Shown: positions 1-32,204 of the stretch, piece by piece | Numbering within the stretch: position 1 is the first letter of the stretch | How the letters are laid out: each line of letters opens with the position of its first letter | DNA from: Candidatus Roizmanbacteria bacterium | GTDB lineage: Bacteria > Patescibacteriota > Microgenomatia > UBA1406 > GWC2-37-13 | Reading direction: 5' to 3' | Length of the DNA: 32,204 bases | Assembly (NCBI GenBank): GCA_013335175.1 | Contig: JAAXWC010000017.1 | Coordinates: 1 to 32,204 of the forward strand | The notes under the pieces: generated by a model | The model's input: the letters and a program-made list of their open reading frames with translations, nothing else | What the model was told of the DNA's origin: nothing | Database searches by the model: none | Program-made: the position numbers and the translations under genes

Positions 1-95
1 TTCCGCTCTTTATCATTGAATCGGAGTGGCGGTTTAATCACCGTGCTACGATGTTGAAAGATCTGAAACGTCTTCTCAAAAAGGAAAACAAATAG
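1..95 (+). CDS. IS1595/ISXO2-like transposase, C-terminal fragment (cut by window edge)
   Basis: Only the last 30 residues are in the window, read in the frame that begins at base 3 and ends at TAG 93-95. They include ESEWRFNHR followed by a lysine-rich tail. An (E/F)xWRFNxR block near the C-terminus is typical of the ISXO2-like (IS1595) DDE transposase domain, where the Glu is a likely catalytic-site neighbour. That assignment is from family memory, not a search. The stop lies about 30 bp from the end of the next gene, a DUF3800 gene that looks truncated, so the right end of an insertion element probably sits near 95-127. The upstream part of the transposase lies outside the window, so intactness cannot be judged. 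Confidence 0.55.
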   Translation, partial: PLFIIESEWRFNHRATMLKDLKRLLKKENK

Positions 96-118
96 TCCTG
101 TAGTTATTAGTTATCTAG

Positions 119-628
119 TCAGTACCCTAAATTTTTATCTGCAGCTCTACGAGATTCTGCAACTATTTCTCCAATTATGTCTCTTGTAGGAACGAGATGC
201 ATGGAAAACCATTCCAGTAAATATGAAAAAGTAATAATATATGGGGATTCTTTCAAAAGGGCTGCTTTTTGCGGAGATAACGTTTTAAGCGAATCAAATG
301 AACGAAGCCCTAATGCCTTGCAAAGCCTTTTTTTATTGATGCCAATTATTTTGATTTCTACTGGTATATTAGAAATAAAATCGGCTACTTCCTGTGATAA
401 TTTACGTAAATCCGCATCAAGCAAACGTTTTGTTGGATGTTCATAAATGTCATAACTGTGAAATGGCTTATTACTGTTTATTCCATATTTTCTTTTTATG
501 AAATTAAAATACCCTTCCACAACAGTTTTATATCGCTGTTCTAAAATTACTCCAGTTAAAATAAATGTTTCACTAGATTTTAAACTAGCTTTTCCTGACT
601 CATCTATGAAGAGTTTGCTTTTCCACAT
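119..628 (-). CDS. DUF3800 family protein, apparently truncated at the C-terminus
   Basis: The product is 169 aa. The N-terminus carries KLFIDESGK, the acidic FIDESG signature of DUF3800, a family with an RNase H-like fold often found near mobile elements and defence genes; its function is unproven. Further family-like features are an aromatic KPFHSYDIY stretch and a FSYLLEWF helix. Family members usually run to 220-300 aa and continue well past this point, so about a third seems missing. The stop codon falls at the boundary with the transposase fragment, so insertion of that element is the likely cause. I start it at 628 and not at the in-frame ATG at 643, because a perfect TATAAT (635-640 on this strand) lies between them and would place the transcript start at or just before 628. 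Confidence 0.75.
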   Translation of the reverse strand: MWKSKLFIDESGKASLKSSETFILTGVILEQRYKTVVEGYFNFIKRKYGINSNKPFHSYDIYEHPTKRLLDADLRKLSQEVADFISNIPVEIKIIGINKKRLCKALGLRSFDSLKTLSPQKAALLKESPYIITFSYLLEWFSMHLVPTRDIIGEIVAESRRAADKNLGY

Positions 629-634
629 GAAGTT

Positions 635-640
635 ATTATA
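635..640 (-). promoter_or_regulatory. -10 box of the DUF3800 gene (short-leader or leaderless)
   Basis: TATAAT on the minus strand, with six bases between it and the ATG at 628. It lies between the end of dus and the DUF3800 start, so the two genes are separate units. Confidence 0.6.
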
Positions 641-1673
641 CATCGTTTATTATATTCCGCACTTCCTCGATGTTTTTTGTTTTCATGAGGCGGTCTCGGA
701 CCTCGGCGGAGCCGTCAAATCCTTTGGTATACCAAGCCAAATGCTTGCGAAGCGACAAAAAGTGCAGGTCGGGAGTAAGTTTTTCAAAAAGTTCGCAATG
801 GGCAAGCGCAGTTTTAAGACGGGTTTGAACAGATACCTCTTCATTGGTAAAAACCCAGGGGTTGCCAAATGCTGCTCTCCCAATTAAAACACCATCGACA
901 TGGTATTGTTTTACTTTTTCCTCTGCATCGCGTTTATTTTGTATATCTCCGTTTCCTAACAAAAGCGTATTTGTTTGGTGCGCTAACTCTGCTGCTCTGC
1001 CAATTTCGTCCCAATTTGCAAAACCTGAATAGAGTTGCCGCAGTGTCCTGCCATGCAAAGAAATTGCCGCGGGTTCCATTTTTAAAAGCGTTGAGATCCA
1101 TTCGTGGGTAACAATTTTGTCGAAACCAAGTCGTGTTTTTACCGAAACAGGCAGAGGTTTCCTCTCTGATAATTCGAGGGCATTCTTTTCTCGATAGGTG
1201 TGTATCCAGGTGCAAATATGCTCACGAACACCAGCTTCCTGCAAAGTTTTCCCCTGCGCCCAGTCAGATGCCCCTTGCTTTGTTTTTTGAATAATTTCCT
1301 GAGCAAATGAAGGCGTTTTAATCAGCGCGGCACCACCGCCTTTTTTCGCAACGTCTCGGTCGGGACAACCCATATTAATGTCTATTCCATCCAATCCCAT
1401 TTCCGATACGATAAAAGCTGCTTTATAAAAAGCCTCTGGAGTATATCCAAAAATTTGACCAAGTATCGGAGTAGTGGTTTTGTGCCGAATAAGCGGATTG
1501 AGAAGTTTTACTCCTCCATGGTGCAGCCCTTCAACGGAGGTAAATTCTGTAAACAAAATGTCAGGATGCCCTGTGCTGTCTACAAGGGCCCGAAATGCTG
1601 CATCAGTGACGCCGTCCATAGGGGCGAGCCCGATAATTGGTCTTTGTAGTGTTTGCCAAAACGAAGCGGTCAT
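636..1673 (-). CDS. dus: tRNA-dihydrouridine synthase (DusB-like)
   Basis: This 345-aa FMN enzyme would reduce uridines in the tRNA D-loop to dihydrouridine with NAD(P)H. Visible family landmarks, in order: the FMN-binding start IGLAPMDGVTDAAFR, the catalytic-cysteine region DINMGCPDRDVAKKGGGAAL, the phosphate/flavin segment VSVKTRLGFD, ISLHGRTLRQLYSG, LLGNGDI, and VLIGRAAFGNPW. The length matches bacterial Dus proteins. The start at 1673 is chosen over the in-frame codon at 1694 because its ATG overlaps the TGA of the preceding methyltransferase (ATGA), a sign of translational coupling. It is the last gene of the operon 5076-636. The sequence cannot show which tRNA position is modified. Confidence 0.93.
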   Translation of the reverse strand: MTASFWQTLQRPIIGLAPMDGVTDAAFRALVDSTGHPDILFTEFTSVEGLHHGGVKLLNPLIRHKTTTPILGQIFGYTPEAFYKAAFIVSEMGLDGIDINMGCPDRDVAKKGGGAALIKTPSFAQEIIQKTKQGASDWAQGKTLQEAGVREHICTWIHTYREKNALELSERKPLPVSVKTRLGFDKIVTHEWISTLLKMEPAAISLHGRTLRQLYSGFANWDEIGRAAELAHQTNTLLLGNGDIQNKRDAEEKVKQYHVDGVLIGRAAFGNPWVFTNEEVSVQTRLKTALAHCELFEKLTPDLHFLSLRKHLAWYTKGFDGSAEVRDRLMKTKNIEEVRNIINDV

Positions 1674-2548
1674 TTTACATTCTCCCCTTCCCAACGGGCA
1701 AAAATGGTAGTTGAAAGAGGATATGTCTTATTTTTTGGCTCAAGAACGAGTTCGCCGCCATCGACAATTCCCCTCGACGGTTTCATCGTTTGCGAGAGTA
1801 TATTTACCAGCGAAAAGGAAGAAAGTTGAATGGCGTAGGCGTTGATAAAAAAGAAGAGCGGTTTTGATTCCAGGATAGATGAACAAAGGGAAAGAAGCTT
1901 TGGTAAGTCTTCCTCAAGTTTCCAGACCTGACCATCTACTCCCCGACCAAATTTAGGAGGATCCATAAGAATTGCATCGTATTTCGAACCTCGATTGAGT
2001 TCTCGTTTCACAAATTTACCTACGTCATCTACAATCCAGCGTACGGGTTTGCCCTCCAGGCGGTTCTGTTTTACATTTTCGTTCGCCCAGGTAATACTTT
2101 CTTTGGATGCGTCCACGTGCGTAACCTGTGCGCCTGCTTTGAGTGCGGCAACAGTTGCAGCTCCGGTGTACCCAAACAAGTTAAGCATCCGAACCGGACG
2201 ACCTGCGGTTTGTACTTTTGTTTGAATCCACTGCCAAACGGGTTCCTGTTCAGGGAAAATACCCACGTGTTTAAAGCTCGTTGGTTTTAAAACAAAGGAA
2301 AGATCTGTTCGTCGGATAAGCCAGGAAGAAGGAACAGTGCCCTTCCATTTCCAGTAGCCGCCCGTTGGCTTCTTTACGTAGGTGCCCTGTGCCATCTGCC
2401 ACTGCCGGGAATCAAGTTCTGGTTTCCAAATAGCCTTTGGCTCAGGGCGAATAAGCGTGTACGAGCCAAACCGTTCTAGTTTTTGTTCATTTCCCGAGTC
2501 TATCAACTCATAATCAAACTGAGCTGTCGGGGCAGATAGCGTTGGCAT
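1670..2548 (-). CDS. SAM-dependent methyltransferase, RlmI/RlmK-like (rRNA-type)
   Basis: 292 aa. The C-terminal two thirds is a class I Rossmann methyltransferase: motif I MLNLFGYTGAATVAALKAGA near residues 125-144, the SAM-ribose acid in VTHVDASKESITWANEN, and the catalytic-loop motif ILMDPPKFGRG. DPPKF plus the FGYTG form of motif I are typical of the 23S rRNA cytosine/guanine methyltransferase group (RlmI, RlmK/L; PF10672). The N-terminal ~100 residues (rich in Trp and Pro) would be the substrate-binding part; no PUA domain can be confidently recognised. It starts 3 bp after the upstream phosphatase fusion and overlaps dus by ATGA. Pairing with Dus suggests an RNA-modification role, but the target is unknown. 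Confidence 0.85.
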   Translation of the reverse strand: MPTLSAPTAQFDYELIDSGNEQKLERFGSYTLIRPEPKAIWKPELDSRQWQMAQGTYVKKPTGGYWKWKGTVPSSWLIRRTDLSFVLKPTSFKHVGIFPEQEPVWQWIQTKVQTAGRPVRMLNLFGYTGAATVAALKAGAQVTHVDASKESITWANENVKQNRLEGKPVRWIVDDVGKFVKRELNRGSKYDAILMDPPKFGRGVDGQVWKLEEDLPKLLSLCSSILESKPLFFFINAYAIQLSSFSLVNILSQTMKPSRGIVDGGELVLEPKNKTYPLSTTIFARWEGENVK

Positions 2549-2551
2549 ACG

Positions 2552-4210
2552 TTAAAATTGAATAGGAAATAAGGTTTGAATTTCAGAATCTGGTATTTCA
2601 TTTTTTTCATCTAATTGCAAAGTTTTGAAATATTCAGAACAAAAATCGTGATACTTTTGCAACTGTATTTTATCATATTTTAGAAGATTCTGAACGGCTT
2701 TATCCTCCTCTATCAATATTTTTTTAAACAGTATTTTCCGTATTTTTGCCTTTGCTTTCAGTTCATCAAGCGGAGCCGTTCTCGGTTTTGAAAGATAAGT
2801 TAGTCGGTATAAAAACGTTTTTATATTTGCTTTTTGAAGTTGTTTGTCTATTTGTAAGGATTGTTCTTTCCATCCAAACGTATCACATAGTTGAGAAATA
2901 ATAAGGTTTTTGCTGCGGGACAGCATGGAACCTCCGTTTTTGTCATACTCAGGAACATGAATGCCCATCTCTTCTACCTGTGCTCGGGCCAGAGATGGCA
3001 GAATACAACTTATCGCGGCGATCAGTGTTTCATAGGCGTCGTCTGGATTATGAAGCAAACGGTTTTTTGCGCGAGCGTACAGAGGTTTAAACTCTTTTAC
3101 CCGATCGGAAAACGCGTCGATAAGCTGACCATTCTCCTGTGTTCTTCCCGAGTTTCGGGCACGAACTCCATCGACAACATCCATCAAAATTCCCTTAAAA
3201 AAGAGCCACAAAGCCGTTAGTTTTTGGAAAAAAGAGGGCGATTGAGAAAGGATCGCGAGTGATCTATCTATAAGTGTTATCCCATGGAGTGAAACTTCAT
3301 TTGGGGTAAAACGAGGATCGGCAAGAGAGTTAAACAGCGGATCAAATACCCGTATAAGTTTTCGTAGCGGGTTATTTTGCGCCGGTGAAAAAGAAGAAGG
3401 ATTCCATTTTTCTAGTTGTTGATACATGGTTTTTGGGCCAGAATTCTTAAACAGCACATTGTTGTCTTTCGAAAGGAGTTTCTTTAGAATTGGAGTGGCT
3501 GAAACGGCAAAGGAGGTAATTGCTGCATTTTTTAACGAAAGCATCCCGGAATCTATTGCCCCGTCTCCAAAGAGGAGATATGATCCGTATGGGTACCGAT
3601 CATGCAACTTTTCAAACAGATACTGCGTTAGAATGCCATCTTTTCCGGCTATTTCTGGAACAACGATCAGATACCCTGAGAAGCGGGAGGCGGTGTTTTT
3701 CTGAGAACGACGTTCCGCAAGTACTCCTTTTATACCTTTAAAATTACTCGATCCAATCTTTCCCAGGAGTTTCTCAACCTCTAAGACCTGTTTATTTATA
3801 AGTGGCAGCCGGATTAAAAACGGGAGTTGTACGACGTGTGTATTTGTATCAGCATAGTCCAATACCTCATATAATTTTTTGCTCAGTGTTTCAATATGCA
3901 TAAACGAAGTTTTCTCTTGCTCTAAACGTTTTGTCCATTCACGATCTTCTCTGTAGCCATTTTCCGTTTTGAACAATAGTTTTGTGCCTGCTCCCAGTAT
4001 AAGCATTTCAGGATCCGGTAATCCAAGTAATCGTAAAATGAGTGTCTCTGCGGTTCCCCACTGAATTCGTCCGGTCGAAATAATGAAGGGTATGTGAGCA
4101 GACCGAATCCGTTTGCCAATTCGAATGGTATACCATGGTGCACATACGGCTCGCCAGTTTGGTTCAAAGAGTGTGCCATCGAAATCAGTTATGATGATTG
4201 GTGTTTTCAT
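2552..4210 (-). CDS. HAD phosphatase fused to a CDP-alcohol phosphatidyltransferase-like domain
   Basis: 552 aa. Residues 1 to about 250 are a HAD phosphatase of the Cof/sucrose-phosphatase type: nucleophile motif DFDGT (9-13), motif II STGR, a Lys near 190 and motif IV GDGAIDSGM (215-223). Residues about 285-440 carry the complete CDP-alcohol phosphatidyltransferase signature D-x2-DG-x2-AR-x8-G-x3-D-x3-D, with D344, D347, G348, A351, R352, G361, D365 and D369, followed by an LPSLARAQVEEMG segment resembling a conserved arginine-containing region of that family. The usual six membrane helices are not obvious: only two or three stretches are hydrophobic, and the last ~110 residues are charged. 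The ATG at 4210 overlaps the TGA of the upstream gene; the longer in-frame start at 4312 would lie deep inside that gene. A combined lipid-headgroup transferase and phosphatase is inferred; the substrate is unknown. Confidence 0.75.
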   Translation of the reverse strand: MKTPIIITDFDGTLFEPNWRAVCAPWYTIRIGKRIRSAHIPFIISTGRIQWGTAETLILRLLGLPDPEMLILGAGTKLLFKTENGYREDREWTKRLEQEKTSFMHIETLSKKLYEVLDYADTNTHVVQLPFLIRLPLINKQVLEVEKLLGKIGSSNFKGIKGVLAERRSQKNTASRFSGYLIVVPEIAGKDGILTQYLFEKLHDRYPYGSYLLFGDGAIDSGMLSLKNAAITSFAVSATPILKKLLSKDNNVLFKNSGPKTMYQQLEKWNPSSFSPAQNNPLRKLIRVFDPLFNSLADPRFTPNEVSLHGITLIDRSLAILSQSPSFFQKLTALWLFFKGILMDVVDGVRARNSGRTQENGQLIDAFSDRVKEFKPLYARAKNRLLHNPDDAYETLIAAISCILPSLARAQVEEMGIHVPEYDKNGGSMLSRSKNLIISQLCDTFGWKEQSLQIDKQLQKANIKTFLYRLTYLSKPRTAPLDELKAKAKIRKILFKKILIEEDKAVQNLLKYDKIQLQKYHDFCSEYFKTLQLDEKNEIPDSEIQTLFPIQF

Positions 4211-5076
4211 CCCTGTTTTACTCCGGTAAATTGATTCGCCAACCGTGCGATTAATTGGCCAATCTTCCCTTTCCCATGAGCAAAAGTAGTTCCGACTGTT
4301 TGCCAGTACCATCGGGTCAGCTGAGCCTTGGTCTGTGTAGATGGATTGGTAGAATGGGTCAGGTCGGCGGTATATCGTTCCCAGGGTTTATAGTAGTCTT
4401 CGGATAAATAGGAAATATTTGCCTTTTTACCCTTTTTTACTACCTCTTGCGCAAGTTTTTTCAAGTGAACAATTTTTTCTTCATCTTTTGGTTTCAGACC
4501 GGATGGTGATCGAAAAAAATAGGCGAAATGGTCCGCAATCGGATTTCGGACCGTGTAGGTAATTCCGTTATCTAAAATAATGGTCCAGGGTTCGAGGGTT
4601 TTCCAGCTGATACGCTGAGATAGGTCTTCAAAGGTAAGGGCCACACTCCCCTGCCCAAAATCTTCCGTTCCATCGATCTCTATCGCAGTTACAAACTGGA
4701 GCAGTTTGTTGCGTTTTCCCGAATTGGGATAAATTGCCGATTCAATAGAAATGAGCGGAAAGAGTTTATGCTCTTTTTCTGCCTGCGTCCGCAGTGAATT
4801 GATATACCCATTTAAGGCTTTTATTTTTTCGGGAGCAGTGCAAAACAGAATAATATCTATATCTTTAACGGTACCATCTGCTCGAAGAAGGGATAACGGC
4901 TTATGAGATGCAAACGAAATACGTGCGTGGTGAATATCTATCGAGTAGACCGAATTTTCATCAAAAACGCCAGCATACGACACCCCGCCAACGAAACGGT
5001 GGTTAATGTCGTTTTCATTCATATACTGCTCTAACTGCTGAATAATCGTATAGAGATTCTCTTGCGTCTGAGTCAT
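4207..5076 (-). CDS. Putative nucleotidyltransferase-fold protein
   Basis: 289 aa, first gene of a four-gene operon. Residues about 25-80 read RFVGGVSYAG, then, after a spacer, VKDIDIILFC. A GG/GS turn followed by an hDhDh strand is the hallmark of the minimal nucleotidyltransferase (pol-beta) fold, here with a longer spacer than usual. A later FEDLSQRISWKTLEPWTIIL and a helical ISDHFAY-like region resemble the helper parts of such enzymes. The assignment rests on motif pattern only. I start it at 5076: TACAAT at 5085-5090 lies 8 nt upstream and overlaps the alternative ATG at 5094, which could then not be transcribed. Its coupling to the HAD/CDP-alcohol transferase fusion suggests supply of an activated (NDP-linked) head group, but that is speculative. 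Confidence 0.5.
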   Translation of the reverse strand: MTQTQENLYTIIQQLEQYMNENDINHRFVGGVSYAGVFDENSVYSIDIHHARISFASHKPLSLLRADGTVKDIDIILFCTAPEKIKALNGYINSLRTQAEKEHKLFPLISIESAIYPNSGKRNKLLQFVTAIEIDGTEDFGQGSVALTFEDLSQRISWKTLEPWTIILDNGITYTVRNPIADHFAYFFRSPSGLKPKDEEKIVHLKKLAQEVVKKGKKANISYLSEDYYKPWERYTADLTHSTNPSTQTKAQLTRWYWQTVGTTFAHGKGKIGQLIARLANQFTGVKQG

Positions 5077-5084
5077 AATCTTAC

Positions 5085-5110
5085 ATTGTAGCATGGGTAT
5101 GGGGTAAAAT
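5085..5110. promoter_or_regulatory. Divergent promoters of the 4-gene operon and rnhB
   Basis: On the minus strand TACAAT (5085-5090) lies 8 nt before the ATG at 5076. On the plus strand TAAAAT (5105-5110) lies 7 nt before the rnhB ATG at 5118. Neither gene has a purine-rich ribosome-binding site. Confidence 0.6.
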
Positions 5111-5117
5111 AAATGTC

Positions 5118-5774
5118 ATGGCCAAAAAACAGTATCCCGATTTTTCCTATGAAACTCCCTTATGGGAAAAAGGGTACGGAGTAATCGGAATTGATGAGGT
5201 CGGACGGGGGCCATTGGCCGGGCCAGTAACGCTTGGGGCTGTTTGTATCGGGATGCCAAACATGGGCACTCCTGAGTCGTGGCTTGGACTGGGCATTGAC
5301 GATTCTAAACGGGTTGTTGAAAAACGGAGGACCGAGCTTGCTGCTTATATCACAAGCCATGCACTTGCAACTGCTGTTGCAGATTCTTCAGTAGAGGTTA
5401 TTAATAAAAAAGGTATTGTTGGAGCAATTCAAGAAGCAACATTGTCTTGTATTCGTCAAATTCGGTTGTCTGTTCCTTCCTCAGTGCCGTTGTACGTGTT
5501 GTGTGATGCGTTTACTTTGCCATCGCTCCCGGAAGGTATTATTGGTCAGGAAGGAATTATAAAAGGGGATCAAAAATCATGCTCAATAGCAGCAGCTTCT
5601 CTGATCGCGAAGGTTTCCCGAGACAGCTATATGAAAAGTTTAGCGACAGCGTATCCGCTTTATTGTTGGGAAGAAAACAAAGGATATGGAACACAAAAGC
5701 ATCGAGATGCTCTTAAACAGTATGGCATCACTCCGCACCATCGTACATTGTTTGTGCGCTCATTCCTCCCTTAA
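5118..5774 (+). CDS. rnhB: Ribonuclease HII
   Basis: 218 aa, the normal length. It cuts the RNA strand of RNA-DNA hybrids and removes single ribonucleotides from DNA. The active-site carboxylates are visible: D26 and E27 in GIDEVGRGPLAGPV, D130 in YVLCDAF and D169 in AKVSRDSYM. The GRG triad that senses the ribonucleotide 2'-OH is present (29-31), as are DDSK (61-64) and the C-terminal NKGYGTQKHRDAL block with HHRTLF. The start is fixed by the -10 box 7 nt upstream; a longer form would run into the divergent gene. It is transcribed away from the four-gene operon and ends 58 bp before the next gene, which has its own promoter. Confidence 0.97.
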   Translation: MAKKQYPDFSYETPLWEKGYGVIGIDEVGRGPLAGPVTLGAVCIGMPNMGTPESWLGLGIDDSKRVVEKRRTELAAYITSHALATAVADSSVEVINKKGIVGAIQEATLSCIRQIRLSVPSSVPLYVLCDAFTLPSLPEGIIGQEGIIKGDQKSCSIAAASLIAKVSRDSYMKSLATAYPLYCWEENKGYGTQKHRDALKQYGITPHHRTLFVRSFLP

Positions 5775-5796
5775 AAACGACTGAAAATACATTTTC

Positions 5797-5826
5797 TTTA
5801 CAAAATATGCGTAAAAGAAGTACAAT
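5797..5826 (+). promoter_or_regulatory. Promoter of the Gmad2 protein gene
   Basis: TTTACA (5797-5802), an 18-bp spacer and TACAAT (5821-5826), then six bases to the ATG at 5833. The expected transcript start is at or next to the start codon. Confidence 0.6.
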
Positions 5827-5832
5827 TACCAA

Positions 5833-6417
5833 ATGGAAAAGACGAATACTGAGCGTGCATTTCGCACACAACATGCATTGCTCGCAGCGCTTACACTTCT
5901 GAGTGCTGGTATTTGTGCGATGATCCTTGTACCCTTTATTACGTATAAAGGCCGCAATTCTACCGCTTCGCAAGGAATAGTTATCCCTTCTTTGCTTGTT
6001 GCAGAGGCAACCCCTGCTGTTGCTTCTCGCTCTGCTCCTTCTTCTCAGGGACATCCGATAAATGCTTCAAGTGCCGCCGGATTTTCCGTACAAACGGATC
6101 GAATTCGTCTTATTTCACCCATTGCACAACAAGTAATGAGCGGAAGCACGATTATATTTAAGGGGCAGATGAAGAATTTTATAGAAGGTGGAATGAACAT
6201 TCGACTCAAGAATGAACGAGGCGAGTTGATCCTAACCGATACAATTCAAGCTCAGAGTGATAATTATAGCCAGTTTGCAGATTTTCAAAAAGAGGTCAAT
6301 TTTGTAAAAATCCCTTCAACAGCAGGCACCCATGGTACCTGGGAAATTTATGAAATTGCTGCGAAAGATGGTGCAGAAAAAGTTCTCCTTCAGATACCGG
6401 TTCAGTTTGAACGATAA
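5833..6417 (+). CDS. Membrane-anchored Gmad2-domain protein
   Basis: 194 aa. Residues about 14-35 form one hydrophobic segment (ALLAALTLLSAGICAMILV) after a short charged N-terminus, so the protein is probably anchored with its C-terminal part outside. A low-complexity Ala/Ser linker follows to about residue 90. The rest, starting at IRLISPIAQQVMSGSTIIFKG, has the strand pattern of a Gmad2 immunoglobulin-like domain (PF10648), including KNERGELIL and the ending EIAAKDGAEK. In other bacteria Gmad2 occurs in spore-germination and cell-envelope proteins; here an adhesive or envelope role is only inferred. Nothing suggests an enzymatic site. The gene ends in front of a block of hairpin repeats that may serve as its terminator. 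Confidence 0.65.
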   Translation: MEKTNTERAFRTQHALLAALTLLSAGICAMILVPFITYKGRNSTASQGIVIPSLLVAEATPAVASRSAPSSQGHPINASSAAGFSVQTDRIRLISPIAQQVMSGSTIIFKGQMKNFIEGGMNIRLKNERGELILTDTIQAQSDNYSQFADFQKEVNFVKIPSTAGTHGTWEIYEIAAKDGAEKVLLQIPVQFER

Positions 6418-6450
6418 ATTTTTTATTTTCCCCCTTTTGTCAGCTCCTCA

Positions 6451-6583
6451 GTCCGGAATGACGTTGCATCGTCATCCCCGCGTAGGCGGGGATCCATCCC
6501 GACCCTTGCATCATACACCTCCCATCATACACCTCCCATCATACACCTCCCATGGATTCCCTCCTTCGAGGGAATGACGAGAG
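6451..6583. repeat. Hairpin repeat, copy 1 of a 133-bp tandem (three 14-bp sub-units)
   Basis: The unit begins GTCCGGAATGACGTTGCATC and contains two perfect stem-loops: ATCCCCGC-GTAG-GCGGGGAT and ATTCCCTC-CTTC-GAGGGAAT. Between them lie three tandem copies of a 14-bp unit, ATCATACACCTCCC. The block lies in the 372-bp gap between two convergent genes and has no plausible coding content. The stem-loops could terminate transcription from both sides. Confidence 0.9.
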
Positions 6584-6702
6584 GTCCGGAATGACGTTGC
6601 ATCGTCATCCCCGCGTAGGCGGGGATCCATCCCGACCCTTGCATCAGACTCCTCCCATCAGACACCCCCCATGGATTCCCTCCTTCGAGGGAATGACGAG
6701 AG
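6584..6702. repeat. Hairpin repeat, copy 2 (two 14-bp sub-units)
   Basis: It follows copy 1 directly and shares its two stem-loops and flanks, but has only two 14-bp sub-units, with small changes (ATCAGACTCCTCCC and ATCAGACACCCCCC). The remaining gap to 6789 holds a degenerate piece ending in GGAATGTCGT, similar to the outer edge of the repeat. Confidence 0.9.
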
Positions 6703-6789
6703 AGCCGGATGACGAACAGACAAAAATAAAGAATGGGTGGCACGAGAATGAGGCTTCGCGGGGCAAAGCCGGAATGTCGTAAAAAAATA

Positions 6790-7308
6790 TTAGATCCACT
6801 CAATAAAGTCACAGCCGGTAGCAGACTTTGTCTTTGGATCCCACTTATTGGTCGAGCATTTTTTCATTTGCTTCCCTGCTGCAGAGGTATACATAACCAG
6901 TTTTTCTCCGCATTTTGGGCAATCCTCGTCGAGCTCCTCTGTTTTTCCGTTCATCCATTCGATGAAATCGCAGCCAGAAGCCTGTTTTGTCTTTGGATCC
7001 CATTTATTCTCAGTGCAACGTTTTGCTTTTTTGCCAAAGCGAGAGGTAATAAGCACAAGTTTAGCACCACATTTGGGACAAACTTCATCAAGTTCTTTTG
7101 GAGCCACTGTTAGCCAGCGCACATAATCACAGCCTTCGCTTTCCTTTGTCTCTGGATTCCAACTGCTTGTTGAACAGCGTTGTAATTTTTTTCCTGATTT
7201 TGTTTCTACCACTTCGCCAAGAGGAGCTCCACATTTTGGACAACTGCCTTCTGTGTCAGCAACTTCACCTGGTTCTGGGGGCATTGGTATCGGTTCGTCT
7301 GGATACAT
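6790..7308 (-). CDS. Triple zinc-ribbon protein (topoisomerase I C-terminal finger type)
   Basis: 172 aa, made almost entirely of three tandem repeats of about 48 residues after a Pro/Glu-rich N-terminus. Each repeat reads CPKCG, then a basic GKK...RC, then a W(D/N)PxTKxxxGCD(F/Y)hxW ending, giving four cysteines per unit. This matches the C4 zinc fingers found at the C-terminus of bacterial topoisomerase I (zf-C4_Topoisom), here free-standing. Nucleic-acid binding is the likely role, with no catalytic domain visible. The three Trp-ending units are more alike to one another than fingers within a topoisomerase usually are, which suggests recent internal duplication. A TATAAA -10 box (7315-7320) lies six bases before the ATG. 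Confidence 0.75.
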   Translation of the reverse strand: MYPDEPIPMPPEPGEVADTEGSCPKCGAPLGEVVETKSGKKLQRCSTSSWNPETKESEGCDYVRWLTVAPKELDEVCPKCGAKLVLITSRFGKKAKRCTENKWDPKTKQASGCDFIEWMNGKTEELDEDCPKCGEKLVMYTSAAGKQMKKCSTNKWDPKTKSATGCDFIEWI

Positions 7309-7391
7309 AGTATATTTATATAATTGTTAAAATATGTGGTACAGTGTAGCATCTTCTCGATAAAGATTGCAAACGGAAATTGAATCTATCT

Positions 7392-8147
7392 ATGACTATA
7401 ATTGATACACTCAAAAACATACTCAATCCAGAAGTCCCGGGAGAATTGCCTTTCTCCTACCGTCGTGTTGCTTCAAAACGGAGACGGAGAACAATGTGTA
7501 TTTCGTTTGATCCATCTGGCAATGTGCTCGTAGTAGCCGCTCCCTATACCAGCGAACGGGCGATCCAGCGATTTCTGTGGGAAAAACAAGAATGGATTCT
7601 CATTCATAGCAATAAGATAAAGAAAGTAATTGTTGCGCCTCGACTTTTTGTTGACGGAGAGTTGTTTTATTATTTAGGCCATCCCTATCCACTTAAAACA
7701 ATGGAGACATCTACTCTGGTCCCGCAATTGGTGCTTTCTGAAACTCATTTTGTTTTTCAGGTTCCCCCTCTTTTTCCCAAAGCAAAGCGAGTCCGTACGC
7801 TAAAAAAATTATTTGAAAAATGGTATTTGAAAAAAGGAGAAGAGGTAGTGCAAAACAGAGTTGCCTATTTTGCAGAGAAAATTGGAGCTCCCTATAAATC
7901 TATTCGTTTAAAAGAAGTAAGTTCTATTTGGGGAAGTTGTTCGCAAGCCGGTAACCTCAATTTTAACTGGCGTTTGATTATGGCCCCTCAGGACGTTCTA
8001 GATTACGTTGTCGTTCACGAGGTCTCCCATCTTCTCCATCATCATCATGGAAAAAGTTTTTGGGCATGTGTGCTAAGCCTCGATTTAGAGTATCGTACCC
8101 ATATCCGCTGGCTGAAAAACAACAAACATCTCCTGAGCTACGAATAG
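7392..8147 (+). CDS. YgjP-like (DUF45) metal-dependent hydrolase
   Basis: 251 aa from the ATG at 7392; an in-frame TTG at 7380 is possible but not needed. The metal site is clear: VVVHEVSHLLHHHHGKSFW, an HExxH motif (209-213) followed by a third His. Just before it are SSIWGSCS and LNFNWRLIMAP, both conserved in the YgjP/DUF45 (PF01863) family. A Q-E-W segment near residue 70 also fits. The E. coli member has been linked to nucleotide hydrolysis, and the fold is related to SprT/wss-type minigluzincins, so the substrate should be left open. The gene stands alone between two minus-strand genes. No good -10 box is evident immediately before the ATG; a TACAGT near 7338 would give a longer leader. 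Confidence 0.85.
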   Translation: MTIIDTLKNILNPEVPGELPFSYRRVASKRRRRTMCISFDPSGNVLVVAAPYTSERAIQRFLWEKQEWILIHSNKIKKVIVAPRLFVDGELFYYLGHPYPLKTMETSTLVPQLVLSETHFVFQVPPLFPKAKRVRTLKKLFEKWYLKKGEEVVQNRVAYFAEKIGAPYKSIRLKEVSSIWGSCSQAGNLNFNWRLIMAPQDVLDYVVVHEVSHLLHHHHGKSFWACVLSLDLEYRTHIRWLKNNKHLLSYE

Positions 8148-8179
8148 ACGAAAACCCAATCAGACAGCACGGTACCTTG

Positions 8180-8503
8180 TTATTTCACCAAGGGGTTTTC
8201 TTTTGCACGAGGCCCCGTTCGTCCGATTAGTTTAAAAAACCGGCTTTCTTTCCCGGTCGAGGTTTGCTCCTGAAACAAAAATGCGAGTTGCTTTTCTTCA
8301 AACTTACTAAAAAACTCTTCCCAGCTTATTTCCTGGAGTGCTTTTTCATTTCCAAATCCAGGAAAATTTATACGCAACAGACCAGGATCCTTCGTTGGAT
8401 CATCCGTAGTCCCCTTCACGGTAGCAGGACGACCCCCTCGCTTTTCTACCCATTCCTGAATTACTTTGTGATCAGTCGTGACCACCGATTTACTTGTTTC
8501 CAT
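8180..8503 (-). CDS. Small conserved hypothetical protein (often mislabelled as glucan-branching protein)
   Basis: 107 aa. The pattern TTDHKVIQEWVEKRGGRPA, then GLLRINFPG, EISWEEFFSKFEEKQLAFL and a C-terminal SRFFKLI belongs to a small family found in many bacteria, sometimes listed as 1,4-alpha-glucan branching protein without support. I know of no established function. The chain is short, charged and has no membrane segment, cysteine cluster or catalytic motif. The long Trp/Phe-rich helix (WEEFFSKFEEKQLAFLF) may be a protein-binding surface. A weak -10 (TATCGT) lies 9 nt before the ATG. The 3' end faces the YgjP-like gene, with 32 bp between the stops. Confidence 0.7.
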   Translation of the reverse strand: METSKSVVTTDHKVIQEWVEKRGGRPATVKGTTDDPTKDPGLLRINFPGFGNEKALQEISWEEFFSKFEEKQLAFLFQEQTSTGKESRFFKLIGRTGPRAKENPLVK

Positions 8504-8572
8504 AGTACGTTCACGATATCGAGTTCGGATAAAAATATATAGTGATTATCGTAAGATTTTTGTAATACGAAT

Positions 8573-8581
8573 TGGTATACT
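8573..8581 (+). promoter_or_regulatory. Extended -10 promoter of the cyclophilin gene
   Basis: TGG followed by TATACT (8576-8581), an extended -10, with 8 nt to the ATG at 8590. No convincing -35 is visible. Confidence 0.5.
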
Positions 8582-8589
8582 AAAAAACT

Positions 8590-9357
8590 ATGAAAAAAGA
8601 ATATATTCTTGTTGGCGGTACTGTTCTCTTCATTGTGATTCTCCTCGGGGTAAGTTATATTTTATCCCAGTCTGGAAGTAAATCGAGAGCTTCAGAACAA
8701 GCAACGCCAACTGCAACCCTTCCTGTCCAACCATCACCAACGGAAGAAGTATCAACTTCTTCTGCACCATTATCAGTTACACCCACTCATTCGAGTCCAA
8801 CACCTATGGCTAAAAAAATTGAGCCAACAAAATCAACCCAGAAAGGGCCATTACAAAAACCTTCACTCACTATCGACACCTCAAAGACGTACACTGCACT
8901 CGTGAAAACATCAGAAGGTACCATTACCATTGCACTGAACGCAAAACAAACACCTATTACCGTAAATAACTTTGTATACCTGTCTCGCCAGGGGTTTTAC
9001 GATAACAGTCCATTTCATCGCGTCATAAACGGATTTATGATTCAAGGCGGAGATCCAACCGGAACAGGTATGGGAGGCCCGGGCTATAAATTCGACGACG
9101 AATCATTTACGGGAGAATATACGCGCGGCACGATAGCGATGGCAAACTCAGGACCAAATACCAATGGTTCTCAGTTTTTTATTATGCATAAAGATTATGC
9201 TCTTCCAAAAAGTTATGTAATTTTCGGCAAGGTTACTGAGGGATTAGATGTTGTAGATAAAATTGCAACAGCTCCCGTTACCGCCAATCAGATGGGTGAA
9301 AGCTCTACTCCAGTAAATCCGGTGAAGATTTTGGAGACAACAATAATCGAGAAGTAA
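8590..9357 (+). CDS. Membrane-tethered cyclophilin-type peptidyl-prolyl isomerase
   Basis: 255 aa. Residues 5-27 form a single hydrophobic anchor (ILVGGTVLFIVILLGVSYIL). A Ser/Thr/Pro-rich linker runs to about residue 92. The rest is a cyclophilin domain, with FHRVINGFMIQGGDP (142-156, containing the catalytic Arg) and NTNGSQFFI (190-198). The position that is Trp in cyclophilin A lies in YALPKSYVIFG, a form common in bacterial cyclophilins. It probably helps fold exported or surface proteins. The proline-rich spacer presumably holds the domain away from the membrane. No lipobox cysteine is visible, so a transmembrane anchor is more likely than a lipoprotein. Confidence 0.93.
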   Translation: MKKEYILVGGTVLFIVILLGVSYILSQSGSKSRASEQATPTATLPVQPSPTEEVSTSSAPLSVTPTHSSPTPMAKKIEPTKSTQKGPLQKPSLTIDTSKTYTALVKTSEGTITIALNAKQTPITVNNFVYLSRQGFYDNSPFHRVINGFMIQGGDPTGTGMGGPGYKFDDESFTGEYTRGTIAMANSGPNTNGSQFFIMHKDYALPKSYVIFGKVTEGLDVVDKIATAPVTANQMGESSTPVNPVKILETTIIEK

Positions 9358-9426
9358 AAAAGCTGCCATTTCGGCTATTATTATGGGCCGTTGTGTGATA
9401 TACTTTACTATCTTCTTCAATATCGT

Positions 9427-9456
9427 TTGATATGGTAAGAAATTATTTGTTATTCT
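9427..9456 (+). promoter_or_regulatory. Promoter of typA
   Basis: TTGATA (9427-9432), an 18-bp spacer and an extended -10 TGT-TATTCT (9451-9456), then seven bases to the ATG at 9464. A further TATACT near 9400 could give a longer leader. Confidence 0.5.
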
Positions 9457-9463
9457 TTTTCAC

Positions 9464-11290
9464 ATGAATATAAAAAATATTGCGATTATCGCCCACGTGG
9501 ATCACGGAAAAACCACACTTGTTGATGCATTACTAAAACAGACCCATACCTTCCGTGACAACCAAAAGGAAATGAGTGAGAATCTTATTATGGATTCTAA
9601 CGATTTAGAGCGTGAAAAAGGGATAACAATTCTTGCTAAGAATACTTCAGTTTTTTATAAAGACTATAAAATTAACATTGTAGATACTCCTGGACATGCC
9701 GATTTCGGTGGCGAGGTCGAACGTGTTATCAATATGGCATCGGGTGCAATTTTATTGGTAGATGCTGCCGAAGGTCCCCTTCCCCAGACGAAGTTCGTAC
9801 TTAAAAAAGCCCTTCAGGCCGGTCTTCGCATTATTTTAGTTATCAATAAAATTGATAAAAAAGATGCCCGTTGCGATGAAGTAATCTCCGATGTTGAGAA
9901 TTTATTTCTCGAATTAGCAGAAGATGATTCTTCTCTTAACTTCTCTATTTTATATGCAGTAGGTCGAGACGGAAAAGCATTTTTCTCGTTGCCCGAAAAT
10001 TACTCAAGCGATATGCCTGGCGATCTTTCTCCCCTCTTTGAAACTATTTTAAAGGAAGTTCCAGACAGTTCAAAGGACGAAGAAAAACCGTTCCAAATGC
10101 TTATTTCCACTCTGGATTACGACAACTATGTCGGTAAACTGTGTATTGGTATGGTAACCCGAGGCAAGCTGCAAAAAAATCAGTCTGTTGCATTGGTTGA
10201 AGAGAGCGGAGTTAAGGGAACCTATCGGGTACAAAAACTGTATACGACCGAAGGATTAAACCGAAAAGAGGTTGAAGAAGTTACTGCTGGAGATATTGTG
10301 GCTGTTGCAGGTATCCCAGAACTCACCATTGGACAGACACTTACCGATCCATCCGATCCTGAAGCACTTCCAAGTATAGATATAGAAGATCCCACCATTA
10401 AAGTGACGATTGGACCAAACACTAGTCCGTTTGGCGGAAAAGAAGGCAAATTTTGTACTTCTCGACAGATAAAAGAACGTTTAACAAAAGAAAAAGAAAC
10501 GAATCTTGGTCTTCGTATTGAAGAAGACCCTGAAGGCGTAAACTTTGTTGTTCATGGCCGAGGAGAACTTCATCTATCTGTTCTTATTGAAACCATGCGA
10601 CGAGAAGGATTCGAACTCGAAATTTCGAAACCTCAGGTAATTTATAAAACCATAGATGGGAATGTTTGTGAACCATTTGAAGAAGTAACAATCGATGTGC
10701 ACAAAGATTACATGGGTGCAATTACCGAAGAGCTTGGAAAACGAAAAGGGATCATGAAGGATATGTCTACCGACGAAAATGATAATGTACGTCTTGTGTA
10801 TAAAATATCAAGTCAAAACTTACTCGGAATTCGAAACACGCTGCTCACCACAACCCGAGGTACTGCCCTTATGAGTAGTTACTTTTTAGGATATGAACCA
10901 CGCGGTTCAAAGATGGATTCTACGCGAAATGGAGCTCTTATTGCGACTCAAACCGGTCCTTCTCTTACCTATGGTCTGGTAAACGCGCAAGAACGAGGTA
11001 CCTTGTTCATCGGTCCGGGCGTTGAGGTTTACGAAGGAATGGTTGTCGGTGTATCTTCACGAGATTTAGATATTGAAGTCAACGTATGTAAGGCAAAGCA
11101 ACTTACCAATAATCGTTCATCGGGAGAAGGAGTCTCAATTCCTATCGAACCGCCCTCTCCTCTTTCGTTAGAGCAGGCACTCGATTTTATCAACGACGAC
11201 GAGCTGTTGGAAGTAACTCCTAAAAACATTCGAATCCGTAAGAAATATCTTACTCCGGGAGAACGACGAACAAAAGGACGAAAGAATTAA
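9464..11290 (+). CDS. typA: Translational GTPase TypA/BipA
   Basis: 608 aa, the usual length. It is a ribosome-binding GTPase of the elongation factor G family, involved in 50S assembly and stress adaptation. The G motifs are intact: G1 AHVDHGKTT (10-18), a switch I region ending in REKGITI (G2), G3 DTPGHADF (74-81), G4 NKID (128-131). The long C-terminus has the TypA-specific block [18 protein letters not shown]-like and ends in [16 protein letters not shown], close to the canonical TypA tail. The first ATG is the only sensible start, since the P-loop begins nine residues in. It is followed after 17 bp by a convergent gene; a weak GGAA/TTCC hairpin plus T-run (11291-11309) may terminate it. 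Confidence 0.97.
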
Positions 11291-11307
11291 GGAACAATTA
11301 TTCCTTT

Positions 11308-12195
11308 TTATTTGACAGCAGTAATAAACGCCATATCTTTTCGGTGAATGGTCTGACTTGCTGGTATTTCGGGAAGGATACCTTTGAGTACTTCATCAAC
11401 AAACCGACGGTTTATTACATACTCTGGTTTTTCGAATTGAATAGACTGAAAGCCGATATCTTCAAGTTCTTTATGGATTAACGAAGGTGAGTTCAGTGTA
11501 CTATCCGATTCAATCACAAGTAAGACTCCTCCTTTTTTTAAAACACGAAACGCTTCTTCAAAATAGAGTACTCTGTTGCTTTTTTCCATCATTATTTTAT
11601 GAGGCGGGGCAAACAACGTATCTATTTTTTCAATAAATAAGATACTGTGAACGGAGTGAAATGATGCATCGGTAAACGGCATATCTAAGGCATTCCCAAC
11701 GTGCAATTCATGAGCAAATTTTTGCTGATCATTTCCTATAGGATTTTCTCTTTGTAAAACTACTGTGTACCCTTGAGCAGATACATTTGTTACTGTTTTT
11801 ACAAACTCGCGTTGGGAAGTTCCCGGATTGTGAGTAACTAATAGAGCAACATGGCGATCTACGTTTAATACCTTTGTTACCTCATTTAAAATTTTTTGAA
11901 AAGAGGGTAAAAAAGATCCGTAGGTAAATGTTTTTGGCTCCAAGTTAAGAAGACCCTCAGCCAGAAGCAAAAACTGCTGTTTTTTTTGTTTAAAGGCAGT
12001 AAAAGATCCGCCTAGACCAAAATATTTTTGTATTAAATACAAGTTGTTTGGGTCGTTGGAAGACTGTGTTGAAAGAAGATTATAAAGCTTGGATACCTCC
12101 GAAGTGGAAATTTCACCCGGACGAAGATGGTTAAGTTTTGCTATTTCACCGAGGTAATAGCTAGTATTTCCAAACGAAGCACTCTGAGGATTCAT
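11308..12195 (-). CDS. Methyltransferase-like protein with a missing SAM motif I
   Basis: 295 aa. The central part has the late motifs of a class I (Methyltransf_11-like) enzyme: VGNALDMPFTDASFHSVHSI (motifs II-III) and EEAFRVLKKGGVLLVIE (motif IV/V). Motif I, normally DxGxGxG, is not visible; the expected position holds VALLVTHNPGTSQREFV. The ~100-residue N-terminus is unrecognised. It is either a divergent enzyme or one that has lost SAM binding. It has its own promoter with TTGCAT (12226-12231), a 17-bp spacer and TATAAT (12203-12208), with seven bases to the ATG, so it is not part of the cluster upstream. Confidence 0.6.
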   Translation of the reverse strand: MNPQSASFGNTSYYLGEIAKLNHLRPGEISTSEVSKLYNLLSTQSSNDPNNLYLIQKYFGLGGSFTAFKQKKQQFLLLAEGLLNLEPKTFTYGSFLPSFQKILNEVTKVLNVDRHVALLVTHNPGTSQREFVKTVTNVSAQGYTVVLQRENPIGNDQQKFAHELHVGNALDMPFTDASFHSVHSILFIEKIDTLFAPPHKIMMEKSNRVLYFEEAFRVLKKGGVLLVIESDSTLNSPSLIHKELEDIGFQSIQFEKPEYVINRRFVDEVLKGILPEIPASQTIHRKDMAFITAVK

Positions 12196-12202
12196 ACCGT
12201 AT

Positions 12203-12231
12203 ATTATACTATAGGATTATAATAAATGCAA
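12203..12231 (-). promoter_or_regulatory. Promoter of the methyltransferase-like gene
   Basis: On the minus strand TTGCAT, 17 bp, TATAAT, then seven bases to the ATG at 12195. Confidence 0.6.
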
Positions 12232-12269
12232 AAAATTAGGAAACTTTATCATCAAAAACAGTAGTATGT

Positions 12270-12402
12270 CTACTTGGCCATTCCCTGTACAACTGCAACT
12301 GCCTGATTCTTTGTTCGTACGGTAATGGTTTTATTTGGATCAAAAGCACAGGAAATACGAATGGTAGTACGAAGATATTTACCGTTTTGTTCTTTTTTTC
12401 CT
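12270..12402 (-). other. Open frame just past the DUF5615-like stop: possible frameshifted extension
   Basis: On the minus strand this stretch reads, without a stop, KKGKKEQNGKYLRTTIRI, a further CAFDPNKTITVRTKNQ, and AVAVVQGMAK before TAG (12270-12272). It has no ATG of its own. It joins the preceding 148-aa gene if one A is dropped from the A8GGA7 tract (about 12396-12412). It could be a real C-terminal extension reached by slippage, a homopolymer assembly error, or a gene relic. The rest of the gap to 12195 is promoter and AT-rich DNA. Confidence 0.3.
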
Positions 12403-12825
12403 TTTTTTTATTTTTTCTAAATAATATCGTTTTATGCTTTTAATTTTTTGAAATGGTTCTCCAATATATGGAATAAACCATACCTTATCAACAAGGTGCG
12501 AAGCTTTATAATTTGTAAAGAATTTTTGAACTTGCTCACCCAAACCCTCAATAGTCTCTCCTCTTAATGTATTATATGAAGAATGAACCACATATCCCGT
12601 GGCTCCGTTTTCAGCATTTACTTCCTCAAAAATTGTGGTGTCTCCTGTAAAAACGGGCAATCTATGTTTTGTATATTTTTCAGTCATCACTGAATCTTTT
12701 AAGCTAACCCCTTTTTCACTCCTACTAATATTTTTTATTTTCCAATCAGTCTTAGTAACGTAGGGTTTTAAATTAGCATCTGCGTTTTCATCCCATACTA
12801 TAATGCCCTTTTTTGTTTTTTTCAT
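12379..12825 (-). CDS. DUF5615-like (PIN-like) protein, putative toxin
   Basis: 148 aa. The N-terminal ~95 residues follow the DUF5615/Mut7-C-like PIN pattern: a first acidic site in IVWDENADANLKPYV, then KGVSLKDSVM (GVxD-like) and LPVFTGDTTIFEEV, where TGD takes the place of the usual TxDxDF. This family is the standard partner of DUF433 proteins, which is the gene directly upstream (overlapping by 38 bp). An RNase toxin role is inferred from that pairing and was not shown for this family member. The C-terminus is a run of Lys/Arg coded by two A-tracts; the true end may be different (see the open frame at 12270-12402). Confidence 0.55.
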   Translation of the reverse strand: MKKTKKGIIVWDENADANLKPYVTKTDWKIKNISRSEKGVSLKDSVMTEKYTKHRLPVFTGDTTIFEEVNAENGATGYVVHSSYNTLRGETIEGLGEQVQKFFTNYKASHLVDKVWFIPYIGEPFQKIKSIKRYYLEKIKKRKKRTKR

Positions 12826-13042
12826 CTAAATTAAATTCTTCAGATAATATAGTTATTAGTTTAGAAATGTGGTTTGTCTTTACTGTAGGAAAAGCTTGTT
12901 TTATTTGACTTATCGACAATCCATTTGAGATGTATTTTAAAACCAAAGTTACCGGGACCCTAGTACCTTTAAATACTGCCTTTCCCCCAAGGACATCGGA
13001 ATCCTTTGATATTATTTCATCAATTTTTTGTTTTTGAATCAT
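12788..13042 (-). CDS. DUF433 family protein, putative antitoxin
   Basis: 84 aa. The DUF433 signature is clear: SDVLGGKAVFKGTRVPVTLV, then NGLSISQIKQAFP and a C-terminal helix HISKLITILSE. DUF433 is a small winged-helix/HTH-like domain usually found as the antitoxin-like partner upstream of DUF5615 proteins, as here. It overlaps the gene before it by 23 bp and the gene after it by 38 bp, so the three are surely co-transcribed and probably translationally coupled. Autoregulation by the DUF433 protein would be typical for such modules, but I see no obvious operator repeat at the promoter. Confidence 0.8.
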   Translation of the reverse strand: MIQKQKIDEIISKDSDVLGGKAVFKGTRVPVTLVLKYISNGLSISQIKQAFPTVKTNHISKLITILSEEFNLDEKNKKGHYSMG

Positions 13043-13259
13043 GGTTTTCTAAAGTTAATTTTATTGTATTTGCTAGATCAGAAGCAACAGACTTGGGTAA
13101 GGTGACTCTAGAAACAACAGCTCCTTCTAATTGATTCCGAGGATTAATGTATACAAACTCTAATGTAACGTCCACATCTGTTACAGTTACGCTTGCTAAC
13201 TGTGAGTACGAAGTACCAATGACAGAATTTGGGTTAACCTTTATTTCTTGTTTGTCCAT
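13020..13259 (-). CDS. Small DUF3467-like protein
   Basis: 79 aa, first gene of a three-gene overlapping cluster. The pattern is two strands (VTVTDVDVTLEFVYINP), a VVSRVTLPKSVASDLANTI segment and a final helix. It resembles DUF3467, small proteins with an RVxxxP...A..L ending, but similarity is by pattern only. No catalytic residues stand out. Placement upstream of a DUF433/DUF5615-like pair is unusual; it could be an additional subunit of the module. The promoter has TTGCAA, an 18-bp spacer and TAGAAT, ending 9 nt before the ATG. An alternative is a chance neighbour sharing the transcript. Confidence 0.5.
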   Translation of the reverse strand: MDKQEIKVNPNSVIGTSYSQLASVTVTDVDVTLEFVYINPRNQLEGAVVSRVTLPKSVASDLANTIKLTLENHDSKTKN

Positions 13260-13340
13260 TATGGTTTAATTCTATATATATTTATAACTTTTTTGCAAGT
13301 GGTATATTTTATCACAAACTAGCCTCACATTCAATTATCT

Positions 13341-13910
13341 CTACCCGATTTTTCGCAGATACTGTTCTAAGTATGCCTCCTCCATCCCAAGAGAATGCAA
13401 TAGACTATGTATTTCTTCAAAAGTTCGTCCTTCTGCAGTAAGCTTTTTTATAAGAGCTTCTATAGTTTCACGAATATCATACGGGAAAATAACCCATGCC
13501 TCGGTGGTATCGATATAAAAATCGGGGGTGAATGAAGCCCACGGTTTCTTAAATAGCGCGGCTGTACCAATTGAAGCGGGTTTTTTTGAAAACAGGTGTT
13601 CAATCCCCTTTAGAAAGGTATTTCCCGAATCGGAAAGGTCGTCTACGAACAGAACGTGTTTCCCTTGTATGGTTTCCGATACAGGGTACGTTACTACCGG
13701 CAGGGTATGGACGCCAACCGTAGTATAACTTTTGATAGTACAGGTAGTAATCGGGAGAGAAAGCGTATCAGAGAGAATGTGTGAAAGTGTAAGGCCGCCC
13801 CGGGCGGCAGCGACGATCAGATCGTAAGATTTTCCGCTTGCTTCAATTCGTTCAGCCAGAGAAAGGGCTAAATCATTCAGTTCTTTCCAGGAAAGGGTTT
13901 TAAATTCCAT
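13341..13910 (-). CDS. Phosphoribosyltransferase (purine type)
   Basis: 189 aa. The PRPP-binding loop is HVLFVDDLSDSGNTF (about residues 85-99), and an upstream AAARGGL loop binds pyrophosphate; both fit type I phosphoribosyltransferases of the xanthine-guanine/hypoxanthine salvage group. The ~60-residue C-terminus after WVIFPYDIRETIEALIKK is longer than in Gpt and holds a helical LTAEGRTFEEIHSLLHSLG part. It likely salvages a purine base from PRPP; the base is not predictable. I prefer the ATG at 13910 over an in-frame TTG at 13943 that overlaps the upstream gene. It is separated from the upstream membrane-protein gene by 25 bp and is probably in its operon. Confidence 0.85.
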   Translation of the reverse strand: MEFKTLSWKELNDLALSLAERIEASGKSYDLIVAAARGGLTLSHILSDTLSLPITTCTIKSYTTVGVHTLPVVTYPVSETIQGKHVLFVDDLSDSGNTFLKGIEHLFSKKPASIGTAALFKKPWASFTPDFYIDTTEAWVIFPYDIRETIEALIKKLTAEGRTFEEIHSLLHSLGMEEAYLEQYLRKIG

Positions 13911-13935
13911 TGCAGTTGAGTCAAATAATAATCCA

Positions 13936-15582
13936 TTACACAATCTCTTCTTTTCTGGCGCGGATAAAAGATATCCACTCCTCTATTACCTCAATAATCA
14001 GTTTAAAGGGTGCTTCGATAATAAAGTCAAAGAATACAATAAAAAAGTTGAAGCGGGCCAATTCCTGCGAAAAGAATTTACCCAAAGAAAGTACGGGAAT
14101 AAAGAGCAAATCAACGAGCGGAGTAAAAAATCCGTCGCGTTCAACCAATCTGTATTCTTTACTTACTTCCTTAATACGGTACGCAAAAAACGAAATAACA
14201 CTTACAAAGAAAATGAAAATAGCTTGTGATATCGCGTTAAAATGAAGAATGCTTAATGCTTCATGTATAAGATAAAGAACTACGATAAAGACAACACTGT
14301 AGAGTACCGTAAATACAACCTGTCGTTTTTTGCCGCGTGCCTTTGGTTTCTTGGTAATCAGTGCGACGCTTGTTTCAAATGACTGATCGTTGTCGATAAT
14401 TTCAGTGAGTCTTTGTCCAATACGGATAGTATTATCTTCCCCGGGAAGTTTGATAAACATAAGAATAATCATCATGAGCGTGGGGGGAAACAGGGTGTTT
14501 ACACCGATAGAAAACCAGCTTACTTCTCCAAAAAAGAGTATTGAAAGCGGATACTCGAGAATAAGTGCGAGCACCATTTTTGTTGCAAAAATATAGACAA
14601 GACTTTTGAATGCAAGCGTTTGGAGACGCTTCTGCGTTTGGTCATATTTTTCCTTGCAAATACGATTTACCTCCTGTATCAGCAGTTCTTTTCGAGTAAT
14701 AATAGCGCGGAGAGACGCAGGCTTCTCTTTTACCAGTTCAGACAAAACAAGAAACGGCGGAAGTTGTTTTCGGGTAAATTTACTAAGCTTATCAATGAGC
14801 GGGTTTTGAATCATCTCATCTATTTTCTTAGCTATGGCAGGCAATTTTTCTACGATTTCCTTACGTTCCTCCTCCGAATACTGCGATAAAGGTTGATAGT
14901 ACAACGTAAAAAGATGGTACCGCTGAAATGGAAGATCACTTTTTCGGAATGCTTTCTCTAACGCTACAAAGAAGAATGCATCTTTCTGTTCATCTTCCAT
15001 CCCCTCAATTCGTATTTTTTGGCGCATTGTCTGATAAATAAAGAAGGTAATACAGGAGTTTCGTGCTGTTTCTGCAGGATTAAGTGTCTCCTCTATTTCA
15101 CAGGTAAGAAGATCAAAAATGAATCGAGACAAAACAGCTTTATGGGAAGAAGATACATGCTCTAAGACCTGTTTCTTGATATCTAAATATAGATCAATCA
15201 GTTTTTGTATGGTTGAGATGTCAGACTCACCGAGCATGCCATTTTCAAAATAACGCGCCCACATAAGCTCTCGTAGTAAATTTTCAGCTTCTCCTTTTCC
15301 TTCTGGATTGAGGGCAAGACGTCGTCGCAACATACGATCTACTGCAGCGCGGCGAATAAGGTGCTCTTCACGAAACTCGACAGCATTGCGGACTTTTTCG
15401 TAGGTGAGTGCCAAAAAAGAGACAGTCTGCGAAACAGTAAGTTTACTGATATCATCTGGACGTCGTTTCGGTTTGATAGAACTGACACATTGGACGAGTG
15501 CTTCAGAATACTGAGAAAGTTCTATCGGTACAGGTTCTTCGCGGGGTACTTCAATAACTGGTGTGCTAACAGGGGTTTCCAT
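13936..15582 (-). CDS. Conserved membrane protein of unknown function
   Basis: 548 aa, not recognised. The first ~320 residues are soluble, helical and charged, with several RxR and EE-rich helices. Four to five hydrophobic segments follow: about residues 345-370 (VYIFATKMVLALILEYPLSI), 378-398 (GVNTLFPPTLMMIILMFI), 440-460 (VLYSVVFIVVLYLI), 470-490 (AISQAIFIFFVSVISFFAY), and possibly one near the end (FNFFIVFFDFIIEAPFKL). Proteins with this arrangement occur in CPR genomes, to my memory without an assigned role. No catalytic motif is evident. The TATAAT at 15594-15599 lies 11 nt before the ATG, overlapping the end region of the pyrophosphorylase gene. Confidence 0.7.
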   Translation of the reverse strand: METPVSTPVIEVPREEPVPIELSQYSEALVQCVSSIKPKRRPDDISKLTVSQTVSFLALTYEKVRNAVEFREEHLIRRAAVDRMLRRRLALNPEGKGEAENLLRELMWARYFENGMLGESDISTIQKLIDLYLDIKKQVLEHVSSSHKAVLSRFIFDLLTCEIEETLNPAETARNSCITFFIYQTMRQKIRIEGMEDEQKDAFFFVALEKAFRKSDLPFQRYHLFTLYYQPLSQYSEEERKEIVEKLPAIAKKIDEMIQNPLIDKLSKFTRKQLPPFLVLSELVKEKPASLRAIITRKELLIQEVNRICKEKYDQTQKRLQTLAFKSLVYIFATKMVLALILEYPLSILFFGEVSWFSIGVNTLFPPTLMMIILMFIKLPGEDNTIRIGQRLTEIIDNDQSFETSVALITKKPKARGKKRQVVFTVLYSVVFIVVLYLIHEALSILHFNAISQAIFIFFVSVISFFAYRIKEVSKEYRLVERDGFFTPLVDLLFIPVLSLGKFFSQELARFNFFIVFFDFIIEAPFKLIIEVIEEWISFIRARKEEIV

Positions 15583-15593
15583 AAAACTAGTTT

Positions 15594-15599
15594 ATTATA
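15594..15599 (-). promoter_or_regulatory. -10 box of the membrane-protein/phosphoribosyltransferase unit
   Basis: TATAAT on the minus strand, 11 bases before the ATG at 15582 and directly after the pyrophosphorylase stop. Confidence 0.55.
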
Positions 15600-16829
15600 T
15601 CACTCTTTTTTAGAGGTAAAAACGACGCTTCCCGGCATAATTGTTGAGTTCGTTTCAATCAGCACCCCAGGCATGAGCGATGCGTTGACGCCAATAAAGG
15701 CTTTTTGAGCGATGAAGGCCCCAACTTTTCTTCTTTGTGTTGGAATTCGTTTCCCTGCGATGACTACATCTACGTTTTGTTTATCTGCGCGAACATTCGC
15801 TGTACAGGCTCCATACCCCAAACGAACCCCCGGTTCAAGTACCGAGTCTCCGATGTAGTTATGATGCAGTTTTGTCCCTTCTCCAAGGTAGCTCCGTGCA
15901 ACTTCGCTGCCAAATCCTACGACGCAGTTTGCTTCTAAAATTGATTCTCGAACTAAGGCGTGTTGACAGACAACTACTCCCCTGCCAATGTAGGCAGGTC
16001 CCTTTACAACAGCAAAATCGTGTATAACGGCACCTTCTTCAATCTGTACCGCTCCTTCAACAACTGCATGGGGCGAAATGACCGCCTTTGCAGAAATCGA
16101 AGGAGTAATTCTGTTGCGAAGAAAGTACTCTGTCATGTCGAGGACATTAAATCCGTACTTAAGCTTTGCCCAACCTGCGGTGTATGGTACGACACGAATA
16201 ACGTGAATTTTCATGAGTGCGTTGAGAGCTTCCTCGTATAGTGTGTCTGAGTATGCTTGTTTTTTATATTCATGGATGAGTGCAAAAAACTCTTGCGGTT
16301 GTGAAAAATAGTGACCAGTAAGAATAACCTGATTACTGGGTTCATTTCCGGCTCCTGGTTTTTCGACGAGCTCAATAGCCCGGTCTCCTTCCACAGAGAC
16401 ATACCCTCCGGGGAAATAAGTCGTAACGGTTCGAACGGTTAGAGCGGCATAATCTTGTCTAGTTGCAGATGCAAGCAGTTCTTGATACAAAGATGCGTCT
16501 GTTATGTCCGCAGCACTTTTTACTATGATAGGTCGGCTGCCAATTTCAGCTTCAAAGAGAAGAAGTGCATCGGCCATTCCGGTTGCTTCTGGTTGTTTTT
16601 TTGCGGTAATGGAGAGACTTGGAAAATACGCTTTGCTTTCCTCTACCCACGCGTGGTTGTAGTCATTTGTAGTGATAAATAGCTCAGTAAATCCTTGTTG
16701 GTGTGCGAGTTCCAATGTGTGCTGAAGGAGTGTCTTTCCAAAAAAAGGAAAAAGTGTTTTATGTATGGTGAAGGGATAAAAACTCGTTCCATTTCCCCCA
16801 GCTAAAAGCACAAGTATCGGTTTTTCCAT
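15600..16829 (-). CDS. Nucleotide-sugar pyrophosphorylase with left-handed beta-helix domain
   Basis: 409 aa. The N-terminal half is a nucleotidyltransferase of the GlmU/RfbA type, with the phosphate loop LLAGGNGTSFYPFT (8-21) and the KTLFPFFGKTLLQH that follows. The C-terminal ~170 residues are hexapeptide repeats (VVEGAVQIEEGAVIHDFAVV and onwards), the left-handed beta-helix of GlmU-like and GDP-mannose pyrophosphorylase-like enzymes. The canonical GxGTRLxPxT...PK reads GNGTSFYPFT...HK, so the usual Arg and Pro are replaced; activity may be altered. It probably makes an NDP-sugar from a sugar 1-phosphate, which the nearby phosphohexomutase could supply. The start at 16829 follows TATAAT (16842-16847) by 12 nt; an in-frame start at 16907 lies upstream of that box and is rejected. 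Confidence 0.85.
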   Translation of the reverse strand: MEKPILVLLAGGNGTSFYPFTIHKTLFPFFGKTLLQHTLELAHQQGFTELFITTNDYNHAWVEESKAYFPSLSITAKKQPEATGMADALLLFEAEIGSRPIIVKSAADITDASLYQELLASATRQDYAALTVRTVTTYFPGGYVSVEGDRAIELVEKPGAGNEPSNQVILTGHYFSQPQEFFALIHEYKKQAYSDTLYEEALNALMKIHVIRVVPYTAGWAKLKYGFNVLDMTEYFLRNRITPSISAKAVISPHAVVEGAVQIEEGAVIHDFAVVKGPAYIGRGVVVCQHALVRESILEANCVVGFGSEVARSYLGEGTKLHHNYIGDSVLEPGVRLGYGACTANVRADKQNVDVVIAGKRIPTQRRKVGAFIAQKAFIGVNASLMPGVLIETNSTIMPGSVVFTSKKE

Positions 16830-16841
16830 AGTTGTGAGTTT

Positions 16842-16847
16842 ATTATA
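16842..16847 (-). promoter_or_regulatory. -10 box of the pyrophosphorylase gene
   Basis: TATAAT, 12 nt before the ATG at 16829. The predicted 5' leader is about five bases. Confidence 0.55.
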
Positions 16848-16910
16848 GCATTGTGAAAACAAAATGACATAAGGATAGAGGCCAAGGGAATCTATACAAT
16901 GGAGCAATAG

Positions 16911-17156
16911 CTCAAAAAGGATGGCACGCTAAGGAGTAGCAACGTCATTCCGGACAGCGAATGGAAGGAGCTCAGCGTCGTCATTCTGGCAAACGTAGTG
17001 CGTCCAGAATCGTTGTTTAGTTTCAAAAAGAATGGAGGTCATTCCCTCGAAGGAGGGAATCCATGGTAGGAGTCTGATGCAAGGGTCGGGATGGATCCCC
17101 GCCTACGCGGGGATGACGACAAGAAGGATGTATCCCCGATCAGGCGAGGAATGACA
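16911..17156. repeat. Mosaic of hairpin repeat modules in the 668-bp gap 16830-17497
   Basis: Contains a 34-bp module (16914-16947) that recurs exactly at 26489-26522. A hairpin region containing TCCAGAAT follows. At 17040-17120 is a reverse-complement copy of the 6.45-kb repeat with only one 14-bp sub-unit, followed by a further ATTCC/GGAATGAC edge at 17146-17156. No gene is supported in this part. Confidence 0.8.
17040..17120 (-). repeat. Hairpin repeat, copy 3 (inverted, one 14-bp sub-unit)
   Basis: Reverse complement of the unit at 6451-6583: both stem-loops are present, with a single sub-unit reading ATCAGACTCCTACC between them. Confidence 0.85.
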
Positions 17157-17188
17157 GAAAATATTTTCATGCAAAAAGAAAGATGAGA

Positions 17189-17217
17189 TTGACGTATAAT
17201 ATCGTATTTATTATAGG
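17189..17217 (+). promoter_or_regulatory. Candidate promoter in an intergenic gap
   Basis: TTGACG (17189-17194), a 17-bp spacer and TATAGG (17212-17217) on the plus strand, facing no intact gene. See the relic at 17230-17385. Confidence 0.3.
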
Positions 17218-17229
17218 ATATATAAATAA

Positions 17230-17385
17230 ACGCCATTTAGATTGTCAGTCAAACCTAAAGACAGAGAAGAAGAACTGATTGAATGATATAAAAGCGATTA
17301 GCAAACACATATCTATTCTGCTAAAATTACCCCAACTTTTCTCGGGAGCGCGCTAGCAGGCTCTTTTTTATCAAAATTTGAGTAA
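17230..17385 (+). pseudogene. Possible relic of a small leaderless gene (or a small RNA)
   Basis: From an ACG at 17230, 12 nt after a TATAGG box, one frame reads PFRLSVKPKDREEELIE, TGA, YKSD, TAG, then QTHIYSAKITPTFLGSAL and AGSFLSKFE to TAA at 17383-17385. The charged then hydrophobic pattern looks protein-like. The two in-frame stops and the ACG where an ATG is expected suggest a dead gene. The alternative is a non-coding RNA ending in the GAGC...GCTC hairpin with T-run at 17346-17369. Neither is proven. I see nothing convincing between 17386 and 17497. Confidence 0.25.
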
Positions 17386-17497
17386 AATTAATTACGATGT
17401 CGTTTTTCTAGTGTTTTTATATTGTTACAGACACTATCGGTAAGATTTGTATCGGCACGTACCGTTTGGTATTGAACGTTCAGAGCTATACTATAGG

Positions 17498-18052
17498 CTA
17501 AATACTTTTTGGGTCTATTGCTGTAATCCAAGGATATTGTTCGTGAACTAAATTCAAAAAAGCCAGGTTGTTGTCGATTATTGTCACTTGATCGTATGTT
17601 TGGTTATTCCACAAGAATTCATGCCCCCGAATGTGATCGGCAAGAATGTTTATTTTTTGTGTTTGCGTGATGTACACCTCGTCTACTCTTGTTTTTAAAT
17701 CGAGTTCTTGAATTTTCGCTTCTTGTATTTTGGCGTCACCCAAAGTAAATAGTACTTTGTATCCTTCAAACCGAGCAATGTAGGAAAGAACCTGAGTATT
17801 TACCAGTATATTCTGTATTGCCTGAAAGATACGATCAACTATAGCTTTTGAAGTTACCGATGGAACACGCGACTGGACATATGCTGCAAACCGCTCATAC
17901 CATTCATTTTGAGTGGGGTCACTTTTTAGGTAAAGACGTGTTACTTCATCAAGACTTAATTTCGTAACTTCCACAACGCTTTGGAATACCGCCTTTTTGA
18001 AACCAACCGTATCTATTATGGTATCGTCCAGGTCGACAAGCAGGATATGCAT
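17498..18052 (-). CDS. HAD-superfamily hydrolase
   Basis: 184 aa. The HAD motifs are in order: nucleophile DLDDTIID (motif I, residues 7-14), VLFTLGD with the motif II Thr, a Lys in QTQKINIL (motif III), and VTIIDNNLAFL (motif IV, where the family usually has DD or DN). A helical cap lies between motifs I and II, typical of subfamily I phosphatases. The substrate is unknown and cannot be guessed from neighbours. The TATAAT at 18059-18064 lies six nucleotides before the ATG. The gene stands as its own unit between the phosphohexomutase gene and the repeat-rich gap. Confidence 0.8.
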   Translation of the reverse strand: MHILLVDLDDTIIDTVGFKKAVFQSVVEVTKLSLDEVTRLYLKSDPTQNEWYERFAAYVQSRVPSVTSKAIVDRIFQAIQNILVNTQVLSYIARFEGYKVLFTLGDAKIQEAKIQELDLKTRVDEVYITQTQKINILADHIRGHEFLWNNQTYDQVTIIDNNLAFLNLVHEQYPWITAIDPKSI

Positions 18053-18058
18053 AGGCCA

Positions 18059-18064
18059 ATTATA
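18059..18064 (-). promoter_or_regulatory. -10 box of the HAD hydrolase gene
   Basis: TATAAT on the minus strand, six bases before the ATG at 18052. Confidence 0.6.
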
Positions 18065-18141
18065 GCAGAACTACACACCACACCGATCACTCCTTTTTGA
18101 AGTTCGCGCATATTCAGAGCCTTATTACCGGCTACTTTCCG

Positions 18142-19542
18142 TTAGTCGTGGCTTTCAGGCTGTGATCCAGCGGCGATAATTTGTGACTTTAGTTCCTCGA
18201 CCTTTGTGTCAACGATTTCCTGCGATTGGCCTTCAACATTCAATCGGAGAAGTGGTTCTGTGTTCGAAGAGCGGATATTTACCCGCCAATCGGGATAATC
18301 TATCGATACTCCGTCTTGTCGTGAAACTTCACCATCGGGGTACGAAGAAAGGACCGACTGGATAATATCGGCTGCTGTTGTGCCCTCGTTTACTACAAAA
18401 TTAATTTCTCCTGACTCGATAGAAGATTGGACATCTCTTACCAATTCGGAAAGAGGTTTTTGCTCTGCACCGATAAGCTCTAAAAGCGTTACGATTACTC
18501 GTACGGCACTTTCTCCCCCACCCGTCTCTCGAAAATAATAGTGGCCTGAAGATTCTCCGGCAAAGGCAGCGCCTTCATCGTTTAATAGTTTGGTGATAAG
18601 TGCGTGTCCTACCTGACTAAGTATTGTTGTACCCTGATATTTTTCAACAACTGCTTGAACGTTTCGTGTGTAACGAACATCGACCAAGATTTTTTCTCCT
18701 GGTTTTTTTGTAAGGATTTCTTTTGCAATAAGGGCACTAGTTATGGTAGCAGAAAGAATCTGACCTTTTTCATCGATAAAAAAAACACGGTCGCCATCGC
18801 CATCAGTTGCAATTCCGAGATCTGCTTTTTCTTCCCGAACTTTTTGCTGAAGTTGAACGAGTGTCTCAAACTCTAAAGGATTGGGTTTATGTGCCGGGAA
18901 ATTTCCATCAAGATTAAAATTGATAGGAATGAGCTCTCCCGGAACTTTTTTAAAAAGTTCTGCAATGTACGTTGCCCCCATAGCATTTGCAGGGTCGGCT
19001 ACTACTTTGAGCGGTCGTATGTGTGTCGGACGTACTGTTGCAAGGGCATTTTCTACTTCATCGGCTATTGCATTTGGATATTGAGCTACCGCTCCATTTT
19101 CTGCTGAGGGAACAAAATCCCCTTCTACCGCACGGCGTTTTACTTCGTCCATGCCGGTTGTTTTTCCGATTTTAATAAGTTTGGTCCCGTCTCGTTTCAC
19201 CAATTTTACCCCGTTGTACTGTGGTGGGTTGTGTGAAGCACTAATCTGGATACCAACATCATAGTTGCCTTTTAATACTGCGTAATAGACTGCGGTTGTT
19301 GGAACGAGTCCAATGTCTATTACCTGTGCGCCAAGAGAAACAAGAGCATCCTTTGCTTTTTCAAAAAGTTCTGGCGATGAAAGGCGCATATCGCGTCCGA
19401 GTACAACCTGCAAGTTTTCGCGTTGAATATCGGTCACAAAAAAACTATAGATTGCCTTTACGATGGTTTGAATTGTTTCACTGTTAATTTCTGAAGGGTA
19501 TAAGCCACGAATATCGTAGGCTTTAAAAATAGATGGATTCAT
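18142..19542 (-). CDS. Phosphomannomutase/phosphoglucomutase
   Basis: 466 aa, the usual length of the alpha-D-phosphohexomutase family, which interconverts sugar 6- and 1-phosphates through a phosphoserine. All four family motifs are intact: the phosphoserine loop ISASHNPPQYNG with S103, the Mg-binding loop DGDGD (247-251), the sugar-specificity loop GESSGH (329-334) and the phosphate-binding loop RSSNTEP (424-430). GESSGH is typical of ManB/AlgC-type enzymes acting on mannose or glucose phosphates. With the pyrophosphorylase two genes away it could form a route to an NDP-sugar for glycan synthesis. The -10 (TTATAT, 19549-19554) is weak, six bases before the ATG. Confidence 0.95.
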   Translation of the reverse strand: MNPSIFKAYDIRGLYPSEINSETIQTIVKAIYSFFVTDIQRENLQVVLGRDMRLSSPELFEKAKDALVSLGAQVIDIGLVPTTAVYYAVLKGNYDVGIQISASHNPPQYNGVKLVKRDGTKLIKIGKTTGMDEVKRRAVEGDFVPSAENGAVAQYPNAIADEVENALATVRPTHIRPLKVVADPANAMGATYIAELFKKVPGELIPINFNLDGNFPAHKPNPLEFETLVQLQQKVREEKADLGIATDGDGDRVFFIDEKGQILSATITSALIAKEILTKKPGEKILVDVRYTRNVQAVVEKYQGTTILSQVGHALITKLLNDEGAAFAGESSGHYYFRETGGGESAVRVIVTLLELIGAEQKPLSELVRDVQSSIESGEINFVVNEGTTAADIIQSVLSSYPDGEVSRQDGVSIDYPDWRVNIRSSNTEPLLRLNVEGQSQEIVDTKVEELKSQIIAAGSQPESHD

Positions 19543-19549
19543 AAAAAAA

Positions 19550-19674
19550 TATAATTAGTAATGTGAAAAGTAGCAAAAAATGGGTGTCTGAGCGAAGGGC
19601 GCCCGGCAAAATCGTGCGTGGCGTTAAAACAAGCACTTTTGGCGGGAAGAGCGAACGACAGGCCTCTGTTTTTT
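19550..19674 (+). ncRNA. Candidate small structured RNA (alternatively a GTG-started 84-aa ORF)
   Basis: A plus-strand TATAAT (19550-19555) is followed by a locally GC-rich stretch containing GGGTGTC (19582-19588) able to pair fully, with G-U pairs, with GGCGCCC about nine bases later. It ends in the hairpin ACAG-GCCT-CTGT followed by a T-run (19658-19674), a weak intrinsic terminator. The first ATG (19561) is followed at once by TGA. A GTG at 19563 opens an 84-aa frame that runs through the hairpin and overlaps the 3' end of holA; its product is unlike anything I know. No Rfam family is recognised. The remaining gap to 19749 is featureless. Confidence 0.3.
19658..19674 (+). terminator. Weak intrinsic terminator
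   Basis: A 4-bp stem (ACAG/CTGT) with a GCCT loop runs into six T. Confidence 0.35.
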
Positions 19675-19749
19675 GCTATTTACAGGTAATTGTTTTGACT
19701 GCGTCTCATCGGCAGACTCTCACAATGACACGGTATCCGTATGACACTA

Positions 19750-20439
19750 TCATAAATAATATACGCTCAGGATGTCAAGTGAGTTTTTGTATCCGTGTAC
19801 ATTTGAGCTTGATTTGAGCCCGCTATCAATTTTTGCCAATGCTTCATAATATTCAACTAATTTTTTTCCATCCCATTTTTTCGCCTGACCATACAGCTTT
19901 GCCCGTTGCCAACTGGGAATAGACGAGGGAAGTGCTTCAGAAAAAGCTAAAACCAAAGTTCGTATATGCCTCGCAAGCATTGCAAAAATAAATCCTTCAT
20001 CCTGCGTGTTGGCAACTTTTTCCAGAGTTTTGGTAAACACAACTTTATTCCCTGGATAACAGAGGTCGAGCAGCTGAAAAATACTCTTTTCCGGTTTAAA
20101 TTCCTTTGCAGTTCCGAGTTTGGATAACGAAACATCCCGTTGACTTTTACCTTCTTCCCAGTCGATAACCTCAATCTCCGGATTCTTTGCCAGTTCTTGA
20201 ATTATCTGAGCAAAGGTTCCTTTTTTGCTGCGTGTATATGCTTTTTGTAGGTTTTCGACAACATAAATAATGGGAGCACCAAAAAGAGTAAGGGTCCCTT
20301 CTGCGCTTTTATATACCGTTTCGAGTTCAGAAGGAGCAACCGATTGTATCTCGTACTGTTTCGATTGGTACTGCACTTTGAGTTGTGATAAGTATGCGCG
20401 GGAAGCAATAGAATCTTCCCCGCAAATAATAGTGAGCAT
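19750..20439 (-). CDS. holA: Shortened DNA polymerase III delta subunit (HolA-like)
   Basis: 229 aa; typical HolA has about 330-340. Recognisable are the N-terminal LTIICGEDSIASRAYLSQL, a Walker-like ELETVYKSAEGTLTLFGAPIIYV region seen in HolA, and the C-terminal collar-type helices FAMLARHIRTLVLAF and ALAKIDSGLKSSSN. HolA opens the sliding clamp and lacks ATPase activity of its own. The missing ~100 residues lie in the middle, between the nucleotide-binding-like and collar parts, so this is a reduced delta, as is common in CPR lineages. Assignment is by pattern and could be a related clamp-loader protein. TACAAT lies six bases before the ATG, back-to-back with the promoter of the sugar kinase gene. 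Confidence 0.7.
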   Translation of the reverse strand: MLTIICGEDSIASRAYLSQLKVQYQSKQYEIQSVAPSELETVYKSAEGTLTLFGAPIIYVVENLQKAYTRSKKGTFAQIIQELAKNPEIEVIDWEEGKSQRDVSLSKLGTAKEFKPEKSIFQLLDLCYPGNKVVFTKTLEKVANTQDEGFIFAMLARHIRTLVLAFSEALPSSIPSWQRAKLYGQAKKWDGKKLVEYYEALAKIDSGLKSSSNVHGYKNSLDILSVYYL

Positions 20440-20445
20440 GGGTAC

Positions 20446-20480
20446 ATTGTAACAAATACATATAATGATTGTGTTATAGT
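20446..20480. promoter_or_regulatory. Divergent promoters of holA and the PfkB-family gene
   Basis: The minus-strand TACAAT (20446-20451) is six bases from the holA ATG at 20439. The plus-strand TATAGT (20475-20480) is six bases from the ATG at 20487. The two promoters share 47 bp, so transcription in the two directions may interfere. Confidence 0.55.
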
Positions 20481-20486
20481 TAAATC

Positions 20487-21398
20487 ATGTACGACCTGAT
20501 TTCTATTGGCGCAATTGGAATAGACTTTTATTTTCAGGGAGAAAGCCTTACCGTAGATGAGGGTCGTTTTCAACTTGCGTATGGGGGGAAGTACTTCGTT
20601 GATCACTTTAAGGAGTCATTGGGAGGTGGAGGTGCTAATGTGGCTATAGGAGTGCAAAAATATGGTTTCAAAACAGCACTTCTTGCTAAAATTGCGCAAG
20701 GGGTTTTTACCGATCTTATTACGCGAAAATTAAAGCTTGCAGGAGTTGATCATCGATTGTGTCAGTATGACGAGGATTATTCAAATATCTCCTGTATTCT
20801 TCTTGGTCCAAAAGGTGAACGTTCTATTATTAACTACCGCACGCCACACCAGCATTTGTTTAAAGAAAATACTGATTTACAGGTTTTAGAGCACTCAAAG
20901 GCGGTCTATCTTGGAAATCTCTCAGATGTTTCTCTGACTGATAAGGAGCACTTACTTCGATTTGTTAAAAAAAATGATATTCTCACTTTTGTGAATCTGG
21001 GAGTGCAGGATGCACGTCGCAAAAAAGATCAGTTGGAGGAATTTTTATCACCGGTTGATGTACTGATAATAAATGGGCATGAATTTGCAGATATCGCCAA
21101 AATAGATTACAACGATTTAAATTTCAAAAAGGACATTGTGAAGGTCTACGCGCCGTATTTGTTGGAAAAAATAGTGATTGTGACCGAGGGAGAAAAAGGA
21201 AGTTATGGATATTTTAATGGCAGTTTATTTTACCAGGAGGCATTGAAACCTCAACGTATTGTTGATACAACCGGCGCGGGAGATGGCTATACTGCCGGAT
21301 TTATTGCTTCTTATTTACGGTATAAAAATTTACCTCATGCGATGAAAGTTGGAGCCGAAATGGCAAAAGAGATTTTAGGGAAAGTAGGCGCGAATTAA
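20487..21398 (+). CDS. PfkB/ribokinase-family sugar kinase
   Basis: 303 aa, the normal size. Both family signatures are present: the N-terminal glycine-rich substrate motif GGGGANVAIGVQKYG and the C-terminal DTTGAGDGYTAGF, where GAGD holds the catalytic Asp and the anion hole. ATP phosphorylation of a sugar or nucleoside is expected; the sugar is not predictable. An unusual feature is a ~25-residue stretch between the start and the GGGGAN motif (FYFQGESLTVDEGRFQLAYG). The 117-bp gap after it shows no gene. Confidence 0.92.
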   Translation: MYDLISIGAIGIDFYFQGESLTVDEGRFQLAYGGKYFVDHFKESLGGGGANVAIGVQKYGFKTALLAKIAQGVFTDLITRKLKLAGVDHRLCQYDEDYSNISCILLGPKGERSIINYRTPHQHLFKENTDLQVLEHSKAVYLGNLSDVSLTDKEHLLRFVKKNDILTFVNLGVQDARRKKDQLEEFLSPVDVLIINGHEFADIAKIDYNDLNFKKDIVKVYAPYLLEKIVIVTEGEKGSYGYFNGSLFYQEALKPQRIVDTTGAGDGYTAGFIASYLRYKNLPHAMKVGAEMAKEILGKVGAN

Positions 21399-21515
21399 GG
21401 CTTTGTTTATAGCCGTGAGTTGCATTTAGTGAGGGATTAAAAGATCACTTGCAAGAAAGGAGGCTATTTTTAGCAAAAAATGTGTCATTTTATGCTATTA
21501 GCTTCAATTTAAACA

Positions 21516-22598
21516 TCAAATAGCGGATACTTTATTAATTGCAAGTTCTATATCTGACTTTTTTAATGGAAAACTTTGGGAAAGAGTGTGGCCAGATAGA
21601 ATATCCTCGAGTGTTTTTGCAAGTTCTGTAACTACTTTTGGGTCATTTTCTGTTTTGTAATTGTTTACTGCACTAATGAAATCAGAAATTCTTTGAGGCG
21701 GAACTTCGTCAAAAATTTTCATGCAATACATCGAAAGATTATATCTTCTCCAGTCATCAATAATTTCTGTGGAAAGTCCCATTTTTTTAAGTACTTCATG
21801 TTCAAAATATACCGCCCATCGTTCTTCATAACACATGTATTTTAACTTGCTTGTATTATTGTCAAATGTAATAGGATATTCACGATTAACCTCATCGTAT
21901 GAACTGGAATACCCTATTGTTCCCCTTAATTCTTTCATACTACCTGAAAAATCAAGAACATGTCCACGTTCATGTGCTATGTTAGTCGCGAGCAGAGATT
22001 TTAATAGACTTTCTGACATCTGCGTTTTCCCTATTCGGCATAATTTCAGTGCGATATAATAAGGAAAAATGAGATCAATCTTAACATTACGCGATTCTTT
22101 TGAAGCACTTGTATTAACATCCCATCCAAACTCAATATTTGCACTCTCTAAATCTGATGTAAGTAGGCCTTTCTGCTCCGAAGAAATATCTAAATCATTT
22201 ACACATGCAATAAGGCTATTATCTACTTGTTTGGCGAGTTCTAAAGCATCTATACCAAATTCGTTATACTGTTGTTCAATCATCTGCTTTTTCTCTTCCT
22301 TATTGTGATAGTAATCGTTCTCTTGAAAAAAATTTGGTGCTCCTTCTATGACACGTATTGCTTCTTGAGGATCAAAAGGGTTAGTTTTAAGTAGTGAGAG
22401 AGTATTTTCCATCCCTTTGCCAGCTTGTTTTCTTAGTCTTGGAGCTAAATCAGGATATTTTGCTTCTAAAGTATGGGGCAAAAGCATTGGGTAGCTTATT
22501 CTTCTTGTTTCAAGAATACATAAATTCTCAATCCGTTCCTCTGTATAGGCAGTTAAACTATCTTTTTGCTGGGGTTCATAATTATTTAGTATGTCCAT
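21516..22598 (-). CDS. Putative zinc metallopeptidase (HExxH), unrecognised family
   Basis: 360 aa. NIAHERGHVLDFSG (HERGH at residues 209-213) is an HExxH zinc motif, and about 46 residues later comes EERWAVYFEHEVL, whose Glu could be the third ligand of a gluzincin. The N-terminal ~200 residues are helical and charged. No signal peptide or membrane helix is visible, so it is likely cytosolic. The family is not recognised; the role is inferred only from the metal site. The start at 22598 is chosen because TAAAAT (22606-22611) lies seven bases upstream, making the in-frame ATG at 22622 untranscribed. It borders the repeat-flanked kinase block and could belong to it or not. Confidence 0.45.
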   Translation of the reverse strand: MDILNNYEPQQKDSLTAYTEERIENLCILETRRISYPMLLPHTLEAKYPDLAPRLRKQAGKGMENTLSLLKTNPFDPQEAIRVIEGAPNFFQENDYYHNKEEKKQMIEQQYNEFGIDALELAKQVDNSLIACVNDLDISSEQKGLLTSDLESANIEFGWDVNTSASKESRNVKIDLIFPYYIALKLCRIGKTQMSESLLKSLLATNIAHERGHVLDFSGSMKELRGTIGYSSSYDEVNREYPITFDNNTSKLKYMCYEERWAVYFEHEVLKKMGLSTEIIDDWRRYNLSMYCMKIFDEVPPQRISDFISAVNNYKTENDPKVVTELAKTLEDILSGHTLSQSFPLKKSDIELAINKVSAI

Positions 22599-22670
22599 AC
22601 CTATTATTTTACCACAAAACATATTTCACTGTTTCGATACCCATTTTTCCACTTGCTCAACCGCAATAAA

Positions 22671-22904
22671 TTCTTTCCCTTCATTTGTGGGGGTTGCGGA
22701 ATCTCCCTATGTGCGTGTATCGAAGAAGGCAAATTATTTCAAAAACATTTCCGGCGTAATAACCTCAATTTCTGGCAGGATAGGAATAGCTGGCTTTGAG
22801 TACAGTGTAATCAATTGGGCATTATTGCACTTTAGTGTTTCTTTTGCTTTTAACAGTGCCTTTATTTCACGTTGAACGGTATCGTTGTCAGAAAGATCAT
22901 AACA
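22671..22904. repeat. Left copy of a long direct repeat (234 bp visible)
   Basis: Matches 31971-32204 base for base at an offset of exactly 9300 bp, with three differences (22688 T/C, 22765 T/G, 22777 A/G). It holds the 3' end of the DUF4143-type ATPase gene and about 60 bp beyond it. The right copy is cut by the window edge, so the true repeat may be longer. Confidence 0.95.
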
Positions 22905-23226
22905 CACTTGATAGAGTGTGTCTGCCCTTCCATTAGTGAGGGACACAAAATCTACTTCTGCACCTTCCCGATCTCTATAGTAATGGAGTGTTTCACATTG
23001 TTGGGATAATAATCCATATATATAATTTTCAAATAATCGTCCATAATTTTTTGAGAACTTAGTGGTAAGTGCAGTTATGAAACCTGTATCTATAAAGTAA
23101 TTTTTACGAGGATATTGTAACTGATTCACTACCGACGGACTAAAAATATACAGTTCCTTCATAAAATAGGAAGACTCAATATATGAAATATAATTATCAA
23201 CCGTTGACAAGCCCAATAAACTTTTC
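22734..23226 (-). pseudogene. DUF4143-type ATPase gene, C-terminal half only
   Basis: About 163 residues remain: KSLLGLSTVDNYISYIESSY, then YFIDTGF, GRLFENYIY and YYRDREGAEVDFVS. These are the hallmarks of the C-terminal part (DUF4143) of the AAA_14 ATPases, where family members have ~400 aa with an N-terminal P-loop domain. That N-terminal half is absent. The frame is closed by TAG at 23226-23228, where the promoter of the next plus-strand gene begins. No sensible start codon exists (a TTG at 23216 only), so the gene is probably dead. A second, near-identical copy begins at the right edge of the window and may be intact. Confidence 0.8.
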
Positions 23227-23232
23227 TATAGT
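23204..23232 (+). promoter_or_regulatory. Strong promoter of the 347-aa paralogue
   Basis: TTGACA (23204-23209), a 17-bp spacer, TATAGT (23227-23232), and eight bases to the ATG at 23241. The -35 lies inside the truncated ATPase gene. Confidence 0.75.
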
Positions 23233-23240
23233 TACTGCAT

Positions 23241-24284
23241 ATGAGTGAAAATGGATCAGAACTAAACAAAGAACCTATTGTTAACACAGAGAGGGAGAAA
23301 GCTGTTCAAGAGCTTGTGGATTACGGGGAGTTGCTTTTTTCTTCTGAACAGTTGTTTATACGAGGGAAAGAAGAACAAAATAAAGTGAAAGAAACGCTCC
23401 TATCTCAGATGGACTCTGAAGAACGGGAATACCAAAAAAAGAACGGAAGAGAAGAGCCCGAGTTAGATATCAACCTTGATGACGCTATGGTAGACATGGC
23501 ATGTGGGTATAGCAGTAGCTATGAAATTCCGGGGACAACAATGACGTATGCAGAAGGTCGAGAACAGTTTTGGGCGGAACCGGAAGGAGATTCCACGTCT
23601 TCTGAACTTCTGGGATTGATGCAGTTGTTTTATGGTAAAAAAGATACACAAAATGAGCTTGGAATGATTGTCAGGGGGTTAGAGAGTGGAGATGGAGCAC
23701 TTGCTACGTTTGTTCAGAAACAGGGCGAGAAAATGATTGAACTGTCTGAAACTGAGGAAACTTCCCCAACTGAGGGAAATAGTGAACTATTCTTGTATCC
23801 AACAGGTGTCTCTACCATCTTTGAGAGAATTGACGAACACATAAAAGAATCACGTATGAAAGAACAGAATAGTGATACTCTGGCTCGATCTTTAACAAAT
23901 TATGTTGCTGAGCTTCCGTATGCTGATAAGTTACGTTTACTCGCCATTCTGAAGCATTCCTTTGGAGGATTGAAAATGATGGTAGAGCAAAATATGCCTC
24001 AAAATATGCCAATAAAAGGGTCAAAAGCAAACAACTCTGTAGAGCGTATATATAGGTATGGTGGGCGCAATAGCTTGCCCGAATTCAAGACCTATCTCCG
24101 AGAAACACTGAAGATCACTAATCCGGACACCCTATGTCTTCTTTCGGCTGCAATCCCACATCCGTCTTTAACAAGAGATGATTGTCTGTTAGAACTGAAA
24201 AGAACAGGTATTGTAAATCACGAAGGAAATTTACAAGTGAAGCCTGATGTCACATTGACTCAGGTTGCAAACATGCTTGTCTAG
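23241..24284 (+). CDS. Unknown protein, paralogue of the 323-aa protein in the same block
   Basis: 347 aa, not recognised. No signal peptide, membrane helix, cysteine cluster or catalytic motif is visible; it is acidic and mostly helical. Near the N-terminus EPIVNTEREKAVQEL and IRGKEEQ match EPIVNTEREQAVAVL and VQGKERQ of the gene at 26691. Further matching pieces are LPYADKLRLLAILKHSFGG against VPPGDRMRLLGMLEQAFGG, and the C-terminal LTQVANMLV against LENIVDTIVV. This copy has an extra ~70-residue insert (residues about 60-130) with many acidic residues. It may be a substrate or partner of the giant kinase; this is inference from location only. It is convergent with the 603-aa gene. Confidence 0.6.
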   Translation: MSENGSELNKEPIVNTEREKAVQELVDYGELLFSSEQLFIRGKEEQNKVKETLLSQMDSEEREYQKKNGREEPELDINLDDAMVDMACGYSSSYEIPGTTMTYAEGREQFWAEPEGDSTSSELLGLMQLFYGKKDTQNELGMIVRGLESGDGALATFVQKQGEKMIELSETEETSPTEGNSELFLYPTGVSTIFERIDEHIKESRMKEQNSDTLARSLTNYVAELPYADKLRLLAILKHSFGGLKMMVEQNMPQNMPIKGSKANNSVERIYRYGGRNSLPEFKTYLRETLKITNPDTLCLLSAAIPHPSLTRDDCLLELKRTGIVNHEGNLQVKPDVTLTQVANMLV

Positions 24285-24363
24285 GATAGAACGCGAAATA
24301 TCCTATATCCATTTTGATCTACATGAGATGCTCGTTTTTGTGTGGTGAGTTTATAGATGGGTT

Positions 24364-26175
24364 TTATGTATTTTCTTCTTTCTTTGTTGGGAATAACTTC
24401 AATAGCTCTACCACTTCATTGGCATTGATTACGAGGTGTTCTCTTGCTTCACGGGGATCCATTCGTGAAGTAGGTTGGTTTTCACTGGGTAAAAATTTAT
24501 TCTCCGCTAATAACTCAATTTGTTTGTCTACTTCTGTTTTGTATTTTACTATGGTTTCTCTTTGATCATCCGTCATTGCCGAAAACATTTTGCCGTTAAG
24601 ATCTTGAATGAGAAAGGAAATAGGTGATGTGATTTGAGAGAGTGGTAATGCGGGTAAATGTACATCATCTATAGAACCAATCGCTATTTCCAGCATATCC
24701 ATGAGAACGGGCATCAGGGCGTCTGGGTCTGCTTTTCGGCACTGGGCTGAAATATGTGACACAATGTTTGCTTTAAGATTCTCTGTAAGATGAATGTCTT
24801 TTCCCAAAGTAACAAGTTCATTATATGCGGTTTGATTAATTCGTTTTTCTTCATCACTGATGCGGATTCTTTTTACCAGTCCAGAAAACATTTTTTGAGA
24901 TGGACTCAATAGTGTTTTAAAATCAGGACAATCGCTCACTACTTGGAGTTGCTCAAACAAAAATTGATTCTCTAACTCAGCGATTGGTTGTTGTTGTTTT
25001 TGGCGCTCAGCAATGGCATACAGTTGATCACCTGCGCGACTACTGCCATAAAGGAGTGCTCCGAGTGTTTTAAATACCGTGGGATCGGAATCGGTGGTTA
25101 TCTCGTCTAAGGTATCAAGAAGCCATAGTTGAATTTCTCCTCGTGAAGTAGCAAAGGGGTTTATTTCCTCAAATGCATCACATGATTCGCGAACTAACGT
25201 TTCCGCCTTATCAACAATTTCGTGATCAGGCAAAACAAGGGCAGCTTTAATCATTTTCCACCTAGTAGTAGGGAATCTTTTTGCAGCGTATTCTGCCATA
25301 ACAGGGTTTAACTTCTTTTCACCCAAAGAAGTGACAATGGGCCCGTGAAGTCGGTATGCATCTAATATGCAGAGTAGGTCATTTTTTGCAAGTGCGCGCT
25401 CGGAAGGATTATTTGTTAAGTGATTATAGGCACGAATGATATCATAAAAAGACCGTGTTTTTTTGTCAAAGTCTGTTTCCAAGTTGGGAGAACGAGGGTT
25501 AAGAGCAGTTATTGTTGAGACAAGTGCTTCGTGTGCAATTTCACTGTCAGAATATGCAATGAGTTCGCCAACATCGGGACGAGCAGACAAACCATCAAAA
25601 AAACCGTGAAATTCGTTCAGTCGAGTCTCTTTAGCGAGTAATGCTTCAAAAATAGGTGATGAGGCGAGGGGAACAGGACCCCTTGGAAGATAGTCACCGG
25701 TGAACGCATTTCTCAGCCTTTCAGAACTAGCTCTCCAACTATCGGTGCTATACCATGTTTTAAAAATAGTGTAGAGCTTTTCATTTTTCATCAAATTATC
25801 TAAAAATAATTGAGAAAGTGAATTTGCTTCTTGTGTATACACCTCAACTGGATGTGTTTCGTCGAGTTTATGCCCAACAGCTTCTGTAAGTCCTTCGATA
25901 AGTGCCCTTTCAATCATTTGATCATCTCTTTTTTTTGATGCGGAACGAACAGAAATTGTCGTGCCCTCGGCAGTTTCTTCTTCTGAAGAAACAATGTCTT
26001 TTCCGTTGTTTTTTAATGCCTTGACACTCGATTTTACCCAAACTATATCGAACGGAGAGCCTGTTGTCAAACTATAAATTTCAGTTTGAACCTTTTGAGT
26101 TTCATCGGGGGGAAGAGCTAAAGGTGATTCAGTTTGCTGTATCTGTTGGCTTGCCTCAGGATTTGATTCTGCCAT
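24364..26175 (-). CDS. Large unknown protein of the kinase block
   Basis: 603 aa, not recognised. The N-terminus is Gln/Pro-rich and disordered; the rest looks wholly helical with repeated short helices and no obvious membrane segment. No P-loop, kinase, peptidase or zinc motif is visible. It is the only minus-strand gene of the block and convergent with the 347-aa gene. TATACT (26184-26189) lies eight bases before the ATG, with a possible TTGCAT -35 (26206-26211, 16-bp spacer). Base composition is like its neighbours. It could be a scaffold; nothing in the sequence proves a role. Confidence 0.6.
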   Translation of the reverse strand: MAESNPEASQQIQQTESPLALPPDETQKVQTEIYSLTTGSPFDIVWVKSSVKALKNNGKDIVSSEEETAEGTTISVRSASKKRDDQMIERALIEGLTEAVGHKLDETHPVEVYTQEANSLSQLFLDNLMKNEKLYTIFKTWYSTDSWRASSERLRNAFTGDYLPRGPVPLASSPIFEALLAKETRLNEFHGFFDGLSARPDVGELIAYSDSEIAHEALVSTITALNPRSPNLETDFDKKTRSFYDIIRAYNHLTNNPSERALAKNDLLCILDAYRLHGPIVTSLGEKKLNPVMAEYAAKRFPTTRWKMIKAALVLPDHEIVDKAETLVRESCDAFEEINPFATSRGEIQLWLLDTLDEITTDSDPTVFKTLGALLYGSSRAGDQLYAIAERQKQQQPIAELENQFLFEQLQVVSDCPDFKTLLSPSQKMFSGLVKRIRISDEEKRINQTAYNELVTLGKDIHLTENLKANIVSHISAQCRKADPDALMPVLMDMLEIAIGSIDDVHLPALPLSQITSPISFLIQDLNGKMFSAMTDDQRETIVKYKTEVDKQIELLAENKFLPSENQPTSRMDPREAREHLVINANEVVELLKLFPTKKEENT

Positions 26176-26183
26176 ATGTTAAA

Positions 26184-26211
26184 AGTATAGATCGTTTGTT
26201 CAATAATGCAA
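26184..26211 (-). promoter_or_regulatory. Promoter of the 603-aa gene
   Basis: TTGCAT, 16 bp, TATACT, eight bases to the ATG. Confidence 0.5.
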
Positions 26212-26261
26212 GATCAAATATAATAATTATTCAGAAGTTTCCAAAGGAATGGCACCCTAAC

Positions 26262-26620
26262 AGTGGTCATTTCGTCATCCCCGCGTAGGCGGGCGACCGC
26301 AGGAAGTCCCCGTATAAAGTACCCTCGTCGAGGGAGATCCAGTGTAAAAATGTTCTTTGCTTCAAAAAGAATGGCGGCCTGCCACTCGAAGTCTCCCCGC
26401 ACATGCTCGACATCCGTTCATCGTGCGCCACCTATTTTTTTCGAGACCCGGTGGGTTCCCTCCCTGCGGGCGATCCCAAGTCTCTCAAAAAAAGGATGGC
26501 ACGCTAAGGAGTAGCAACGTCACTCCCGCTTGCCGGGAGTCGTTGTTATCCGCACTGTCATTCCGTCCGGAATGACAGGTATCAGCTCGCCATGACGGCG
26601 AAACCCGAGACCACTAACGA
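26262..26620. repeat. GC-rich mosaic of hairpin modules in the 515-bp gap 26176-26690
   Basis: Begins with a partial copy of the CCCCGCGTAGGCGGG stem of the 6.45-kb repeat, includes the 34-bp module shared with 16914-16947, and has a 7-bp stem hairpin (26522-26540) and a perfect 10-bp inverted repeat TGTCATTCCG-TC-CGGAATGACA (26556-26577). It separates two divergent promoters. No credible gene lies in the gap. Confidence 0.85.
26489..26522 (+). repeat. 34-bp module identical to 16914-16947
   Basis: The two copies read the same over all 34 bases, from AAAAAGGATGGCACGCTAAG to the final GTCA. Confidence 0.9.
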
Positions 26621-26653
26621 TTTTGTTTTATCTTGAATAATTACCAAATATGT

Positions 26654-26682
26654 TTGACATGAAAGGAGTATTTTATTATAGT
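26654..26682 (+). promoter_or_regulatory. Strong promoter of the 323-aa paralogue
   Basis: TTGACA (26654-26659), a 17-bp spacer, TATAGT (26677-26682), eight bases to the ATG at 26691. The layout is identical to that of the 347-aa paralogue. A purine-rich GAAAGGAG lies within the spacer, too far upstream to be a ribosome-binding site. Confidence 0.75.
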
Positions 26683-26690
26683 TTCAGCAT

Positions 26691-27662
26691 ATGAATGAAT
26701 TTAATCAAAATGCAGAACCTATTGTAAATACAGAACGAGAACAGGCGGTAGCAGTACTAAAAGACTATGCAAAAATACTTACTCACGCTCAGGATATGTT
26801 TGTGCAAGGTAAAGAAAGGCAACTGCAAGGACAAAATGGGGTGAGTGACGTAGATAAAGAAGTAACCAATAAATTAACACATATTCTTAGCGTATGTGGC
26901 GGAGAACCTGCACGAAAACATATGAAAAATATGGTTAATGACATTCAAAATAAAGATGACGCATTGTGGAAATATGTTTTGGATCGTGGAGATCAAATGC
27001 TTATGTTATGTCGTACTGGAGAGGCAAAGCCATTGAGTGGTCACGCGCAACTTTTTGAAAAACCAGAAAATGTACAGTTACTCTTAGGATTGGTGAATTG
27101 CCACATAAGAGATAAAAATGATGGCCTTGAATATCTTGAACACAGTATTAATAGGGTTCCCCCCGGTGATAGAATGAGATTACTCGGGATGTTAGAACAA
27201 GCATTTGGAGGCGTTCAAGTTATTGAAGATAATAAGGTCAGTGAAGATACTCGGTATTCACTACTTAAGGGTAATTCTAGCTATTCAGTGGGATGGGTTA
27301 TGGATGTAGGAAGTAAGTATATGTCCCGTGGCACGATTGATTACTTTAGGAATACGTATGGTATAGTTGATCAAAACGTATTGAATCTTATTGCGAGTGC
27401 ATTCCCATCTGAAATTACCCATGACAGGTCTGAAACATTAGGAAAGTTGGTAGGAGCAGGGTTATTGAAAGAAGTGCACCAAGCAGCAACTTCACATCAG
27501 GACAATACACAGCAGTCAAAAGGGCCGATGGATTCATTAAAGGGGTGGCTTCAAAGGCGAAAAGAAAAACCTTCATCTGAATCTCAGGCCGTTATAAAGC
27601 CTACGTATTCATGGAAAATAGAGCCTACTCTGGAAAATATAGTGGATACAATAGTCGTGTAG
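26691..27662 (+). CDS. Unknown protein, paralogue of the 347-aa protein
   Basis: 323 aa. It aligns with the 347-aa protein along most of its length: NAEPIVNTEREQAV at the N-terminus, the middle ALWKYVLDRGDQMLMLCRTG against ALATFVQKQGEKMIELSETE, a VNCHIRDKN against IDEHIKES, and the LRLLxxLxxxFGG block. It carries a C-terminal addition rich in Gln, Ser and Lys (residues about 265-300) lacking in its paralogue. No catalytic motif, no membrane segment. It precedes the giant kinase by 161 bp on the same strand, but that gene has its own TTGACA promoter. A role as a kinase partner is inference from location only. Confidence 0.6.
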   Translation: MNEFNQNAEPIVNTEREQAVAVLKDYAKILTHAQDMFVQGKERQLQGQNGVSDVDKEVTNKLTHILSVCGGEPARKHMKNMVNDIQNKDDALWKYVLDRGDQMLMLCRTGEAKPLSGHAQLFEKPENVQLLLGLVNCHIRDKNDGLEYLEHSINRVPPGDRMRLLGMLEQAFGGVQVIEDNKVSEDTRYSLLKGNSSYSVGWVMDVGSKYMSRGTIDYFRNTYGIVDQNVLNLIASAFPSEITHDRSETLGKLVGAGLLKEVHQAATSHQDNTQQSKGPMDSLKGWLQRRKEKPSSESQAVIKPTYSWKIEPTLENIVDTIVV

Positions 27663-27786
27663 TTGTTTTTTGAAATTGGATTTTGCACATGCCAAGTACC
27701 GCAATGGTATCGTGCGGTGCGGTTTTGTGAACTTAAAAAAATAGCTCTGAACGCTTAAATGGCGATGTATTTCTATGTATTACGCA

Positions 27787-27819
27787 TTGACAAACCGTAC
27801 CTCTTTCCTTCATTATTAT
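27787..27819 (+). promoter_or_regulatory. Promoter of the giant kinase gene
   Basis: TTGACA (27787-27792) followed by 18 bp and CATTAT (27811-27816; an alternative -10 is TATTAT at 27814-27819), seven bases before the ATG at 27824. Upstream at 27698-27720 is a short CCGCA/TGCGG hairpin. Confidence 0.55.
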
Positions 27820-27823
27820 ATCC

Positions 27824-30800
27824 ATGGTATCAGGTAATGAATCCGCACCCAAATCTTCAGAATTTTCTCCCGGTGTAGTCAGAGAAAGAATTGGTGAGCA
27901 TCCGGATATTGCACCTTTGCTGTATACCGTTTTTTCAGAAGATAGTATGAAGATTGCTCAGACACTTGCAGAGCAGCCTGACTCTGATATCACGTTGCAC
28001 TTTCCTAGTAGAGGCCAGCTTGAACCAGTTGTAAAACATTTTAAAGATATAAAAACACGTGTCACTCAGTTTTTGGACACCCAAAAAGGTGTTGTATTGC
28101 TGGAACCACTGATAAAAGATGGAATAGAAGTAAAAGAACTTCAGACTTCTGATGAAGCATCTCGCGAGTTAGCCAAAACAATGCTCATCGACGCAATCCC
28201 CTGCAATCAGGGGCAATCTCTGGACGATGTTCAGGTTGGACTTGAAGTATGGGCTGGCACCACAGTCGCGATCCGTTTTGATACCAGTGATGAAGGGATT
28301 GAGGCATATAAAAAAGTACTAGGAATTACGTTTCACAATCCTGATGGAACCGAGATTACGGATCCGCAAGTCATAAAGAGTCGAGTACTTCGATATCCGG
28401 GTTTTACTGTTGAACGGGATAATTTTAGTAATGAGTTCAGAAAACAGTTTCAAGGGGATGTGGTTGTGATGTTGGGCGACAATGCTAAGGTTCGCCAGCA
28501 TGAAACTCAGGAAGTTATCCAGCATTTTGCTGACTACCAGGCAGAACAATTTTTAGTTGGTAAAGATTCTTCTTTCGCCTTTCCTTTGCATAATCTTACG
28601 CCGAAAAAAGTATCTGAACTCCTGCTATCTGATGATGAAACGGTATATCAAACCTATGGAAAATCGAAAGAAGTGCTTATAAATGAAATAGAAGCTTTGA
28701 CACCCTCTCAGATCGCCTGGTCTATCGCACGCGGTAAGTTAGCACACTTTTGTGCAGATATCTCACTTGAGAATTCACCGCAGATGCAGGGAGTTTTGCA
28801 AAATCAAGATGTACATTTTTATCAGGATAGAACTTTCAGAACCGATGGGATGAGTTTGGAACTTGCAAAAAAACTGGGACAGGGATATGAAGAGGCAACC
28901 CTTTTAATGAAATACATAAAAGAGGCAGCAATTCAGCATATTGAATACGGGAAAGAACCTAAGAGAGTAGCTTCATTAATACGCGCCTACACAATTAACC
29001 CTGCTGAGTTTTTAGCGCACCAGGCTAAAGATGCCTATCAAGAATATATAAAACAAAGAGAATCAGTCCAAAATAGATGGGATGCGGTTACTACTTTAGT
29101 TCAGGTAGAAGAAATATTTGAAGCGATAAGACCTCAGGAAGGTTTGGGAACGATAGATATTGAGACAAAAGTGGAAGGAAGATTTATTCATGATGAGGGT
29201 ACGCTTCGCGTTGGTGAGGTGATAAAAACGCCAATGTTATCGAATGAGCTGATTGTATTAGGCCCCTTAGGACAAGCGCAACAGGGTGGCATGTCGGGAG
29301 CCTATTTTGCTGTAAGCTGCCGGGAAATTTCAGGTAATAATCCCGATCTGAAAGAATATGAGGTTATAAATAAACAAGGAAAAATGACAGGACTAAAGGT
29401 TATCGCACCCATACATCGACAGCCCTATGTCGTTGATTCAACAGGCAAACAGTTTGCTCTTTCAGAACTGAATACCCTTCCCGATGTAAATAAATATTTT
29501 GTAAAGGAAGCTACAACCGAGTCCAGGGGAGGTGATCGATTGATCCATCTGGCTACAGGAGGTTACTATGATAGTAGAGAGTATCGACAGATGCAATTGG
29601 AAGGTGTTGATGATCTATTTTCACAATTTAGTGAACCGGTGCAATCGCAATTTATATCGCGACGTAATGCACAATTAGAAGCACTCATTCGTACTATACG
29701 AAGCGATTTTAAGGATCATCTTACCGATTCATCTCAAGGGAAAAAAACGATTGGTCAGCTCATACAAGAAACCGAACAAGACGCTAGCAAAGCTCTCGTT
29801 TTAGGTCAATTATCTGCTTCACACAAAATAGAGACTTTTAGAAAACTGAGAGAACTTCACAGTACCCTAATGAAAGGTGTATCAGATTACACCAACGAAA
29901 AAATTGTGCCTCCGGTGCAACGGGTGGCGCACCGGTTTCAGAGGGAAGTATTAAATGCGGCAACATTTTCCAATAGAAAGGGCTTAGGTTTAGCGACATT
30001 TATCGTGCCGCTCCGAGACATGAGTATCTTCTCCGATCCTACCATCCCTCAAACAGAGCCATCTGCCCACCGCATGTTTCTGGTTTCAGACTACATTCCC
30101 GGAGCCCAGGATGCAAATACCTTGTTAATGAACGGAAGGAAATTCACCCAGAGAGATGTACTCACGATAGCTCGATGTATGACAACGGCCTTAGAAGCGA
30201 TCGAACAAAATGACATTGTTCATCGAGATGTAAAACCGGCAAATATTTTAGTAGTGCTAAACCCGGATGGTTCAGTTGCTACTGCATATCTTACTGATTT
30301 TGGGATCGCCAACACTGTAGGAACCGAAACTATCGATGTAGATACCATGGCGGGAAAATCTGCATATAGCGGTACAGAAGCGTTTGGTTCGAAAGATTTT
30401 GCTGCTCCCGAGCAGCGGGATGCTCGCTTAGCAACCACCATGGATATTCACGGATTGGGTGCAACTTTGTACGCACTGGTAACCGATGAAAGCGTTTTTT
30501 ATAAGTCAGGGCCGGATCGCGAGGCAGCTTTAATTGCTACATTAACGAAAAATAATATTGATCCTCTATTTGCTGGGTTAATTGCAAGCATGGTGCGATT
30601 AGATCCAAAAGATCGACCTCAAAGTTTTGGTATTATAGAAAAGGCTTTACATCAGCTGGAAAATTCTCACCTGATGGTAGATGTAGATCCCAACTATACC
30701 GTGGAAGAGTTTCAAAAATTACAATCGGTCGATGAAATTCGTGAGTTTTTCCGTGAGGCATTTATTCCCCCTAATCTAGATCGTGTCAAAATGTTTAGCT

Positions 30801-31966
30801 CTCTTGCAAAATTATTTGCAGACAATCAACACAATGATATTTTCCCCGGTTCCCTTGCTAATCTGAGAGAGGCATTGATGCAGGCATTACGTAATGATTA
30901 TCGACCTGATCTCGACTATTCCAATTTTAAGTTATCAGTAACAAACTCATCTCATTCGTTACTCCCAGGAGAGTTTTCTGCTCTTCGGTGGTATGTACAT
31001 TTGTATGATAAGCTGGTTACTCTTGCTCAGGCGGGGAAGTTAGGCACCTTTCAAGGTGTTCAAAAACCGGTAACAGATGCTTTATCTAATCTTCTTGGTA
31101 AGTCATTTTTGTATACTTCCATTGAGGACAAAGCCTTTTTATCGCAAGCGGAGTTATTAACCTATGGTTCACCATACGCAGTAACAAAATACATCTCTCG
31201 TAATGATATTTCACTTGATGATTTGAGTTCCGCTTTGAAAAATATTCAAGAAAGCCAGGATGATTTGAATAAACCATCCATTTTCCCCCCAACAAAATCT
31301 AAACTTGAGGAAATTATGAATACAAATAGAGGGTTAATAGTAGCTGAAATGTATGAGCGAATAAAGGCTCAAAACATGCAACGAGATGGATCACTCCCGT
31401 TTCGTATTGTCATTGACCCTAAAGTTGAAAGTTCATGGAATGAATTAATACCGGATGCAAACCATACGAAATGGCCAATAGACTATTCTATAGATGCAAT
31501 CGCGAAACAAATTGCAAGTTCTTCTATAAGAAATAATGACAAAGAAGCATTGTATCGTCAATGGAAACCGTTAATTGAAGCTCGTATTTGGATTTCCGGT
31601 CATCGGGAAGATTTTTCTGGTTATCCGTTCAGTATAGCGGGAGCGAAGTATGAGGAGAGAGTAAATGAAATTGTAAAAAGTTATGATACCGTTTTTTCCT
31701 GGATACATCGTATTGCAAAAATGGTAAACCCCTATCAAAAAGAAGATGGCAGCTTAAACATTTTTACTATTGAAGCAGCAAAGCAGTTCCATAGAAATTT
31801 TAGCCAAGCGCGCCGAACATTTTTAGATACATGGGAACAGGAACTATCTAAAAGAAAATCAAAATTCTTACGTGCCTATTCTTTATCGAAGGATAAAGAA
31901 ATAGTGGATGTTTTAACACTTAAAAATGTGATCGGTGAAAACATTGAGGACCTATTCAAGATTTAG
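27824..31966 (+). CDS. Giant Hanks-type Ser/Thr protein kinase with large inserts
   Basis: 1380 aa. The kinase C-lobe is complete and canonical: HRDVKPANIL (H800, R801, D802, K804, N807), DFG (825-827), APE (861-863), D874 of DIHGLG, and R931 in KDRPQS. The N-lobe is odd. A likely glycine loop lies at 480-492 (GPLGQAQQGGMSG) and the candidate ATP lysine is K561 (YFVKEATT), leaving about 70 residues between them; over 200 residues then separate that Lys from HRD, where about 100 is normal. The first ~450 residues and the last ~430 belong to no family I know. No membrane helix, PASTA, or other sensor repeat is visible, so it is likely cytosolic. It ends just before the right direct repeat. Phosphotransfer activity is probable, since the catalytic residues are intact; substrates are unknown. 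Confidence 0.85.
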   Translation: MVSGNESAPKSSEFSPGVVRERIGEHPDIAPLLYTVFSEDSMKIAQTLAEQPDSDITLHFPSRGQLEPVVKHFKDIKTRVTQFLDTQKGVVLLEPLIKDGIEVKELQTSDEASRELAKTMLIDAIPCNQGQSLDDVQVGLEVWAGTTVAIRFDTSDEGIEAYKKVLGITFHNPDGTEITDPQVIKSRVLRYPGFTVERDNFSNEFRKQFQGDVVVMLGDNAKVRQHETQEVIQHFADYQAEQFLVGKDSSFAFPLHNLTPKKVSELLLSDDETVYQTYGKSKEVLINEIEALTPSQIAWSIARGKLAHFCADISLENSPQMQGVLQNQDVHFYQDRTFRTDGMSLELAKKLGQGYEEATLLMKYIKEAAIQHIEYGKEPKRVASLIRAYTINPAEFLAHQAKDAYQEYIKQRESVQNRWDAVTTLVQVEEIFEAIRPQEGLGTIDIETKVEGRFIHDEGTLRVGEVIKTPMLSNELIVLGPLGQAQQGGMSGAYFAVSCREISGNNPDLKEYEVINKQGKMTGLKVIAPIHRQPYVVDSTGKQFALSELNTLPDVNKYFVKEATTESRGGDRLIHLATGGYYDSREYRQMQLEGVDDLFSQFSEPVQSQFISRRNAQLEALIRTIRSDFKDHLTDSSQGKKTIGQLIQETEQDASKALVLGQLSASHKIETFRKLRELHSTLMKGVSDYTNEKIVPPVQRVAHRFQREVLNAATFSNRKGLGLATFIVPLRDMSIFSDPTIPQTEPSAHRMFLVSDYIPGAQDANTLLMNGRKFTQRDVLTIARCMTTALEAIEQNDIVHRDVKPANILVVLNPDGSVATAYLTDFGIANTVGTETIDVDTMAGKSAYSGTEAFGSKDFAAPEQRDARLATTMDIHGLGATLYALVTDESVFYKSGPDREAALIATLTKNNIDPLFAGLIASMVRLDPKDRPQSFGIIEKALHQLENSHLMVDVDPNYTVEEFQKLQSVDEIREFFREAFIPPNLDRVKMFSSLAKLFADNQHNDIFPGSLANLREALMQALRNDYRPDLDYSNFKLSVTNSSHSLLPGEFSALRWYVHLYDKLVTLAQAGKLGTFQGVQKPVTDALSNLLGKSFLYTSIEDKAFLSQAELLTYGSPYAVTKYISRNDISLDDLSSALKNIQESQDDLNKPSIFPPTKSKLEEIMNTNRGLIVAEMYERIKAQNMQRDGSLPFRIVIDPKVESSWNELIPDANHTKWPIDYSIDAIAKQIASSSIRNNDKEALYRQWKPLIEARIWISGHREDFSGYPFSIAGAKYEERVNEIVKSYDTVFSWIHRIAKMVNPYQKEDGSLNIFTIEAAKQFHRNFSQARRTFLDTWEQELSKRKSKFLRAYSLSKDKEIVDVLTLKNVIGENIEDLFKI

Positions 31967-31970
31967 TAGA

Positions 31971-32204
31971 TTCTTTCCCTTCATTTGCGGGGGTTGCGGA
32001 ATCTCCCTATGTGCGTGTATCGAAGAAGGCAAATTATTTCAAAAACATTTCCGGCGTAATAACCGCAATTTCTGGCGGGATAGGAATAGCTGGCTTTGAG
32101 TACAGTGTAATCAATTGGGCATTATTGCACTTTAGTGTTTCTTTTGCTTTTAACAGTGCCTTTATTTCACGTTGAACGGTATCGTTGTCAGAAAGATCAT
32201 AACA
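31971..32204. repeat. Right copy of the long direct repeat
   Basis: Identical to 22671-22904 but for three bases. It continues past the window edge. It begins within five bases of the stop of the giant kinase gene. Confidence 0.95.
32034..32204 (-). CDS. DUF4143-type ATPase, C-terminal end (cut by window edge)
   Basis: 56 residues plus the stop codon, read on the minus strand. They match the truncated copy at 22734 except for L-to-P and E-to-A changes in the segment SKPAIPIPPEIAVITPEMF. The rest of the gene is beyond the window, so it may be the intact parent of the left fragment. Family members are predicted ATPases often present in many copies in CPR genomes; their function is not settled. 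Confidence 0.75.
   Translation of the reverse strand, partial: CYDLSDNDTVQREIKALLKAKETLKCNNAQLITLYSKPAIPIPPEIAVITPEMFLK

Follow-up and report, generated by a model that had tools for sequence, protein, structure and literature searches.

The window analyzed here, 32,204 nucleotides long, is one whole contig (C40) of the 1.45-Mb genome of a Candidatus Roizmanbacteria bacterium, a member of a class with genomes of approximately 0.5 to 1.8 Mb; the -10 box survey and the kinase promoter motif count given below cover 1.24 Mb of the genome. The block at positions 23209 to 31966 contains four open reading frames (ORFs) side by side, as originally predicted: paralogue 1 (347 aa), a 603-aa gene, paralogue 2 (323 aa), and a giant kinase (1,380 aa), which we call copy A. 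All four proteins appear to be soluble. The maximum 19-residue Kyte-Doolittle mean ranges from 0.8 to 1.3, and we found no hydrophobic segment in any of them, in agreement with the original reading that none has a visible membrane segment. Each gene forms a transcription unit of its own; both strands are used, and the promoters are of three kinds. Because their GC and GC3 values match those of housekeeping and other host genes, and because an interspersed host repeat lies inside the block, the block does not look freshly foreign; both observations argue against a recent foreign origin. Just outside the block's left flanking repeat (R), a gene of low GC3 (21516 to 22622, minus strand) encodes a possible metallopeptidase of 368 aa, which contains an HExxH motif (HERGH) and has no Pfam match. 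Coordinates are collected in Table 1.

Table 1. Features of the kinase block and its borders (positions in the window; R, direct repeat)
Feature	Position	Strand	Remarks
Left copy of R (AAA_14/DUF4143 ATPase gene 3' end and downstream flank)	22667-23208	.	542 bp
gpmI 3' end copy, reverse orientation	22667-22706	.	40 bp; 92.5% identical to C4:4331-4370
5'-truncated AAA_14/DUF4143 gene, C-terminal 160 aa only	22734-23216	-	Pfam DUF4143 4.5e-16, profile positions 45-157 of 160
Paralogue 1 promoter	23204-23232	+	TTGACA-17-TATAGT; first five -35 bases inside R
Paralogue 1, 347 aa, soluble, predicted helical	23241-24284	+	without known family
603-aa orphan protein gene	24364-26175	-	own leaderless promoter; -10 TATACT at 26184-26189
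LexA/SOS-box-like operator GAACAAACGATC of 603-aa gene	26190-26201	-	14 nt before ATG
Interspersed host repeat, noncoding, between 603-aa gene and paralogue 2	26224-26645	.	pieces of ~77-100% identity on many other contigs
Paralogue 2 promoter	26654-26682	+	TTGACA-17-TATAGT
Paralogue 2, 323 aa	26691-27662	+	without known family
Kinase copy A promoter	27786-27823	+	31/38 identical to copy B promoter
Giant Hanks-type kinase, copy A, 1,380 aa	27824-31966	+	Pfam Pkinase and motifs
Copy A N-terminal region, residues 1-440	27824-29143	+	63% identical to copy B; without known family
Copy A kinase region, residues 480-950	29261-30673	+	HRDVKPAN 800-807, DFG 825-827, APEQ 861-864
Copy A C-terminal region, fast-diverging	30674-31963	+	36% identical to copy B; without known family
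Right copy of R, cut by contig end	31967-32204	.	starts directly after kinase stop codon

The identification of the 1,380-aa protein as a kinase was borne out by a match to Pfam Pkinase (7.1e-21, passing the gathering score) with intact motifs. The HRD-K-N loop (H800 to N807), DFG (D825 to G827), and APE segment (A861 to Q864) are conserved in copy A and in a second copy, B, described below, and in copy A they align with those of PknB and related Hanks-type kinases. A candidate G-loop (GGMSGAY, residues 488 to 494), K561, and E708, all assigned by eye, are also conserved in both copies; the Pkinase profile match in copy A begins downstream of these three elements, and the structure model is of low confidence. 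The N-lobe is interrupted by long insertions, and the AlphaFold model of the kinase core has a pLDDT of only 38. The profile match and the motifs make copy A a Hanks-type Ser/Thr kinase, whose activity is predicted. Unlike PknB and its relatives, it has unique N- and C-terminal regions in addition to the N-lobe insertions, and unlike the PASTA kinases (PknB/Stk1), it has neither a hydrophobic segment nor a PASTA match, and it scores 69 bits versus a cutoff of 450 for that family. A single weak match of the N terminus to MukF (E value of 0.006) was not used. Hanks-type kinases are uncommon among the relatives of this organism, occurring in 8 of 92 genomes, this one included (E value of ≤1e-8).

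We also detected a second full-length, in-frame kinase (copy B) elsewhere in the genome, 53% identical to copy A and located between ileS and a gene for a 1,414-aa nucleotidyltransferase-like protein. The latter (L009:11349-15593, minus strand) owes its label to a GSTGR...DxDxD motif seen by eye, and relatives of its C-terminal half occur in giant proteins (frames of 1,486 to 2,050 aa) in three other genomes of the class. Neither a partner paralogue nor a homologue of the 603-aa protein was found in the neighborhood of copy B, and it follows that the kinase needs no such partners at its own locus. Identity between the copies is uneven: 63% in the N terminus, approximately 67% in the kinase core, and 36% in the C terminus, a pattern that suggests a common input and different outputs.

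The 38 bp immediately 5' of the two kinase start codons are identical at 31 positions in an ungapped alignment, the best score in 87,571 pairwise comparisons of leaderless promoters (next best, 27/38), and the motif TCATTATTATATCCATG occurs at the genes for copies A and B only within the 1.24 Mb. Upstream of the promoter, identity drops to chance (5/22 and 12/40), and at fourfold-degenerate sites of the two genes it is approximately 33%, which equals saturation. Since the promoter has been kept despite saturated silent sites, copies A and B look coregulated; the simplest reading of these comparisons is that purifying selection acts on a common kinase promoter, which would imply coexpression.

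In a survey of 715 ORFs with a minimum length of 200 aa (1.24 Mb), a strong -10 box lay 6, 7, or 8 nt before the ATG in 106, 45, and 47 ORFs, respectively (approximately 10 at distant offsets), and a Shine-Dalgarno-like sequence preceded only 19. Genome-wide, we counted 44 instances of the arrangement TTGACA-N16-18-TANNNT-N5-10-ATG versus 6 of a reversed control. Leaderless promoters are thus the rule in this genome.

Paralogy of the two smaller proteins was confirmed by blastp (E values of 7.7e-23 in a 12-protein set and 3.3e-13 genome-wide), and both carry the EPIVNTERE(K/Q)AV N terminus in a nearly invariant segment. Their matched promoters (TTGACA-17-TATAGT-8-ATG) are likewise present as described. 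The original prediction took this match to suggest coordinated expression; as a pointer to a module, we do not retain it: the same architecture is found across the genome, the promoters of the kinase and 603-aa genes differ from it, and the promoter that is in fact conserved is that of the kinase and its distant twin. The match between the paralogues speaks only of genes that were probably duplicated along with their promoter. A third gene with a similar promoter, encoding a probable cation/proton antiporter, was treated as a chance occurrence. The AlphaFold model of the partner proteins is of low confidence (pLDDT of 41).

The promoter of the 603-aa gene points in another direction. Its operator-like element, GAACAAACGATC, matches the LexA-type operator of this genome at seven of eight core bases. 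Boxes of the GAAC-N4-GTTC type lie between -35 and -10 at lexA (L111:15979-16545; Pfam S24; box GAACGATAGTCC), rarA/MgsA (L049:9576-10784; box GAACGATTGTTC), and a dinB-type operon (L094:15982; box GAACGTTTGTTC), in which the DinB-type polymerase, identified by eye, is in the next frame. A gene for a 620-aa probable membrane protein (L102) has a perfect box of this type too. The 603-aa gene resembles this regulon in the position of its box, the core of which ends 14 nt 5' of the ATG, as in lexA and rarA (15 nt in the dinB-type operon), and its promoter matches that of rarA at 25 of 38 positions, among the top five pairs. It differs in that one of the eight core bases of the candidate operator is mismatched, although the box of lexA itself likewise has one mismatch. 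Approximately 1.3 chance box matches were seen per offset (4,106 candidate starts); a box at such a position in this particular gene is unlikely to be a chance match, even if the observation was post hoc. The 603-aa protein is probably induced by DNA damage via LexA.

Profile searches of the uncharacterized proteins, an approach proposed originally, recognized the kinase core and returned no known relative for the rest. No homologue of the N- or C-terminal region of the kinase was detected in 96 relatives, 373 genomes of the class, or 371 genomes of the phylum, and the phylum-level matches span the kinase core only. The paralogues have no homologue outside their own genome in sets of 72 genomes and of 373 class genomes, and the 603-aa protein has none in the 373 class genomes. 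Genome contigs, viral contigs, phages, and plasmids yielded none of the orphan parts; sensitive searches covered the class (for the kinase, also the phylum) and these broad collections were searched with short exact patterns, which distant homologues could escape. Weak matches of the partners and the 603-aa protein (E values of 0.002 to 0.2) were short and were not reproduced. Comparing the profiles of the four block proteins with one another and with the 1,414-aa neighbor of copy B revealed no hidden relationship. A genome of the same family encodes a 2,823-aa protein (L040:31-8502), apparently a fusion of a glycosyltransferase-like region with a kinase domain; beyond the kinase core, neither this giant kinase nor the giant nucleotidyltransferase-like proteins have anything in common with copy A. 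No homologue of the orphan parts turned up in approximately 370 class genomes, and we read the block as a lineage-restricted kinase island.

Repeats mark the borders of the block. Positions 22667 to 22904 and 31967 to 32204 form a 238-bp direct repeat (98% identical), and positions 23110 to 23208 are 100% identical to the 99-bp end of contig C4 (5,332 bp), diverging from 23209 on. The AAA_14 part of the ATPase gene lies on C4, together with gpmI, ruvC, and a Mutator-family transposase. The 40-bp gpmI 3' end recurs at 22667 and 31967, as well as at C4:4331-4370 within the gpmI coding end (...EIPQPPQMKGK), so that these direct repeats include one in the end of a host gene. The block starts within the paralogue 1 -35 box (between TTGAC and A) and ends at the kinase stop codon. 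From the overlaps, the gene order would be gpmI, full ATPase gene, kinase, paralogue 2, 603-aa gene, paralogue 1, truncated ATPase gene, and the HERGH protein gene; the junction through R comes from contig overlaps rather than reads, with a 205-bp stretch separating the contig ends.

Since repeats bound the block, they support its arrival as one piece, for example by recombination through R. The gpmI-end direct repeats on either side of the block and the ATPase gene recall genomic islands at the 3' ends of housekeeping genes. Unlike such islands, the block has no integrase, and the long R, being an ATPase gene end, fits homologous recombination better; searches of the block proteins against Pfam, PHROG, and NCBIfam found no integrase, recombinase, or other mobility gene at meaningful scores. 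Since the AAA_14/DUF4143 gene itself has copies of the gpmI 3' end on both sides (L052:4331-4392), this end of gpmI may be an insertion hotspot.

We tentatively favor, at a probability of roughly 40%, a lineage-restricted kinase island that came as one piece next to the AAA_14/DUF4143 ATPase gene at the gpmI 3' end. The conserved N-terminal ~440 residues of copy A would probably sense the input and the fast-evolving C-terminal ~430 residues would probably select targets, while the nearly identical dedicated promoter of copy B would probably place A and B under one signal with different targets. Candidates for the targets or effectors of copy A are the two small helical paralogues and the 603-aa protein; a phospho-link between the kinase and these partners is a plausible hypothesis. 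The idea of a four-gene module is plausible, but it loses its promoter argument, and the block borders that take its place are indirect evidence: the genes do lie together, they have no known relatives outside the kinase core, and the repeats suggest arrival as one block.

A competitor, which we consider just as probable as the island, is that there is no system at all and that four unrelated lineage-specific orphans (a stand-alone kinase, tandem-duplicated paralogues, and an independent SOS gene) gathered next to gpmI, at a site prone to insertion. The truncated ATPase gene, host repeats, and gpmI-end repeat mark such a site, the promoters are separate and of three kinds, and copy B lacks partners. 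The last point also bears on the original suggestion that homologues failing to co-occur would count against a module: the sole kinase homologue, in the same genome, has no partners alongside, which goes part of the way against a module, and with zero homologues found in the class, co-occurrence cannot be shown. However, R bounds the block exactly, from the -35 box of paralogue 1 to the kinase stop codon, which favors transfer in one piece. The same repeat raises the possibility of a 9.3-kb circular or Campbell-integrated mobile element, with R (542 bp) as the integration homology and the chromosome and circle misjoined by the assembler through R. R has two entries (the HERGH protein gene side and the kinase) and two exits (paralogue 1 and contig C4), the contig breaks inside it, the contig graph permits a circle of exactly 9,300 bp, and an SOS-like operator at the 603-aa gene would fit element induction. 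We nevertheless regard such an element as unlikely, given that no replication, transfer, or recombination protein was recognized, that a host interspersed repeat lies within the block, and that the assembler chose the linear path.

The original guess of a defense-like module fared less well. The kinase domain matches the PADLOC models for mad6 (8.7e-27) and PD-T4-6, so that copy A resembles MADS Mad6 and PD-T4-6 in being a soluble kinase with these as its best defense library matches, and for the truncated ATPase, there is a PADLOC match to the candidate system PDC-S01 (9e-32). However, the kinase matches are limited to the core (residues ~700 to 963) and reach 74 bits versus the NCBIfam cutoff of 460 for MAD6. 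Moreover, neither of the paralogues, the 603-aa protein, nor the HERGH protein matches any PADLOC defense model, unlike what would be expected of MADS. The PADLOC, NCBIfam, and PHROG matches reflect a generic kinase fold only, and we consider a kinase-based antiphage module like those of Mad6 or PD-T4-6 very improbable. Also unlikely is a mobile, SOS-responsive kinase cassette, possibly the 9.3-kb circle, with its own kinase architecture, dedicated substrate paralogues, and a host twin kinase on the same promoter signal; if this were true, the cassette and the twin would make up a two-kinase phospho-signaling system so far unknown outside the lineage.

Returning to the lineage-restricted island, the clean flanking repeats would offer a testable route for the spread of such orphan genes. 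The genome-wide use of leaderless promoters makes regulons directly readable, as in the LexA case. The retention of two giant soluble kinases with a single conserved promoter, despite divergence to saturation, points to a signaling function that is maintained in a reduced genome.
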